Shown here: piece after piece, positions 1 to 64,000 of the stretch
How the letters are laid out: each line of letters begins with the position of its first letter
How positions within the stretch are numbered: the first letter of the stretch is position 1
DNA from: Leptolyngbya sp. SIOISBB
GTDB taxonomy: Bacteria > Cyanobacteriota > Cyanobacteriia > Phormidesmidales > Phormidesmidaceae
DNA length: 64,000 bases
Direction: 5' to 3'
Assembly (NCBI GenBank): GCA_010671905.1
Contig: JAAHII010000001.1
Span: 6,596,026-6,660,025 of the forward strand
Made by a program: the position numbers and the translations under genes
Notes under the pieces: model-generated
What the model was told of the DNA's origin: nothing
The model's input: the letters and a program-made list of their open reading frames with translations, nothing else
Database searches by the model: none

Positions 1-652
1 GACCCAAGCGATCGGGCAGATTCGCCAAGAGGTTATCCCCTGACTGCACCAGAATAATCTGCATGTCTTGCCAGTTCAGGCCGGGATAGTCGCGGCGGAC
101 GGCGCGTTTGAGTTCCACCAAGGTCCCTGCCATCTCGACGCCAGTAGGGCCGCCGCCCACAATGACGAAGGTCAGCAACTGCTGCCGCTGCACCGGGTCA
201 GGTTCGCGGGCGGCTTGCTCAAATCGCTGCAGAATATGTTGGCGTAGTGTCACTGCCTGATCTAACGTCCGTAAGGGAAAAGCGTGTTCCATGGCACCGG
301 GTACGCCCAAAAACTGAGTCTGGCTGCCAGTCGCTAGCACCAAATAGTCATAGGAAATGAGTTGGTCGGCGGTTTCGACCACTTGATGCTCAAAATCGAT
401 GTTCTGGACAGTGGCCATCAAAAATTGAGTGCGTGGCGCGCGCCGTAGCACCGTCCGCAGCGGATAGGCGATGCTCTCAGGTTCAATTTGAGCCGCCGCG
501 ACCTGATATAGCAGCGGGATGAACGTGTTGTAATTGTTGCGATCAATCAGCAGCACCTCGGCTCCGCTCTGGGCGAGAGACTGAGCTGTTTGCATACCGC
601 CAAAGCCAGCACCGACGACAACGACCCGAGGGGGATTTGAAAGTGTGTTCAT
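1..652 (-). CDS. Type II NADH dehydrogenase (NDH-2), N-terminal part; cut by window edge
   Basis: This is the N-terminal 217 codons of a pyridine-nucleotide:quinone oxidoreductase; the gene continues beyond base 1. NDH-2 is a single-subunit, non-proton-pumping flavoenzyme that passes electrons from NAD(P)H to quinone at the membrane. Translated from the ATG at 652, the start carries a dinucleotide-binding motif VVVGAGFGG, then PLLYQVAAAQIEPESIAYPLR, typical of cyanobacterial NDH-2, then YDYLVLATGSQT, and a second nucleotide-binding motif VIVGGGPTGVE near residue 165. These are the expected FAD and NADH sites in the usual order. The gene is transcribed away from the next gene. Which cyanobacterial paralogue it is cannot be decided from the fragment. 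Confidence 0.85.
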   Translation of the reverse strand, partial: MNTLSNPPRVVVVGAGFGGMQTAQSLAQSGAEVLLIDRNNYNTFIPLLYQVAAAQIEPESIAYPLRTVLRRAPRTQFLMATVQNIDFEHQVVETADQLISYDYLVLATGSQTQFLGVPGAMEHAFPLRTLDQAVTLRQHILQRFEQAAREPDPVQRQQLLTFVIVGGGPTGVEMAGTLVELKRAVRRDYPGLNWQDMQIILVQSGDNLLANLPDRLG

Positions 653-1049
653 AGTTCAGGTGTGTTTGAACGGTTGACATGTTTTGAGCATCACAAGTTG
701 TACCGTTCGCTGCCTGAATCTATGCTGAAAAAATTTTCAGGTTGGGCAACAACGCCACTCCCGCATTGAGTGTCTTTGTTGCCCAGGAGGCATTGCCAGA
801 TGTTTCGGGCAATTCTCTAACCATTTCCAGCGTTATCGTCAACTGCTCAAGCTAGAGAGTCTTCATCGAGAAACCACGTTCTACCCAAATTATGGGCTGT
901 CAGCTGCGATCGCCCTCATTAGATCCCTTGTGATACCAACGTAGCAATGGGGTTGCCCCTTCCTCATGTTTTGGATGGCAGGTTTCTCTCTCATACTTGT
1001 GAGGCTGCCGGAAATAGCCAAAATATTGCTGGTATTACTGTAGTTAGGA
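653..1049. other. Intergenic region with one hairpin
   Basis: No convincing gene lies between the NDH-2 start and the next reading frame. The only structure seen is an inverted repeat at 743-752 and 776-785 (TGGGCAACAA against TTGTTGCCCA, 23-base loop). It lies about 90 bases upstream of the NDH-2 start and could be a regulatory hairpin of that leader. It has no trailing T run, so it is not a clear terminator. Confidence 0.4.
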
Positions 1050-1805
1050 GTGGAGCAACAGCAAGTGCAAGAAATGCTAACTGCAATCATCTCGGCCGTT
1101 ACTTCAGTTTTGGTTGTGCTCGTAACTTACAGCTTAAATTCTTATCGTGAAGCGAAGTTAAAAGAAAAGAGAGACTATGAAAGAGTCGTTTCAACCTATT
1201 TAAATCCTCTAAGGCTGTCTTTAGTTGAAAACTACTTTCGATTATCTGAAATCTTAGCCAGAGTCTCTGAATCAGACAGGAAACATGAAGCGTTGCTTTA
1301 CGTTGATAATGCGGAAGAAGTTTCTGAAAAATCCTCAAAATGGTTTAACAATCATGGTTGCTACTTAATATCGTCATGCTATATCACAGCCCGCTTATTT
1401 TATTACTTAGACAAAGTTAGGATAGATCTAACATATCTTAAGCTCAGCCAAAAAGATGACACCGAGTTGATTAGTCAGGTAACCATACTCAGCCGATTTT
1501 TTCGGCAAGGATATGGGATTTACTACTTACTACAGCCAAGTATTGGCAATGATATCTATCTTGCTAGCGAACAAAGGCTGATGACCTATCGTGAGTTTTG
1601 CCAGTTACTACAAAATCCAGAGGCTAGGGTTTGGTTCGATAGATTGTTGAATTTCTATATCGAGATGGGCAAGGGGGAACAGCTGAAACGGAGTGAAGAT
1701 ATTCTGAGCGCCATTCAAAATATGTCATTGTTTCTAGATAAGCTTGCAGGTGGAGGAAACTCTATCCAAGAGCGGCTTGAAATTGAAGGTATAAGCTCTT
1801 TCTAA
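1050..1805 (+). CDS. Hypothetical protein with N-terminal membrane anchor
   Basis: I do not recognise this family. The 251-residue product has one hydrophobic helix at about residues 10-28 followed by a basic, highly charged stretch (REAKLKEKRDYER), so it is probably a single-pass protein with its bulk in the cytoplasm. The rest looks helical, with a Tyr/Phe-rich middle part (CYITARLFYYLDKVR). The start is uncertain: GTG at 1050 sits inside an AGGAG sequence and has no spaced ribosome site, while the ATG at 1074 removes eight residues. The coding sequence is clearly richer in A+T than its neighbours, which could mean recent acquisition. It stands alone, followed by a dispersed repeat. Confidence 0.55.
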   Translation: MEQQQVQEMLTAIISAVTSVLVVLVTYSLNSYREAKLKEKRDYERVVSTYLNPLRLSLVENYFRLSEILARVSESDRKHEALLYVDNAEEVSEKSSKWFNNHGCYLISSCYITARLFYYLDKVRIDLTYLKLSQKDDTELISQVTILSRFFRQGYGIYYLLQPSIGNDIYLASEQRLMTYREFCQLLQNPEARVWFDRLLNFYIEMGKGEQLKRSEDILSAIQNMSLFLDKLAGGGNSIQERLEIEGISSF

Positions 1806-1976
1806 TACAGCCTGATTTTGCATTGCAAGGACGATCTAGAGAGCTTTTTGATGTCATAAATCATCTTCCGCAAGCGTCTCCGTGAGGATAAAACTGCAGG
1901 CTTTATAAGGGTTCATAGGTCACACTTCATTTGCCCCACGCGACGAGATATTCCAACTTTCAATGCTTTCAGAATA

Positions 1977-2170
1977 CTAATACTCGGTGGCATAAGTCTC
2001 GATACCGATCCCCCCTCATCCCCCGACCCCTTCTCCCAGTTTTGGGAGAAGGGGAGCGAGCAGTTTGAAGTCCCTCTCCCAAACTTGGGAGAGGGATTTA
2101 GGGTGTAGACGCGCAGCGGCTTCTCTTTGAGTGGGCTAATGGGTGGCAAATTTACGCCGAGCGGTACTAG
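1977..2170. repeat. MITE-like dispersed element, family A, copy 1
   Basis: A 194-bp non-coding element bounded by CTAATACTCGGTGGCATAAG on the left and AAATTTACGCCGAGCGGTACTAG on the right; the ends form an imperfect terminal inverted repeat. The middle contains two self-complementary hairpins (CTTCTCCCAGTTTTGGGAGAAG and CCCTCTCCCAAACTTGGGAGAGGG). Three related copies occur in the window at 15372-15551 (reverse), 27249-27359 and 35810-35921. The open frame 1913-2197 that crosses it is an artefact of the repeat. Confidence 0.75.
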
Positions 2171-2193
2171 GAGAGTGAACGCGCGTTCGGCAA

Positions 2194-3489
2194 TCACACC
2201 GCGCCTGTTCGCAGGCTTTTTCCAGGCTTGCTAACCTCAGGCAAGGTGAAAATCTCGATACCCTGCTCTCTTCCCCGAATCGGTACCGAGCCCAAGGGTT
2301 TGAGGTTTTGGGGCGATCGCAACTGATGAGCGGTGGCGCGACTCATGAGCATTGACGTTGACCAGTCTTTGGTGAGGGACTCTAACCGTGAAGCAACATT
2401 CACCGTATCCCCAATTACCGTAAATTCGAGACGGCCAGTAGCGCCCAAACATCCCGCCACGATGGGCCCAGAATGCAACCCCACGCCAATTGGTAAAGGG
2501 CACTTGGTTTTGCCTTTGAGCAGAATCTCTTGAGCTGCCTGGAACGCTTGCTCTGCATGGTTATTGAGCTGTGCCGGTGCCCCAAAAACCGCCAACATGC
2601 CATCGCCCATAAACTTGTCGACCCAGCCACCATGCTGCTCTACCGTTTCGGCCAAAAAGCTCTGGATAGTATTCAAAAAATCGAGTACCTCCAGAGGGCT
2701 CATACTTTCTGAATAGTGGGTAAAGCCTCGCAAGTCAGTCACCAAAATCGTGACTTCACATTCTTGCGCCTCTTCTAGCAAGCGAGTCGGGCTTTCAAAC
2801 GCGGTCTCGACGACGCTCTCGGGCAAAAACTGTCGCATTAGCAAGCGGCCCGCTTCGTTTTTACCCTGACGGCGCACAATACTGGCTGTGAGCATGCCTA
2901 AAAAGCCCGTGCCCAGAATGGTGAATAGAGCAAATAAGCTCACCGCGACGTCGAGCTGAAATAGCACCGCTGCATAAACAAAATTACCGAGAGCCAAACT
3001 CGTGCTGATGATCGAGGAGCGCGACTTGACCCGAATTCCCCCGGAGACGGCTAAGAAACAACAAAAAGCCGCAATATTGGTAATGATTTCGGGCTTAGTG
3101 GGCGCGAGGGTTTGCCAAATATTGGTGGTGAATATCGCCACCAAAATACCATCGAATATCGGGATGATGACTTGTAACGTGAGCAAATTTCGCCAAGCAT
3201 TGGGCCGTCGCAGCACGATCAGAAAACCGGCCGATATCGAGCAGACAATGAGCGAAAAAATGGCGATGGTCGGCGACACTGAATCGACATTGATCAGGGT
3301 TTGGGGAAAGAAAAATACCAACACATCTAACACGCTGGCGATCGCCAACATGCCAAAGCGGGCATAGGCGATTTTGCGCTCATTACTGAGGGAGGCTTGG
3401 GCAATGGCCTGCTTAAAAGCCTGATCAATCTCTACCCCTGCGGAAGCGGCATGAGGGTATGTCGGCGAGGCCGTTTTCGAAGCGGTCAT
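2194..3489 (-). CDS. Membrane-bound class III adenylate/guanylate cyclase
   Basis: This 431-residue protein makes a cyclic nucleotide, most likely cAMP, from ATP. The N-terminal half (about residues 40-205) has roughly six hydrophobic segments forming a membrane domain. A short linker (about 206-240) leads to a complete class III cyclase domain (about 243-420). The two metal-binding aspartates are D252 (TDLRGF) and D296 (DKFMGDG). The residues that choose adenine, K292 and D361, are both present, and N364 and R368 for transition-state binding follow in VIGDTVNVASRLE. The catalytic set is therefore intact and of adenylate type. It is a solitary gene, so its input signal is unknown; the membrane domain may sense or only anchor. 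Confidence 0.9.
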   Translation of the reverse strand: MTASKTASPTYPHAASAGVEIDQAFKQAIAQASLSNERKIAYARFGMLAIASVLDVLVFFFPQTLINVDSVSPTIAIFSLIVCSISAGFLIVLRRPNAWRNLLTLQVIIPIFDGILVAIFTTNIWQTLAPTKPEIITNIAAFCCFLAVSGGIRVKSRSSIISTSLALGNFVYAAVLFQLDVAVSLFALFTILGTGFLGMLTASIVRRQGKNEAGRLLMRQFLPESVVETAFESPTRLLEEAQECEVTILVTDLRGFTHYSESMSPLEVLDFLNTIQSFLAETVEQHGGWVDKFMGDGMLAVFGAPAQLNNHAEQAFQAAQEILLKGKTKCPLPIGVGLHSGPIVAGCLGATGRLEFTVIGDTVNVASRLESLTKDWSTSMLMSRATAHQLRSPQNLKPLGSVPIRGREQGIEIFTLPEVSKPGKSLRTGAV

Positions 3490-3885
3490 AGTTGATCAAT
3501 CTCACAACAGAATCTGCTCGTGCAGTGACTCACGAGTCGTCGAGCATGGATGTAGACGCTGCCCTAGGTTGCCCCATTCGATTCTAGGCGTTCTCTTTTG
3601 GCCTTTGTCGGCTCGGTCGCCGCATTCATCCAAACAACACGATTAATCCTGATCCGCTGGGGGCGTTAACAGAGGCGTGCGTCCACCCATTACCTTTTCA
3701 CCCTTGAATCTTTTGATCCGCAGTCCTTTTCAGCAGAGCTGACATGAAGACTGCCAGCCCGACCTTGGGATGTTTGAACGCAGCACTCAATCATTCTCTG
3801 GTGATGTCGTTGAGTGTTTTAGTGGGCAAGCTATGAGATCGCCCCAAAAGCATAGCTATGCTGAGGACAGAAGGATTGGCGGTGG
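3490..3885. other. Divergent intergenic region, nothing recognised
   Basis: Space between the divergent cyclase and saccharopine-dehydrogenase-like genes. It presumably holds both promoters. I see no repeat element, RNA gene or clear operator; only a weak CACTCAA/TTGAGTG inverted repeat near 3786-3817. Confidence 0.4.
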
Positions 3886-5010
3886 ATGATCATGCACAAA
3901 AATATCACCATCCTCGTTTTAGGCGGATATGGGGAAACGGGAAAAGTGTTTTGCCGGTATCTGCTCCAAGAAACTTCGGCAAGGGTGATTGTCGCTGGCA
4001 GAAGGCTTGCCAAAGCCGAAGCTTTAGTCGAGCAATTGCAGCAGAACTTTCCCCCCGATCGCATTGCCGCCCGCTATACCGATGCGGCCGATGTCGAGAG
4101 TCTGCGGCAGTCTTTTCAGGACATCGATTTGGTGCTGGTAGCAGCCACCACGACCCAATGGGCCAAGCAGATTGCGGTGGCGGCTCTGGAAGCCCAGGTT
4201 GATTATCTCGATATCTACTTTCAGCAGGATGTCTATCCAGTCTTGGCCACCCTGCAGCCCCAGATTCAGGCGGCTGGCCGCTGCTTTATTACCCAGGCTG
4301 GGTTTCATCCCGGCTTGCCTGCGGCGTATATGCGCCAAGGGGCACAGTACTTTGATCAGTATGACCAGGCCATCGTCGCGTTTGCCATGCAGACTCAGAT
4401 TCAAGACTTTCAATCTATTCTGGAAATCGTGGATATGGTGGCCGATTATCAGCCGGAATTCTGGCAAAACGGGCAATGGAAAATCGGCACCTACCAAGAT
4501 GCCATCTCGGTGAACTACGGCAACCGGTTTGGGGTGCGGAGTAGTCTGCCCCTGAGTATGGTGGAAATCAAATCCTTGCCAGAGCAGTTGGGGTTGCAAG
4601 AGGCAGGTGTTTTTACCACGGGATTCAACTGGTTTATCGATTATCTGGTGTTCTCACTCATCGCGCTGTCGAACACTGTAAAAAAAGGGTTATTTCGCCA
4701 GGTTTGGGCGAAGTTATTTGTCTTTGGGTTAAATACCTTTTCGAGCCAGCAAGCGGGTGTCGTTTTCTTGTTGAAAGCCGCTGGAAAAAAACAGGGCAAA
4801 CACCGCGCTGTCGAAATTTTTTCAGACCACGACGATGCCTATGAGTTTACGGTGGTGCCGGTGATCGCCTGCTTGCATCAATACCTGAATGATGACATCC
4901 GCCAGCCGGGTCTCTGGATGATGGGACACCTGGTTGACCCGGACAAGTTAATCACTGATATGCAAGCCATGGGCATCAACATTCAGACTTCCATTAACGA
5001 TGCCAGCTAA
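3886..5010 (+). CDS. Saccharopine dehydrogenase-like NAD(P)-binding oxidoreductase
   Basis: The 374-residue protein starts with a Rossmann motif (ILVLGGYGETGKVFCRYL, residues 8-25) followed by an arginine-tipped second strand (VIVAGRR) suggesting NADP(H) preference. The pattern of the next segments (DIDLVLVAA, VDYLDIYFQQ, AGFHPGLPAAYMR) matches the saccharopine dehydrogenase/trans-acting enoyl reductase superfamily. A hydrophobic patch near residues 245-270 may contact membrane or lipid. The true substrate cannot be told from sequence; members of this broad group act on amino-acid or lipid-like intermediates. ATG codons at 3886 and 3892 are both possible starts. The gene is monocistronic in this window. 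Confidence 0.75.
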   Translation: MIMHKNITILVLGGYGETGKVFCRYLLQETSARVIVAGRRLAKAEALVEQLQQNFPPDRIAARYTDAADVESLRQSFQDIDLVLVAATTTQWAKQIAVAALEAQVDYLDIYFQQDVYPVLATLQPQIQAAGRCFITQAGFHPGLPAAYMRQGAQYFDQYDQAIVAFAMQTQIQDFQSILEIVDMVADYQPEFWQNGQWKIGTYQDAISVNYGNRFGVRSSLPLSMVEIKSLPEQLGLQEAGVFTTGFNWFIDYLVFSLIALSNTVKKGLFRQVWAKLFVFGLNTFSSQQAGVVFLLKAAGKKQGKHRAVEIFSDHDDAYEFTVVPVIACLHQYLNDDIRQPGLWMMGHLVDPDKLITDMQAMGINIQTSINDAS

Positions 5011-5082
5011 TCTCCAGGCTCAGCGATCGCGGCGGCTGAAGTGAGCCAGTTGTACGCCGACTTGAGGGCTGAACTATAGCAG

Positions 5083-5114
5083 AATTCGGAATGCGGAGGT
5101 CGGAATGCGGAATT
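5083..5114. repeat. Heptanucleotide tandem repeat (STRR-type)
   Basis: Four heptamers follow one another without gaps: AATTCGG, AATGCGG, AGGTCGG, AATGCGG. The same family, in the opposite orientation, is at 40135-40158 and 43725-43755. Short tandemly repeated heptamers of this kind are well known in filamentous cyanobacteria. Confidence 0.7.
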
Positions 5115-5359
5115 GAAATGCTTGCCAGAAGCTGGTTCCAATTATCCAGGTCGGCCTGATCAAACTGCGGCTTGCTATAGCACTGGGGCGATCGCTCCGG
5201 CGTCATGACGACTGGCTTAAGCGAAACGCATGATAACTCTCACCTAACTGTCATACTCGCCTCGCTCCAAGCTTAAACACTCCAGCAAAAGTACTGATAT
5301 GGGCAACCCGTTGGCCCCAACGATCTTTTGTGCCGCTTCCCCCCTTGCAGGAGCGTCTG

Positions 5360-5588
5360 ATGATGATTGTGATTCCTTTAGCAGCCACCCAGCGGTTAAT
5401 GCAGATGGCCCAGGCCCACCAGGTCAATCTCTCCGTGCCGCTGAGCCTCAACTCTCACCTGCAATGCCTGTGGTGAAGTGTCTGGTTCTTACATCATTGA
5501 GTACGATGGCCAACGGTTTCGGTTGCTGGGGGAAGAGGCGCTGGCGTTTTTGCAATTTATCGTGGGGAGCGATCGCGCGAACCCATAA
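5360..5588 (+). pseudogene. Small hypothetical gene split by a frameshift
   Basis: An excellent ribosome site (AGGAG at 5349-5353, six bases before ATG 5360) opens a frame reading MMIVIPLAATQRLMQMAQAH and on to a stop at 5474-5476. The frame one base over is open across the break (from about 5463) and continues with a protein-like sequence (SYIIEYDGQRFRLLGEEALA) to a stop at 5586-5588. Joined, they give about 76 residues that look like one small soluble domain. I do not recognise the family. The shift is equivalent to one extra base near 5460-5475. It is either a real frameshift, a sequencing error or, less likely, programmed frameshifting. The neighbours are unrelated. Confidence 0.45.
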
Positions 5589-5669
5589 CTCCCAACGAAC
5601 GAGAGCCCAGTCTCATTTGGCCCTAAAACGTCAGCTTGAGAACCATGAGAGGACAATCATCCAGCGATT

Positions 5670-8600
5670 CTACTGCCATGACTCAAGCTGGTCGAGCCAG
5701 GTTTGAGTCAGGCCAATCCACTGCTCGCGACGACGCTCGAAATCAGCCGCCACGGCAATCAGCGCAACCCCCACCAAAATTCCCACCACCCATTTGATCA
5801 AGGGATATTCAGAATTGAGCCCAACCAGTTGATTCACTGCGTTAAGGCCGAACACGAGCGTACCGACATAGAGAAAGGCCCGCACTTGCAGCCGCAGCCC
5901 AGCGGCGATCGCCGCCAAAGCAGCCAAGCCCACCGGCAAGCCAGTCCACCGTTCCCCCATCAGGGCTACGACCAGAATTAAACCCAGGCTGACGACTCGT
6001 AGCCAGTGCCGCCCGGCGCGGTTGGCCTCGGCCCGCAGCCCCGGATCGATTTGGGCGATGTAAAGTCCCATCAAGCCCAGCGGTAAGACATAGGCGAGGT
6101 GATCGGCGATCGCCTGAGCGTCTAGCCATAGCCAGGTCGCCCAAACCGCCAGGACCGCTGAAACGTATGACCACCGCACCTGATGCGCCGTCCAGGCTAA
6201 AGCCGCGTAGAATGCGGCCAGCATCCATAAAGTGGGTAGGTGGTCGCTCGCGTTCGTGAACACAGTAATGACTGGTGGCAGTGCTATGGCATAGCGTTGC
6301 CAAGGCGATCGCGGCCACCCCAACCGCGACCAAGGCACCCAATAAAATAGAGCCGCAAAACCGCAGGCCACCATGCCCCACCGATTATCCAGGACAGCTA
6401 ACGCCGGTAGCGCCAGCCGCAGGTAGGCGAACCAGCCCACTAACAAGGTGAGCCCGGCATAAATCCAGCCGTCTGCTTCCGACTCACGCCGTCCCTGCAG
6501 CAGGCTGTAGCTCACCAGCCCGAGCCCCAAGCCTAGCCCTGGCCAAAGCAAGCCCAGCCCCCTTGCGTAGACCGGCTCCCCAGAGATGGCCATCAACCCC
6601 ACAGCGATACCCCAGTGAATATGAGCCGTGATCACCAGTTCTTTGAGGGGCCAAGCTAACCGCGCGGCCAGCCAGCTCGCGCCCAGGCGATAGGCGGCCA
6701 TAATCACTGCTGCTACGGCGGCTAGAACGACGAGGCCATCAGCGGGATGATCGCCCGTCGCCAGAGACAGTTGGTAAATCACCAATTCATACCAGCCCAG
6801 GGTCAGACCTGCCAGACCGAGCCAGCGCAGCCAAGCCCAACCGGTCTGACCGCTCACGGCCAACCCCAGCAAGGCCACCGCCAAGCTACTCAACCCCGTC
6901 CAGGTCGAGAAATAGCCTACCCGCAAGCTCACCCCGAGCAGGCCATAGAGCAGGGTGAGGTAATACAGATGCGGCAACAGATCAGGGTGGCGATCGCGCT
7001 GCACCCATGCCAGACCGAAGGTAATGACACCCAAGCCAATGATCAGCGCCGCTAAGGTCAGGCGAGTGCCACCCCCTAAGGCCACGAATTCTGCGGCCAG
7101 CAGGGCTACCGCTCCGCCCAGTAGATAGACCGCCATGGGGTGAGGGCGACGCCAAAATCGCAGGCCGATCGCCGCTATCACCAACGCAATGCCATCGGCA
7201 TAGGCCATGCCGGGCGATCGCCAGCCTTCATAAAGGAGTCCTGCCTCGGCCGTGAGGGCCAACAGCAGCCCACTGCAGAGTCCCAGGCCCCAGCGATCGC
7301 AGGCCGTGCCATAGAGTGCCGCCAGCCTCGAACGGTTGCCCAGTGACAGGCTCAGTCCCCAGAGTGCCGCCAGCAGCACCGCCAGCACGCCATACCATTG
7401 GTCATATCGGTTGGGGAAACCGGGCAAGCCATCTTCGATCAGGCTGATTGCAAAGCCCAGGCCAAACCCCACAGTCACCAACACCATGGGTAGCTGCTGT
7501 CGCCGCTGGCTCTGAACCGCTGCCATCCCGGTGGCGCTGCCTAGGCCCACCAGGCGGGTTATGGCCAGGCCCAGCGTCAACGGGGCGGTTAAACTCACGG
7601 CCAACAGACTCCAGCGATCGCGACGCAGCAGAGTCATGAGTAACGGAATCGTCAGCCCCAACAGGCTGTAATAGCTCTGAAAATCGTGGCTAGCCAAATG
7701 GTTCCACAACTGGGCATAGGCGAGACCGGCGAGGCCCAGGCCATAGATCCAGGTGCTCCGCTGCCAGCCTGCCCGCAGCGCCCGGCTTAACCCTAGGTTC
7801 ACCGCCATCAGCCCAAAGCTGATCAACATCCAGTGCTCGTCCCTGAGGTCGGGCCAGCGATGGTTGAGGGTCACGAGTACCGTCACGAGGGCGAGGCCGT
7901 GGGTGATGATAATGCGCTCAAACGCGGGCAGTCGCTGTCGTTGGGTCGTAATGAACGCAGTGATCGTTGACGCGATCAGGTTGACCACTAACACCGCTGG
8001 CGCTCCCAAACTGATGACTGTGAGCAAACCGTTTATGACCACCGCGCTCCCCTCGCTGAAGCGAGCCAAGGTGGCGTTATCACGGCGATCATAGGCCGCC
8101 GCGATCGCCACCAGACCCACGACAAAGGGATACAAATAAATGCCCAACAGCCAGGCCGAGGTACTAGCGGTGCCGAGCCAGGTGGCGGGCACGACAAGCA
8201 GATCCAGCATGCCAGTCGGCAACAGTTCCCAAATCAGAAAGGGGAATTGGAGGGCGATCGCGATCCCCCCTAGCAAAGTCCACCGTTGGGGTCGGGTTTG
8301 CTGTCGCGCTATCCGCAGTCCAAACCCGAGCAGGCTCACTAACAGCGCCTGCAGCGGCCAGCCGTTAACGGTCATCAACCAGCCCAATAGCAGCAATCCT
8401 TGGCCCAGTCGCTGAGTCCAGAGAGCTGTAGTGCGGATCAAGCGGCTGTCAGAAGCGGCATTTTCGGTCAACCCCGCATCCACGTCGGGGGGCGCAGCAA
8501 CCAGCACTGGCGGAGGCCAAGCGCGCTGCCCGCGCCATACCCAAACCGCCCCATACAGGCCCAACGCTAGCCCTAGCGACCCCCAGGTGCCCGCGCCCAG

Positions 8601-9479
8601 GGTCGCCAGGCGTCGCAGCACGAGCAGTCCCAAACTCAAGTTGACCAGCAGCAGGGGCCAGGTGGGCGCAGGTGCGGCCGTTCGGGGTGCCCGCAGCAGC
8701 AGGGCACCACAGCCTAAAACGCCGCCATAGATGGCGAGCATCGGTAGCCACTGCCAGCGCCAGCCCAACTGCAACAGTCCGAGCCCAATGAATAGATAGC
8801 GTTGAGGTACCGTGGCCGACCATCGTTCGAGCAGTCGAAAAGCAATGACCCCAAGCAGTCCGCTGGCCCCGAGCCCCACTAGCCAACCCAGTCCCTGCCA
8901 AATGCCTAAACCATCCATCGCGGCAAAATTGAGGGGCACCAACAGCAACGTGACGATCTGTAGGGACTTGGCGGTGAGCTGGAGGCGAGGATTATCCGCA
9001 CTCCATAGTCCGACTCCCCAAAAAATCACGGTGTAGGTCAGCAGCACACAGTATTGCCCCACCGAACTGAAGGCGGCCCACTGGGTCGCTGCCAGCACCG
9101 CCGAAGACAGCACCACCAAAAAGACGCCCAGCCCTAACAGCCAGACGACACTCAGTTCGCTGACGATCTGTCCGAGCCAGCCTCGCACCGGTCGGGGGAT
9201 TGGCGTCGCCAGTCGTCGGGGGGACGGCTCCGGCTCGGGCGGCAAAAACCCAGGGGCGGCAACTCTCGGTGAGGTGGTAGCGACAGCGGGTACAGCCGCC
9301 GCCGCTACCACCTCACTGCGCTGGGGGCACTCACAGATGAGTCGTTCAGCGCTGAGCGATCGCACCTGGGCATCCGAGATCAGCCCCAGTTCGAGCCAAG
9401 TCTCCAGCCCCAACAGCAGCCGTTCGTCATCGTTAGCCAGCTCTAGCTGAATGCGAATAGACGCTGATTTCTCTGCCAT
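5670..9479 (-). CDS. Very large polytopic membrane protein, function unknown
   Basis: About 1,269 residues from the preferred ATG at 9479 (MAEKSASIRIQLELANDDER); a longer frame begins at 9530 but lacks a good start. A soluble N-terminal region (about residues 1-110) ends in a Pro-rich linker. Its segment LLLGLETWLELGLISDAQV resembles the N-terminus of cyanobacterial proteins annotated as DUF2157-like membrane proteins. Nearly all the rest is an unbroken run of hydrophobic helices rich in Leu, Gly, Ala and Trp, which I estimate at more than 30 segments. There is no visible enzyme motif, pore signature or repeat. A TGGAG lies upstream of the chosen start. Transport, envelope assembly or structural roles are all open. 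Confidence 0.7.
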   Translation of the reverse strand: MAEKSASIRIQLELANDDERLLLGLETWLELGLISDAQVRSLSAERLICECPQRSEVVAAAAVPAVATTSPRVAAPGFLPPEPEPSPRRLATPIPRPVRGWLGQIVSELSVVWLLGLGVFLVVLSSAVLAATQWAAFSSVGQYCVLLTYTVIFWGVGLWSADNPRLQLTAKSLQIVTLLLVPLNFAAMDGLGIWQGLGWLVGLGASGLLGVIAFRLLERWSATVPQRYLFIGLGLLQLGWRWQWLPMLAIYGGVLGCGALLLRAPRTAAPAPTWPLLLVNLSLGLLVLRRLATLGAGTWGSLGLALGLYGAVWVWRGQRAWPPPVLVAAPPDVDAGLTENAASDSRLIRTTALWTQRLGQGLLLLGWLMTVNGWPLQALLVSLLGFGLRIARQQTRPQRWTLLGGIAIALQFPFLIWELLPTGMLDLLVVPATWLGTASTSAWLLGIYLYPFVVGLVAIAAAYDRRDNATLARFSEGSAVVINGLLTVISLGAPAVLVVNLIASTITAFITTQRQRLPAFERIIITHGLALVTVLVTLNHRWPDLRDEHWMLISFGLMAVNLGLSRALRAGWQRSTWIYGLGLAGLAYAQLWNHLASHDFQSYYSLLGLTIPLLMTLLRRDRWSLLAVSLTAPLTLGLAITRLVGLGSATGMAAVQSQRRQQLPMVLVTVGFGLGFAISLIEDGLPGFPNRYDQWYGVLAVLLAALWGLSLSLGNRSRLAALYGTACDRWGLGLCSGLLLALTAEAGLLYEGWRSPGMAYADGIALVIAAIGLRFWRRPHPMAVYLLGGAVALLAAEFVALGGGTRLTLAALIIGLGVITFGLAWVQRDRHPDLLPHLYYLTLLYGLLGVSLRVGYFSTWTGLSSLAVALLGLAVSGQTGWAWLRWLGLAGLTLGWYELVIYQLSLATGDHPADGLVVLAAVAAVIMAAYRLGASWLAARLAWPLKELVITAHIHWGIAVGLMAISGEPVYARGLGLLWPGLGLGLGLVSYSLLQGRRESEADGWIYAGLTLLVGWFAYLRLALPALAVLDNRWGMVACGFAALFYWVPWSRLGWPRSPWQRYAIALPPVITVFTNASDHLPTLWMLAAFYAALAWTAHQVRWSYVSAVLAVWATWLWLDAQAIADHLAYVLPLGLMGLYIAQIDPGLRAEANRAGRHWLRVVSLGLILVVALMGERWTGLPVGLAALAAIAAGLRLQVRAFLYVGTLVFGLNAVNQLVGLNSEYPLIKWVVGILVGVALIAVAADFERRREQWIGLTQTWLDQLESWQ

Positions 9480-9695
9480 GGTGTTAGCTCCAGTGACGCC
9501 CTTACCTATAAGGTCTGACATCTGAGACAACTATGTCAGTTGTGTGTGACAGTTTGTCATGGGAGCTTGGCTAAACGGCACGATGCCCAGGCTGGGGCGG
9601 CGGCGCGATCGCCCCGACCTCATTGAGGCATCTGGCCGGAGCCTGCACCATGATTGCGACTCTCCATCCCCAATCCATGACTGTCGCCACCTACC

Positions 9696-9895
9696 TAACG
9701 TCAGTTCGGGTTACAAAAGCTCCCGTCAGATCAGCATCTTGGGGGTGCACTTCCCCTCCTTAGGAGGGAGCAGGGGTGGGTTTTTCAACCCTTTTAAGTC
9801 TCCTTCGGACCTACCCCGCCCTGCGGGCACCCCTCCGCAGAGGGGATTGGGGTCACTGGTTAACTAAGAAACGTTATCCCGAATTCACGTTACTT
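9696..9895. repeat. MITE-like dispersed element, family B, copy 1
   Basis: A 200-bp element starting TAACGTCAGTTCGGGTTA and ending with its imperfect inverse (TTATCCCGAATTCACGTTA). The interior has GC-rich palindromic blocks (CCCCTCCGCAGAGGGG and a CCGCCCTGCGG core). Copy 2 lies at 20556-20726. The 9559-9964 reading frames that cross it are not genes. Confidence 0.7.
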
Positions 9896-10287
9896 AGAGC
9901 CTGTCATCATTGCGTAGTCAAATCCTTTCAGCAAAGGAACGACAGCCCCTCGCCGGTTGAGTGAATGCGGGCGCGGCAATGCTTAGCCCCAAGGGTTCCT
10001 GGGATTCATTGATGACGTGCCCTATGGGATTTCGGCAAGCTGCAGAGGGACTTTGAACTGCATTCAAGACAACCCATTGTTTCCTTCTCAGGCCTCACTC
10101 GGTGGTGAACTTCAGACCGCACCTCATTGACAAAACTCTGGCTACAGCAGATCTAAAACAAATCTCCACTTACTAGAGATTATTGAATATAGGCTCTACA
10201 CTCCTGATCAGGGTTTGATATGGCTGATGGCAATCTAGAGTTGCGAATTACGACTTAGCGTCACGGGTGCTCTCTTTGAAAAAGTGT
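9896..10287. other. Upstream region of the porin-ABC operon
   Basis: About 390 bases without a gene between repeat B1 and the porin. It must contain the promoter of the porin gene. I see no clear metal-responsive operator or RNA element by eye. Confidence 0.35.
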
Positions 10288-12090
10288 ATGAAGTATGGAA
10301 ATTTCCTCGGTGTCGCGCTCGGCGTCACCCTGGGCTTGGGTGTGCAGGAAAGCTGGGCAGCTTCGGCGGTCAAGACTAACGCGACGAAGCCAGAGGCACC
10401 GGGTTGGTCGATCGCGGCTGTAGATCCTGGGATAACGGCCAATAATATTAGGCCGACGTTTGCCGCGATCGCTCCCTTCAGTAACCAGGTTGCCGAGCTC
10501 GCGCCCAATGCCCCCGCCGAAAATTTGTCCCATGATGCGCTACCAACGTTAGAGCCTGAAGTATTTGCAGCGAATGCGGCAGAGTCTCCGGTGACGGCTC
10601 CTGCAGCAGAGGCGATCGCTAACGTATCCACCATTGACGAACTCGCCGACGTGTCACCCGGTGACTGGGCCTATCAAGCCCTGCAAAGCTTAGTTGACGA
10701 TTACGGCTGCATTGAGGGCTATCCCGACGAAACCTTTCGGGGCGATCGCTCCCTCACCCGCTCTGAATTTGCTGCGGGTTTGGACAAATGCTTATCGGAG
10801 GTGCAAGTCCTAGCCGGGCTGAATCCCCTTGCCGGAGAGGGCTTACTTCGCTCAAGTGGTCCGTCGATACAGCGACTACAGGCCGAGTTTCGAGAAGAAC
10901 TTGATTTGCTTACAAATCGAGTTGACATCCTTGAAGCGGAAACCGCTGAGCTGCGGACCAATGCTTTTTCCACCACGACGCGGCTGCGAGGCGAGGTGGT
11001 GTTTTCGCTGGAGCAGCTCTTAGGTGGGGATAAGGCGAATGGCAGCGGTGATGACTTACCAGAAACGCTAGTCTTTGGCAGTCGGGCTCGGTTAAATTTC
11101 AACACGAGTTTTACGGGACGCGATTTACTCAAAATCCGGCTCGATGCCCTGGAGCCCAATCGGTTCAACGTGCCGGTCACGGGTACCAACATGACCCGCT
11201 TGGCGTTCGATCGCACTAATAATAACGATTTCGACATTGGCAAGTTTTTCTATCGGTTTCCGGTGGGCGATCGCCTCTCCCTGCACATTGATGCGGCGCG
11301 GGGGGCTTATCAGGGCAATGTTTCCAGCACCTTTAACCCCGGCTTAGCCAATCCGATTTCTGGGGTGGTGTCGCGGTTTGGCCGCTTCAACCCCATTTAC
11401 TATCAGGGAGCTTTGGGCACGGGCATCACGGGTGTCTACGACCTGGCTCCCAATCTGGCCTTTTCCGCCGGTTACCTGTCGCGGGCACCGGGGTCGAATA
11501 ATCCTGATGACGGTGGTTTGTTTGGCAGCGGCTACACGGCGCTGGCCCAGCTCGACTATCGCCCCACGGAGTCTTGGCGGCTGGGTTTGGCATATGCTCG
11601 CTCTTCCTATCCAGCGGGGAACGTGGCCGTTGCTGCAGGTACCGGCAGCCGGTTGGCAAATGCGCCCTTTGGCGGCAACGTGGCGACCTCTGCCAATCAC
11701 TTGGGCCTGCAGTCTACTCTGAAGTTGGGCAGTGCCAACCTGTCGGGTTGGGCGGGGTTAAGTTTCGCCACAGCGGAATCTGACCGAGGGGTGGTGGATG
11801 AGGGTGACGATGCCACGCTCTTGAACTGGGCCGTGACCCTGGGACTGCCAAACTTAGGTGGTCAGGGAAATTTGGGCGGTTTGGTGGTGGGCAATCCGCC
11901 CCGGGTGTTGAGCAATAGCGGTGGCGCTGATGAAGATGACTCGACCTGGCACCTGGAGGCGTTTTACCGCTATCGGGTGACTCAAAACATCTCGCTAATT
12001 CCCGGCTTTTTTGTGTTGATTAATCCGGAAAACAACAGTGCCAACGACACCATTTGGGTCGGCAGTTTCCGCACGGTGTTTGAATTTTGA
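10288..12090 (+). CDS. SLH-domain OprB-type porin (cyanobacterial iron-uptake porin family)
   Basis: An outer-membrane beta-barrel of about 600 residues. The N-terminus is a signal peptide (MKYGNFLGVALGVTLGLGVQ, then ESWAA). One S-layer-homology domain follows at about residues 120-170 (VSPGDWAYQALQSLVDDYGCIEGYP), which in this family binds peptidoglycan-linked polymer. A short coiled coil (about 195-225) leads into a carbohydrate-selective-porin/OprB-like barrel that ends with Phe (RTVFEF), the usual outer-membrane assembly signal. Cyanobacterial members have been linked to inorganic ion, including iron, permeation. A GTG at 10267 in the same frame is an alternative start. An ABC importer begins 36 bases downstream, so porin and importer probably serve one substrate. 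Confidence 0.88.
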   Translation: MKYGNFLGVALGVTLGLGVQESWAASAVKTNATKPEAPGWSIAAVDPGITANNIRPTFAAIAPFSNQVAELAPNAPAENLSHDALPTLEPEVFAANAAESPVTAPAAEAIANVSTIDELADVSPGDWAYQALQSLVDDYGCIEGYPDETFRGDRSLTRSEFAAGLDKCLSEVQVLAGLNPLAGEGLLRSSGPSIQRLQAEFREELDLLTNRVDILEAETAELRTNAFSTTTRLRGEVVFSLEQLLGGDKANGSGDDLPETLVFGSRARLNFNTSFTGRDLLKIRLDALEPNRFNVPVTGTNMTRLAFDRTNNNDFDIGKFFYRFPVGDRLSLHIDAARGAYQGNVSSTFNPGLANPISGVVSRFGRFNPIYYQGALGTGITGVYDLAPNLAFSAGYLSRAPGSNNPDDGGLFGSGYTALAQLDYRPTESWRLGLAYARSSYPAGNVAVAAGTGSRLANAPFGGNVATSANHLGLQSTLKLGSANLSGWAGLSFATAESDRGVVDEGDDATLLNWAVTLGLPNLGGQGNLGGLVVGNPPRVLSNSGGADEDDSTWHLEAFYRYRVTQNISLIPGFFVLINPENNSANDTIWVGSFRTVFEF

Positions 12091-12126
12091 GTTTTGAATT
12101 CTAAATTTTGAATTTCTAGGATACCG

Positions 12127-12954
12127 ATGGTTTCTCGTCAGTCGATCGCGAAGAAAATCTCTCTCGAAACCGCGATCGCTCGACCGTCGCGCTTCCGCTC
12201 GGTGCTCTTAAGCCTGAGCATGCTGGGGCTGCTGCTGGGGCTCTGGCAGTGGGGCGCACAGCAGTATACCCCCGTTATTTTGCCGGCTCCCGTGGTCGTC
12301 TTAACAGCACTGCGATCGCTCCTCGGAGAAGCACGGTTGTGGGCCGCGATCGCGGCGACGACGTTCCATGTCGTGACAGGCTTTGGATTGGCGTTAGCGA
12401 TCGGAGGCCTGTTAGGACTCGTCGCCGGGCGACAACCTTGGGTGCAGCCCGCCCTCGCCCCCATTTCTGTCGCGCTGTTGGGCATACCGCCGATCGCCTG
12501 GCTGGTGCTAACAATGGTGTGGTTTGGGCTAGGCCATGCCAACTCAATTTTCACCGTTGCCGTCACCGTCGGGCCGCTGGTGTTTGCTGGGGTGGCGGCG
12601 GCGGTCAGGGGCCTTGACCCGGATTTGGTGGCCGTGGCCCAGGTCTACCGCCTGGAGGGGAAAGCCCGCTTGCAATCTCTGGACTGGCCCCAGGTGGTGT
12701 CGCGACTACTGCCCGTACTCGTGGCCGGATTGGGCCTAGCCTGGCGAGTGGCGATCATGGCGGAGGTGCTGGCCACACCGGACGGTATCGGCGCGGAGCT
12801 GAACACCGCCCGCGCCAACCTGGATACCGCCGAGGTCATGGCCTGGATTGCGGTAGCGATCGCCTTGGTGTTGACCTCCGATACCTTGCTGCGCACTCTC
12901 CAGGGACGACTGTTGCCCTGGCAGGCCGCGGCCTCTAGCAGTCGGGGCAGGTGA
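12127..12954 (+). CDS. ABC transporter permease, NitT/TauT (SsuC-like) family
   Basis: Inner-membrane channel subunit, 275 residues with about six transmembrane helices beginning near residue 24. The permease loop that docks the ATPase is visible as EGKARLQSLDWPQVVSRLLPVLVAGLGLAW, and the PPIAWLVLTMVWFGLGHANSIF segment is typical of nitrate/sulfonate/taurine-type permeases. ATG 12127 has AGGATA upstream. The ATPase gene starts six bases after its stop, so the genes are surely co-transcribed. The substrate cannot be read from the permease. Confidence 0.88.
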   Translation: MVSRQSIAKKISLETAIARPSRFRSVLLSLSMLGLLLGLWQWGAQQYTPVILPAPVVVLTALRSLLGEARLWAAIAATTFHVVTGFGLALAIGGLLGLVAGRQPWVQPALAPISVALLGIPPIAWLVLTMVWFGLGHANSIFTVAVTVGPLVFAGVAAAVRGLDPDLVAVAQVYRLEGKARLQSLDWPQVVSRLLPVLVAGLGLAWRVAIMAEVLATPDGIGAELNTARANLDTAEVMAWIAVAIALVLTSDTLLRTLQGRLLPWQAAASSSRGR

Positions 12955-12960
12955 ACTGTC

Positions 12961-13719
12961 ATGAAGCCATTGCTGGACCAAATTCACCACCATTACGGAT
13001 CGCGACGGGTGCTGGCAGACATCTCCCTAACAGTGGCTCCCGGCGAAATTGTGTCGCTGATGGGGCCGTCGGGCTGCGGCAAAACCACCCTGCTCAATCT
13101 GCTGGCGGGCTTGCTGTCGCCCACAGCAGGCACCGTTGAGCACTGGGCCATCCCCACCGCTTACGTTTTCCAAGAACCGCGCCTGTTCCCCTGGTACACC
13201 GTGCTGGAGAACATCGCTCTGGGTTTAAAGGCGCAGGGCATGGCGCGACGCCAGCGCTTACAGCGAGCCCGCACCCTAGCCGAATCCGTTGGGCTCGCAA
13301 CAGCGGCGCATCTCTATCCGCCGCAACTCAGCGGTGGCATGAAACAGCGGGTCAACCTAGCCCGCGCCTTTGCCATCCAGCCTCAACTCCTCTTGTTAGA
13401 TGAACCCTTTAGTTCGGTGGATATGGGCACCCGCCAGCAGTTACAGCAGCTGGTGATGACCTGGGTGCAGCAGCACCAAACCACGGCGATTTTGGTCACC
13501 CACGATCTCGCGGAGGCGGTGGTGATGGGCGATCGCCTCCTCGTGTTATCTCCCTGTCCCGCCCGTATTGTCTCCTGGTGGCACAGCGATCGCCCGCCCC
13601 ACCAGCGTGACCCGGCCTACGTCTACCGCACCCTATCGGACCTGCAAACCCGACCCGAAATCGCCGCCAGCTTTAACCTCAATCCCGCTTTGGAACCTGC
13701 TCGGAGTTTCACCCCATGA
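12961..13719 (+). CDS. ABC transporter ATP-binding protein, NitT/TauT family
   Basis: Cytoplasmic ATPase of 252 residues with every ABC motif: Walker A GPSGCGKTT, Q-loop region VFQEPRLFPWYTVLENI, signature LSGGMKQR, Walker B LLLLDEPF and the switch histidine in VTHD. Its C-terminal extension (PARIVSWWHSDRPP) is like that of SsuB/TauB/NrtD-type proteins. Its TGA stop overlaps the ATG of the downstream binding-protein gene (ATGA at 13716-13719), a sign of translational coupling. The gene itself looks fully functional. Confidence 0.9.
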   Translation: MKPLLDQIHHHYGSRRVLADISLTVAPGEIVSLMGPSGCGKTTLLNLLAGLLSPTAGTVEHWAIPTAYVFQEPRLFPWYTVLENIALGLKAQGMARRQRLQRARTLAESVGLATAAHLYPPQLSGGMKQRVNLARAFAIQPQLLLLDEPFSSVDMGTRQQLQQLVMTWVQQHQTTAILVTHDLAEAVVMGDRLLVLSPCPARIVSWWHSDRPPHQRDPAYVYRTLSDLQTRPEIAASFNLNPALEPARSFTP

Positions 13720-14718
13720 CTTTTCATCGTCGTCAGTTTTTGCAATTTATGACTGCCAGCTTGGGCCTCTCCATCGCTGCTGGCTGCGGTCGATCCACGA
13801 CCTCAGTGGGGGAGTAAGCTGCCGTCCCTGGGTATTGGCGGCTCACCGATTTTGCTGGCCATTCCCCTGGCGTATCTGATGGAAATGAGTAGCCTGCCGG
13901 AAGCGATCGCGGATATCGAATTTTTTACCGTCCGCAACCACGAGCAGATCAAGGCACTGCTGACCTCCGAACAGGGACAAATTACCGCCAATCCCACTCT
14001 GCTAGCAGCGGGTCTGTACCAACAAGAGGTGCCGCTGCAGCTGCTGAACGTGATGATTTGGGGGAATATTTATGTGCTTTCCAGTGAGGGAGCGATCGCG
14101 AGTTGGTCAGATCTGCGCGGCAAGACGGTGCTGATTCCCTTCAAAGGCAGCATGCCGGAAATGATCTTCCGCTTCCTCGCCATGCAGTCCGGCCTGCAGC
14201 CCGACCAAGACGTTACCATCCAGTCCACTCAAGATTTTCAGAGCACCGCCCAACTGCTGCTGACGGGGGCAGCTGATGCCGGTGTGTTTGCCGAACCCCA
14301 CGCCAGCAACGTCGTGGCAAAATCCCAAGAGCAGGGCTCTCCCCTCGCCTACAGTTTGGATTTCAAAGCTGCCTGGGGCGAAGTCACCGGACAAGAGGCT
14401 CGTTTTCCCCAAGCCGGGGTGTCCGTGCTCAACAGCCTCGTCAACGACCATCCCGACGTGGTGGAGCTGATTCAAACGGAACTGCGCAACTCCCTCGACT
14501 GGATTCAGCAAAACCCCACCGCCGCCGCCGAACTCGGTGCCCAATATATGGATACCCCCGCCCCCATCATCGAGCAGTCCCTCCAGACCAACCTGTTTGA
14601 ACACCTCACCGCCGCTGAAGCCCAACCGGAATTAGAGGTGTTTTACCAATCCCTGCAGCAAGTGAATCCTCAACTTTTGAAGGGGCAACTTCCCAATGCT
14701 GATTTTTATGCCGGGTAG
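13716..14718 (+). pseudogene. ABC transporter substrate-binding lipoprotein, frameshifted
   Basis: The third gene of the importer operon. From ATG 13716 the frame encodes a Tat-like, lipoprotein signal (RRQFLQF, then lipobox SIAAGC), but ends at TAA 13815-13817 after 33 codons. The frame one base over continues without interruption (KLPSLGIGGSPILLAIPLAY) to 14718 and encodes the rest of a periplasmic NitT/TauT-type binding protein of about 333 residues in total. Removing one G from the GGGGG run at 13808-13812 restores a single frame reading TTSVGSKLPSL. The mature part has typical features (WSDLRGKTVLIPFKGSMPEM, AQLLLTGAADAGVFAEPHAS). Partial tail copies occur at 16379-16609 and 18058-18123. 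It is either a real pseudogene or a homopolymer error. Confidence 0.8.
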
Positions 14719-14834
14719 AAAAATGATGAAGGCAGAACCACATTGATCCTGTTTTCCAGTTGCTATTGTGTTCTGTAATGCTTTTTTCTAGAGCTATATA
14801 GAACAGGGCTTTTGCTAGTCAAGCAACACACTTA

Positions 14835-15276
14835 CTATTTCGTCTTTCTCAGCATCATACTCATGATAGAACTGTACGAGAACCCACAATTCTTGTAGAA
14901 GGATGCAGCTGAGCTATCTTGCATCGTTAGGAGATAAATCATGCTGATGTCTTTTGTCGACAAGACTACTATAAAGAGTCTCAATAATTTTCGTTCCAAT
15001 GCCACTTCTCTGCCTGTTAGGACATACACACATTTCTTTCAAGTAAAAGTGCTGTCCTTCATACGAGACTTCGGCAAAGCCGAGAGCGAAACCGGAGACT
15101 TTATCCTCCTCAATCGCGACGATGCCGTAGAAACCTGGCGTGGCGTAGCAATCTTCCAGTCTTTTTGAGGCTGTTTCAAAGCTCCAGCTTTCATGCCAAG
15201 GTGAGCCATTAAAGACTTCAACAAATAAATTGGAGCAGCCTTTCAGATGAGAAGAATCGATGGGTTCAAACTTCAT
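14835..15276 (-). pseudogene. GNAT-family N-acetyltransferase, frameshifted
   Basis: The N-terminal part (start ATG 15276) reads as a GNAT enzyme with the acetyl-CoA motif RQRSGIGTKIIETLY, but the frame then ends early. The neighbouring frame supplies the missing C-terminus with the usual late strand and helix (MIYLLTMQDSSAASFYKNCGF). Removing one base from the TTTT run at 14952-14955 (AAAA in the coding sense) joins them as SLVDKDISMIYLLTM, about 146 residues. The acetyl acceptor is unknown. It lies opposite to the ABC operon and next to repeat A2. Confidence 0.75.
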
Positions 15277-15371
15277 AACGGTTTATGACTGCTTTGCTTG
15301 CTGGAATCGCTCTAGAATGCTGTTGATAAAGGTTTCGCCATCGACCGGAGCGGTACGCTTTACTCTGTTTA

Positions 15372-15551
15372 CTAGTACTGCTCGGCGTAAATTTGACCGC
15401 CCATTGGCCCTCATTGGCCCTCACCCCTAAATCCCTCTCCCAACATTGGGAGAGGGACTTCTGCTAACTTGCTCCCCTTCTCTCAGTTTTTGGGAGAAGG
15501 GGCCGGGGATGAGGGCGGATCGGTATTGAGACTTATGCCGCTGGGTACTAG
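15372..15551. repeat. MITE-like dispersed element, family A, copy 2 (reverse)
   Basis: A 180-bp copy of the family A element in reverse orientation relative to 1977-2170. It begins CTAGTACTGCTCGGCGTAAA and ends GCATAAGT-like sequence reversed (ACTTATGCCGCTGGGTACTAG). It keeps both internal hairpins (CCCTCTCCCAACATTGGGAGAGGG and a CCTTCTCTCAG...GGGAGAAGG stem). Both termini read CTAG, which could be a target duplication or part of the terminal repeat. Confidence 0.75.
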
Positions 15552-15666
15552 GGTAAGTTGAACCACATTAGGGCTGATTCAAACGGCACTGCAAGCGGTG
15601 TCGGATTATCCAGGTGCGTGTTCTGCAGGGAGATTAAGATTAAAACAACAGTGATCGGGCAAGCCT

Positions 15667-16308
15667 ATGGTTGCTACCGCTAATGTTACCGTTCCCCAAC
15701 CCATCGGCGAAAAGCGGGTGGCTTTTCACCACCTTGACTGGCAGGCCTACCAGCAAATTCTGCAAGCCCTGGGTGAATCCCGCTCGGCCCGCCTGACCTA
15801 CGACCGGGGAGTTTTAGAAATCACCATGCCCCTAGAAGATCATGAATTCGCCGCTGAGTTAATGGGTCGATTCATCTATTTTCTGGTGTCAGAGCTAGGT
15901 CAACGCATCAAATCCATGCGCTCTACCACCATCGAAAGGGAAGATCTGAACCGCAGTCCGGAACCAGACAATGCGTTTTATATCAAAAATCAGCCTCGGG
16001 TGGCCGGACGCACGGTCAATTTTCAGGACGATCCCCCGCCGGACTTGGTGGTAGAGGTAGATATTACCCATACCGACATCGATAAACTGAGTCTTTATGC
16101 AGCCCTGGGGGTGCCCGAATTCTGGCGTTTCAACGGCAAAGAATGGCGGATTTACCAGCTTCAGGATGGCCGCTATGAGGAACAGGAAGTCAGCCCGACT
16201 TTTCCCTTTGTGCCCAAAGCCAAACTCTATGAATTTCTGACTTTGGCCCGGCAGGATGAAATTGAGGCGGAAAAATCCCTTCGAGCCTGGATCAAACAGC
16301 AGAAGTAA
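15667..16308 (+). CDS. Uma2 family protein (DUF820, restriction-endonuclease-like fold)
   Basis: A 213-residue member of the Uma2 family, greatly expanded in cyanobacteria. The nuclease-like core is recognisable: E-rich first helix (LEDHEFAAELMGRFIYFLVSELG), then PDNAFYIKN, the strand PPPDLVVEVDITH with the conserved D/E-V-E pattern, and a following GVPEFWRFNGKEWRIYQL block. The fold predicts Mg-dependent nuclease activity, but no cellular role is established for the family. A second Uma2 gene of a different subgroup is at 17376-17942. Both sit among tails of the ABC binding-protein gene. Confidence 0.88.
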   Translation: MVATANVTVPQPIGEKRVAFHHLDWQAYQQILQALGESRSARLTYDRGVLEITMPLEDHEFAAELMGRFIYFLVSELGQRIKSMRSTTIEREDLNRSPEPDNAFYIKNQPRVAGRTVNFQDDPPPDLVVEVDITHTDIDKLSLYAALGVPEFWRFNGKEWRIYQLQDGRYEEQEVSPTFPFVPKAKLYEFLTLARQDEIEAEKSLRAWIKQQK

Positions 16309-16378
16309 CTGCAATAGGGGTGATGGGCACTACCTACCCTACGGCTAGAGGGGTTTTACTTGTAAAGTCACTTTTACC

Positions 16379-16609
16379 TTCACTCCCCTCAACTGGCTTC
16401 AGCAAAACCCCACCGCCGCCGCCGAACTTGGTGCCCAATACATGGACACCCCCGCCCCCATTATCGAGCAGTCCCTCAACACCAAACTCTTTGAACAAGT
16501 CACCGCCGCCGCCCAACCGGAATTAGAGATGTTTTATCAACCCCTCCAGCAAGTGAATCCTAAGCTATTGGAAGGCGAGCTTCCTAATGTTGATTTCTAT
16601 GCTGAATAG
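16379..16609 (+). pseudogene. 3' fragment of an ABC substrate-binding protein gene (tail copy 2)
   Basis: Seventy-six codons in frame that match the C-terminus of the binding protein ending at 14718: QQNPTAAAELGAQYMDTPAP and FYQPLQQVNPKLLEGELPNV are almost identical to the intact tail. The similarity continues past the stop codon (TAGAAAA, then a purine-rich block and AGAACT), so it is DNA-level duplication, not chance. There is no start or 5' part. The reading frame 16320-16526 in another phase is a shadow. Confidence 0.85.
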
Positions 16610-16655
16610 AAAAGATTGCGGTAGAACTGTGCTGACAATGTCCCTTCATAGCGAA

Positions 16656-17040
16656 TCAGCTCACCGATGGCGGATTCCTAGAAGTGTCTGAATTATCAAC
16701 TGGCATTGCGGGATCGACATTCAGTGCAGCACATTGTTGGGCACTTCGCGTTGCCATCTTCACATACTCATTTACTAGAAGCCGAAAACCAGCCACCCAA
16801 AGGATCACATCTGCAAGCGTTGCCAAATGCCAAAAACCCCAAAAAAGTCCATGAAGGCCCAACGTCTGGTATCCAAGATGCCAACAACAACATCGCACCA
16901 ACTCCACTAGAAATAGCAATCAGAAGGAAGCCGCGTTTACGTGTGTCCTGATACGTAGTGATGGTGAGCACAAACACGAACAGGTTCGCTAGAAGATAGG
17001 CGAAACTGACAAAATTGCTGATAAATACTGGAAGTGGCAT
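16656..17040 (-). pseudogene. Small membrane protein with three hydrophobic segments, frameshifted
   Basis: From ATG 17040 the frame encodes MPLPVFISNFVSFAYLLANL and a second hydrophobic segment (GFLLIAISSGVGAMLLLASW). It then drifts out of frame. The adjacent frame supplies a third segment and a short tail (ATLADVILWVAGFRLLVNEY). Removing one base from the run of six A (16851-16856, TTTTTT in the coding sense) gives WTFWGFWHLATLADVILW in one frame. The family is unknown to me. It could be genuine decay or a base-calling error. Confidence 0.6.
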
Positions 17041-17212
17041 TTTGAATCTGCCCAACTACTTGTTGTTAGAAAGCGACATACTACACAACACCTAAAATTC
17101 GGTAAAAACAAGTCAGCATCAATCTCTCCCCTGCGTTGGATCGCGATGGAGATGAATTCAGTCTAGTCCAATACATCAGAGACAATACAATCTATCTATC
17201 GTTTGCTCATGA

Positions 17213-17332
17213 GCCGTTTGTATAGACTGAAGCCTGGGTTGATTGAGGCACTTTTCAAGAGGTTGTTGGTTAAGCAATGATGTTCGGCGCAGACTTTTGG
17301 TCATTTCTGATTGTGTATTGGCAGCGATCGCT
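17213..17332. repeat. Diverged dispersed repeat C, copy 1
   Basis: About 120 bases similar to 20761-20873: shared blocks include GATTGAGG/GATTAAGG, CAATGATGT and TGTGTATT followed by CAGCGATCGC. No coding potential. It lies downstream (3') of the Uma2 gene. Confidence 0.5.
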
Positions 17333-17375
17333 CAATAGCCTCATCAGTCTCAGGCAGACTTGTTTGAGAAGTTTT

Positions 17376-17942
17376 CTAGCGGACTTGGAGCCAGCCGAAA
17401 AGCTTGCTGACGCTGAGGTTTAGTGCTTCGGCAAAAGAGGGTACGGGCAGGATGTCTTCAGCCAATTCAAGCGAAGTGAGGCGCTTGTTCGGATCGTAGA
17501 CTTGCACAAGTCGTTCGCCAGGATCGATTAGCCAACCAAGCTGACAGCCGTGATCGAGGCAGTGCAAAATATTGCTGGCAACCCGAGTTGAGGATTGTTC
17601 GGGACTAAGGATTTCGATCGTCCAGTCAGGCTGGGCACTGAAAGTATTAGCAATGCTGCCATCTTCGTTAGTGGGTATCCGTGCCCACTGGAAGACGGCA
17701 ATATCAGGGACAGTGGAGCGCCCCCCAAATGTGCAACGTAGTTCGGGTAGGGCCAGAGCAATTTGGTCATCTTCGACAGCAGTATTGATGGCGCTCATCA
17801 GCTTTTGCTGAATGCGGCTATGTTGACCCTGGGGCATCGGCTTTTGGATGATGTGTCCGTCGATATATTCGCTGGCGGGTTTGGTTTCTGGCTGTCGCAG
17901 AAATTCATCAAGGGTGATGGGTTTGGAGGGGGTTTGAACCAT
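17376..17942 (-). CDS. Uma2 family protein (DUF820)
   Basis: A complete 188-residue Uma2-family protein. Visible landmarks are the N-terminal PITLDEFLRQPETKPASEYI, the QHSRIQQKLM helix, LRCTFGGRSTVPDIAVFQW, the strand PDWTIEILSPEQ with the conserved D-x-E pattern and the C-terminal HGCQLGWLIDPGERLVQVY. These match the restriction-endonuclease-like core. Start ATG 17942 is unambiguous. The biological role is unknown. Confidence 0.9.
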   Translation of the reverse strand: MVQTPSKPITLDEFLRQPETKPASEYIDGHIIQKPMPQGQHSRIQQKLMSAINTAVEDDQIALALPELRCTFGGRSTVPDIAVFQWARIPTNEDGSIANTFSAQPDWTIEILSPEQSSTRVASNILHCLDHGCQLGWLIDPGERLVQVYDPNKRLTSLELAEDILPVPSFAEALNLSVSKLFGWLQVR

Positions 17943-18057
17943 CAGCCATTACCTAGGCTAGCTATGTCACATCCTAATTCAACTCGCAAACTGATTGTTA
18001 GGAGAAGGCTGGAAAGCGTGAACGTTCTTTAGAATGCTTCATGTTCGTGGGCGATCG

Positions 18058-18123
18058 CCCCCTCAAAGCCCAGAAAGCGATCGCCAGGGCCAGCTTTCTA
18101 GCGCTGATATTTATGCCGGATAG
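18058..18123 (+). pseudogene. Short 3' remnant of the ABC substrate-binding protein gene (tail copy 3)
   Basis: The last codons read QGQLSSADIYAG then TAG, matching KGQLPNADFYAG-stop of the binding protein at 14718. The bases after the stop (TAGAAA ... GATAGAACT) also match the sequence after copies 1 and 2. It is too short to recognise without those copies. Confidence 0.65.
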
Positions 18124-18224
18124 AAACGCTGACGATAGAACTCTTTTGAGAGTGTCTGGTCGTCACGATGGAGACTCCATCAACTTGTGATCTTGTAAGA
18201 CTCGGAAGTGAAAACAGCTATTCG

Positions 18225-19229
18225 TTAAGGTCGAGACATTTCACGGACGACATCTGGCGTTTTCCCCGTCCAAATGTGAAACGCTCGAAAGAAGGAACTC
18301 GGTTCACGATAGCCGAGCAGAAATGAAATTTCTGCACTGGAATAAGGCGTCTGGGTGAGATAGTGCTTAGCGAGTTCCGCTCGCAGGCTGCTCAATTCTT
18401 GCTGGAAGCTAGTTTCTTCTTCTCGCAGTCGTCGCTGCAACGTCCGAGTGCTAATGGCCAACCGCCGAGCGACATCGGCCATCGAACACTCACCGCTAGC
18501 GAGAATTTCCATCAGGCAGGCCCGGACGCGATCGCGAAATTGGGCCTCTATATTCAGATGCCTCAACTGCTGGTTGAGGTTTGGTTCAAAGATGGACCAC
18601 ATCCCCACATTGGAGGTTAGGAAAGGCTTCTGAGCATCGATAGCGGCAAAGGTGACTTCGTTAAATTGGTCGACAGTCACTGAGGTGCCAAAAAAGTCGG
18701 CATATTGCTCCGCTGCTGGCAGTGGCTGAGTGGTTTTGATCGCCACAGGAATGATCCGTTCTCGGGTTGCCAAACGCATCAGGTGTACGAAAAACACCAG
18801 CTCTGTAGCAATTAAAGCAATGGGCAAGGATGGATTGCCTGGCAGTTCTCCCAGGGTGAGCGTGGTCTGCTGTGGGGTGACTGTAACCTGGAGCTGTAAG
18901 GGGCCAATCAGGGGCTTGTACTGGGCTAATCGCTTAAAGGCCCGGTTAGCGTTCTCGCTGCAAAAGCAGGCGAAAATGGGTGGACTGAAAGACTCTACAG
19001 AGATTGCCTGCCCCACCCGCAACGGAAACGCCGGGTCACTAGAAAGTAGAGTTTCCAGCCCCTGCCACAACCGAAAATATTCCTCAGTCGAGAGCTGGGG
19101 CGTCGGCTGGCTAAAGAGATCTAGGGGTAGACGGGCATGGCGCAGCACATCCTGAGGTGACAAACCCAGATCTTTTAAGATGATCTGGGTACCAGGACTC
19201 AAGGTGAATTTCTGGCTGAATGGGGTCAT
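18225..19229 (-). CDS. AraC-family transcriptional regulator
   Basis: A 334-residue regulator from the start ATG 19229. Residues about 20-210 form the 'arabinose-binding'-type N-terminal domain found in OruR/AraC-like regulators, and the C-terminal 100 residues carry two helix-turn-helix motifs (MADVARRLAISTRTLQRRL and SSAEISFLLGYREPSSFFRAF). The ATG overlaps the TGA of the upstream SDR gene (ATGA), so the two are co-translated. A longer frame from 19292 would overlap the SDR gene and is not preferred. The regulator probably controls its partner or a related small-molecule pathway. Confidence 0.9.
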   Translation of the reverse strand: MTPFSQKFTLSPGTQIILKDLGLSPQDVLRHARLPLDLFSQPTPQLSTEEYFRLWQGLETLLSSDPAFPLRVGQAISVESFSPPIFACFCSENANRAFKRLAQYKPLIGPLQLQVTVTPQQTTLTLGELPGNPSLPIALIATELVFFVHLMRLATRERIIPVAIKTTQPLPAAEQYADFFGTSVTVDQFNEVTFAAIDAQKPFLTSNVGMWSIFEPNLNQQLRHLNIEAQFRDRVRACLMEILASGECSMADVARRLAISTRTLQRRLREEETSFQQELSSLRAELAKHYLTQTPYSSAEISFLLGYREPSSFFRAFHIWTGKTPDVVREMSRP

Positions 19230-19996
19230 TTTTCCATCGCCTGCTGCGATATTTTCAACACCTTTTTGCGTGGCAAAAACGGGATCACCCAATTCAGCAT
19301 GAAATCCAGTCGGGGTTCATTGATTTTCACGAGTTCACCTTTCATCATGGCCTCATAGCCGCACTCGGCAACAGATTCAGGGGTGGCAGCATGATCCCAG
19401 AGGGCATTGCCTTCGAGATCGCCAGCAGCGACAAAGCCGGTGGCTACGGCCCCAGGGCACAACACCGTTGAGGTGATATTGGTCTCTGCAAGTTCTTGGG
19501 CGATCGCCTGAGAAAAGGACACTACAAAGGCTTTGGTAGCGAAATACACCGCCTGCAATGGCCCGGGTAAAAATCCGGCGGTGGAAGCCACATGCAAAAG
19601 CTGGCCTGAGTTGCGCTCAACCATGCCTTGCAGATAAAGGTGGGTGAGGTTTACCAGGGACACCATGTTGACTTGCATCATGGCTTGATCTTTCGCCAGA
19701 TCCCGCTCATGAAATTTGCCGTAACCACCAAATCCCGCGTTGTTCATCAAAATATCGACCTGGATGCCAGCAGCTTCCGTGGTGGCAAATATCCTTGCTG
19801 CCGCATCTGGTTCGGCAAGGTCAGCCGCAATCACCATCGCTTTAATGCCGTGAGTGCTTTCCAACTCAGATTTCAAGGCATTGAGGGCGTCCTCTCGTCG
19901 AGCCACCAAAACCAAATCACCCCTTTTAGAAGCATGCAATCGGGCCAATGCCGCACCAATGCCGCTGGATGCTCCGGTCACTAAGGCGGTTGCCAT
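19226..19996 (-). CDS. Short-chain dehydrogenase/reductase (SDR)
   Basis: A classical SDR of 256 residues. The NAD(P)-binding motif TGASSGIG is at residues 7-14, the NNAG motif near 85-88, and the catalytic residues S138, Y151 and K155 (YFATK) are all present. A basic residue pair (ARR) after the second strand favours NADPH. The start ATG 19996 is chosen because GGAG lies eight bases upstream; the longer frame from 20053 lacks this. The C-terminal basic segment (LPRKKVLKISQQAMEK) is common in lipid-related SDRs, but the substrate is not evident. It forms a two-gene operon with the AraC regulator. Confidence 0.9.
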   Translation of the reverse strand: MATALVTGASSGIGAALARLHASKRGDLVLVARREDALNALKSELESTHGIKAMVIAADLAEPDAAARIFATTEAAGIQVDILMNNAGFGGYGKFHERDLAKDQAMMQVNMVSLVNLTHLYLQGMVERNSGQLLHVASTAGFLPGPLQAVYFATKAFVVSFSQAIAQELAETNITSTVLCPGAVATGFVAAGDLEGNALWDHAATPESVAECGYEAMMKGELVKINEPRLDFMLNWVIPFLPRKKVLKISQQAMEK

Positions 19997-20555
19997 AGTA
20001 TTTTCTCCTTCGTGAAATAATGTTGAACTGATCAGAACATAACCGTCCCACACACATCGCTAGCTGAGCGGAGTCGAAGCTACAAACCAACCAAAGCGTC
20101 CCTAGCCCCTTTGGGGCGGCAAAACCAACGACTCCGCTCAGGGGACGCTGACATCAGAACTGGATTTCTATGCGCAATTTAGAAATCATTCGGCAAATAT
20201 CGAATCAGATAAAGATGACAAGGCTCGATACTCGTGGCTTCTGCATAGGCGAAAGCCACATCTGGGCGATGGGGTCAGCACATAGGTGAAACTGACCTTG
20301 AGCGATGATCAGGGTTATGGTTTGGCTTTGATAGTGGATAGATCGCGCTTTACTCTCATCCGGGTTCAAGAACACAATAGACGGCAAACCGGCTTCTGAG
20401 AATTACCAAAAGCGCCAATCTAGTTGCATTTTGCGCCAGCCGATAGGGCGAGCCGAGTGTCATTGCCAGCAATATTTGAGATCTCTATCCCTCATAGCAC
20501 TCTCTAGCGAATAGGCAACACAGATCAGCGCAAGCATCTGAAATCGTCAGCTGCT

Positions 20556-20726
20556 TAACGTCAGTTCGGGTTAAACGAAAATCTGTTACTTTCTCCTCCG
20601 CTGGCGGAGTTAATGGGGTGGGTAAGCCGCCGTAAGGCCCACCCCGTCCTGCGGCCACCCCTCCGCTGGAGGGGACTTGGCTTTCTGGCTATGCTGATAA
20701 TCTTTATCCCGAACTCAGGTTACTTA
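20556..20726. repeat. MITE-like dispersed element, family B, copy 2
   Basis: A 171-bp element with ends TAACGTCAGTTCGGGTTA and TTATCCCGAACTCAGGTTA, an imperfect terminal inverted repeat of about 18 bases. The core contains CTCCGCTGGCGGAG and CCCCTCCGCTGGAGGGG palindromes like copy 1. The rest of the 20054-21036 intergenic stretch holds repeat C copy 2 and otherwise nothing I can name. Confidence 0.7.
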
Positions 20727-20760
20727 AAAGTCAGCTCAATCTGTTCAGGGCTGGTTTGTC

Positions 20761-20873
20761 GTCTATTTGTAGAGTCTGAATCTAGATCGATTAAGGTGCT
20801 TCTGCGGGTTTAGTCAATGATGTAGGGTCTCGGTATTGTGACCGTCCTGAGTGTGTATTTTCAGCGATCGCCT
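20761..20873. repeat. Diverged dispersed repeat C, copy 2
   Basis: Similar along its length to 17213-17332, including CAATGATGT and TGTGTATT blocks and the same terminal CAGCGATCGC. It follows directly on MITE-like copy B2. Non-coding. Confidence 0.5.
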
Positions 20874-21036
20874 ACCCAAAGAGGCGGGAGCGATCGCCAT
20901 GACCCGCTGTCTAAAACCGCTTTTGATTCTGGATAATAGCGATGCCAATAAAGGCCCTGACAACGGTTTCTAAGTAACGACTAACGTCAGCAGCGCTTGA
21001 CTGCGCCTTGTCAGGTTGGTCTTTAATTAAAAGTGA

Positions 21037-21582
21037 TTAGTGATTTGTAAATAAATCCCAGCCAATATAGGCATTTTCACTTTTGAGAAACTGATCAATG
21101 AAGTCCTCTCCACCCACAATTTCATCTTCAATTTGTGTACGCAACAGGCTCCAGAATAAGCATTGATAACCATCGTCATTATAGGCGATCACAGTGCCCG
21201 CTTTTCGCTGTGCTGCTGGGTCTATTCCAGCCTCAGCCATTTCCTCGTCATAATCTACGCCAAAACTATACTCTTCACTCGTTGCGCCATTGATAAATAG
21301 CTGATACCCCATCCAGCCTGAGGCATCACCGTAATAAAAATAGATCGCCTTTGTAGAAAATCCTCCTGATAAGAATTTAGCGAGTCCTTCGGCTCCTGCT
21401 GCTAGATAAGTTACCCCGTAATAAAAACTCCAGGCTTGATCGAATTGTTGCTCAAAATGGCCGTCGAGAGCCAAAGATTTTAAATGATCAGAGTTTTCTA
21501 ATAGGTCTTTATCTGCTTTTACGATGACCACATTGACATTGCCGCCGAATTCATCAAAATCGAACCCTACTTTACTCGCCAT
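21037..21582 (-). CDS. Hypothetical protein, acidic, 181 residues
   Basis: I do not recognise the family. The product is acidic and rich in aromatic residues, with a central hydrophobic stretch (WSFYYGVTYLAAGAEGLAKFL) that is too polar for a sure membrane helix. A GAAGGA sequence ten bases before the ATG supports the start. It is flanked by repeats and is somewhat richer in A+T than the window. Nothing in its neighbourhood indicates a role. Confidence 0.6.
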   Translation of the reverse strand: MASKVGFDFDEFGGNVNVVIVKADKDLLENSDHLKSLALDGHFEQQFDQAWSFYYGVTYLAAGAEGLAKFLSGGFSTKAIYFYYGDASGWMGYQLFINGATSEEYSFGVDYDEEMAEAGIDPAAQRKAGTVIAYNDDGYQCLFWSLLRTQIEDEIVGGEDFIDQFLKSENAYIGWDLFTNH

Positions 21583-21748
21583 ATTTTTATCCTTCTCACG
21601 TCAATCAAATTCCTATACAAACCAGATCTAAGTTGAGGAATGGAGTTGTGCTTGATCGGAAAAACTCACCTAGCCTCTCCTTGAAAAGGCTGCCGCTTAT
21701 ACACATCTCTAGAACTCAGCGCAGATAGTCGATCCCCCGCTGTCGCTG

Positions 21749-21806
21749 CCCCCTTTTTAAGGGGGCTCTATCCGATTCAAACTGGGATATCCCCCTTAAA
21801 AAGGGG
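21749..21806. repeat. Paired palindromic repeat (CCCCCTT/AAGGGGG type)
   Basis: Two palindromes, CCCCCTTTTTAAGGGGG and CCCCCTTAAAAAGGGGG, are inverse copies of each other about 25 bases apart and could fold as two small hairpins or one long one. This is a widespread type of cyanobacterial intergenic repeat. The 21716-22030 reading frame that crosses it is not a gene. Confidence 0.6.
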
Positions 21807-22157
21807 GATTGAGGGGGATCTAACCTCGGGCATATTCTAAAGAATGACTTATGTATAAGCCGTAGCCTTGAAAAGGAGAGGTTAGGAGAGGTCGGGCCAA
21901 GTGTCCAAGCTCCACTCCTGAACCTGGATGAGGCCTGGATGCCTGACCCAAAATTGCGAATACCTTGGTTGAAATATAAGTAACCTCGGTCAATTCTTTG
22001 TACTAGAGTTGTTAAAACTATCGAGCGCATTCTAAATTTGTCAAGACTGAGCAGATGACTTTCCTGAAAACTCTTCTAAGGTTTTCTGAAATAATGGGTT
22101 CAGAAGCTCAATCGGGACATAATCAGGTTTAGGAAGCGTCACCAAGTAATCTTTGAC

Positions 22158-22838
22158 TTATGGTAACGTGTCCGAGATATACCGATCTAAAAGGGGTATT
22201 TTGCCTATTGAATCAAGTTCATAGCCTGCTCGCTTTCTCTCGATGAGATTTTTAAGGGCTGATTTTGCCTTGCCAGGCATTTCAATGGCGGTAATGAGTT
22301 CTTGAATTTGCAGCGGTGGTTGTCCGCCGATCGCTTGAATCCAACGACAACAAAGAATTGGGCGAATCACATAAAAGTAGCGTTTGGCAGCGACATCAGA
22401 ACCTCTGAAATATCGATCAAGAATGCGTTCAGCCCAACCGATATAGTGATGAACAGATGCCCGTGGAGCGAAGAATTCTTCCCCAATCATTCGCATGTCT
22501 TGAATGACTTCCGACTGTTCGAGATAGACGACTGGAGATCTTAACCATTCCAGCAATACAGGATGAGATTTTCGAAGAAATAGCAGCGATTTTCTCAGGT
22601 CCCAACCGCTCAGATCGATGTCTCTAGAAGTACCCAGCTCTAGAACATCTTTGCGTTTTTCAATACAGAGATACCAGTTGACAGGTCGAACGTACAGAAA
22701 GCGAACATCATAGTCACTATTTTGGGACTCAAACCCCCAAGCCCGGCTACCTGACTCCAATCCGTAAATGATGCTGAGGCGATGCTCAAGCTCAACTTTG
22801 TGCAGTAAGTCTTGTAATTTTTCAGGTGTGTAGCGCAT
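22158..22838 (-). CDS. RlaP-type nucleotidyltransferase domain protein, probably truncated by an in-frame stop
   Basis: A predicted nucleotidyltransferase of the RlaP/COG3541 type. The active-site pattern is clear: GLESGSRAWGFESQNSDYDV, with G30-S31 and the metal-binding aspartates D42 and D44. The middle has the conserved KSHPVLLEWLRSPVVY segment. The 226-residue frame ends at TAA 22158-22160, yet the same frame stays open for 38 more codons after it, encoding a natural-looking tail (VKDYLVTLPKPDYVPIELLN) to TGA 22041-22043. One C-to-T change (CAA to TAA) would explain this. The substrate is unknown; relatives are linked to RNA repair or nucleotide transfer. Confidence 0.75.
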   Translation of the reverse strand: MRYTPEKLQDLLHKVELEHRLSIIYGLESGSRAWGFESQNSDYDVRFLYVRPVNWYLCIEKRKDVLELGTSRDIDLSGWDLRKSLLFLRKSHPVLLEWLRSPVVYLEQSEVIQDMRMIGEEFFAPRASVHHYIGWAERILDRYFRGSDVAAKRYFYVIRPILCCRWIQAIGGQPPLQIQELITAIEMPGKAKSALKNLIERKRAGYELDSIGKIPLLDRYISDTLP

Positions 22839-23290
22839 GACCGAAACAGATCAATCAACATAAACCACGTCAACATCGACAATCGTAGTCTTGATCGAGC
22901 GCCGGCTAAATTAGTGAAAGCCTCTATCAGTATCGGCTTCAGCGATCGCAGCAAACGGGCCAAAAACTCCAGTTCTTTAGATGGACGTGGTGTAAGCGAA
23001 GTATTCCCCAACAGAGTGGGGATGTTGAGTCGGCCTAGCTACGGCATACGGGTTAAGTGAGGGAATTGGCTGGCGGCCTTATGGTTCTTCACCGATAAGT
23101 CTTTCCAGCGATCGCCCTGAGTTTTGGAGGGAGCGATCGCTGACTCATGAGTTCGTAAAGTGCTGTAACAAATGTGTAAAGCTACCGTGGCTAGAGCTTT
23201 CGAGGGCTTTGTAGCAATCAATACAATTTTCCAGGACGGGGTGTCTGAAGCTTTGGGCAAGTCTGCAAATCGTTTAAATCAAAACTTGAT
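22839..23290. other. Divergent intergenic region, nothing recognised
   Basis: About 450 bases between the nucleotidyltransferase and the ParA-glutaminase operon. It should carry the operon promoter. I see only a GCGATCGC pair around 23110-23140 and no RNA gene or repeat element. Confidence 0.35.
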
Positions 23291-24050
23291 ATGCCCAAAG
23301 TTGTTTCGATTCACTCCTACCGGGGAGGAACCGGAAAATCAAATTTTACGGCTAACCTCGCCACCACCGTGGCCGCTGACGGCTACCGCGTCGGCGTCTT
23401 TGATACTGATGTCCCTTCCCCCGGTATTCACAATCTATTCTGCCTAGAACCCGAGCAGGTATCCACCACACTGAATCACTACCTGTGGGGTGAAGCACCG
23501 ATTGAAAAAGCCGCCTATGATGTCGGGGGCTAATGTGGGCTTAGCCGCTGACCAGCTCTATCTGGTGCCTGCTAGTGTTAAGGCCGACGACATTGCCCGT
23601 ATTCTCAAAGATGGTTACGACGTTAAGTTGATGAATGACGGGTTTCGCAGCTTAGTGAAATCGCTACAACTGGATTATCTCTTTATCGATACCCATCCCG
23701 GCTTGTCGAAAGAAACCTTTCTCTCGATCGCGATTTCCCATGTGTTAGTGCTGATCTTGCGGCCTGACAAGCAGGACTATCAGGGCACCGCCGTCACGAT
23801 GGATGTGGCCCGTCAGCTGAACGTGCGGAACGTGCTGCTGGCGATCAATAAAACCTACAGCACCTTGAACCCAGAAGCCTTGAAACAGAAAGTTGAAAAG
23901 ACCTACCAGAGCCCGGTTGCGGGGATTTTTCCCCTGTCTGAAGAAGTGGTGCAGCTGGCCAGTGAAGGAGTCTTTTGTGCCAAGTATCCAGACCATCCCG
24001 TCAGTCAAGAGTTTCGTAAAGTTGCCCAGCACATCATGGCGGAGGTGTAA
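23291..24050 (+). pseudogene. MinD/ParA-family P-loop ATPase, frameshifted
   Basis: The first frame (ATG 23291) encodes the ATPase N-terminus with a deviant Walker A motif (SYRGGTGKSNFTANLAT) and the switch aspartate region (VGVFDTDVPSPGIHNLF). It stops at TAA 23531-23533. The next frame continues at once with the remainder (DYLFIDTHPGLSKETFLSIA, then VLILRPDKQDYQGT) to 24050. Removing one G from GGGGG at 23525-23529 joins them as AAYDVGANVGLAADQLY, a full-length protein of about 253 residues. Such ATPases position or regulate partner proteins at membranes. The gene lies five bases before glutaminase A and leads a three-gene operon. Confidence 0.8.
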
Positions 24051-24055
24051 GCATT

Positions 24056-25075
24056 ATGTCTGATTTGCAGTCGCTTACCAGTTCGATTACCGCTGTTACC
24101 TCCCCCTTTCGCAGCTATTTAACCGACCTCCACACCCAGTATCAGGCGAACAATGATGGGGCCGTGGCGGACTATATTCCTGAACTGGCCTTGGCTAAAC
24201 CGGAATGGTTTGGCATTTGCGTCGTGACCGAAGCCGGGCAAGTTTTTGAAATTGGCGACTGCGATCAGGTGTTTACCATCCAGTCCATCTCGAAGGCATT
24301 TGTGTATGGCTTGGCGCTGGAAGATCACGGTCGTGAGTACGTCAACAGCCGGGTGAGTGTAGAACCCTCGGGGGAAGCCTTTAACGCGATTGTGCTGGAT
24401 GAAACGACCAATCGCCCCTACAACCCGATGGTGAATGCCGGAGCGATCGCTACGTCAGATCTGATCAAAGGGGCCAACGGCACCGAGCGCCTGAAGCGGC
24501 TGTTAGCGATGTTTCAACGCTACACCGGGCGCGAGTTGGATATCAACGTACCGGTGTTTCTCTCCGAAAAGGCCACCGGATTTCGCAATCGGGCCATGGC
24601 CTACCTGATGCTGAACTTTGGCATGGTGAGCGATCGCATTGATGAAACATTGGATCTCTACTTTCAGCAATGTTCCGTCATGGTGACGGCCAAAGATCTC
24701 GCCATGCTATCGGCCACGTTGGCAAATGGTGGGGTCAATCCGGTGACTCAAGAACGGGCCTTAGATGAGCGCTACGTGCAGGATGTCATCAGCGTCATGT
24801 TGACCTGTGGCATGTACGACGGCTCGGGAGAATGGGCCTATCGCGTCGGGATGCCGGCCAAAAGTGGGGTCGGCGGCGGCATCACGGCGGTGGTGCCGGG
24901 CAAGTTGGGGGTGGGCACCTTTTCGCCCCTGCTGGATGCCAAAGGCAACAGCGTCAGGGGCATCAAAGTGTGCGAAGATTTATCCCAAGATTTTGGGTTG
25001 CATCTGTTTAATGTCGCTAAACCCAAACTGGATTTAGCCGACTGTCTGACTGGCAATGACGTTGATAACTGGTAA
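24056..25075 (+). CDS. glsA: Glutaminase A
   Basis: A serine-dependent beta-lactamase-like glutaminase that hydrolyses L-glutamine to glutamate and ammonia in the cytoplasm. The 339 residues cover the whole family domain. The catalytic SxxK motif is S77-I-S-K80 (FTIQSISKAF), and NPMVNAGAIAT, a hallmark of the family, follows. The C-terminus (PAKSGVGGGITAVVPGKLG) has the conserved Lys-Ser-Gly element. The start lies five bases after the ParA-like gene, and the sensor gene begins five bases after the stop. That tight spacing suggests the glutaminase acts with, or under, the ATPase and sensor. Confidence 0.93.
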   Translation: MSDLQSLTSSITAVTSPFRSYLTDLHTQYQANNDGAVADYIPELALAKPEWFGICVVTEAGQVFEIGDCDQVFTIQSISKAFVYGLALEDHGREYVNSRVSVEPSGEAFNAIVLDETTNRPYNPMVNAGAIATSDLIKGANGTERLKRLLAMFQRYTGRELDINVPVFLSEKATGFRNRAMAYLMLNFGMVSDRIDETLDLYFQQCSVMVTAKDLAMLSATLANGGVNPVTQERALDERYVQDVISVMLTCGMYDGSGEWAYRVGMPAKSGVGGGITAVVPGKLGVGTFSPLLDAKGNSVRGIKVCEDLSQDFGLHLFNVAKPKLDLADCLTGNDVDNW

Positions 25076-25080
25076 AGTCC

Positions 25081-27252
25081 TTGTCTCTGTTCTCTCGCCC
25101 CCGCTTATACTCGCCGCTGCCATTGCGAGTTTTACTGATCTTGATTGGGGTTGGCCAAATTGTCGGTGCTGTTGGGTTAGTCGGCTATTTGTCGTTCCGC
25201 AATGGCCAAAAAGCCGTCAATGACTTGGCGGGCCAGCTACGCCATGAACTGACGGCCCGCATCGAACAAGAGCTACAGGGCTACTTTGAAACTCCCCACG
25301 AAATCAATCGCCTCAACGCGGACGCCTTTGCCCAAGGGCTCTTGGATGTGAATAATGCTGAGTTTGGCGAGAGCCAACTGTATCAGCAAATGAAAATTGC
25401 GCCGACGGTGGCGCTAGCCTACTGCGGCAGTGCCCAAAGCGGCGAGTTTTTTGGCGTGTTGCGAGTCCCCGAAGACGGCACCCTCCAGCTCACCTATAGC
25501 AATCAATCGACGAACTTCTTGCGCAACTATGCCCGGTTGGATGTCAGTGGCGGGCGATCGTTTTTTGTACGCCAAACCGATACGCCTTACGATTCTCGAC
25601 AGCGACCTTGGTATCGCGCGGCGGCTCTAGCCGAAAGACCGACCTGGACTGATATTTACATCGCCTTCACCACGGGCTTACCGAACATCACCGCTAGCCT
25701 GCCAGTCTACGATCGTGCTGGCCGTAATCTGATTGGGGTTTGTGCCGCCGATGTGGTGTTGCCCGAAGAATTTCGGGCCTTTTTGCAAGATTTGGAAATT
25801 GGCTCCTCTGGCCAAGCCTTTGTGATTGATCGACAGGGCACACTAATTTCGAACTCGACGGATGAACCGCTGATGACGGGCAGTGGCGAAACGGCCGAAC
25901 CGTTAATGGCGACCGCCAGTCAAGATCATCTGGTGCAGGCCACCGCCGAGTATTTATCGACCCGGTTTAATGGCTTTGAGCAAATTGATCAGGCCCAACA
26001 GTTGCGCTTCGACATCGATGGCAAAGCGCAGTTTTTAGAAGTGTTGCCCTTTCAAGATGGCTTTGGCCTCGACTGGCTGATTGTCGTGGTGGTACCCGAA
26101 ACCGATTTCATGGCCCAAATTAACGCGAATACCCGCAATACCGTACTGCTGTGTGTGGGCGCGTTGGGGTTAGCGATCGCCCTCAGCGTTGTAACAGCTC
26201 GATGGATTACCCGCCCCGTGCTCGATATTTCTCACGCGTCCAATCGCTTAGCGGCGGGTGAGATGGATCAGCAAGTCGATCCCAGCTCCATTGCGGAAAT
26301 CAATGATCTGGCCCAATCCTTCAACACCATGTCGGAGAAGCTGCAGGCCTCCTTTGCCGCTCTACAACAGAGTGAAGCTACCAATCGGGCCATTGTCGAT
26401 ACCATTCCTGACCTAATGATTCGAGCTAATGGCGAGGGGGTGTATCTAGATATTATTGGCAGCGATCGCCTCCAGGGCCTCCATGATGGCCAACACTTTA
26501 GGCCCGGTACATCAGTCCACGATTCCCTGCCGACCGAGTTGGCCGCCAAGCGACTGCGCTACATTCAGCAGGCGCTCACCACTGGCAAATTGCAAGTGTA
26601 TGAGCATCACTTGTTGGTCAATGGCCAACCTCAAGATGAAGAAGTCCGGATTTTAGTCTTGAGCACAGACGAAGTGCTGATTATGGTGCGAGATATTACT
26701 GCCCGCAAGCAAGCCGAAGAAGCCCTGCGCATTGCTGAAGAAAACTACCGCAGCATTTTTGAAAACGCCCTGGAGGGGATCTTCCAATCTAGCCCTAATG
26801 GTCATTTCATTAATGTGAATCCGGCCCTGGCGAAAATTTACGGCTACGATTCGCCCGCTGATATGACGACCCACATTACCAACATAAGTGAACAGCTTTA
26901 TGTCGATACCCATCGGCGGCAAGCGTTTAAGCGCGAACTGGAGCAGCAAGATACGGTCAAAGACTTTGAATATCGCTGCTATTGCAAAGACGGCAGCGTG
27001 ATTTGGACGCAAATTGATGCCCGAGTAGTGCGGGATGATCAGGGCCAGGTGTTGTTTTACGAAGGCATTGTGCAAGACATTTCTGAACGCAAACAGCGAG
27101 AAGATGAATTGCGGCGACAATTGGAAGAACTACAGATTGAAATCGACCAGCAAAAGCGCGAAGAAGAAGTCGCGAGACTCACCTCCAGTAGCTATTTTCA
27201 AGAAGTGAAGCAAGAAATTTCAGAAGTTGATATTGATGAGTTTTGGAACTAG
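25081..27252 (+). CDS. dCache-HAMP-PAS-PAS sensor protein without an output domain
   Basis: A 723-residue membrane sensor. One transmembrane helix (about 15-37), a periplasmic double-Cache domain (about 40-350; RPWYRAA and GVCAADVVL are typical), a second helix (352-374), HAMP (about 370-428), two PAS domains (about 430-545 and 552-667, the second ending in QDISERKQ) and a charged coiled tail (QLEELQIEIDQQKREEEVAR). There is no histidine kinase, GGDEF, cyclase or phosphatase domain. The tail ends EVDIDEFWN at a TAG that lies in repeat A3. The start is TTG 25081, five bases after glsA, with no clear ribosome site. Periplasmic dCache domains usually bind small molecules such as amino acids. Confidence 0.85.
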   Translation: MSLFSRPRLYSPLPLRVLLILIGVGQIVGAVGLVGYLSFRNGQKAVNDLAGQLRHELTARIEQELQGYFETPHEINRLNADAFAQGLLDVNNAEFGESQLYQQMKIAPTVALAYCGSAQSGEFFGVLRVPEDGTLQLTYSNQSTNFLRNYARLDVSGGRSFFVRQTDTPYDSRQRPWYRAAALAERPTWTDIYIAFTTGLPNITASLPVYDRAGRNLIGVCAADVVLPEEFRAFLQDLEIGSSGQAFVIDRQGTLISNSTDEPLMTGSGETAEPLMATASQDHLVQATAEYLSTRFNGFEQIDQAQQLRFDIDGKAQFLEVLPFQDGFGLDWLIVVVVPETDFMAQINANTRNTVLLCVGALGLAIALSVVTARWITRPVLDISHASNRLAAGEMDQQVDPSSIAEINDLAQSFNTMSEKLQASFAALQQSEATNRAIVDTIPDLMIRANGEGVYLDIIGSDRLQGLHDGQHFRPGTSVHDSLPTELAAKRLRYIQQALTTGKLQVYEHHLLVNGQPQDEEVRILVLSTDEVLIMVRDITARKQAEEALRIAEENYRSIFENALEGIFQSSPNGHFINVNPALAKIYGYDSPADMTTHITNISEQLYVDTHRRQAFKRELEQQDTVKDFEYRCYCKDGSVIWTQIDARVVRDDQGQVLFYEGIVQDISERKQREDELRRQLEELQIEIDQQKREEEVARLTSSSYFQEVKQEISEVDIDEFWN

Positions 27253-27359
27253 TACTGCATGGCAGAAATGGTGTTACCCTTCCAGTTCCTATCCCCCCTC
27301 GCTCCCCATCCCCTCTGCTCGTCACGAATAGTATGCAAACTTCCGCCGAGCGGTAATAG
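27249..27359. repeat. MITE-like dispersed element, family A, copy 3 (short form)
   Basis: A 111-bp internally deleted relative of copy A1, from CTAGTACTGCATGGCAG to CTTCCGCCGAGCGGTAATAG. The first CTAG contains the TAG stop codon (27250-27252) of the sensor gene. The rest of the 27253-27814 gap is non-coding; CGTCATCCATT and CCCAGAAACCTT motifs around 27424-27450 recur at 57366-57395. Confidence 0.65.
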
Positions 27360-27814
27360 TCCTACATCTCTACGGCATCGGGCTTCAAGGCTTTGCGGTT
27401 GGCGGAGAGGTTGACTCGGGCGCGTCATCCATTCATCCCAGAAACCTTTAAGGTGAAGCCCACCCGCGCCCGCATTTACTTAACCTGAATAATTCACCAG
27501 GCTTTTGCTCAGATTCATACTCCCCACAGTGACTACATCCCAGCCTTCGTGTATAAAAACACACTGTCGAAAACATGAAGACGCTAGATTCCTTGCTGGA
27601 TAAAAGGTTCAGCCATTTTTGGCATAAGGTCATGAATAATCCAGGTTAACAGGCTCAGGGCTGTCGTTCCTTGGCTGAAAAGATTTGACCGCGACCGGAT
27701 GACCGGTCCGAGCACCCATTTTGCAGAGTTGAATACAAACTCGGGAAGCAAATTGTGTATGTAATAGGCATAGCTAGACATGATTAGACACAGCGCGATT
27801 ATTTCCCCGTTGCC

Positions 27815-28978
27815 GTGCCCCAAGTTCACTCCCTCTTAGATGCAGCTCGACTGCTACACAACCTCCAGCGAGTCAACGAAATTGCCCAGACCTTGAGCGG
27901 TAATCTCGAAGCTGATGAGATTGCCGGCCAAGTCACCAATGCGTTGGTCGACCGATTTGGTTGCGCTTTTGCGCGCATTTGGCTGGTGGAAGCGGATCAG
28001 GCCTTCCTCCGGTTAGTGGCTTCTTCGGGGTTATATACCCATCTCAATGGGTCGTTTGCCCGCGTCCCCATGGGGGCGTTCAAAGTGGGCAAGATTGCGC
28101 AAAACCGGGTGCCGTTTCTCAGCAATCGGTTGCCCGACGAAACCTGGGTCAAAGATCGACAGTGGGCCTTGGAGAAGGATATTCAAGGGTTTGCCGGTTA
28201 TCCTCTGATGGCGGGCGATCGCGTGCTGGGGGTACTCGCCACCTTTAGTCACCAGGCCTTTGATCCAGAATTTTTGGAAGTGTTGCAGGTGCTGTGCATG
28301 ACCCTGACGGTCGCCCTCGACGCCGCTCGTCAGCATCAGGCGAGCCCAGTAGCCGCTAATAGCCACAGTTCTCGCGGGCTTTCCCTATCCGATCAGATGG
28401 CGAGAATTCTCGGCGACACCCAGTTCACCCTGGTGGGTACAGAACCGGCATTACCCACGTCTTTAACCTATCTATTTTTACGGGCTACCGAAGCGCTCGA
28501 AGGGTTGGACTGTAGCTACTGTCGCTTGAGCTATGCGGCGGACAAGGTGATGTTGGAAGCGATCGCGACCGTGCCCCGCCCAACCGCAGATGATGCTAAC
28601 GCCAATGGTCGCCACTCACCTTGCGACGAAATCACCCAGATCAACACCCACTTTTCTGAACTCAATGCTTTAGCCCAGCAATTGGGGGGGGCGCTGGCGA
28701 CTCAACTGGTAATGGGGGGGCAAGCGTGCCAACTCGTTTTAGAAATGTCGCATCAACAAAACCCTCGCGCCGCAACTACTGCACAGTCAGTGTTATCGAG
28801 TCGCGAGCAGCAGATTATGCAGCTGCTCGCAGAGGGCAAGCGCGATCGCAACATTGCCGAAGAACTCTTTATTAGTGAAAGCACCGTCAAGTTTCACATC
28901 AACAACAGCCTGACTAAATTGGAAGCCAAGAACCGTTATCAAGGGGTCTATCGTGCCGCCATTCGCGGTTGGATTTAG
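27815..28978 (+). CDS. GAF-domain LuxR-type transcriptional regulator
   Basis: A 387-residue regulator starting at GTG 27815. An N-terminal GAF domain (about residues 15-170; VNALVDRF-like core and GYPLMAGDRVLGVLATFS) could bind a small ligand or chromophore, though no bilin-binding Cys is evident at the expected place. The C-terminus is a LuxR/FixJ helix-turn-helix (LSSREQQIMQLLAEGKRDRNI, then ISESTVKFHINNSLTKL). There is no receiver domain. It is a separate gene from the upstream sensor operon, about 560 bases away; a functional link is only a guess. Confidence 0.88.
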   Translation: MPQVHSLLDAARLLHNLQRVNEIAQTLSGNLEADEIAGQVTNALVDRFGCAFARIWLVEADQAFLRLVASSGLYTHLNGSFARVPMGAFKVGKIAQNRVPFLSNRLPDETWVKDRQWALEKDIQGFAGYPLMAGDRVLGVLATFSHQAFDPEFLEVLQVLCMTLTVALDAARQHQASPVAANSHSSRGLSLSDQMARILGDTQFTLVGTEPALPTSLTYLFLRATEALEGLDCSYCRLSYAADKVMLEAIATVPRPTADDANANGRHSPCDEITQINTHFSELNALAQQLGGALATQLVMGGQACQLVLEMSHQQNPRAATTAQSVLSSREQQIMQLLAEGKRDRNIAEELFISESTVKFHINNSLTKLEAKNRYQGVYRAAIRGWI

Positions 28979-29043
28979 AGACGGCAGAAGTTCGCGGCTA
29001 TTGCACGTGAAGTTCTTGTCAAGACAGTTCTGTGGCAGCTCTA

Positions 29044-29143
29044 TACCAGTTCTCCAGAATAGGGCTACAGGTCGTAGTGGAGGGTTATGGGGACAAGGGG
29101 GGGAAGGGGAAAGGATGTGTAGCTAGATTTTAGAGAATCGGTA
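29044..29143. repeat. MITE-like element, family G
   Basis: About 100 bp with terminal inverted repeats: TACCAGTTCTCCAGAATAGG on the left pairs, with a few mismatches, with the sequence ending TTTTAGAGAATCGGTA on the right. The interior is purine-rich (GGGACAAGGGGGGGAAGGGG). Only one copy is seen here, so the family status rests on its structure. Confidence 0.5.
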
Positions 29144-29188
29144 TTAATCGTTGAGGCTACCAACCCTTAATCTGCTCCAGACGGCTGA

Positions 29189-30362
29189 GGGGAGCAGGTC
29201 ACCTTCTACAGAGAAAAATACTGCTGAGGTGAGAGTGCCCCGTTTAAGTAGGCACAGCGATGGGCAAGGACTTGAGGGACGCGCTCAGCGTTCCAAGAAG
29301 CCCCTGATATCTTAGTGCGTTGGTTAATCTGCTTGACCAACGATTCGACATCCCCTGAGCCAATCGACCCTCCTTCTTCTTGGTAGTAACGATAATTGGG
29401 GATGCGGTCACGATGCCGCTCTAGATAGCCACAGAAACGATGTGTCGCTGCCGACTCGCTCCTCTCAAACGCATTCATAGCAGCGTCTCTTGTCCCTGCC
29501 AGAGAAAGCTGCGAGCGGTTTCTAACGCTTCCGTAGTGGCCGGGACTTGATGCAAATTTTCCATCAGATAAAACCAATCGAGGATTTCATGCCGTTGGAT
29601 GTCGCATCCAATTTGGGCATAGACACCCCAAATCCCATCGTGACCATCCCCTAAACAGTCCACCATCGGCGCTAGCGGGGAGGCCATTGGCCCACTCAAT
29701 GAGACTCTCGTTGTCTTTAAGCCAAGCCATCCCTTGAGGTAATTCCGCCCAATTCAGAGCTTTATACTCGCGCCACTCAGTGGCTTCACCGAGCGGCGTT
29801 CGCAGGCGAATCATGCCGCCATCTAGACTCATTTGCTCGACGGGCACCTCACTGGTGGGGACCTCAAAGACATGCCGCTCCTCTAAGCGTTGCTGCGTTT
29901 TGGCACTCACCCGTCGTCCGGTTTGAACCTCAACTTCCGTGGCCGCTTGGGCATAAGAGACAATGGCACTTTGGCGCAGACAGCAGAGTTCCAAGTAAGG
30001 GCTGATCTGCTGCCGGGGGCGGACACCAAGCTGTTTAGCCTGTTCGCTGCTCAGCGATAGCGGACCCAGAATGCTCTCTAGTTGACGGGGGTATCCTTCG
30101 TCCGTGCCGGTGACGGTTTGGCAAAAAACTCCCCAATAACCGGTGTGATATGGTCTTGCACTTGAGAGCGTACCGTGGATTCGATGGCTCCCAAATTCCC
30201 CATCGGCTGGTTTTGCTCGCAGGCCTCCTGGTACAGCAGTTCTGCGATGCGTTGACTGCACTGTAAGAGTTCTTGGCGTTCCGCTGGAGTCATGAGGGCA
30301 CCCATCAACCTATCGCTACAGACTCACTCTAATTTTTCTCTCAAGAAAGTGACCTGCTCCCC
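29189..30362 (-). mobile_element. Decayed insertion sequence, ISKra4-like
   Basis: A 1.17-kb element bounded by inverted repeats GGGGAGCAGGTCACCTTCT (29189-29207) and its inverse (30344-30362, one mismatch). The flanks read GGCTGAGG on both sides (29183-29190 and 30363-30370, two bases shared with the repeat on the left), a likely target duplication. The single transposase gene inside is broken by several frameshifts, so it cannot move by itself. Confidence 0.8.
29206..30308 (-). pseudogene. ISKra4-family transposase, multiply frameshifted
   Basis: Four frame fragments in order make one transposase of about 360 residues. They run from MTPAERQELLQCSQRIAELL through ISPYLELCCLRQSAIVSYAQ, then the region MSLDGGMIRLRTPLGEATEW with a catalytic-type Asp, then CLGDGHDGIWGVYAQIGCDI with a second Asp, to the end with GSIGSGDVESLVKQINQRTK and the family tail VLAHRCAYLNGAL. 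The D-D-E signature residues can be traced, but at least three frame changes separate the parts. It is a real pseudogene, because the shifts are of different phases. Confidence 0.85.
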
Positions 30363-30686
30363 GGCTGAGGCCCACAACTCGGCTTTAGTGGCTTGAGTAA
30401 ATTTTGCGAGGTGCGTGGGGAAGTCGAGTTCCCCACAACGGGGGTTTGGGGGCCTGCCCCCAAAGGCTTGTGAAACCAACCCGATAAATGTCCTAATCAA
30501 CTTCTCTACGGCAATAACAACAAAGTTGAGATATCGTCGGCTGCGTTATTACCGGTCTGTCCCTTGTCGCCACTAGCTACTGCATAGGGTCGGGCCAAAA
30601 AGGCGGCCGCGAGATCGTTGTCCCTACCCCTGACAAAAGTTCTTTACGGTGATATCGATGCCACGCTAATAACCTTCTTTGGCACC
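30363..30686. other. Intergenic region with GC-rich hairpin repeat
   Basis: Between the IS element and the PEP-CTERM gene. At about 30418-30466 there are small palindromes (GGGGAAGTCGAGTTCCCC and GGGGGCCTGCCCCC followed by AAAGGC), a common type of dispersed repeat. No gene is seen. Confidence 0.45.
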
Positions 30687-30721
30687 CAAAAGCCCCTCCA
30701 CAAAAAAGCAGTGAAGGGGCT
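30687..30721 (-). terminator. Rho-independent terminator of the PEP-CTERM gene
   Basis: On the minus strand a stem AGCCCCT ... AGGGGCT with a short inner extension is followed by TTTT. It lies 33 bases after the stop codon of the PEP-CTERM gene, in the right place and orientation. Confidence 0.7.
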
Positions 30722-30753
30722 CTATGCCATCACGTTATGAATTGTTCAACGGA

Positions 30754-31398
30754 TTAAGCCATCGCCTTTTTCTTCAGCGTACTCCCTGCTGCCACCGCTC
30801 CCAGAGTTAACAATCCCAGAATTGACATGGGCTCCGGAACAGCCTGTGGTCCATAGGAGAAGTCATCTACGGAAAGATTGTCCGGACTGTTACCAGTGTT
30901 TCTTATCACCTCAAACTCTGAGAACATCGCATCACCGATCAAACCAAACGGCCCACTACGCTGCCGACCAGTAGCAGGCAACTGTGACCAGAGATTGATG
31001 GTTTGTAACATTCCAGTGCCGTCAAAGTCGCCAACAATATCAACTTGTGGTCCCACTCGCTCGTTACCTAGCAAAGTGCCCCAGTCAGCAAAGAAACCCT
31101 GAATCGGATTGTCGAAGGTAAATTTGACTGATTCTCTTCCGGCAGGAGTAGCATCAACTTTTACGAAACCACCTTGTAGATCGTTGTCTTCGCCGGTGAT
31201 TGTAAAGTCACCGAAATCGATCATCGTTTGGTTAATGCTGTTACCGTCAAAGACTTCAGTTTCAAAACTACCGATCGCGGCTTCCCATGCGGCGCGATCG
31301 GTGTAGCCAGTAAACGCACTCGCCGGTAAAACCTGAGAAATCGTCGCCGCCGCAGTTAGCCCAAATAACAGAGAGGCTCTAGTTAATGAGATGTTCAT
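30754..31398 (-). CDS. PEP-CTERM sorting-domain exported protein
   Basis: A 214-residue secreted protein. The N-terminal signal peptide is MNISLTRASLLFGLTAAATI with cleavage after PASA. The C-terminus has the PEP-CTERM pattern: VPEPMSILGLLTLGAVAAGS followed by basic TLKKKAMA, which directs sorting and probable removal by exosortase. The part between is an unassigned beta-rich domain (FEVIRNTGNSPDNLSVDDFSYG near the end), typical of extracellular proteins in this class. It is monocistronic with its own terminator. The function is not known. Confidence 0.88.
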   Translation of the reverse strand: MNISLTRASLLFGLTAAATISQVLPASAFTGYTDRAAWEAAIGSFETEVFDGNSINQTMIDFGDFTITGEDNDLQGGFVKVDATPAGRESVKFTFDNPIQGFFADWGTLLGNERVGPQVDIVGDFDGTGMLQTINLWSQLPATGRQRSGPFGLIGDAMFSEFEVIRNTGNSPDNLSVDDFSYGPQAVPEPMSILGLLTLGAVAAGSTLKKKAMA

Positions 31399-31858
31399 AA
31401 TTCACCAAGGTCGTATTATTTTGTGCCTTATCCACTCACTGAGTTAGGCAACAGGCACCTTAAAGTAGTTCAAGATATACGCGAATGTGACTAACAATAC
31501 CTATCTTGAACTAAGGGCTCAAGAGTCCACGGGTCTTCTTTACTAATACTTCATGAGGTTTTTGCAAATTCACCCTCAAAATACTGAGGCGGTTTGATTG
31601 TGTCACTTTACACAGGAATTTCTTTGTTGCCGGGAATGCTGGTACTGCTTCATCAACGGCAGTAATTCTGAAGTGACTGCCAAAATCAGGATTTGATGAG
31701 TACCGCTCATCATCCCTGACTCGAAACGATGTTGTTGGGGTATGTGGGACATTGCAAAATTAGAATCGCATCAGCTCAGGGCGAAGCCAAAAGCTCGTGG
31801 GCAGAAGCCGTTAGAGCTTTTGATATGCTCACCCCTTCATGGTGACCACGATGCATTG
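31399..31858. other. Intergenic region, nothing recognised
   Basis: About 460 AT-rich bases upstream of the PEP-CTERM gene and downstream of the flavoenzyme gene. They must contain the PEP-CTERM promoter. No repeat, RNA gene or clear operator is visible. Confidence 0.35.
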
Positions 31859-33160
31859 CTATGAGCCTAAAGCCATATCGTTAATGGCTTCTAGCAGTGG
31901 CGATCGCTCTAACAGAGACAGGGTTGATTGGGCTTGTCGCTCGGCCAGCAGGATGCGATCAGCCAGGTGTTCGGCATCGCGGGCGATCCCTGAGAATCGG
32001 CCTGAACCCCAGGTATAGAGCCAAGGTAAACCGAGAAAGTACAGCCCGCGGATCGGGGTCACGCCGCGATCGTGACCGGGATAGCCCGTGCCATCAAAAA
32101 CGGGTATTTTCACCCAGCTAAAGTCCATGTGATACCCAATCGACCAAATCACGGTCTTGATATTGGCAGCAATATAGTCCAAAGAGAGGGGCTCCTCAGT
32201 CGGTTGCCACACTGGCTGGTAGGGGGCTTCTGTCGGCGCGTCAATTTGGTGCGTCTCAATGTAGCGATCGATAGTGGTTTTAATACTTTCTGCCACCACA
32301 TCGGCCTGATCTAAATTTTCAGCGAGGGTGCCATCAAACGTCAGTTGAGTGTCCTGAATGTCGGTCAAGCGACCATAGAGCTGCATGCCCTCCAGGGCAA
32401 AATGCCGCAGGTCAATTTCTCGGCCACCGCCCCGCCCCGTGACGTAGTGGTTGGTTTTATGGCGCACCTTTTCCTTCTGGGGATGCTTGTCAATGGGGAT
32501 GTTGTAGTAGTCCATCTGCTCTAGCCAATCCACCACGTCTTTGCCCCGATAGCGCCGGGGTGAACGAGGAGCGCCCCCAACGCATAGATGCACTTTTCGT
32601 CCCGCCAAGTGCAAATCTTCGGCAATCTGGCAGCCCGACTGCCCGGTGCCCACCACCAAAATTTCGCCCTCCGGTAGCGATTGAGGATTCTTGTACTCCG
32701 ATGAATGGAGCTGGGCGATCGCATCCGGTAGGCGCATTGCTAGTGGTGGAATCTTGGGTTTGTGGTATCCCCCGGTCGCTACCACCACTTGATCAGCGAG
32801 GTATTCGCCATCCGAGGTCAGCACTTGAAACTGATTTTGGTTAGCTTGACGCACACTCTGAACCGTCACCCCTTCTTTGACCGGCGGCTGAAAGCTCTGA
32901 GCGTAGGCCTCGATATAATCGACAATTTGGTCCCGTGCCATAAAGCCATCTGGCACCTCCCCTGGATAGGAAAAACCCGGTAGTTGACACTGCCAATTTG
33001 GTGTGACCAGGCAAAAGGAATCCCAACGCTGATGCCGCCAGGCATGACCAATCTGATTTTTCTCCAACACCACATGATCAATTTCTCGCTGTTTCAGACC
33101 ATAGCTGAGGGATAAACCGGCTTGCCCACCGCCCACAATAACGACGCTGTGATGATTCAT
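31859..33160 (-). CDS. MSMEG_0569-family flavin-dependent oxidoreductase (Nit1 cluster)
   Basis: A 433-residue flavin monooxygenase-like enzyme. The FAD motif GGGQAGLSLSYGLKQ is at residues 10-24, and the NAD(P)H motif VVGTGQSGCQIAEDLHLAG lies near 166-184. The segment QRWDSFCLVTPNWQCQLPGF is typical of the CzcO/MSMEG_0569 group. Genes of this type occur with nitrilase clusters in many bacteria. Here it is divergent from the rest of the cluster and separated from it by a 735-base control region. The exact substrate is unknown; oxidation of a nitrogen-containing metabolite would fit its partners. Confidence 0.88.
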   Translation of the reverse strand: MNHHSVVIVGGGQAGLSLSYGLKQREIDHVVLEKNQIGHAWRHQRWDSFCLVTPNWQCQLPGFSYPGEVPDGFMARDQIVDYIEAYAQSFQPPVKEGVTVQSVRQANQNQFQVLTSDGEYLADQVVVATGGYHKPKIPPLAMRLPDAIAQLHSSEYKNPQSLPEGEILVVGTGQSGCQIAEDLHLAGRKVHLCVGGAPRSPRRYRGKDVVDWLEQMDYYNIPIDKHPQKEKVRHKTNHYVTGRGGGREIDLRHFALEGMQLYGRLTDIQDTQLTFDGTLAENLDQADVVAESIKTTIDRYIETHQIDAPTEAPYQPVWQPTEEPLSLDYIAANIKTVIWSIGYHMDFSWVKIPVFDGTGYPGHDRGVTPIRGLYFLGLPWLYTWGSGRFSGIARDAEHLADRILLAERQAQSTLSLLERSPLLEAINDMALGS

Positions 33161-33895
33161 GACTGCTGTCGCCTCGACTCATTTCATTACTTTTAATAAT
33201 TGCAACTTAGGAGCTGTAAGCTGAGAAACTTGTAGCCTTCGACACAGAAACCAAAAGACTAGTCTTACTGTCAGGATTAAGAGTGGACTATTTAAGGAAT
33301 CCTCTTTTTGCCCTATCAAGATCCACAGCTAAAGCGTCAAATTTTCTGGAGAGTAAACGTGATTTAAAACGGCTATCTGTCATCAGTCATATTCACACCC
33401 AGGCTTAAAATGAAGGGGTCAGCTCTCAAGGTTTGAGGCTTTTTGGCATCCAGCTTTTCTATGTTAAGGCTAAAAATAAATGGTTTTATGTCAATAGTAA
33501 GTGTTTTTGCCTGGAAAATGGAATAGCTTAGCTTGAAATATCTCGACCATATAAGCCCCTTTACAGAAAGATTTCTGCTCCACCTTCTGGCCTGCTTTCA
33601 CCTTCTAATGGCCATGATTTAGCGATCCGTCACTCCCTGTCACTTTCGACAGGTAAGTTAATCCAATCGGGCCTATTTTTTCCAAAAAGGAGGATACCTC
33701 CTATCGATAAAAATAGAAGCCAGTATTTTGTCGCAAAAAGATACAAGATGAGGATTTCTGGCCTTCTAAGGTGTGGAGAAGTTTCGGTTCAATCTAGTGA
33801 CATAAACCGAGTGTTCTGAGGCGACGAAACGATTTTGCCGACACTTATTGGTCGGCTCCAAGTCTTGACTCAATTTTTAGAGGAGTACGGTTTCC
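33161..33895. promoter_or_regulatory. Divergent control region of the Nit1 cluster
   Basis: A 735-base AT-rich region between the divergent flavoenzyme gene and the nitrilase operon; both promoters should be here. A perfect small palindrome GGAGG-ATA-CCTCC is at 33689-33701. I looked for the NtcA consensus GTA-N8-TAC and found only a near match (GTA-N8-CAC near 33232). A ribosome site (AGAGGAG) lies 9-15 bases before the ATG at 33896. No reading frame is convincing. Confidence 0.5.
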
Positions 33896-34378
33896 ATGCC
33901 TGAAGTAACCACCCCTGCCCATCAAGCAGGTGACTTTTTTGTTGACTACGAAGAGAAAGTTTTTGAAGATGTCCAGGCCCAGCCGGGTGAAAAAGCCTTA
34001 GTGGCTTTTCATACGGTTGCCTTTGAAGGGTCGATTGGCTTAGTGAACTTGCTGCAGGCCACCCGACTCATTCGGAAGGGATTTGACACGTCGGTTTTGC
34101 TGTACGGACCTGGGGTTACCTTGGGGGTACAGCGGGGCTTCCCCAAAATTGGCGATGAAGCGTTTCCCGGTCACCTGGCCATGAATAATCAACTGGTTAA
34201 GGTGATGGAAGAGGGCGGTAAGGTTTACGCCTGTCGTTTTGCCTTACAGGCCCTGTATGGTCACGGCGAGCCTTCTTTGATTCCCGGCATTACGCCCATT
34301 AATCCCCTCGACGTGCTAGATATCATCTTGCTGCATCGTCGCGATAACGCGTTCGTGCTGGATACTTGGACGATGTAG
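33896..34378 (+). CDS. MSMEG_0572/sll0783-family nitrogen-starvation response protein
   Basis: A 160-residue cytoplasmic protein of the MSMEG_0572 family, the first gene of the nitrilase operon, as is usual for this cluster. The sequence has a DsrE-like look ([20 protein letters not shown] and [17 protein letters not shown]). Biochemical activity is not established. In Synechocystis the equivalent gene (sll0783) responds strongly to nitrogen starvation and affects polyhydroxybutyrate formation. Start ATG 33896 has a strong upstream AGAGGAG. Confidence 0.9.
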
Positions 34379-34441
34379 TGGCGAACCTGTTGTCAGGATC
34401 GTGTTCCCTGTAGATGTTGTTGTTTGCGGAACCTATTTTCT

Positions 34442-35473
34442 ATGGACTATGCAAAAACTGTTCGCGCCGCTGCCGTGCAGATCAGTCCGGTGCTTTATAG
34501 CAAGGATGGCACCACGGAAAAGGTTTTAGCCGCGATCGCGAACGCCGCGAAGGCAGGGGTTGAGCTGATCGTCTTTCCCGAGACGTTTGTGCCTTATTAC
34601 CCCTACTTCTCCTTTGTGACTCCGCCAGTTTTGATGGGCTCAGCCCATATGAAACTGTACGAAGAAGCTGTAGTGGTACCGGGGCCGGTCGTGGATGCGA
34701 TCGCCCGGGCTGCTCGCTCTTACAGTATGGTGATCGTGCTGGGGGTCAACGAGCGGGATGGCGGCTCCCTCTATAACACCCAGCTGATTTTCGATGCGGA
34801 TGGTAGCCTCCTGCTCAAACGTCGCAAGATCACCCCGACTTACCACGAACGCATGGTGTGGGGGCAAGGCGATGGGGCCGGCCTCAAGGTGTTGGATACG
34901 GCAGTGGGTCGCTTGGGTGCTCTTGCCTGCTGGGAGCATTACAACCCCCTGGCGCGGTTTTCGCTGATGGTGCAGCACGAGCAAATTCACTGTGGCCAGT
35001 TCCCCGGATCCATGGTGGGCCAGATTTTTGGTGACCAGATGGAGGTGACCATGCGGCACCACGCTCTAGAGTCGGGATGCTTTGTGGTGAATGCCACGGG
35101 CTGGCTGACCGATGAGCAAAAGCAGCAGATTACCCCGGATGAAAAACTGCATCGAGTGCTCAGTGGCGGTTGCTATACCGCGATCATCAGTCCCGAGGGG
35201 GTGCCGCTCAGCGAGCCGATTACGGCGGGCGAGGGCATGGCGATCGCGGATCTAGATTTCTCGCTCATTACCAAGCGCAAGCGGATGATGGATTCGGTGG
35301 GCCACTATGCGCGTCCCGACCTCCTCAAATTACAGATAAACTCGGAGGCTCAATCATTACTGGTATCCTCCCCATCAACTGGGAATGCGTTCAATAGCAT
35401 GGCTGCTGACGGGAGCGACGCGGGTATGGCGATCGCGCCCTCTGAAGTACCTGACTCCGAAGTCTCGGTCTAG
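34442..35473 (+). CDS. Nitrilase of the Nit1 cluster
   Basis: A C-N hydrolase of 343 residues from ATG 34442 ([20 protein letters not shown]). The catalytic triad is intact: E47 ([13 protein letters not shown]), K129 ([15 protein letters not shown]) and C163 ([13 protein letters not shown]). The arrangement is that of true aliphatic/aromatic nitrilases, which turn nitriles into carboxylic acids and ammonia. In cyanotrophic bacteria the enzyme of this cluster is tied to growth on cyanide. The C-terminus beyond about residue 300 ([20 protein letters not shown]) is low-complexity. A TTG at 34424 would add six residues but lacks support. Confidence 0.92.
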
Positions 35474-35580
35474 GGCCGGTTGGGCAATGGCACAACGGCG
35501 ATGTTGAACCAGTCACCACAGGCAGTTATGCCTTCCCGATGGCCGCCCAGCCTGTGCCTCACGGATCATCAAGGCTTTCA

Positions 35581-35645
35581 GAACCCCGGTTTCTTGATTA
35601 TGACCGGTCTATCATAGATTCTCTCCGACAAAAACCGGGGTTCTT
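35581..35645. repeat. Long inverted repeat (AACCCCGGTTT type)
   Basis: GAACCCCGGTTTCTTG at 35581-35596 faces AAAAACCGGGGTTCTTGG at 35630-35647; the 12-base arms are perfect inverses. This is a common cyanobacterial intergenic repeat. It sits 107 bases after the nitrilase gene and may attenuate readthrough. Confidence 0.55.
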
Positions 35646-35809
35646 GGTGCTATTTTCAGGGCAAGCCGCAGTTGGTTGAGGTCGTTCCAGAGGATCTAAA
35701 AATCCGATTGAGACCCAGTATTTCACTGCTGTATTCTGCACTCTGACTTTTAAACTTTGCTATATCCCTAAAAACTGTTCACTGAAAGCCATCCTTCTGC
35801 CGCCTGTCT

Positions 35810-35921
35810 CTAGTCCTCTATGACACAAGTCGTGATACCCCTACAGAATCCGCTCCCCCCTTGCTCCCCTGGCCCCTTGTCTATCACAAAGGGTACGCAA
35901 ATTTACGCCATTGTGTACTAG
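35810..35921. repeat. MITE-like dispersed element, family A, copy 4 (short form)
   Basis: A 112-bp relative of copy A1: CTAGTCCTCTATGACACAAG at the left and GCAAATTTACGCCATTGTGT then ACTAG at the right, with the hairpin core deleted. It lies between the nitrilase and radical SAM genes and interrupts the otherwise compact operon. Confidence 0.65.
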
Positions 35922-35957
35922 TCCTCTGCCTTTAGCAATATTTCTTGAATCAAATCC

Positions 35958-37046
35958 ATGAAGAAACAGCAGCTCATTACTGAACTCCAGTCTTACGGAT
36001 TACGGCTGGGAAGTGCGTCCGTGGGAGCCAAGGGCCGTCGCGGCGGGGCTGGCCCGTCTGACCACAAAGCCGTGACTGTGGATGGCACGACCGTTATGGT
36101 GCCAATTTACACGGGCACGGCAAGTCAATCGCCTTACACGGCAGAGCTGATCGAGGGCAGTCATCAAGCGACGCTGACCCGCGCCACCAGTGCCGTCGCC
36201 GATATTGAATTTCCCGTGCAGCCCAAGTTCTATGGCCTGACCACTGCCGACGGCACTCCCTATTGGAAAATTGCGCTGCTCCACAGCCACGACGTACTAG
36301 CGACCACGGTGCAACAAACCTGCATGCGCTATCGCGATGAGTCGACTGCTTGCCAGTTTTGCGCCATTGAAAAGTCCCTCGATCAGGGCCGCACGATCGC
36401 TCGCAAAACCCCAGAACAATTGGCCGAGGTGGCGGAAGCCGCTGTGCGTCTGGATGGGGTCAGCCATATGATCATGACCACTGGCACTCCCAACCGCTCT
36501 GATCGGGGGGCAGCTTATCTGGCCGAATGTGCCCAGGCGATTAAGGCACGAGTCAATTTACCCATCCAAGCTCAATGCGAGCCGCCGGACGACTTCATTT
36601 GGTTTGAGCGGATGCAGCAGGCAGGCATTGACAGTTTGGGCATGCATTTGGAAGCCGTAGACCCCGCCATCCGCGCCAAGATTATGCCGGGTAAAGCCGA
36701 AGTGCCCGTTTCGTTCTATTTTGAGGCCTTTGAGGCGGCGGTCAAAGTCTTTGGATGGGCTCAAGTCAGCACTTATCTACTAGCTGGGTTGGGCGACTCC
36801 GCCGAAACCTTAGTAGAAACGGCCACGCGGCTGATTGACCTCGGGGTTTATCCCTTTGTGGTGCCCTTTGTGCCAATCTCCGATACGCCTTTAGCCAACC
36901 ATCCCGCGCCGAGCAGTGAGTTGATGATGACGGTGTATCAGCAAATCGGCGATCGCCTCAAGCAAGCTGGCATGACCACCGACGTCATCAAGGCGGGCTG
37001 TGCTAAATGTGGCGCTTGCTCTGCCCTATCAACCTTTGAAAAATAG
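35958..37046 (+). CDS. Radical SAM protein, MSMEG_0568 family (Nit1 cluster)
   Basis: A 362-residue radical SAM protein. The iron-sulfur cysteines are C122, C132 and C135 (CMRYRDESTACQFCAIE), a CX9CX2C spacing in place of the canonical CX3CX2C, as expected for this family. The following TTGTPNRSDRG segment corresponds to the SAM-binding GGE region. A cysteine-rich tail (AGCAKCGACSALSTFEK) could hold an auxiliary cluster. The reaction is unknown. The gene is part of the conserved nitrilase set. ATG 35958 is the only good start. Confidence 0.9.
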   Translation: MKKQQLITELQSYGLRLGSASVGAKGRRGGAGPSDHKAVTVDGTTVMVPIYTGTASQSPYTAELIEGSHQATLTRATSAVADIEFPVQPKFYGLTTADGTPYWKIALLHSHDVLATTVQQTCMRYRDESTACQFCAIEKSLDQGRTIARKTPEQLAEVAEAAVRLDGVSHMIMTTGTPNRSDRGAAYLAECAQAIKARVNLPIQAQCEPPDDFIWFERMQQAGIDSLGMHLEAVDPAIRAKIMPGKAEVPVSFYFEAFEAAVKVFGWAQVSTYLLAGLGDSAETLVETATRLIDLGVYPFVVPFVPISDTPLANHPAPSSELMMTVYQQIGDRLKQAGMTTDVIKAGCAKCGACSALSTFEK

Positions 37047-37159
37047 CCCATTTCCACTGGCCAAATCGTTCTGACGACGGCCTGTGGATGTTATGCCGTA
37101 TCAGGGTAAGTATTGAGTTTTGCGATTTATGCGATGTGCAACTTCTCTGAAAGGCTTGT

Positions 37160-37275
37160 CAAACCTGCATTTGCCCTCATCCCTCACCCTTCTTCCAACC
37201 TTGGGAGAAGGGGACCGGCAACTCCCCAACTCTCCTCTCCCAGAGTTAGGAGCGGAGAGTTGGAGAGGTGAGGGC
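37160..37275. repeat. Hairpin-rich dispersed repeat related to the family A core
   Basis: GCCCTCATCCCTCACCCTTC, a CTTCTTCCAACCTTGGGAGAAGG-type hairpin, then CTCCTCTCCCAGAGTTAGGAG and a terminal inverse GAGGTGAGGGC. The core resembles the inside of family A, but I do not see its outer ends. It fills the 354-base gap between the radical SAM and GNAT genes. Confidence 0.55.
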
Positions 37276-37400
37276 CACATAGTTGCACAACAGGTGATTA
37301 CTGATGAACCAGAGATGCACAACTCAAAACTAAGACCTTAAAGCGCTTCACTTCCTTACTCGACCGATTGCCGCAATTGTCCTAAAAACGTTCGCCAGCC

Positions 37401-37919
37401 ATGTCACTACCTCGTTTTACCTTTGAGTTAGCCCAGACTCCCCAAGATGTTCGCGCCTATTTTCGCCTGCGCCGTTCGATCTTTTGCGAAGAACAAAATC
37501 TGTTTGATCGCGATGACATTGATGACATCGATGCCACGGCCTATCCCATCATCGCGGTGGAACACGATATTCTGGCAGGTCGCCGGATCGTGGGGGTAGT
37601 CCGCATCTACGAAACGGAAACGCGGTTTTGGTACGGCGGACGACTGGGGGTGCATCAGGATTATCGGCGCGTCGGTCGTATTGGTAAGGGGCTCATCCAG
37701 AAGGCCGTGACGACGGCCAATGGCTGGGGGTGCGATCGCTTTCTCGCCACCGTGCAATTGGCCAACGTGCGCTTTTTCAAACGCTTGCACTGGGAGTCTT
37801 TGGAAAAGATCTCGGTGTGCGATCGTCCTCACCATTTGATGGAAGCCGACCTCAACTTCTACCCCCCCAGTGACGAAGCTCGCCCTCGGGTGCCGACTGT
37901 TATTCGCCAGGTTTCCTAA
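37401..37919 (+). CDS. GNAT-family protein, MSMEG_0567 type (Nit1 cluster)
   Basis: A 172-residue acetyltransferase-fold protein. The N-terminal VRAYFRLRRSIFCEEQNLF and the motif GGRLGVHQDYRRVGRIGKGL (acetyl-CoA loop region) match the MSMEG_0567 family, always found with this nitrilase cluster. The acceptor is unknown. The next gene begins three bases after its stop, so translation is probably linked. Confidence 0.9.
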   Translation: MSLPRFTFELAQTPQDVRAYFRLRRSIFCEEQNLFDRDDIDDIDATAYPIIAVEHDILAGRRIVGVVRIYETETRFWYGGRLGVHQDYRRVGRIGKGLIQKAVTTANGWGCDRFLATVQLANVRFFKRLHWESLEKISVCDRPHHLMEADLNFYPPSDEARPRVPTVIRQVS

Positions 37920-37922
37920 ATC

Positions 37923-38921
37923 ATGGCTGGGGGAAAATTACCGCAGAGCCTCACCCAGTTAGCCACTCAGTTACGTCAGACCCTGGGCATTCAGCATAAG
38001 CGCGATATCCAGACGGCTGCTGATCGGTTGGGGGGCTGGGTTACCAGCACGGCAGATCAACAGCCCATTCACCTGGGGGATGATTGTGCCGCCATTCCCG
38101 ATGGCGACGGTTATTTATTGCTCGCCGCAGAAGGCCTGTGGCCGTTGCTGGTGGAGGCCGATCCCTGGTTTGCCGGTTGGTGTGCAGTCTTAGTCAACGT
38201 GAGCGATATCTACGCCATGGGCGGGCGACCCATCGCCGTGGTCGATGCCCTGTGGAGTCAGTCTATCGAGGCCACTAATACCCTATGGAAAGGGATGTTG
38301 GCGGCTTCTCAGGCGTTTAATGTCCCGATTGTGGGAGGCCATACTAACTGCCACAGCCCCTATGAAGCGATCGCTGTCGCCATCCTCGGACGCGCCCAAA
38401 AGCTGCTGACGAGTTTTAACGCTCAACCGGGGGATGTGCTGGTGTTGGTAGCGGATTTTGAGGGCCAGCCCCACGCCAAATATCCATTTTGGGATGCCGC
38501 CACGATGAAAGCACCGGCTGATTTGCAGGCCAACCTAGCCTTACTGCCCCAACTCGCAGAGTCTGGCCTGTGTGACACCGCAAAGGATATCAGCATGGGC
38601 GGCATCATTGGCACCACTCTCATGCTGCTAGAAACCTCTGGATGTGGGGCCATCCTGGATCTTGACGCCATTCCCTGTCCGTCAACTTTAGCCCTCGAAG
38701 AGTGGCTCATCAGTTTTCCCAGTTATGGCTTTTTGTTGAGCGTCCGCCCGGAAAACCTGGCAGCCGTGCAGTCACTTTTTTACTTACGTCAGCTGGTCTG
38801 TGAAGCCATTGGCAGCGTCACTCTCGACCACAAACTGAGCCTGCAGCAGGCCGGTGAATGCCTGGAGTTTTGGGATTTGCAGCAAGATAGCCTGACGGGA
38901 TTTAGGGGAGGGAGAGGCTAG
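37923..38921 (+). CDS. AIR synthase-like protein, sll0787 family (Nit1 cluster)
   Basis: A 332-residue member of the PurM/AIR synthase-related ATP-binding superfamily. Landmarks include LGDDCAAIPDGDGYLLLAAE near residue 55, VNVSDIYAMGGRPIAVVDAL near 95 and GGHTNCHSP, which form the ATP/metal site in PurM, SelD and ThiL relatives. Family members use ATP to activate or phosphorylate a small molecule, but the substrate here is unknown. It overlaps functionally with the GNAT before it and the glycosyltransferase seven bases after it. Confidence 0.9.
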   Translation: MAGGKLPQSLTQLATQLRQTLGIQHKRDIQTAADRLGGWVTSTADQQPIHLGDDCAAIPDGDGYLLLAAEGLWPLLVEADPWFAGWCAVLVNVSDIYAMGGRPIAVVDALWSQSIEATNTLWKGMLAASQAFNVPIVGGHTNCHSPYEAIAVAILGRAQKLLTSFNAQPGDVLVLVADFEGQPHAKYPFWDAATMKAPADLQANLALLPQLAESGLCDTAKDISMGGIIGTTLMLLETSGCGAILDLDAIPCPSTLALEEWLISFPSYGFLLSVRPENLAAVQSLFYLRQLVCEAIGSVTLDHKLSLQQAGECLEFWDLQQDSLTGFRGGRG

Positions 38922-38928
38922 GACTGCC

Positions 38929-40101
38929 ATGAAAATTGCCTTGCTCACCTATGCCACCAAGCCACGAGGCAGCGTCATCCACACGTTAGAATTGGCCACC
39001 GCCCTGGCCGGTTTGGGGCACCACGTCTGCATCTTTGCTCTGGATAAGGACGGTCGTGGCTTTGAGCAACCGCCCCTCTGTGCCGTGCAACTGGTCCCGG
39101 CAGCCCCCGCACCTCAAGATATCGACGCCCTGATTCAGCAGCGGATTCAAGAATTTGTGGATTTTCTGACCCCAATGCCGGAGCAATTTGATATCTACCA
39201 CGCGCAAGATTGCATCGGGGCCAATGCCCTGCTGGCGCTACGATCTCAGCAAACCATTCCCCACATCGTGCGCACTGTCCACCATGTGGAAGATTACCGC
39301 AGCCCCTATTTGCAGCAATGCCAGGATAAATCCATCCGCCAGCCCGATCTTTGCCTGTGCGTCAGCGATCGCTGGCAGCAGACCTTGCTGGCCGATTACG
39401 GCATTACCGCCCCCCGCGTGCTTAACGGGGTAAATCTAGAGCGGTTCTCAGCTACGGTGTCGGGTGCCGAAGCGGCTCTCAAACAACGGTACGGGTTGAG
39501 TGGTGCGCCGATTTATCTCACCGTGGGCGGCATTGAACCGCGCAAAAATTCCATCCACCTACTGCAAGCCTTTGCCCAAGTACTAGCCAGGTATCCCTCT
39601 GCGCAGCTAGTGATTGCGGGTGGGGCCACCCTATTCGACTATCAGCCCTATCGCGATCGCTTCTTTGCGGTGGCCAAAACCTTGGGGATAGAAGTCGGCC
39701 AATCGCTAATGCTGACGGGGGTCGTACCCGCCGAGGATTTGCCAGTACTGTATCGCTGCGCCGACGTCTTTTGCTTTCCCTCTAATCAAGAAGGGTGGGG
39801 GTTGGTGGTGTTAGAAGCGATCGCGTCAGGCCTGCCAGTCATCGTCTCTGATTGCGCTCCCTTTACGGAATTTTTGTCTCCCAATCAGGCACTCTGGGCA
39901 CAGCCTGATCAACCGGATACAATTGCGATCGCCATGACTCAAGCCGTCTCCCGCGATTGCCAACCCATGATTGAGCGGAGTCGCACCATCCTGCCCCATT
40001 ACAGTTGGCAGCATTCCGCAAAACTACACGAAATCCAATATCGTCAGTTGATACTCACCCGTTCCAGATCCCGTTTGCGCTCTCCAGAGGGAGCCGCCTA
40101 A
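38929..40101 (+). CDS. Glycosyltransferase family 4 protein, MSMEG_0565 type (Nit1 cluster)
   Basis: A 390-residue GT-B fold glycosyltransferase. The N-terminal glycine-containing acceptor loop (TYATKPRGSVIHTLELATAL) and the C-terminal nucleotide-sugar site (PSNQEGWGLVVLEAIASGLP, with the E-x7-E motif) are both intact. TVGGIEPRKN begins the donor domain. The MSMEG_0565 family is a fixed member of Nit1 clusters, which suggests that the pathway product or intermediate is glycosylated. The nature of sugar and acceptor is unknown. Confidence 0.9.
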   Translation: MKIALLTYATKPRGSVIHTLELATALAGLGHHVCIFALDKDGRGFEQPPLCAVQLVPAAPAPQDIDALIQQRIQEFVDFLTPMPEQFDIYHAQDCIGANALLALRSQQTIPHIVRTVHHVEDYRSPYLQQCQDKSIRQPDLCLCVSDRWQQTLLADYGITAPRVLNGVNLERFSATVSGAEAALKQRYGLSGAPIYLTVGGIEPRKNSIHLLQAFAQVLARYPSAQLVIAGGATLFDYQPYRDRFFAVAKTLGIEVGQSLMLTGVVPAEDLPVLYRCADVFCFPSNQEGWGLVVLEAIASGLPVIVSDCAPFTEFLSPNQALWAQPDQPDTIAIAMTQAVSRDCQPMIERSRTILPHYSWQHSAKLHEIQYRQLILTRSRSRLRSPEGAA

Positions 40102-40134
40102 GTCTCTGCAAACCTTGCACCAAAGCCTTTAATT

Positions 40135-40158
40135 CCGAATTCCGCACTCCGAATTCCG
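40135..40158. repeat. Heptanucleotide tandem repeat (STRR-type)
   Basis: CCGAATT, CCGCACT and CCGAATT in direct succession followed by CCG. Same family as 5083-5114 and 43725-43755. It lies between the glycosyltransferase and the last gene of the nitrilase cluster. Confidence 0.65.
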
Positions 40159-40187
40159 TTTTTGCCGTTTATTGAAACTTCAAACCC

Positions 40188-40475
40188 ATGCCTGAAATCC
40201 GTTTCCAAGTTCAATGGCCCGATGGCTCTCAAGAAATCTGCTACTCGCCCTCCCTGGTGGTGAAAGACTATTTTGTACCAGGTGAAAGCTATGGGTTGGA
40301 AGACTTTTTAGAGCGATCTCGCACTGCCTTAAAGATTGCTAGTGAGCGGGTTCAGGCCAAATATGGGTTTCCCTGTAGTCGGGCGTTGGGGCAACTGCAT
40401 CAAATTGAATACCGCGCCGCCCAATATACAAGTCTGGATACTCCACAGGTGAGTTTATTGCACTTCATCGAGTAA
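40188..40475 (+). CDS. MSMEG_0570-family nitrogen-starvation response protein
   Basis: A 95-residue small protein of the MSMEG_0570 family, the last member of the nitrilase cluster. PEIRFQVQWPDGSQEICYSP and VVKDYFVPGESYGLEDFLER are the diagnostic segments. No activity is known. The gap of 86 bases from the glycosyltransferase contains a heptamer repeat, but the direction and order suggest one operon. Confidence 0.88.
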   Translation: MPEIRFQVQWPDGSQEICYSPSLVVKDYFVPGESYGLEDFLERSRTALKIASERVQAKYGFPCSRALGQLHQIEYRAAQYTSLDTPQVSLLHFIE

Positions 40476-41481
40476 AGCCGTTCAGGTAATCTCAGCTTCC
40501 ATCCCCAACTGAGAGCCTCCACTTCTGCTGATCGCCCCTCCTGCGAGAAGAGTATTCTGAATGCGGTCATAGCAAGCTGTCATGGGCTCAGACCAGTTCA
40601 GAGCCCTGAAACTCCGATTCAATGGGAAATTGACGCTGCCGAATCACGAGATGAACCTACCTACAGAGAAAAACGCCACTCGTCTTAAAGACCATCGGTT
40701 ATTACAAACGCACGTGCACCTATTACAGTTGAATCTGGGGGGGTAGGACGAATTAAAGTCCTGTTGTCCCTAACTGCGGTGTACAGCGGCTCTCGCTCCT
40801 GTAAGGTGCAGTGTAAGCCCTGAAATCCTTGCTGTTATTGAGTCTCAAATCTGAATCCGTACCTCACCCAACAGGGAAACGCTGTATGTCATTAGCAACT
40901 AGATGAAACAAAAATGCACCAGCAGCAAGCTCGATCAATGCAACCAATTACATTGATGCGCAACCGAAATTGGAAGGCTCATGTGCTTCAGGATTCTTGT
41001 CGAATGAACCGTTCAAAACTCTGTCCTAGGTCAATTTTTGACGGAGGTTTGCGTTGCATGTTGGAATCAATAGCAATATCAGTCTAGTTTTTAGAAACTG
41101 CCAATAGCCAACATAATTCGACTCTAACGATGGTTCATTAGCAAGCTTATCAGCCCAGGGAAAACTTGAGTTTACCAAAGGCAGCATGGGGCATCTTCGC
41201 AGAAAACGTCCGAATCAGTAAACGCAATTATGACTACTTAAAAAAATGTTCGACTAAGCAAATTCATCTAATTATCTACCATTTTCTTATTGACAAGCTC
41301 GGTAAATAGAGAAGCTATTGCTATTTATACTTAGAGCTTACATTATGGCATCTTGTTGGGGGCGCTATAGTGTTGGTTTTCATGATATATAGGGAATAAT
41401 TTATTAGCGAAATTTAAATAAGTTTGATCACATACAGGCGTTACCAGATTTGCCCAATTGCTTCTGTCGGTACTTGATCTA
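40476..41481. other. One-kilobase non-coding region
   Basis: No convincing reading frame, repeat, tRNA or RNA motif is visible in about 1 kb. The last 350 bases are strongly AT-rich. It may contain the 3' end of the nitrilase operon transcript and a promoter for the next small gene. Confidence 0.35.
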
Positions 41482-41748
41482 ATGTCAATTCCTCATCTTG
41501 CTCCGGCTTCGCAACTTAAAATATTCAAATTCTATGATAACCATCGAATCCATGAAGCCATCATATACGACCAGGTGATCATGAGACTAGCCAAAGTGTT
41601 TCCGGCAGAGCGACGGGATGAGGCTTATCAATTTGCCATGTCTCTCAGTCAGGGCTACTCCACTGTGTTGTCTCCAGCTACGGATGTCTATCGTGTTTGG
41701 GTCGATATTCGCTGTCGCGATAATTTCGAGTTGTCCTTCCCATTGTGA
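41482..41748 (+). CDS. Small conserved-looking hypothetical protein
   Basis: An 88-residue soluble protein from ATG 41482 (MSIPHLAPASQLKIFKFYDN). The amino-acid composition and the segment VYRVWVDIRCRDNFELSF look like a real small domain. I do not recognise the function. An in-frame upstream TTG would add eight residues. It lies alone between long non-coding stretches. Confidence 0.5.
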   Translation: MSIPHLAPASQLKIFKFYDNHRIHEAIIYDQVIMRLAKVFPAERRDEAYQFAMSLSQGYSTVLSPATDVYRVWVDIRCRDNFELSFPL

Positions 41749-42382
41749 GGATGGATTCGTTGCTGTTTGTGTAGGGATACAACCATCCATGCGGATAGAG
41801 GGCTAGGGTAACTCTTGAAAAAGAAAATGCTCCTTTAAAGTGTGTGATAGTTGAGCATTTTAGACCGTTTTTAACTTAGTTATGAAAGCCTGTCTAGTTG
41901 CTCTACTGGAAGGTACTTTTTTAAGGCCATCTGAGTATCGGTAGTTCTGGTCCGTCACTTGAAATGTCGGCAATCATGCTGCTTACTTCGAAAGTCTGAA
42001 CCGAGGTTGGCTCATAAGGTTTGTGACGCATCAAAACTTGATAGAGTGCTTGCTGGGTAGATCGAGGAGTCATTTTGGAGCCACTGAGCGAAAACTTTTA
42101 AAGTTAATCTGCGATCGCTCTATTCATAGATTGGCTGAATTATTGTGTTCAGCGTTTGAGGTCATTGCAACCTTGGACAAAAGGAGACGTTTCCTTGTAT
42201 CAGGATCGCATTTGTGGTTGGCCCCTAATTCAAGCTGTGGTTTGCGAGCCGCCAACGGTGCTTGACAGATAAGTTTGCAGGTTGAGGGACTGGGGCGATC
42301 GCGGCTAAATTCATCCACTGATGAGTGAGCGTGTTGTGCTGCCTTAGGATGAATAGAGTGAGCAACTTTGAATGGCAGCATC
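41749..42382. other. Intergenic region, nothing recognised
   Basis: About 630 bases with no convincing gene. The frame at 42023-42265 has poor codon use and no ribosome site and is not accepted. Confidence 0.35.
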
Positions 42383-42808
42383 ATGGATAAGGCTGAACAA
42401 CTAGTCCGCATGGCGGAAGATGAATTGACCCAATACAGTACAGAAGCCCGCAAAATTGAAAAGCTGCGGCGTAAATTTGGCTTCGCCGTGCCCTATCGTG
42501 AGCAAAAAACGATTCGCGACCAGGTTGAGGCTGAGATTCCGACCAATTTCATCGCTCGGTTGGTAGAAAACAATCGGCAAACCGTGGCCTTACCATTTTG
42601 GGGCATTGGGGGGCTGGGCCTGTTGATTGGCATCTCTTTTCGTCAGCCGCTAGACATTATTGCCACGGGCATTGGATTTTATGTGGCCTTTCAACTACAA
42701 AAGTGGGGCTGGGAGCTGGAGGCCAAGCGATTGGTCGTCAAGACCTTCGACGACATTGAGGCCAGCATCCAAGCGGAAAGAGCCGAGGCCACCACCCCAG
42801 AAACTTAA
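42383..42808 (+). CDS. Hypothetical membrane protein with two helices
   Basis: A 141-residue protein from ATG 42383. The N-terminal half is charged and helical (DELTQYSTEARKIEKLRRKF), followed by two close hydrophobic segments (VALPFWGIGGLGLLIGISF and LDIIATGIGFYVAFQLQKWG), and a charged tail. It is probably anchored in the inner or thylakoid membrane as a hairpin with both ends on the cytoplasmic side. A TTG at 42368 could add five residues. The family and function are unknown. Confidence 0.6.
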   Translation: MDKAEQLVRMAEDELTQYSTEARKIEKLRRKFGFAVPYREQKTIRDQVEAEIPTNFIARLVENNRQTVALPFWGIGGLGLLIGISFRQPLDIIATGIGFYVAFQLQKWGWELEAKRLVVKTFDDIEASIQAERAEATTPET

Positions 42809-43042
42809 AAGATGGCCCCAAGGTTACCGTTGCCTGAGGGTGCCACTAAGAGAATATCAGTTGCATTTGTCCAAGCTCAGTCATCGATGATGACGCCATC
42901 AATACCGGTAATTCGGATGTGGGCTTAGCCTAAGTCCATGGGTTTGAGGGATTGTAATATTAAAGACTTTCCAAATATGCCGCCGCCATGACCACGGTTC
43001 CGATACGGTCAGTAGAGTTTGAGTATTGAGGGAAAAACGATC

Positions 43043-43609
43043 ATGAAGCGATTGGTGTTGAGCACCTTGACGTTGGCGAGTTTGACAGCTGTGGTTTCGA
43101 TGACTAAGGCAACCGTTGCAGAGACGCAAGTCGCGATCGCGGATCCTGATACTTCGGCCAAAATTGTGCTGCCTGATCGCCGAGTTTGCCGTTACGTTGG
43201 GCCAGACCCCCGAACCCGTGATTTGGGTGACCCTGTGACCTATGATTGCGGCGATGATCGAGGACTGCGCGGAGCAGTCCAGATTGACGGTGTCTATATG
43301 ACCGTTGACCGTGAAGGGCCAGAAAACCTGGATCGGGACGCCATCATCGAAAGCCAAGATATTCGCTTTTTGATCGAAGAAATTGTGTTGGTTGATGGCA
43401 CGGTGTGCGCATTTGCTGGAGAAGGTGCCACTCTGGCCTTTGAGGGTAAGCGTCTCAACTACACTTGCGGCAACCCTGTTGTGGGCCTCATTGGCGATAT
43501 CGAAAGTCAGGCAGGCGGTGTCTTTCGGGTTGAAAAAGCGAAGCTTGACGGTACAATGCTGGACTCTAGCGAAATGATGACCATCCGACGATTTGGCGCA
43601 GCAAAATAG
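43043..43609 (+). CDS. Exported hypothetical protein with two cysteine pairs
   Basis: A 188-residue secreted protein. The signal peptide is MKRLVLSTLTLASLTAVVSM with probable cleavage after ATVAE or nearby. The mature part seems to be two similar beta-rich halves, each with a Cys pair about 25 residues apart (RRVCRYVG ... TYDCGDD and GTVCAFAG ... NYTCGN). That suggests an internal duplication with two disulfides. No known family is recognised. ATG 43043 is preferred over the frame start at 43019, because the signal peptide begins there. Confidence 0.6.
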   Translation: MKRLVLSTLTLASLTAVVSMTKATVAETQVAIADPDTSAKIVLPDRRVCRYVGPDPRTRDLGDPVTYDCGDDRGLRGAVQIDGVYMTVDREGPENLDRDAIIESQDIRFLIEEIVLVDGTVCAFAGEGATLAFEGKRLNYTCGNPVVGLIGDIESQAGGVFRVEKAKLDGTMLDSSEMMTIRRFGAAK

Positions 43610-44003
43610 GCTCATAACGTCGGTTAGTGGCGGTTAGTTCGCTTGAAGAACCTCGTATAGCGAGCCGCAGTTTGGTGAGATTACTCCAGATCGCCGTAAT
43701 CACCGTCTGACAAATCATTCACTTCCGAATTCCGACCTCAGCATTCCGAATTCTGCTATAGAAGACTTCAGGTAAACTGGTCGGTGCTGACATTTTAGAG
43801 GCCAGGATTCATGTTCTTGATGCTTGCTGATGGATGCTGGCAGGGTTGCCGTTAACGGCTCATCATGACAACGACTTGCTAAGCGACTGTACGGCAAACC
43901 GATGAAATCGTTGTCTGGAGTTTCTACCAAAATGCCGATCTGAATCACCCCTTAGAATGGAATAATACAAGTTTAACGTTTGTAAAATTTCGGCTATTAA
44001 TTT
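43610..44003. promoter_or_regulatory. Upstream region of psb28 with a heptamer repeat
   Basis: About 390 bases without a gene. The heptamers CCGAATT, CCGACCT, CAGCATT and CCGAATT run from 43725 to 43752. The psb28 promoter should lie in the last 100 bases; GAATAATAC near 43960 is a possible -10 region. Confidence 0.4.
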
Positions 44004-44339
44004 ATGGCGCGTATTGAATTTGCTCGTGGTGTTGCAGAAGAAGTTATTCCCGATGTTCGGTTGACGAGAGCGCCCGACGGGAGTGATGGTACAGCGACTT
44101 TCTATTTTGATCATCCCAAAGCTTTCTCTGAAGACGAAGGGGTCGAGATCACCGGCATGTACATGGTGGACGAAGAAGGTGAGTTAGTCACCCGCGAAGT
44201 TAAAGGCAAATTTATCGACGGTAGGCCTGCAGGCATTGAAGCTTTGTATGTGATGAAGGACAAGCTTGAGTGGGAGCGGTTCATGCGGTTTATGAATCGC
44301 TATGCCGAACAAAATGGTTTGGGCTTTACCAAGAGCTAG
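44004..44339 (+). CDS. psb28: Photosystem II assembly factor Psb28
   Basis: A 111-residue cytoplasmic/thylakoid-surface protein that binds PSII assembly intermediates near CP47 and is not in the mature complex. The sequence is typical from end to end: [51 protein letters not shown], and the C-terminal [19 protein letters not shown]. The length is as in other cyanobacteria. moaB begins five bases after the stop, so the two are co-transcribed, as in some other genomes. Confidence 0.95.
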
Positions 44340-44344
44340 CAAAC

Positions 44345-44842
44345 ATGTCACAGCCCCATCCTGATGCTGCGGTTGTCGGGCAATGTGCCGTGTTGACGGT
44401 GAGTGATACGCGCACTCCCGAGACCGACAAAAGTGGGCACTTGATGCGATCGCGGCTCGCAGAAGCGCAGCATCAGGTAAGTGAGTATGCCTTGGTCAAA
44501 GATGAACCCGCGCAGGTTCGAGAACAAATCTTGACTTGGTTGGCAGCACCTGACATCCAGGCCATTTTGGTCAATGGGGGCACGGGGATTGCCGCGCATG
44601 ACACGACCTATGAGGCCATCTCGACTCTGCTTACCAAGACGTTGCCCGGTTTTGGCGAACTGTTTCGGATGTTGAGCTACGAGCAAATTGGCTCGCGGGC
44701 GCTGGCTTCACGGGCGATCGCCGGAGTCTGCTAGTCGACGTTAATTTTCTCCACCCCAGGCTCTAGTAAGGCTGTAGAGCTGGCGATGGAGCGGTTGATT
44801 TTGCCTGAGCTGATTCACCTCACGACGCAGATGCGCTCCTAG
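44345..44842 (+). pseudogene. moaB: Molybdenum cofactor biosynthesis protein MoaB, interrupted by an in-frame stop
   Basis: MoaB/MogA-type proteins adenylylate molybdopterin or assist molybdenum insertion. From ATG 44345 the sequence is typical: [56 protein letters not shown]. The frame hits TAG at 44732-44734, after 129 codons. The same frame then continues for 35 codons with a perfect family C-terminus ([20 protein letters not shown]) to TAG 44840-44842. One CAG-to-TAG change explains this. The conserved PGSS loop would be lost, so the truncated product is probably inactive unless the stop is read through or is an error. Confidence 0.85.
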
Positions 44843-44881
44843 TCAAACGGAGAGCCTGCGGTAACCTCCCTCCCTCACGGT

Positions 44882-45094
44882 TTATCCACCGCCCACGATG
44901 GTGACAATTTCTAAGCGATCGCCGGTTTGCAGGTAGGTCGTTTCCCAAAATTGGCGGTGTAAAATTTCGCCGTTATATTCCACAGCAACCAGTCTGGGGT
45001 TCAGGCCAATTTGCTGCAGATAGTCGGGCAGTAGCGTTTGGGCTGCACACTGGGCAGCTTCGCCATTGACATGTAGCTGAATCGACTGAGACAT
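44882..45094 (-). CDS. thiS: Sulfur carrier protein ThiS
   Basis: A 70-residue ubiquitin-like sulfur carrier for thiazole synthesis in thiamine biosynthesis. It ends in the required Gly-Gly (IVTIVGGG; here with one extra Gly), which is adenylylated and converted to thiocarboxylate. IQLHVNGEA and LEIVTIVGGG are typical. It lies 52 bases downstream of thiE on the same strand. Confidence 0.9.
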   Translation of the reverse strand: MSQSIQLHVNGEAAQCAAQTLLPDYLQQIGLNPRLVAVEYNGEILHRQFWETTYLQTGDRLEIVTIVGGG

Positions 45095-45146
45095 CTCAAA
45101 TACAACGAAATTAGATCATGCAGAAACAGTTGAATGAATGCCGAGA

Positions 45147-46244
45147 TCAAACTGGACTGATCTGAGCTTGCAAACGCGCTATCAGTTGTTGGCTCGTCGT
45201 TGTGGGGGCTTCGGCCGCCATCAGCGCTCGCACGATGGCGACGCGATCGCCCCCGGCAGCCATCACCTCATCCAGGTTTTGTGTATCAATACCGCCAATC
45301 GCAAAGAACGGCACGGAGGCATGGGCGGCGGCATAACGGACATATTCCAGCCCCGCAGCGGCTTTATTTGGTTTCGTTGGCGTTGCGTAGACCGGGCCAA
45401 CCCCGATGTAATCAGCGCCCTCGGCTAAAGCTTTAGCCATCTCTTCTGGGTTGGTGGTCGAGCGTCCAATGATTCGATCGCTCCCCAAGAGCTGACGAGC
45501 CGTCTCAATCGGCAAATCTTGCTGGCCCAAATGGACTCCATCCGCATCGACAGCCAGCGCTAAATCAACTCGATCGTTGATCAAAAACAACGCTCCATAC
45601 TGATGACATAAGGCCTTGAGCTGCTGGGCGATGACCAGGCGATCACAATCGTTGCCGGTTTTTTCGCGATATTGCACCAAAGGTAAGCCACCCTGCAAAG
45701 CCGCCTCTACCACCGACAGCAAATTAGGGGAAGGCGATGTTACCAGATACAGTTGTGCCTTGAGCAACTGCTGAAAGCGCTGATGTCCCATGATTGTGCT
45801 CTCTAGACTATAGATCTGGTAGCGCCATTGTTTGCAGGCGGCCGCCAGATCTGGCTGATGAATTTTGCCGAACTCTTCGAGCGATCGCAGGGCTTCTTCG
45901 ACGCGGCAAAAGTTGGCCTGTAAAACCTGGGTAACGCCCGTCCGAATCTGTTCTTGCGGATGGGTAATCGAGGTACCAGTATCATTCGGCGTATCGCGAG
46001 CAGCCCGCAAATCAGCCGTGTGCCACTGTCCCACACTTTGCCGTAAATGCTTGAACTTGTCTGTCAGCTCATGATGGTTGAGCCCAAAACGACACCAGTC
46101 TTCTAAGACGCGCATGCCTTCACGGGCGCGATCGAGATTAGCGTCCAAAATGCGGCGAACGGTGAGGTCTGTCGTAGACGCTGGTAAAGCGGAATGATTC
46201 ATGCCAACGGGGGATAACGATACTGCCATGCTAAAGAACATCAA
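45147..46244 (-). CDS. thiE: Thiamine phosphate synthase ThiE, two-domain cyanobacterial form
   Basis: Joins the pyrimidine and thiazole halves of thiamine phosphate. The N-terminal 145 residues form the extra helical domain seen in cyanobacterial ThiE (RRILDANLDRAREGMRVLED, then FCRVEEALRSLEEFGK). The C-terminal TIM barrel (about 160-360) has the family motifs (LFLINDRVDLALAVDADGVH, GRSTTNPEEMAKALAEGADY with the GPVYATPTK phosphate region). Possible starts are 46244, 46229 and 46202; the N-terminal domain itself begins after 46180. It forms a thiE-thiS operon. Confidence 0.93.
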   Translation of the reverse strand: MMFFSMAVSLSPVGMNHSALPASTTDLTVRRILDANLDRAREGMRVLEDWCRFGLNHHELTDKFKHLRQSVGQWHTADLRAARDTPNDTGTSITHPQEQIRTGVTQVLQANFCRVEEALRSLEEFGKIHQPDLAAACKQWRYQIYSLESTIMGHQRFQQLLKAQLYLVTSPSPNLLSVVEAALQGGLPLVQYREKTGNDCDRLVIAQQLKALCHQYGALFLINDRVDLALAVDADGVHLGQQDLPIETARQLLGSDRIIGRSTTNPEEMAKALAEGADYIGVGPVYATPTKPNKAAAGLEYVRYAAAHASVPFFAIGGIDTQNLDEVMAAGGDRVAIVRALMAAEAPTTTSQQLIARLQAQISPV

Positions 46245-46389
46245 CTTCCGGCTTGATCGCCAGGCAGACTAACTGTTTCGCTAGCGCAAGGTGACCAAGC
46301 AGGCACGGCCCAACTCACGATCAAGCGCTGCCACCACGGCAGCGATCGTCTGATAACTCGATGCCGTTTCAAAAGACTCTGCCGAGGCG

Positions 46390-46890
46390 TTAGGGACAAA
46401 AGAGCGTCTCGCGAGTGGCCCGACCGGTGACTGGATTCGTGCCCTGAGCCACGTCACATAACCGGGCATTAGTCAGTGGATCGAGTAAGACATCGGTGAA
46501 ATCAGCGCCGTCGATGACAGCGTCGCGAAAGTCCGTATCAAAGGCATAGGCCCCTTCGAGGATGGCATTGGTCAAATCGGCGCGAATAAACCGGGCTCCA
46601 TCTAATGTGGCCCCAGTCATGTCGACCCCGCTGAGATTTGCCTGACTCAACGTTGTATCAAATAGCCGTGCCCCCCGCAACGTCGCTCCATGGAGATCGG
46701 CATTGGCCATATCAGCCCGGATGAAATCGTCGCCGCTGAGGTCTTGATTAGAAAAGTCCGCATAGCGGAGACTCTGGCGATCATAGCTCTCTGCCAAAGC
46801 TGGGGTCACACCCACCATCAAAATCGCGATAACTAGCAAAATACTCAAGATCATACGACGAGCGATCGCTTTGATACGCAGAGTTTTCAT
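46390..46890 (-). CDS. Exported pentapeptide-repeat protein
   Basis: A 166-residue protein from ATG 46890. The signal peptide (MILSILLVIAILMVGVTPAL then AES) sends it across a membrane, probably into the thylakoid lumen. About 16-18 pentapeptide repeats follow (YADFSNQDLSGDDFIRADMA and on), which build a right-handed beta-helix, and it ends in a small C-terminal cap with two Cys (ARLCDVAQG ... ETLFCP). It resembles lumenal pentapeptide proteins of cyanobacteria and plants, whose function is unresolved. The frame start at 46920 adds ten residues and is less likely. Confidence 0.85.
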   Translation of the reverse strand: MKTLRIKAIARRMILSILLVIAILMVGVTPALAESYDRQSLRYADFSNQDLSGDDFIRADMANADLHGATLRGARLFDTTLSQANLSGVDMTGATLDGARFIRADLTNAILEGAYAFDTDFRDAVIDGADFTDVLLDPLTNARLCDVAQGTNPVTGRATRETLFCP

Positions 46891-47058
46891 GACGCCAACT
46901 GCCGACTCTTGACTCAACAATTGTGATCCTACAGGGCAGCAGTCACTGACGGAAGGGTTAAGGAAGTGGGGTCGGAGAAAGAGAGCGTAGTCAAAAAGCC
47001 GGAGCGCCGGAGGGCAGGCTGGAAAATGTTCCTGCGTCCAACCACCGGCATACCGACG

Positions 47059-49077
47059 TTACTTACCGGTTCTTTCTGTGGCGGCGACCTGTAGCACTTG
47101 CACTAACCAGGCCGACATGCGCTCTGCTGACTCGGGTGTACTCCACGAAGCTTCTGCGACTAAGCAAGGAAAGACCGAAATCTGCTTGATAGCATGGGCC
47201 GACTGAGTGGCCGCCATGGTCAGGGTGATCAGCGGCAGAGACGTTAACTCAGCAAATTGGCTGAAGGTTTGCAAATAAGTTTGAGGATCCGCGATCTCGG
47301 GATCGAGCACGGCGACATCAGGTTGCCAGACCCGACGCAGCAAACTCGCCTGCTGCAAATCATCAACTTCTAAAACCCGACAGCCAAAATCGTGAAAGAT
47401 ATGAGGGAACTGTTGACTGGGTGAGGGTGATTGCTCACCCGATCGCAGATACAAAATTGTTAAACGATTCGGGGACGGCATGGCCGTGGGGGGGTGCAGC
47501 AATACACTACCCAGACCATCCGTTGGCCAAAGCAACTCTCGATCGACGGGGAGTTCTCCCAAATAAGCCGAGAGGTGAGGCGGCACCAATGCCACCAATA
47601 AACGATTGTTGGCGGTCAAAGCGGTTCGCAGCACTTGCAGGTCTTCTCGCATGTGCTGCGATTGCAGCAACACCAAAACCGCTGCCACCGGCAGATGCGT
47701 GGCCACCTCTAAAGCATCTTGAATGTGAGAGGTAATTAATAACTGATAGTTTAGTTGGTTAGCTTGTTGCCATAGCGTTGCCAGTGACTCGGTGTCGAAA
47801 GGAGCGACAGTTAACAAAAAACGGCTGCTTCTGGTGGCGGCCGGTAGTGGCGAGATCGGCAAGAGTAAGGTTGGACAAATGATCGCCGACTGTTGCACGG
47901 TCATCACGAGGTCACCTTGGTGCAATTGGGCTAGTTTTCTAACGAGCAGCCATTCTAGCCAATGTCCCATTTCTGCAGATAGCGGAGTGGCCGCGGCCGG
48001 AGCCTCGCCAAAGGGGCGCATCACCATTGCTTGTGAAAGATGCTCCAGGGAAAATTGGTCCTTTACACCAGATATTGAAAATCCAATCCAGTTGTTCCAC
48101 AGTCGCATGTCTAAGGGGAGCGGTGCGGCTGCCGTTGCGGTCTCGCTGCTGGCGAGAGCCGTTTGCATTAAACAGCTAAGCATTTGCCGCAGCCGCACCT
48201 GGTCTGCCACCAGGGTGAGCGGTGGTGACGTTTGCAAAATGAGGGGGGTGGCCACTGGCGTGGTGGGCGGTTCTAGACCGGCTCTGAGGGCGGCTTGCCC
48301 ATAGGCTTCGCTCCAGAGTGTGTCTAAGTCAATCACCTGAGGCACTAGCTGCAGCGTGCCACTTTCAATGCGACCTAAATCAACGAGCGTATTGACCCAG
48401 GCGGCTAACCGTCGGCAGTGTTGCTGAATCAGACTGGTATATCTCACCTGCCGTGTGGTCAGGTTTTCACTGCTCATTTTGAGCAGGCTAGACAATCCTA
48501 ATAATGACGTTAGCGGTGTTTTGAGTTCGTGGCCGAGATAGGTCAATAGGGCAGTATTACTCTGCGACGCCAGGTTCTCTTTTTTGATGGCGGCGATTTC
48601 GACCTGGTGCCCCTCGGTCGAGAGTGTCTGAACAGCGGCAGCCAGAAAGCTGGGGAGGTCTAACATCCCTTGGTAGCGTTGTTGTTGATCGACCACAACC
48701 CAGTGCTGCTCTGGAGCGGTGACAACCCGTTGAATTGCCGTTTCGATCGGGGTCTGAAGTTCGATTAGGGCCAGCGTATCAGCGGTTTCCTCTAAGGTGG
48801 CTAATACCATTTCTGGCTCTCGCGGGGCGGCAACATGGGGGGAAGAGAGGGCTGACCGCGAAACATCAGGGAGATTAACAAAGCTGAGCAATTGGTTCAG
48901 AGAGAGGCCATGTAGCGGGAACCCATCCTGATCGAGCAGGACGAGATAATCAGCCTGACTTTCTACGCAGTCTGCTAGCCAGCGACTGGGAGGCTCAAAG
49001 ACGACGCTAGCCGGAATCAATCGGATAAATTCAGCCAGAGATGGCAGGGGCATGTCCGATGTGGCCTTGATTGACAA
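47059..49077 (-). CDS. Histidine-kinase-like protein with CBS pair and degenerate ATPase domain, divergent from kaiA
   Basis: A 672-residue cytoplasmic protein. Residues about 20-150 look like a CBS pair (DYLVLLDQDGFPLHGLSLNQ and HWVVVDQQQRYQGMLDLPSF). A dimerisation/phosphoacceptor domain follows with H183 in YLGHELKTPLTSLLGLSSLL. The ATPase domain is recognisable by order but has lost key motifs: no Asn in the N-box (QMLSCLMQTALAS), no DxGxG, and no G-x-G-L-G. The C-terminal 240 residues resemble two degraded receiver-like folds (LLITSHIQDALEVATHLPVA and VLDPEIADPQTYLQTF) without a phosphorylation site. It is divergent from kaiA across a 430-base region, so a clock role is plausible but unproven. 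Confidence 0.75.
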   Translation of the reverse strand: MSIKATSDMPLPSLAEFIRLIPASVVFEPPSRWLADCVESQADYLVLLDQDGFPLHGLSLNQLLSFVNLPDVSRSALSSPHVAAPREPEMVLATLEETADTLALIELQTPIETAIQRVVTAPEQHWVVVDQQQRYQGMLDLPSFLAAAVQTLSTEGHQVEIAAIKKENLASQSNTALLTYLGHELKTPLTSLLGLSSLLKMSSENLTTRQVRYTSLIQQHCRRLAAWVNTLVDLGRIESGTLQLVPQVIDLDTLWSEAYGQAALRAGLEPPTTPVATPLILQTSPPLTLVADQVRLRQMLSCLMQTALASSETATAAAPLPLDMRLWNNWIGFSISGVKDQFSLEHLSQAMVMRPFGEAPAAATPLSAEMGHWLEWLLVRKLAQLHQGDLVMTVQQSAIICPTLLLPISPLPAATRSSRFLLTVAPFDTESLATLWQQANQLNYQLLITSHIQDALEVATHLPVAAVLVLLQSQHMREDLQVLRTALTANNRLLVALVPPHLSAYLGELPVDRELLWPTDGLGSVLLHPPTAMPSPNRLTILYLRSGEQSPSPSQQFPHIFHDFGCRVLEVDDLQQASLLRRVWQPDVAVLDPEIADPQTYLQTFSQFAELTSLPLITLTMAATQSAHAIKQISVFPCLVAEASWSTPESAERMSAWLVQVLQVAATERTGK

Positions 49078-49510
49078 AAACAGGAAATTTTAGAGAGGGT
49101 GCGAGTAAGATCTTTTCAGCAGTGGTGGTGATCGGAACATTAGCTGTCTCATTAGTCGTGAGAGCAAATACACTAATCGCTTGTCGGCCGGTCAATCACC
49201 TGTGCAAATGAGAGCATTGATCTAAAGCGCTGAGTAGATTGGTGATTACCATTCAGATTGCGTTTATGAAAGCTTAGAGTACGATTAAGTTAAAGAAATA
49301 TGAATGCAGCAGCTCATGCGATGGTGAAACTTTGTGTGACGCAACTGTCCTTAACACAGTATAAAGCTGTTATCCCTAATAAAAATGAGTCTCGCTACCC
49401 CAGTAGGATAACCAGGATTGAGACGTTTATGCTAAAACTGCTGTCCAGGCGGCTTGCAGGGACCTTAGTCAATGTCTTTTTCCGCAGCTGAGTCGTGATA
49501 TCCGAGAGAG
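49078..49510. promoter_or_regulatory. Divergent promoter region, kinase-like gene and kaiA
   Basis: 433 AT-rich bases without an accepted gene. Both divergent promoters should be here. No obvious inverted repeat or RNA is seen. A GAGAGAG lies just before the kaiA start. Confidence 0.4.
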
Positions 49511-50434
49511 TTGAAACCCTTGCATGCACATTTTCTGATCGGCGGTTTTACCCCTCAATCTTTGCTCCGACACACCTTAGAGACTGAGTTGGATCAACAC
49601 GCTTATCAAATTCACACCGATACTGTGATTGATGCCTTGTTTGAGTGGGTGTGGCAAAATCGGCATCGGATAGATTGCCTGGTGTTGGAATTTTCGTCCG
49701 ATATCCTGCCGATGCTAGAGCAGCTTAAGCGTCAGGATGTCTTGCTGCCAGTTTTGCTAGTTGATCTTGCTGGTAGTGAAACTAGCCACTTTGATGGCGA
49801 CTGTGATGATCCGGCCTGTTCCGCACAAGTATCACCGAGTTGTCAAACCCTGGCGGCCAGTTACCACGAAAAAGTGATCTGTATTGCAGCATCTGATCTG
49901 CGACAGCTTGACAACTATATCCAACAGGCGATCAATCAATTTTTGACCCTGCCTTACTTTCAGCCCCCGGCTGAGGACATTGCGCCGCCGTCAGCTGAGC
50001 ATCCCCAGTTTGCCCTAAGTTTGCAGCAACAGCGGTTGGCTAATAAGCTACGTGAGCGATTGGGTTATGTTGGCGTCTTTTATAAGCGGGATCCCAGCAA
50101 CTTTGTGCGCCATCTAGAGCCAGAGCAACGGACCGAACTCTTTAACAAACTTCGCAAAGACTATCGCTTGTTGGTGTTGAACTACTTCAAAGACGATGAC
50201 CAGCTCAACGAAAAAATTGACAACTTAGTTAACACGGCTTTTTTCGCCGATGTTTCGGTTTCTAAGATTGTTGAGGTTCATATGGAGCTAATGGAAACGT
50301 TTGCCAAACAGTTGAAGCTAGAAGGTCGTAGCGAAGAAATCTTGCTGGATTATCGTCTAACTTTAATTGATGTCGTTGCCCATTTGTGTGAGATGTATCG
50401 TCGCTCAATTCCTCGGGAACCGTACAAGGGTTAG
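49511..50434 (+). CDS. kaiA: Circadian clock protein KaiA
   Basis: KaiA promotes KaiC autophosphorylation by binding its C-terminal tail. The 307-residue protein has an N-terminal pseudo-receiver domain (about residues 1-135), a linker and the conserved C-terminal helical dimer domain (RLANKLRERLGYVGVFYKRD through ILLDYRLTLIDVVAHLCEMY). The C-terminal domain is very close to that of known KaiA proteins. The start is TTG at 49511; TTG at 49520 is nine bases after GAGAGAG and is also possible. It is long-form KaiA, as in most non-heterocystous species. Confidence 0.95.
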   Translation: MKPLHAHFLIGGFTPQSLLRHTLETELDQHAYQIHTDTVIDALFEWVWQNRHRIDCLVLEFSSDILPMLEQLKRQDVLLPVLLVDLAGSETSHFDGDCDDPACSAQVSPSCQTLAASYHEKVICIAASDLRQLDNYIQQAINQFLTLPYFQPPAEDIAPPSAEHPQFALSLQQQRLANKLRERLGYVGVFYKRDPSNFVRHLEPEQRTELFNKLRKDYRLLVLNYFKDDDQLNEKIDNLVNTAFFADVSVSKIVEVHMELMETFAKQLKLEGRSEEILLDYRLTLIDVVAHLCEMYRRSIPREPYKG

Positions 50435-50846
50435 CTACCATCCAGAGTGCTTTCGACTGGCATTATTAGAGTGCTCCCCAGGCAGATATTGTTTGCTACT
50501 CCGCCAATCGAACTGACCTAGAGGCTACACCAGCTGATTTAATTGCCTGAACTCTAAAGAAAAACAGGGAGATGAGTGACCTTTGAGGTTGTCTTGATAG
50601 CTTTGACTAAGTTGCCAAAGGTTGGAGCTGCTTCAGGCTGAAGTCTTGGCTGAGTTTACACCTAGAGCGAAGTCATGCAAGAGCGTTGAATTTGACCTGA
50701 TGAGCCTGGCTGGTGACTGTCTGCTGCCTTCGTTGCGTAGAAAAACGAATACACAGCCCTTGACACACTAGTTTCTGATTGTGCCAATCTGTACTCATGA
50801 CTGAGTGAGTTTCTACGTTTGTCATCTTGTTTTGGTTGATTTATCA
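50435..50846. promoter_or_regulatory. kaiA-kaiB intergenic region, probable kaiBC promoter
   Basis: 412 bases without a gene. In cyanobacteria kaiBC usually has its own promoter between kaiA and kaiB, and the length here is consistent with that. No sequence motif is certain. Confidence 0.45.
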
Positions 50847-51161
50847 ATGACCCCCGCCAAAAAGACTTACGTTCTCAAGTTGTATGTTGCTGGCAATACC
50901 CCGAACTCTGTGCGAGCGCTAAAAACTCTCAACCAAATCTTGGAACAGGAATTTCAGGGGGTCTATGCACTTAAAGTCATTGATGTACTGAAAAATCCTC
51001 AGCTGGCTGAAGAAGATAAGATTCTCGCAACGCCGACCCTAGCTAAAATTTTGCCGCCCCCCGTCCGGAAGATTATTGGCGATTTGTCCGATCGCGAGCG
51101 GGTGTTAATTGGCCTCGATCTGCTTTATGAAGAGCTTCGAGAAGATGATCTCTATAATTAG
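50847..51161 (+). CDS. kaiB: Circadian clock protein KaiB
   Basis: KaiB is a fold-switching thioredoxin-like protein that binds the KaiC CI ring and sequesters KaiA. The 104 residues from ATG 50847 ([20 protein letters not shown]) are typical, including [20 protein letters not shown] and [20 protein letters not shown]. The C-terminal acidic tail ([10 protein letters not shown]) is as usual. The frame opens upstream at 50805, but those 14 residues are not part of the family. Confidence 0.97.
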
Positions 51162-51321
51162 CTGAGGCTCTACTGTTATTAAAGGTCAGCACATCGAACA
51201 ATACTGAGGTTACGGGCCGCGGCAGTTTGCAATGTGGCGCGATCGCGTTACGCTTAGTTCCTGAGTCTGGGTCTTTTTTAAGCGCTGGCTGATTTAATAA
51301 CAAGGCTGTTTCATAAATTCC

Positions 51322-52875
51322 ATGAGTCAACCTTTCGACACTGATATTTACTCGATCACACGCTCTAATAGCATTGCTAAAATTCGGACCCTGATTGAAG
51401 GGTTCGACGATATTAGTCATGGCGGCTTGCCGGTGGGTAGAACAACCCTTGTCAGCGGCACCTCGGGAACTGGCAAGACCCTCATGGCAGTGCAATTTTT
51501 ATACCTCGGGATTGTCCATTTTGACGAGCCTGGAGTCTTTGTTACCTTTGAAGAATCGCCTGCCGACATTGTTAAAAATGCGCTGAGCTTTGGCTGGGAT
51601 CTGCAGAAGCTGATTGATGACGGCAAGCTCTTCATTCTAGATGCCTCGCCGGATCCTGAAGGGCAGGATGTGGTGGGCAACTTTGATTTGTCAGCGTTGA
51701 TTGAGCGGATTCAATACGCTATTCGCAAATATAAGGCGCAGCGGGTTTCGATCGATTCAGTGACAGCCATTTTTCAGCAGTATGATGCGGCTTCGGTCGT
51801 TCGGCGAGAGATCTTTCGGCTGTCGGCTCGGCTCAAGCAAATGGGTGTGACCAGCATTATGACCACGGAACGGGTCGATGAATACGGCCCGGTTGCCCGC
51901 TACGGCGTCGAAGAGTTTGTGTCAGATAATGTTGTCATCGTCCGCAATGTGCTGGAAGGAGAACGGCGGCGACGCACGCTCGAAATTTTGAAACTGCGGG
52001 GCACCACCCATATGAAGGGAGAATATCCCTTCACGATTATTGATAATGGCATCAATATCTTCCCGCTAGGGGCAATGCGTCTCACGCAGCGATCGTCCAA
52101 TGTGCGGGTTTCGTCAGGCGTCACAACGCTGGATGAAATGTGCGGTGGGGGCTTTTTCCGCGATTCGATTATTCTGGCTACCGGGGCCACCGGTACCGGT
52201 AAAACCCTATTGGTCAGCAAGTTTTTGGAAAATGGTTGTGCCAATGGGGAAAAGGTCATTTTGTTCGCTTATGAGGAATCTCGGGCTCAACTCCTGCGTA
52301 ACGCTACCTCTTGGGGCATTGATTTCGAAGATCTAGAGCAGCGTGGCCTCCTCAAAATTCTCTGTGCTTATCCTGAATCGGCGGGCTTGGAAGATCACTT
52401 GCAAATTATCAAGTCGCAGATCTCGCAGTTCAAGCCTTCGCGCATTGCGATCGATTCGCTGTCAGCCCTTGATCGAGGGGTGAGCAACAGTTCTTTTCGA
52501 CAATTTGTGATTGGTGTCACGGGTTATGCCAAGCAAGAAGAGATCACTGGCTTCTTCACCAATACGACAGAGCAATTTATGGGGCTGCATTCCATTACGG
52601 AATCGCATATCTCCACGATTACAGACACCATTTTGATGCTGCAATACGTGGAAGTCCGGGGAGAGATGTCTCGGGCACTTAACGTCTTTAAGATGCGCGG
52701 GTCTTGGCACGATAAGGGCATTCGCGAATATCAAATTACGGATGGTGGTCCTGACATTAAGGACTCCTTCCGCAATATGGAGCGCGTGATCAGTGGTTCA
52801 CCCACGCGCATTGCGGTAGACGAGAAAAGTGAACTCTCACGGATTGTGCAAGGCGTACAGGACGAAGACGGTTAA
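51322..52875 (+). CDS. kaiC: Circadian clock ATPase/kinase KaiC
   Basis: The central oscillator protein, a double RecA-like ATPase that forms hexamers. The 517 residues align without gaps to the reference numbering. CI has Walker A GTSGTGKT (46-53) and catalytic E77-E78. CII has Walker A GATGTGKT (288-295) and catalytic E318-E319. The phosphorylation sites S431 and T432 (SHISTITDT) and T426 are present. The C-terminal tail that KaiA binds (VDEKSELSRIVQGVQDED) is intact. It follows kaiB by 160 bases. Confidence 0.98.
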   Translation: MSQPFDTDIYSITRSNSIAKIRTLIEGFDDISHGGLPVGRTTLVSGTSGTGKTLMAVQFLYLGIVHFDEPGVFVTFEESPADIVKNALSFGWDLQKLIDDGKLFILDASPDPEGQDVVGNFDLSALIERIQYAIRKYKAQRVSIDSVTAIFQQYDAASVVRREIFRLSARLKQMGVTSIMTTERVDEYGPVARYGVEEFVSDNVVIVRNVLEGERRRRTLEILKLRGTTHMKGEYPFTIIDNGINIFPLGAMRLTQRSSNVRVSSGVTTLDEMCGGGFFRDSIILATGATGTGKTLLVSKFLENGCANGEKVILFAYEESRAQLLRNATSWGIDFEDLEQRGLLKILCAYPESAGLEDHLQIIKSQISQFKPSRIAIDSLSALDRGVSNSSFRQFVIGVTGYAKQEEITGFFTNTTEQFMGLHSITESHISTITDTILMLQYVEVRGEMSRALNVFKMRGSWHDKGIREYQITDGGPDIKDSFRNMERVISGSPTRIAVDEKSELSRIVQGVQDEDG

Positions 52876-53094
52876 GAAGACGGGCCTAAAGTTCTGGCGT
52901 TGAGGTCGGCGAGTCAGGGAGTGACTGATTCTGTTAGCCCCAAATTCATTTACATCTTTAAGGTCTTGCAGCAGGGGAACTTTGCTTGATAACGTCCTGT
53001 GCACAATTTGCCAACAGATCGTCGAGGACGGTCTACCCTTCGCGGTAAACTAGGCCTCTGAGCGGGAGTAACTGGCTTTGAGAGGGCTAGCAAG

Positions 53095-53934
53095 ATGGCA
53101 TTTGTGATTGGATTGCTAATCGGACTGGTTTTAGGGGCGGCGATCGCCTATTTCCTCACCACTCAAAAAGCAACCACGCTGTCAGCCTCTGTGCAAGATT
53201 TAAAGCGACAGTTAGCCCTAGCCGAATCAGAACACGAACGCCGCCTGCGGGAAGCAACCGAGCAGTTGCGTCAAGACTATGCGGCTCAGCCCCCCACCGC
53301 AACCAAATCGGCGATGGCTGCTTCCCCTGCCAGCAATTCATCGGTCACCAGTGCGTCGCCAGCGGCTGCGAGTGCCGCTAGCGCCTTCGCGGGGCCACCT
53401 CCGGCATCTGTGACCCCCACCGAACCGTTACCCACCCCGACTCCCAAACCGGTAGAGGTTAAGCCTGCGGTCACACCTGCAGCTGCGCCACCAAAGGCGT
53501 CACTGGCTAGTCAGGGCTCGACGGTGCCCAGCCCTAAGCCGCCAACTGCAGGTGTTCAAGCACCATCAGCTAGCGTTCAGCTTGCTCATCCCAATGATGT
53601 GTTGGCGGCCAGTTATGCGCCGGATGTCGCCACCCGGCAGGCAGTGGTTCAGGCGATCACGACTGCCCTGCCGACCTCAGGGGCTCCAGCTCAAGCCCGT
53701 TGGTTGCCCATCTTAGGACGATTGGCCCGCGATGCCGCCCCCACGGTTAGACTGTCGGCTATTCAGGCGCTAGAGCATGTGCAACCGTCGAAACGGTTGC
53801 CGTTGCTTCGTCGGGCCTTACAAGATCCTGACCCAGCGGTGGTCCGGGCAGCAAGCACCATTATCAATCAAACGAAAGGGCATGCCAAATCTCCCCAAGC
53901 ATCAAAAAAGCGCCGCTTGCCCAAAAACAAATAG
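53095..53934 (+). CDS. Membrane-anchored HEAT-repeat protein
   Basis: A 279-residue protein. The N-terminal helix (AFVIGLLIGLVLGAAIAYFL) anchors it in the membrane. A short coiled coil follows (VQDLKRQLALAESEHERRLR), then a long Ala/Pro/Thr-rich linker (about 65-165). The last 90 residues are HEAT-like repeats (WLPILGRLARDAAPTVRLSA, IQALEHVQPSKRLPLLRRAL, QDPDPAVVRAASTIINQTKG). A basic tail ends the protein. It could be a scaffold for protein complexes. It lies 220 bases after kaiC on the same strand; no direct clock link is shown. Confidence 0.65.
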   Translation: MAFVIGLLIGLVLGAAIAYFLTTQKATTLSASVQDLKRQLALAESEHERRLREATEQLRQDYAAQPPTATKSAMAASPASNSSVTSASPAAASAASAFAGPPPASVTPTEPLPTPTPKPVEVKPAVTPAAAPPKASLASQGSTVPSPKPPTAGVQAPSASVQLAHPNDVLAASYAPDVATRQAVVQAITTALPTSGAPAQARWLPILGRLARDAAPTVRLSAIQALEHVQPSKRLPLLRRALQDPDPAVVRAASTIINQTKGHAKSPQASKKRRLPKNK

Positions 53935-54088
53935 TGCCTTTGGCTCGCAGCGCTCTTGATACTGAACTGAGTGAAGCAAGACGCATGGGATGTTTATGCA
54001 TCCGCGTAGGCACATCACTCAATCTGTCTTTACCAATAGCTAGAGGTTACCGACACTGTTGAGGTGATCGGAGCGCTTCGCTAACTGC

Positions 54089-54325
54089 TCATAACTTGGC
54101 GTGGGAGCCATCACAAAAAGGCGCGTTACCCGTCTGTTTGCATTGGCAGAGAGCGACTGGCTTCTTGTCCTCAATCGTAAATTTGAGGGGAGTAAATCCC
54201 GTGTCTTGGTGAGCACCGTTGCAAAACGGCTGATTGTCAGAGTTGCCACAGGTGCAATACCAGTAGGTTCCTGGTTCTAGCTCCATAACCTTTGGCTGAT
54301 TAGCCGCAATATTTGGACTTTCCAT
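54089..54325 (-). CDS. CDGSH iron-sulfur domain protein
   Basis: A 78-residue protein with two CDGSH-type 2Fe-2S sites in tandem, each with three Cys and one His ligand: CTCGNSDNQPFCNGAH and CQCKQTGNAPFCDGSH. Such small proteins act in redox or cluster transfer in the cytoplasm. A nearby AAGAGGAG precedes the ATG. It is on the same strand as the pirin gene, 140 bases downstream of it. Confidence 0.92.
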   Translation of the reverse strand: MESPNIAANQPKVMELEPGTYWYCTCGNSDNQPFCNGAHQDTGFTPLKFTIEDKKPVALCQCKQTGNAPFCDGSHAKL

Positions 54326-54466
54326 GATCTATTCTCCTCTTCTTTAACTTGGGGGGCGATCGCCCTAACAGAGCTCGCCCCTTGAAACATTGGGAATTCA
54401 GACACGAATTCCCAAATCTGTCAGGTCAGCAAGGGTTGAATGCGTAACCGTAGAACGGCGATGGTT

Positions 54467-55171
54467 CTAAGCGGCCATGTCAAACAACAGCACTTCGGCA
54501 TCTTCGCTGACGCCCGTTAGGGCCAACGCGTCTTCGTCCGCAACGGCAGCACCGTCCCCAGCCGTGAGATCGTGGCCATTGAGCTTAACGGCACCTTTGG
54601 CCACATGTACCCATGCCAAACGATTTGCGTCTAGATGATGGATCACAGAGACCTCTGGTTGCAGCACAGTGGCATACAAATTCAGATCTTGATGAATGGT
54701 CACCGAACCATTACGACCATCCTGCGATCCCACCAGCCGCAATTGATTTTGTTTGTCTTCTGGCGCAAAGTAAGTTTGCTCATAGCCAGGGTCGATGCCG
54801 TTTGCCTCAGGTAACACCCAGATTTGCAAAAAGTGAACTGGGTCGGTCTCTGAGGCATTGTATTCGCTGTGCATAATGCCAGTACCAGCAGACATGCGCT
54901 GCACATCTCCCGGACGGATGACGGAACCGTTACCGATGCTGTCTTTGTGCGCTAGGCCACCGTCTAGAACGTATGAAATGATTTCCATATCGCGGTGACC
55001 ATGGGTCGAAAAACCTTGTCCAGGGGTGACTTTGTCTTCGTTGATCACTCGCAAAGTACCAAAGCTCATATGCCCAGGATCGTAGTAGTTGCCAAAAGAA
55101 AACGTATGACGGCTATCGAGCCAGCCAAAGTTAGCTTTGCCGCGATCGCTGCCGGGTCGAAGGGTAATCAT
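54467..55171 (-). CDS. Pirin family protein
   Basis: A bicupin protein of 234 residues from ATG 55171, chosen because AAGGAGGT lies 5-6 bases upstream; the longer frame from 55267 has no such site. The N-terminal cupin has the iron-binding His/Glu set ([20 protein letters not shown] and [12 protein letters not shown]). Bacterial pirins act as redox sensors or quercetinase-like dioxygenases. The divergent LysR gene is a likely regulator. Confidence 0.92.
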
Positions 55172-55293
55172 GAGACACCTCCTTAGTTTGGCGTCAAGGT
55201 AAAAATCATCGATGGCTTTATTATGGAATGATTCTAAATAAAAGACAATATTCAATTTAATCGACACTTTGTTTCTTTTTTGGATGCAATTGG

Positions 55294-56196
55294 ATGAATA
55301 AGTTTGAAAGTATGCAAGCCTTTACACAAGTGGTCGAGGCTGGGGGGTTTGCCGCCGCCGCTCGTGAAATGGGGCTGTCGCGATCAGCGGTGAATAAGCT
55401 CGTGATGAATTTAGAAGCCACCCTCAAAGTGCAACTGCTGCAGCGGACGACCCGTAAGGTGACGCCCACCGCTACTGGGCTGGCCTTTTATGAACGCTGT
55501 GTGGCCATTTTGGCGGATGTCGCCGAGGCCGAGGTGGCTGTCTCTAACTTGCAGACGAAACCTCAAGGGCAACTGCGGATTAACGCCCCTATGACCTTTG
55601 GTAATCGTTATCTGTCGCCGCTGCTAGCACAGTTTTTGCAGCAATATCCCGATCTGCATGTGGAACTGAGTCTCAGCGATCGCTTCATTGACCCCATCGA
55701 TGAAGGGTTTGATGTCACCCTGCGGATTGCCAGCCCACCCACGATGAGCAGTCTGATCGTGCAAGTGTTAGCCCCAGCATCGGTAATTTTGTGTGCAGCC
55801 CCGAGTTACCTCCGCGATCGCGAGCCACCTCAAGTTCCCAGCGATTTGGCCCATCATGCCTGCCTTGCCTATGGTCACCTCGCGACCGATAATCAATGGA
55901 CGTTGTGTGGCCCCGATGGGGAACATAAGGTCAATGTTCAAGGGCCGCTCTGTGCCAACAATGGCGAAGTTTTGCAGACGGCAGCAATTCAAGGGTTAGG
56001 CATTACCCTACTGCCTCGGTTCATCGTGCAGTCTGACCTGGAAGCTGGTCGACTCCAGCATCTCATGGTCGATTACGCCGCTCCTGAAATTTCTATCTGC
56101 GTGCTGTATCCGGTCAATCGACATCTATCGACCAAAGTGCAATTGCTCGTGGAGTTCTTAAACCAGCGACTTGGGGAGAAGGCGCCTGCGAATTAA
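55294..56196 (+). CDS. LysR-family transcriptional regulator
   Basis: A 300-residue LysR regulator. The winged helix-turn-helix is at the N-terminus ([20 protein letters not shown], then [20 protein letters not shown]) and the periplasmic-binding-like effector domain fills the rest. It resembles the AaeR/DmlR-type subgroup. It is divergent from pirin with 122 bases between starts, the classical LysR layout, so it probably controls the pirin gene. Confidence 0.93.
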
Positions 56197-56241
56197 AGCT
56201 ATGTGCATCGCTTACCGGGCAACTTCGGCACTGGCAACATC

Positions 56242-57180
56242 TCAGGAAGGCGATAGTTGCAGGCACGGTGGTGGCAGACAAGTGAGCTGCATCGATGTTT
56301 GCGTGCGCGGGTGGATAAATTGGAGGCGATAAGCGTGCAGGTGATAGCCCAGATCGCTGGGCACGGGTAATTTGGTAGATGCGGCAACAGCGCGAGGGAG
56401 TCCGCCTGGAGCATAAAGCGGGTCGCCCAATAGCGGATAGCCGATCGCAGCCAGGTGAATGCGGATCTGATGAGGCCGTCCGGTCAAAATTGTGACCTCC
56501 AGCAGAGTTTGAGTATCACATCGCTGAAGCACTTGCCCCCGGCTGTAGGCCCATTTGCCCGTTGGTATCGCCGCGTAAATCGTGCCGAGAACTGGATACG
56601 GCACTGGTCCAATGGGAGTAGTCACCTCAAAGGTATCTGGCAAATCACTCGGCCCAATGAGCGCCCGGTAGATTTTTTGAAAACTGGCGGCATGATTTTT
56701 GCCCTGGCTAGATTGGCGCAGTTGGCGACTGAGCTCTGTTTTGGCAAGAGGCGATCGCGCCAGCAACATGACCCCCGAGGTGCCCCTTCCCAGTCGATGC
56801 ACGGGACTCGGCGGGGCTTGAGGATACCGCTGCTTCAGTTGATGCAACAAGGTGTTTTCCAAAAAGTTGCCGCCGGGGAGTACGGGTAAACCCGAGGGTT
56901 TAGCGATCGCTAATACATCATCGTCTTCATACAACACTTCAAAGTCCAGAGGGACCGCCGGTTCTTGCCAGGGAGCACGATAGTAGGCAAGCTGTTGATT
57001 CGCTTGCAGAGGCTGCTCGGCCTGGGCAGATTGGCCATCGACGGTGATCTGTCCTCGCTCAATGCGGGACTGCCACTCGTCACAGGATGAATGGCGATAG
57101 CGTTTGGTGTAATAGTCCAATAGCGATTGGCCGACGGCGGTCTTGGGAACGCGATCGTGGTAGATCCAGCCTTGGTTCAT
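56242..57180 (-). CDS. RluA-family pseudouridine synthase, atypical active site
   Basis: A 312-residue RNA pseudouridine synthase-like protein. An S4-like N-terminal part (RIERGQITVDGQSAQAEQPL) is followed by the catalytic domain (about 80-300). The family motif HRLD-x-x-TSG reads HRLGRGTSGVMLLARS here: G131 replaces the catalytic Asp. The rest of the fold looks normal (TGRPHQIRIHLAAIGYPLLG). I believe a Gly here also occurs in a plant/cyanobacterial clade, but I cannot confirm it. RNA target and activity are unknown. Confidence 0.88.
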   Translation of the reverse strand: MNQGWIYHDRVPKTAVGQSLLDYYTKRYRHSSCDEWQSRIERGQITVDGQSAQAEQPLQANQQLAYYRAPWQEPAVPLDFEVLYEDDDVLAIAKPSGLPVLPGGNFLENTLLHQLKQRYPQAPPSPVHRLGRGTSGVMLLARSPLAKTELSRQLRQSSQGKNHAASFQKIYRALIGPSDLPDTFEVTTPIGPVPYPVLGTIYAAIPTGKWAYSRGQVLQRCDTQTLLEVTILTGRPHQIRIHLAAIGYPLLGDPLYAPGGLPRAVAASTKLPVPSDLGYHLHAYRLQFIHPRTQTSMQLTCLPPPCLQLSPS

Positions 57181-58059
57181 GGAGGGGGGTAAAGGTTCGG
57201 AGTGTGAGGGATTTGGGCTTCGGTTGTCTGGTTTCAGGTCTTGGGTAACGGGGCCGCAGTCGAGAGCGAGAAGTTGACTACTTTAGGCGGTTAGGCAGCC
57301 AGCGCTAGGGCGCGTCCAGAGTCACTTCCAAAAGTATTATTGCTGGCCCATCCCACAGACAAGGGCACGTCATCCATTAAGCCCAGAAACCTTGAGGAAT
57401 CAGTAAGCTGCTTGCCCTTTAATTTGCACAACTGCTCAACTTTAGGTGGGGTGGGACAGGCGAGGACGCCTATCTAACGAGTTTTCCCTGTTATCCAAAT
57501 ACGCAAAGTCGATGGGTTTTAGCTTATGACCGCACCCGCATCTTGTTGACCTACTTTGCGACACACATGGGATTACAGAAGCCTTTGGCTTTGTTGGGTT
57601 TCACCACCCATCATCAAGTGAACAAGAAGTATTTGTCATTAGTTAGAGATTTGTTGCACACGTGGGCACAAAGGGCTTGGATTCCAATTGCCCAAGAGCC
57701 GTTTGGGGAGTCGAGCGTAAATAGAATTGAGGAATCGCTCGCTCTACCGGGCCGTCTTGGAGTGAAGACAATAGCGATTTTGAGGGCACGCTTTCCACTG
57801 ACCTGAGCCCCAAAGACTCAAAAGAGAACCCTTAGCTAGACTCCTCTAGCTAAGCTGATTGACATGCAATTTGCATGGTTGAGGTCCGCCAAAAAGGGAG
57901 TGCAAACAACAAAATACGCAAAGTAGGTGAGTTTTAGCTCAACCAGTCACTGCAGCAGACCAGGCTTCGTCCGATCTGTTGCAGCGGTAACCCCGTTAGG
58001 CCTTTTCTACTCCAAGCTGGCTACTATCATGCTTCACTGCATAGGTACTTTGTTTGTCG
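57181..58059. other. Non-coding region with direct and inverted repeats
   Basis: About 880 bases. AATACGCAAAGTCGATGGG followed by TTTTAGCT at 57499-57523 recurs as AATACGCAAAGTAGGTGAG with TTTTAGCT at 57913-57938, in direct orientation. TGACCTACTTTGCG at 57547-57560 is the inverse of part of it. It may be the remains of a mobile element. The frame 57543-57806 (MLTYFATHMGLQKPLALLGF) has no known relatives I can name and is not called a gene. Confidence 0.4.
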
Positions 58060-59136
58060 ATGAGAGAAATGCAATCCAGCCTAGAAAAGCGATCAGCAAC
58101 CATGCGCGGTGTTTGGCTAACAGGACATGGAGATTTCAAGCATCTTGAGATCCGCGATGATATTCCCACACCTCAGTTTGGCCCTGACGATGTGCTGATT
58201 CAAGTTAGGGCAGCAGCAGTCAATAATACCGATATTAATACCCGTACAGCTTGGTATTCCAAACAAGCAGGAGCAGGGGAAGACGCGAGTTGGGGGGGGA
58301 CGCCCATTCAATTCCCCCTGATTCAAGGAGCCGATGTGTGTGGGCACATTGTTGCGGTCGGGGAGAAGGTGAGTGCAAAGCGCATCGGTGAACGAGTTTT
58401 AGTCGAGCCTTGTCTTTGGCAGGTCAATGGAAAAGAACTAGAGCAACCTGGGTATTTGGGCTCTGAATGTGATGGTGGCTTTGCTGACTATACCGTTGTC
58501 GCCTCGCGCCATGCCCACAAAATTGATAGCCGATATAGCGATACCGATCTGGCCTCTTTTCCCTGTTCATATTCGACAGCGGAAAACCTTTTGACCAGAG
58601 CCCATGTGGGGCAGGGCGATCGCCTTTTAGTCACCGGTGCCTCAGGGGGCGTGGGCTCGGCAGTTGTGCAATTAGCTAAAGTCAGAGGGGCGGAGGTGAT
58701 TGCCATCACCAGTGCCGCAAAAGCCCAAGCAATGCTTGATTTAGGGGCAACGACAACCATTGCCAGAGGCGAGAGCATCCTCAAGGAACTGGGCAAAAAT
58801 TCCGTTGATGTGGTGGTGGATTTGGTCGCCGGAGAACAGTGGCCAGAATTCTTAGAAGTGCTGCGTCCCAAAGGACGCTATGCCGTTGCCGGGGCCATTG
58901 GCGGCCCTTTAGTTGAACTAGATGTTCGGACACTGTATCTGAAAGACTTGAGTTTCTTCGGATGTACGGTGTTGGAGCCAGAAGTCTTTCCCAATCTCAT
59001 TAAGCGAATTGAAGAGGAGAGTATTCGCCCGCTCGTTGCCCAGGTATTCTCTCTAGAACAAATTGTTGATGCGCAAAAAGCATTTCTATCGAAGCAGCAC
59101 GTTGGCAAAATTGTGCTTCAGGTCTCTGAAGCTTAA
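58060..59136 (+). CDS. Zinc-type alcohol dehydrogenase-like / quinone oxidoreductase (MDR superfamily)
   Basis: A 358-residue medium-chain dehydrogenase from ATG 58060; ATG 58102 (MRGVWLTGHGDFKHLEIRDD) is also possible. The N-terminal GroES-like domain (VLIQVRAAAVNNTDINTRTA) is followed by a Rossmann domain with LLVTGASGGVGSAVVQLAKV. The zinc-binding Cys cluster of classical alcohol dehydrogenases is missing, so it is likely an NADPH-dependent quinone or enone reductase. The substrate is unknown. Confidence 0.88.
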   Translation: MREMQSSLEKRSATMRGVWLTGHGDFKHLEIRDDIPTPQFGPDDVLIQVRAAAVNNTDINTRTAWYSKQAGAGEDASWGGTPIQFPLIQGADVCGHIVAVGEKVSAKRIGERVLVEPCLWQVNGKELEQPGYLGSECDGGFADYTVVASRHAHKIDSRYSDTDLASFPCSYSTAENLLTRAHVGQGDRLLVTGASGGVGSAVVQLAKVRGAEVIAITSAAKAQAMLDLGATTTIARGESILKELGKNSVDVVVDLVAGEQWPEFLEVLRPKGRYAVAGAIGGPLVELDVRTLYLKDLSFFGCTVLEPEVFPNLIKRIEEESIRPLVAQVFSLEQIVDAQKAFLSKQHVGKIVLQVSEA

Positions 59137-59310
59137 AACCTGAATCTCAAGCCACAGCACTGCCGTCCGTATTTCTAGGTGAAGAACTTCTCGTTTTATT
59201 CCTTTTCTGCGCACAGCTTCTTCCCGGTTGCTCTCTACTGTGTTGCTTGTAGACATCAAGAGATTACACCCTCTTGAAAATCCCACCACTGATACAGAAA
59301 GGAGACAACC

Positions 59311-59586
59311 ATGAAAGGTCTAGCCATTGCTTCCATCATCGCGACCGCCTTAATTGCCGGTGCAGCCCTGCCTTCTCAAGCCGTTGAGGACGGCAAGGTT
59401 GATTTTGACCAACTGCGTCAGGAAAACCTGGAAAAGGATGCCATTGACAGCGATGCGTTGCGTCGGGAAAATCTCGAAAAAGAAGACGGCAAGATCGACT
59501 TCGACCAACTGCGTCGAGAGAACTTGGAGAAAGATGCGTTGGCGCAGCCCCTCCTAAGGAATAGCGCGGCAATTCCCTTTTCCTAA
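59311..59586 (+). CDS. Small secreted protein with internal 16-residue repeats
   Basis: A 91-residue exported protein with a very good ribosome site (AAAGGAG, then ACAACC, ATG). The signal peptide is MKGLAIASIIATALIAGAAL with cleavage near PSQA. The mature part is almost only three repeats: VDFDQLRQENLEKDAI, DSDALRRENLEKEDGK and IDFDQLRRENLEKDAL. They are acidic/basic heptad-like and probably form one amphipathic helix. A strong terminator follows, so it is a stand-alone, possibly well expressed gene. I do not recognise the family. Confidence 0.75.
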   Translation: MKGLAIASIIATALIAGAALPSQAVEDGKVDFDQLRQENLEKDAIDSDALRRENLEKEDGKIDFDQLRRENLEKDALAQPLLRNSAAIPFS

Positions 59587-59636
59587 GAACGGCTCAACTT
59601 AGATGAATTTGCCCCGAATATTCATCGCCCCACTCA

Positions 59637-59665
59637 CAGCCCTCATTCCGATGGGGGCTGTTTTT
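59637..59665 (+). terminator. Rho-independent terminator
   Basis: CAGCCC and GGGCTG arms with a ten- to twelve-base loop are followed directly by TTTTT, 51 bases after the stop of the small secreted repeat protein. Confidence 0.75.
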
Positions 59666-59822
59666 GAACAGATATACTCCAGGCTGGATGGTTGAATCAA
59701 TTTACGTTTTGTTTTCACCCAGTCTCAAAACGTCTTCTCGTCTTATAAGAAATCCCCTAATTCAGCAGGGCTGGAAAAAGAGCCAACTATGATGAACAAC
59801 GATAGCTGTGCTTTGAACCGTA

Positions 59823-62780
59823 ATGACACCTCAGCGCGCTAAATCCATCTTAAAGTCACGCCCTCGACGCGTCTCATTGCGATCGACCCTGGTTTATCCG
59901 TTTGTGTTGCAAATCTTTCTGGCGGTTGGGCTGACGGGGTATATCTCGTTGCGCAACGGGCAGCGCGCGGTGAATGAGGTCGCTTTTCAGCTGCGTCAAG
60001 AAATTTCCAACCGCATTCATGAGCGGTTGGCTGACCATTCAGAAATTCCCCATCTGATCAATCAGGTCAATGCGGATGCAGCGCGACGCGGTGACTTGCA
60101 AACCCAAGATTTGGCGAGTGAGCGCTATCTTTGGCAACAAATTCAATATTTAGATGATGTCACCTGGCTCTATTTCGGCAGTAATGAGGATGGCTCCTTT
60201 ATTGGGGTCACGCAAACCCAAGAGGATGAACTGCAAGTGGTGGTCAACGACACCAGCACAGACTTTTTGGGGCATTACTATGCGCTGGATGAAACGACTG
60301 GCGATCGCACCAATCTCGTGCAGGTTAATCCTCAGACCTACGATGCGCGATCGCGTCCCTGGTTTCAGACAGCGGTCGAAGCCAATGCCGCCGTGTGGAG
60401 TGATATCTATGGGAGCGTGGGCTTACCGCAATTAATTGTGAGTGCGGTGTTGCCCGTTTATGACAATGCGGGGGAGCTCATTGGCGTGACTGGAGTCGAT
60501 TTCTCCCTGGACGATATTGGTCAGTTTTTACAGAGTATCGACATTGGCAAAACGGGCCAGGCCTTTGTGATGGATAGCAACGGCATCTTAGTGGCCAGCT
60601 CAACGCGCGAGCGACCCTACCGAATTCAGGAAAATGACGTCATAGAGCGCACCGCAGCGGTCAATAGCGATCATCCACTGACCAAGGAAACGGCGCGGTT
60701 TATCGCCAAAACCGTTGGCTTAAGCAATCTGCCCGACCATACCCAGCTTGATTTCACAGCGCAAGGCCAAAGACAATTTGTGCAGGTTTCCAAGTTTGCC
60801 GATCAGCGCGGGATTGATTGGCTGATTGTGGTAGTGGTGCCAGAAGCGGACTTTATGGAGCAGATTGAAGCCAATACCCGTACGACAATTTTGTTGTGTT
60901 TAGGGGCACTGGCGATCGCGACGGCTCTGGGCATCTTCACCGCTCGTCGCCTCACTCATCCCATTCTCCAGCTCAGTCAGATGAGTCAGGCCCTGGCGCA
61001 AAGCACCCGAGCCAACCAGATGGAGACCGCCGAAACCCTGCCGGTAGAAACGCGCGGTATCCGCGAACTGGAAACTCTGGCCGATTCCTTTAACGATATG
61101 GGTGCTCAGTTACAAGATTCCTTTCAAGCGTTGGCCCGCAATAATGAAGAACTCGAACAACGGGTGCAACAGCGAACCGCCGATTTGCAAGCGGCTAAAG
61201 AAACTGCCGATGCGGCCAACCGGGCAAAAAGCGAATTTTTGGCCAATATGAGCCACGAACTGCGGACGCCGCTGAATGCCATTATTGGCTTTGCCCAAAT
61301 CCTCTTGCGAGACGAGCGCCTGGCGACGGATCAGCAAGATAACCTCAAAATCCTCAATCGCAGCGGGGAACACTTGTTGGCCCTGATCAACGATGTGTTG
61401 GAAATGTCCAAAATTGAGGCCGGTCGCGTCACGCTGAATGTGCAACCGATTGATCTGTATAGTCTGCTTGATTCCCTGGAGGAAATGCTGCGGCTGCGGG
61501 CACAGGCCAAAGGGTTGCAGCTGATTTTCGATCGCGCTCCTGACGTCCCGCAATACGTCTGTCTGGATGAAGGCAAGCTGCGACAAGTGCTCATCAATTT
61601 GTTGGGCAACGGGGTGAAATTTACGCCTGCCGGTAGTGTGTGTCTGCGGGTACGAGTCCGGTCTTCCTTACCCGAAAATGCCCCGCCTCATGTTCCCCTC
61701 CAACTAGAGTTCGAGGTGGAAGATACGGGGCAGGGCATTCCCGCTAGTGAACTAGACAGTATTTTTGATGCCTTTATTCAGTCACGCTCCATTGACCACA
61801 GCAAAGGAGGCACTGGGTTGGGCTTGGCGATCAGTCGGCAGTTTGTGCAGCTTTTGGGCGGTGATCTGCAAGTGGCGAGTGTTGTGGACCAGGGAACCCG
61901 ATTTACCTTCCAGATCCAGACCACCCTGGCTGCCGGTGACGCTACCGACCCGGCCAGAGAGTACTGCCAGGTCATCAGCATTGCCGAGGGGCAACCGGCC
62001 TGGCGGATTCTCGTCGTCGACGATAACCCCGATAACCGCTTGGTCATTCACACCCTGCTAGAGCGCGTCGGCTTTGAGGTCGAGGAAGCCGTTAACGGCC
62101 AGGATGCGATCGCTCAATGGCAAACCTGGCAGCCCCACCTGATTTGGATGGACATGCGTATGCCCGTGATGGATGGCTATGAAGCGACGCGGCAGATTCG
62201 AGCGTTGGAAAAGAAGGTGGAACAGGGAACAGGGAATAGGGAACAGGGAATAGGGAATAGGAAGCAGGGAATAGAAAATGGGTCACCGACTTCACCCATT
62301 CCATTACCAAAGGCCCCAGCGACCCAACCACCCAGCGACCCAACCACCCAGCCACCCACTCCCCACATCCCCATCATTGCCCTTACCGCGAGTGTCTTTG
62401 AAGAGAAGCGAGAGGCAGTCTTAGCGGCTGGATGTGACGACTTTGTAAGGAAGCCCTTTCAAGAGCGGGTGATTTTTGAAAAGCTGGCCACGTATTTAGG
62501 GGTGCAGTATGAATATCAGGCGGTGAAAGCGGATGCTGCCAGCATCGCTCACGAACCGGGCGAATCACTCACACCCGAGGCTTTGCAGTCGATGACTGTA
62601 GAGTGGATTCAGCAATTACATGAAGCGGCGGTGCGAGCAGATGCCACGCTATTGCAGCAACAGATTCAGCAGATTCCGTCGCAATACTCCAACCTATCTC
62701 AGCAACTGACCTATCACGTGCGGCATTACGACTACGATCGCATTGTTGAACTCTCAGCCGCCGTGTTAGCAAAACCCTAA
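59823..62780 (+). CDS. Hybrid histidine kinase, dCache-HAMP-HisKA-HATPase-REC, with repeat-derived insertion
   Basis: A 985-residue membrane sensor kinase. Helix 1 (about 24-43), a periplasmic double-Cache domain (45-345) much like that of the sensor at 25081, helix 2 (354-374), HAMP (375-435), coiled coil, HisKA with H478 ([20 protein letters not shown]), and a complete HATPase domain (N-box [13 protein letters not shown]1 [12 protein letters not shown]2 [11 protein letters not shown]). The receiver (about 725-890) has DD at its start and phospho-acceptor D777 ([11 protein letters not shown]). Between its third helix and fourth strand, residues 798-848 are extra, coded by tandem heptamers and octamers. 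A C-terminal helical stretch of 80 residues ends the protein. Ligand and target are unknown. Confidence 0.92.
62219..62363. repeat. Tandem heptamer and octamer repeats inside the kinase gene
   Basis: Eight heptamers of the type GGAACAG/GGAATAG/GAAGCAG occupy 62219-62274. Five to six octamers of the type CCAGCGAC/CCAACCAC/CCAGCCAC follow at 62316-62363. Both are short tandem repeats of the sort usually found between genes; here they are translated in frame. Confidence 0.85.
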
Positions 62781-63028
62781 TAGGGGTATATCACGTTACC
62801 GCTAACCTGTTGTGCAACTATTTTGCCCTCACCTCCTCAGTTTCCTCTCCCCATTCTGAGGGACTGTGAACTCCGGGCTCCCCCCCAAATGGGGAATAAA
62901 GCAGGGCTGTTTCAGGGTCGCTAGAGGATATTTCAGACTGTCGATATTTCGTCAGGGCGCACAGCTGTGCGCCCTGACCAGAAACGTGAAAGTTGCCTGT
63001 CACGACTCCATCACATCGCGACGGCTCT
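62781..63028. repeat. Intergenic region with a 28-bp perfect palindrome
   Basis: Convergent gap between the hybrid kinase and the methyltransferase. At 62951-62978 the 14-base arm GTCAGGGCGCACAG is followed at once by its exact inverse, giving a perfect palindrome without a loop. A degraded hairpin repeat (GCCCTCACCTCCTCAG type) lies at 62824-62870. There is no T run, so it is not an ordinary terminator. Confidence 0.8.
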
Positions 63029-64000
63029 CTACGCCGCCCGCGATCGCCCGACGGCTGCTGGCGTCGTTTGCAAGAACCCGGCAAAAATTTCTGCGACATG
63101 GCGTTGGTCGGTGCCGCAACAGCCGCCCAGCACCCGCAAGTTCGGTAGCATGTTGCCCAAGGCTACACATTGCCGTCCCAGTTCCAGGGGATTGCCTTCA
63201 TCCAGTTCCTCCGCTTCGTCGAGTTCGGCATGACTCTTGATGGAAGCATTCGGGCGGATACCGCCGATACGATTGAGCCAAGCTTCTCCAGACTGAAGGG
63301 TATGGGCAAAGTGGAGCGGATGGGCGCAGTTGATCATGTAGTAACTGGGATAACCATCCGTAGCGCTATCAACTTGGGCGATCGCGGCTTTTAACGATTG
63401 CCCATTGGGTAAACAGCCATCTGTTTCGACGGTGAAGGAAATGACCACCGGCATCTCGCCCGCGTGGGCCGCACGGACAATCCCGATCGCTTCTTCGGCA
63501 TAGGTCATCGTCACCGCCGTGATCAGGTCAGCTCCCGCATCTCGCAGGACGGCCGTTTGGAAGGCATGATAGGCTTCTGCTTCTGTGATTGCCATCAGCG
63601 TATCGGGATTGTAGCCATCGCCTCGGGGGCCTAAGCAGCCACTAATCACGATGGGCGTGGCGGGCGTTTCAAATTCATGGCGAATGTCGCGGAGTAAGTC
63701 AATGGATTTGTAGTTGAGTTCGGCGATCGCCTGTCGGGTATAGCCCAATTGCTGTCCCCAATCAGGGCTGGCTCGCCAGGTAGCGCTTTCCAAAATGCAG
63801 CCCGCTTCAAAGGTGTGGGCTAAGTCGGCGTAGGTGCGGAAATATTTGCGCAAAGCCTCGGTGCCAAAAGCATCTTTGAGCAACGCAAAGGCGGCAAATT
63901 CTGGCAGGTGCAACCCTTCCTGAAAGATCAGGGTGGTTTCTAATCCGCCATCGGTCAAAAAGTAGCGATCGCCCATTTGTGGCAATCGGTGTCGGTAACG
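63029..64000 (-). CDS. Homocysteine S-methyltransferase family protein; 5' end beyond the window
   Basis: Transfers a methyl group to homocysteine or a related thiol. The zinc ligands are visible: the Cys in MINCAHPLHFAHTL and the Cys pair in VLGGCCGTDQRHVAEI. LTDGGLETTLIFQEGLHLPE is the family N-terminus. ATG 63976 would be an internal start. The frame stays open to the window edge and reads RYRHRLPQ before it, which resembles the N-terminus of full-length relatives (YR-x-x-LPQ), so the real start probably lies beyond base 64000. The C-terminus is complete. Confidence 0.9.
   Translation of the reverse strand, partial: RYRHRLPQMGDRYFLTDGGLETTLIFQEGLHLPEFAAFALLKDAFGTEALRKYFRTYADLAHTFEAGCILESATWRASPDWGQQLGYTRQAIAELNYKSIDLLRDIRHEFETPATPIVISGCLGPRGDGYNPDTLMAITEAEAYHAFQTAVLRDAGADLITAVTMTYAEEAIGIVRAAHAGEMPVVISFTVETDGCLPNGQSLKAAIAQVDSATDGYPSYYMINCAHPLHFAHTLQSGEAWLNRIGGIRPNASIKSHAELDEAEELDEGNPLELGRQCVALGNMLPNLRVLGGCCGTDQRHVAEIFAGFLQTTPAAVGRSRAA

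Follow-up and report, generated by a model that had tools for sequence, protein, structure and literature searches.

The window, a stretch of 64,000 nucleotides from Leptolyngbya sp. SIOISBB, carries kaiA, kaiB, and kaiC on the plus strand. A gene for a kinase-like protein, here named KX, lies on the minus strand, and a gap of 433 bp separates it from kaiA. KX and kaiABC are therefore back to back, as described in an earlier note made from the sequence. The features of the locus are as follows (coordinates are those of the window).

47059..49077, minus strand: KX, member of the kai-linked hybrid histidine kinase family, ATP site lost, 672 aa
48628..49050, minus strand: diverged CBS pair at the N-terminus, residues 10-150 (hhalign 99.6% to the N-termini of relatives)
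48529..48531, minus strand: phosphoacceptor His183, followed by Glu184 (H+1) and Thr187 (H+4)
48358..48570, minus strand: HisKA dimerisation/phosphoacceptor domain, residues 170-240 (Pfam HisKA, E 8e-14)
47848..48240, minus strand: degenerate HATPase (CA) domain, residues 280-410 (hhalign 99.5% to the intact HATPase of relatives)
47488..47826, minus strand: pseudo-receiver 1, residues 418-530 (hhalign 97.9% to the receiver of relatives)
47068..47466, minus strand: pseudo-receiver 2, residues 538-670 (receiver fold, VIA Z 13.4; hhalign 100% to relatives)
49078..49510, no strand: divergent intergenic region that KX and kaiA have in common, 433 bp
49511..50434, plus strand: kaiA (Pfam KaiA, 204.3 bits)
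50805..51161, plus strand: kaiB (NCBIfam circ_KaiB, 184.9 bits, above cut-off)
51322..52875, plus strand: kaiC (NCBIfam circ_KaiC, 1021.8 bits)

The reported minus-strand ORF is real and encodes 672 aa from a TTG codon; ORF reading revealed no internal stop in this copy. Codon 9 is an ATG (first base 49053) and is the start used by close relatives; judged from the sequence, it is the likelier start, in which case H183 would be H175. A ThiD2-ThiE type thiamine phosphate synthase (45147-46244) and a pentapeptide repeat protein (46390-46920) follow KX on the minus strand. The window contains a second histidine kinase ORF at approximately 61.1-61.9 kb (G000:C1:6657117-6657941, 987-aa frame).

HisKA was the sole Pfam match of the window protein (residues 175-240, 51.9 bits, cut-off 26.9), whereas HATPase_c, CBS, and Response_reg gave no match up to E 1. 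The domain is full and H183 is present, which bears out the perfect phosphoacceptor motif claimed in the earlier note. The claim that the N, G1, and G2 boxes are unrecognisable was likewise correct. In alignment with an intact relative, the N box SNAFKFT is replaced by QTALASS, the G1 box (WDTGIGIP) is absent, and the G2 box GTGLGL is replaced by GHWLEW, in which one of the three Gly is left. Profile comparison identified the same region as a diverged HATPase (hhalign 99.5%), in which the N and G1 boxes are lost and the G2 box is largely lost, with core helices and strands kept. The protein thus has the HisKA domain with His that marks a histidine kinase but lacks an HATPase_c domain with N, G1, and G2 boxes. 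Among the 39 members of alignment A3 (the window protein and 38 of the 66 KX from the named kaiA loci described below), Pfam HATPase_c was found in 38, the window protein being the only miss.

The N-terminus gave no match to a GAF domain and aligns with a CBS pair instead. The CBS pair proposed earlier holds by homology, the window protein itself being below Pfam detection; a Pfam CBS match at E 0.01 was obtained for 22 of the 39 proteins in A3. The CBS pair is among the least conserved parts of KX. The ribose-site nucleotide pattern of CBS domains is G-x-h-T/S-x-x-D, and this pattern is absent from the window CBS pair when read by eye. Given this poor conservation and missing pattern, the suggestion that the CBS pair senses adenine nucleotides is unsupported.

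Structure prediction with comparison to HATPase domains, which the earlier note had called for, was carried out with AF2. The model has a mean pLDDT of 69.1, with 173 of 672 residues below pLDDT 50. A histidine-kinase fold extends over residues ~162-411 and a receiver fold over 535-670 (VIA Z 13.4, rmsd 2.9, 124 aligned). For the kinase part, HprS, GacS, HK853, DivL, and RetS are near-ties (Z 14.3-13.1). The ATP-lid region and the second CBS half are poorly modelled; the first CBS half is confident. The input alignment consisted of 38 mostly ATP-intact relatives, and the model may lean to their fold; hence, the fold of the CA part as modelled is likely rather than proven.

Of the 386 genomes of the phylum that were searched, 145 contained a match at 1e-10. 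Many of these matches are ordinary kinases; the best ones include long relatives collinear with KX, and 60 loci of the best matches were taken for a gene-order survey. KX and kaiA lie in one stretch in 51 of the 60 loci and are divergent in all 51. In six of the other nine, KaiA is on a different contig (G105, G111, G123, G157, G203, and G262). KX is cut at the contig end in L059, with KaiA on a different contig, and a kaiA fragment lies beside KX in L070. G255, a genome with KX, gave no KaiA match. Starting from kaiA, we found KX in 66 of 80 named loci, divergent in 66 of 66, and in 66 of the 74 with more than 1 kb before kaiA; these loci are the best 80 of 519 KaiA relatives, ranked by likeness to one KaiA, and the share is not a phylum average. 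With the gap restricted to between -300 and 3000 bp, 155 of the 156 pooled loci were divergent, and the median gap was 339 bp; in the exception, L198, the order is unchanged and the ORF starts overlap. The earlier note made its reading depend on a conserved link to the kai locus, and such a link was found from both sides (66 of these best 80 kaiA loci and 51 of 60 KX loci).

Three alignments served for sequence comparison. A1 combines the window with 53 of the 60 loci, leaving out L050, L059, L063-L065, L086, and L088; A5, like A3, draws on the 66 KX of named loci, of which it has 40. In L086, L107, L141, and L257, KX is broken into two frames, and the best piece was counted. Merging of five duplicates reduced 167 KX to 162 distinct ones. 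A typical KX consists of a CBS pair, a PAS-like region, HisKA, an intact HATPase, and pseudo-receivers, with a median of 1079 aa in intact copies. In the model of an intact KX, extra domains separate the CBS pair from HisKA and follow at the C-terminus. Two of these labels are weaker than the others, namely the PAS-like label for the region before HisKA (Pfam PAS in 1 of 39) and the third-receiver label for the C-terminal domain (hhalign 88% to the first receiver). The window protein has the collinear CBS pair, HisKA, (pseudo-)HATPase, and receivers, and its gene is divergent to kaiA, as in the rest of the family. The PAS-like region of intact KX (residues ~200-388 in L097) has recurrent cysteines, C287 in 70 and C298 in 63 of 119 copies, which are possibly a redox or metal site. 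This region is lost from the window protein.

The ATP boxes are intact in 119 of the 162 distinct KX, partial in 4, and lost in 39, and the median length is 677 aa in lost copies versus 1079 aa in intact ones. The window clade has lost the boxes throughout (12 of 12 members, with all six genomes of its genus among them), and an HATPase_c match at E 0.01 was obtained in 1 of 11 members of this clade. Loss as a trait of the KX family is thus ruled out. The pseudokinase reading of the earlier note stands for the window protein, with its boxes lost and its H183 motif perfect, and fails as a description of the family.

The receiver-like C-terminus gave a different picture. The phospho-Asp of receiver 1 in intact KX is Asn in 109 of 119 copies, and Lys is at the Lys position in 3 of 119; receiver 2 has Asp in 78 and Lys in 0 of 119. 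Because the receiver columns are non-consensus in ATP-intact KX, the pseudo-receivers are ancestral and not part of ATP-site loss. We conclude, from alignment, that the lost ATP site is derived and lineage-specific, and that the missing acidic pockets are ancestral. Phospho-site columns are unmatched in pseudo-receiver 1 of the window protein. In pseudo-receiver 2, the acidic pair and Lys are absent but D592 is kept, and Asp occupies this position in 12 of 12 clade members. The receiver-like folds noticed earlier were therefore recovered (535-670), and the statement that they lack acidic pockets holds except for D592, retained at its usual place. Pseudo-receivers also occur in CikA and KaiA (PMC6378743, in the part available). 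Comparison of the KaiA N-terminal pseudo-receiver with the KX receivers gave hhalign 27% at best, and thus no special kinship. A likeness of receiver 1 of the intact model to RpaA (top, Z 21.3) was set aside, PleD being a tie and DivK lying within 1.

Placed on a KaiC tree of 168 rows, 31 of which are lost, ATP-site loss requires seven changes, four of them forced by well-supported branches; on a 64-row tree, it needs seven changes, six forced, one of the seven being L232, a partial copy scored as kept. A single origin is ruled out by these seven changes and by the AU test, in which 30 lost rows, a group set by the box rule and not by a tree, were rejected as one clade (p 2.9e-55). The window's family is a well-supported group (99) with two intact members, L230 and L042. 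A Thermosynechococcus-type lineage with lost sites falls outside this group, and the safest conclusion from the trees is therefore that ATP-site loss arose at least twice. Within the window's family, one loss fits: a branch whose support of 86 is not strong sets 24 rows apart. The single-genome losses L138, L142, L214, and L219 are weaker cases. L138 and L142 were scored as lost by rule yet match Pfam HATPase_c in A3; the 39 lost copies and the inferred number of origins are therefore, if anything, overestimates.

Among 20 further kai loci, chosen mainly in genomes where the KX match was weak or lacking, KX is absent in 14 and present in 6. Eleven of the 20 belong to the window's family and have no KX (L239-L241, L248-L254, and L258), which indicates that KX is dispensable and can leave the locus altogether. 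KX is also absent at a Synechococcus elongatus-like kai locus, where the ORF before kaiA was read as ribosomal protein L21; KaiA of this genome aligns end to end with KaiA of PDB 5n8y, which we take to be that of S. elongatus. At a kai locus labelled, by inference, as Synechocystis-like, KX is likewise absent. In one genome, KaiA matches PDB 5jwr, presumably Thermosynechococcus, almost residue for residue over its C-terminal part; the KX of this genome has lost its ATP site.

All 162 distinct KX have the phosphoacceptor His. Members of the window clade show no variation at the H, E, and T of HELKT, with Glu (H+1) and Thr (H+4) in 12 of 12. Of the 39 lost copies, 18 have Ala and 1 has Ser at H+1, so that phospho-chemistry may not be the common function; H+4 is Thr, Ser, or Asn in all 39. 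Copies L191-L199, from another genus of the window's family, and L219 have Ala at H+1 (HALKTP) with His kept. Ala at this position appears to be a further step of decay in which the His is retained. HisKA is 82-93% identical between the window and the five other genomes of its genus. Over KaiC-distance bins, the ratio of HATPase to HisKA identity is 0.95-1.09 in intact pairs and 0.57-0.79 in lost pairs, which suggests that in lost copies the HATPase has relaxed most relative to HisKA. At equal KaiC distance, HisKA itself also shows lower identity in lost pairs (for instance 76%, versus 96% in intact pairs, at KaiC 92-96%), which speaks against HisKA having kept its role in full. In the pair formed by the window protein and L221, pseudo-receiver 2 is 70% and HATPase 55% identical, and pseudo-receiver 2 is the best-kept part after HisKA in the window clade. 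Within the clade, core motifs of the CA domain show little or no variation (AD..RL.Q.L and WLE.LL.R.LA..H.G).

Whole-protein dN/dS was 0.065-0.24 in 10 distinct hand-picked pairs with a lost copy (11 rows, one pair being double since L192 and L235 are one gene, and one row comparing lost with partial) and 0.066-0.38 in six hand-picked intact pairs. The value of 0.065 was obtained for L221/L222 at dS 0.24, and the HATPase part of this pair gave 0.06. dS is saturated in both pairs with the window copy, and closer pairs of its relatives carry the argument. Lost KX copies are thus kept by purifying selection, which rules out a pseudogene.

Several known systems were compared with KX. SasA, like KX, is a HisKA kinase, and it is tied to the clock; it has a KaiB-like N-terminus. 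A separate SasA is encoded elsewhere in the genome (495.9 bits, above the model cut-off), so the standard output kinase is separate and a possible partner kinase is present; KX scored 23.9 bits with the SasA model (cut-off 342), with no full-length match. The CikA gene is not known to lie beside kaiA, and the CikA pseudo-receiver docks on fold-switched KaiB. CikA resembles KX as a histidine kinase that carries a pseudo-receiver, but KX has a CBS pair and two to three receiver-like domains in addition to lacking the GAF domain, a comparison made by domains and not by a tree. The available part of one source describes CikA as having a GAF domain and a pseudo-receiver and acting on the Kai system and RpaA (PMC6378743). 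By sequence, the best scores of KX were with HrmK- and GacS-type hybrid kinases (HrmK, 56.4 bits versus a cut-off of 725 bits).

RetS and KX share the HisKA kinase fold, RetS being in the structure lists of both models, but their identity is ~20%, their sensor domains differ, and KX has no known partner. RetS keeps a more complete CA domain. DivL of Caulobacter resembles the KX model in fold (Z 13.3) but is not known to have a phosphoacceptor His, the residue kept in every KX. ChrS of Corynebacterium is a pseudokinase from laboratory evolution, whereas the pseudokinase form of KX is natural and originated more than once. According to the accessible parts of the sources, RetS acts on the hybrid kinase GacS by heterodimer formation, phosphate siphoning, and dephosphorylation (PMC12189002); DivL and ChrS are non-catalytic histidine kinase relatives steering another kinase (PMC12189002, PMC9491836); and DivL and evolved ChrS function without their His (PMC9491836).

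On balance, we regard it as rather probable that the window KX is the pseudokinase form of a hybrid histidine kinase and a partner in clock-associated two-component signalling, similar to RetS and DivL. Such a protein would not autophosphorylate with ATP, would dimerise through HisKA, and would act as a non-catalytic or phosphatase-type partner of a clock-output kinase or response regulator, on the model of RetS on GacS and DivL on CckA. The kept HELKT motif would allow phosphate to be accepted or removed, and the pseudo-receivers may be docking modules, as is the CikA pseudo-receiver on KaiB. KX may instead be a scaffold without phospho-chemistry, in which HisKA is a dimerisation bundle only, the pseudo-receivers bind clock or other proteins, and H183 is never phosphorylated. 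The strong conservation of pseudo-receiver 2, Ala at H+1 in 18 of 39 lost copies, and the His-independent function of DivL and evolved ChrS (PMC9491836, in the part available) are in keeping with this, but His in 162 of 162 copies and H, E, and T in 12 of 12 clade members exceed the needs of a bare helical dimer, and we find a scaffold of this kind unlikely. A decaying relic with no present function is far less credible. The PAS-like region, the third receiver-like tail, and the ATP site are gone, length has fallen (median 677 versus 1079 aa), and KX is absent from 11 of the further kai loci, all in the window's family; this reading is, however, largely refuted by the selection signal (dN/dS 0.065-0.24 in lost-copy pairs), and the window copy has no internal stop and the lost state occurs in many genomes with gene order unchanged. 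Equally improbable is a kinase in disguise, with a divergent CA domain whose mode of nucleotide binding has escaped recognition. Near-invariant parts of the CA core and the remaining profile link to HATPase would fit such a kinase; against it, the N-box Asn and the G1 Asp with both Gly are missing, and G2 has one of three Gly.

The clock role of the favoured pseudokinase partner we infer from gene order alone. Gene order is not function, and KaiA is on another contig than KX in six genomes, both of which count against this explanation. The clock works in the S. elongatus genus, and KX is absent at the S. elongatus-like kai locus. KX could thus be a general metabolic or redox sensor that lies beside kaiA by chance; such an accident of neighbourhood is doubtful, since the divergent order recurs in distant lineages (51 of 60 KX loci, and 66 of the 80 kaiA loci ranked best among 519). 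More broadly, we tentatively propose that KX is a third two-component clock protein beside SasA and CikA, ancestrally a CBS/PAS-regulated kinase with its gene divergent to kaiABC, which became a pseudokinase in several lineages and would there set clock input or output through docking and through the uptake or removal of phosphate. It may have been overlooked because model strains lack KX at the kai locus.

Work on the Kai clock, one of the best-studied clocks in biology, has mostly used strains whose examined relatives are without KX at the kai locus. As a kinase whose gene keeps its place next to kaiA in distant cyanobacteria, KX is a strong candidate for a missing component of clock input or output. 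That the ATP site was lost repeatedly while the phosphoacceptor never was would also be a natural experiment on which kinase job the cell needs. We take all2883 to be the Anabaena gene before kaiA. It was found once in the literature, in the accessible part of a table of the predicted CRP regulon. No description of KX was found among the matches listed, subscription papers being mostly outside them, and the gene is not described in the parts available of PMC8113500, PMC2633013, PMC5520375, PMC10805033, PMC13421787, PMC9491836, PMC12189002, PMC6378743, and PMC9374696. Beyond kaiC, a second hybrid histidine kinase is encoded in L157, L169, and L082 (Microcoleus, Lyngbya, and one other genome); it scored 153-165 bits with the KX model and is not a KX orthologue.
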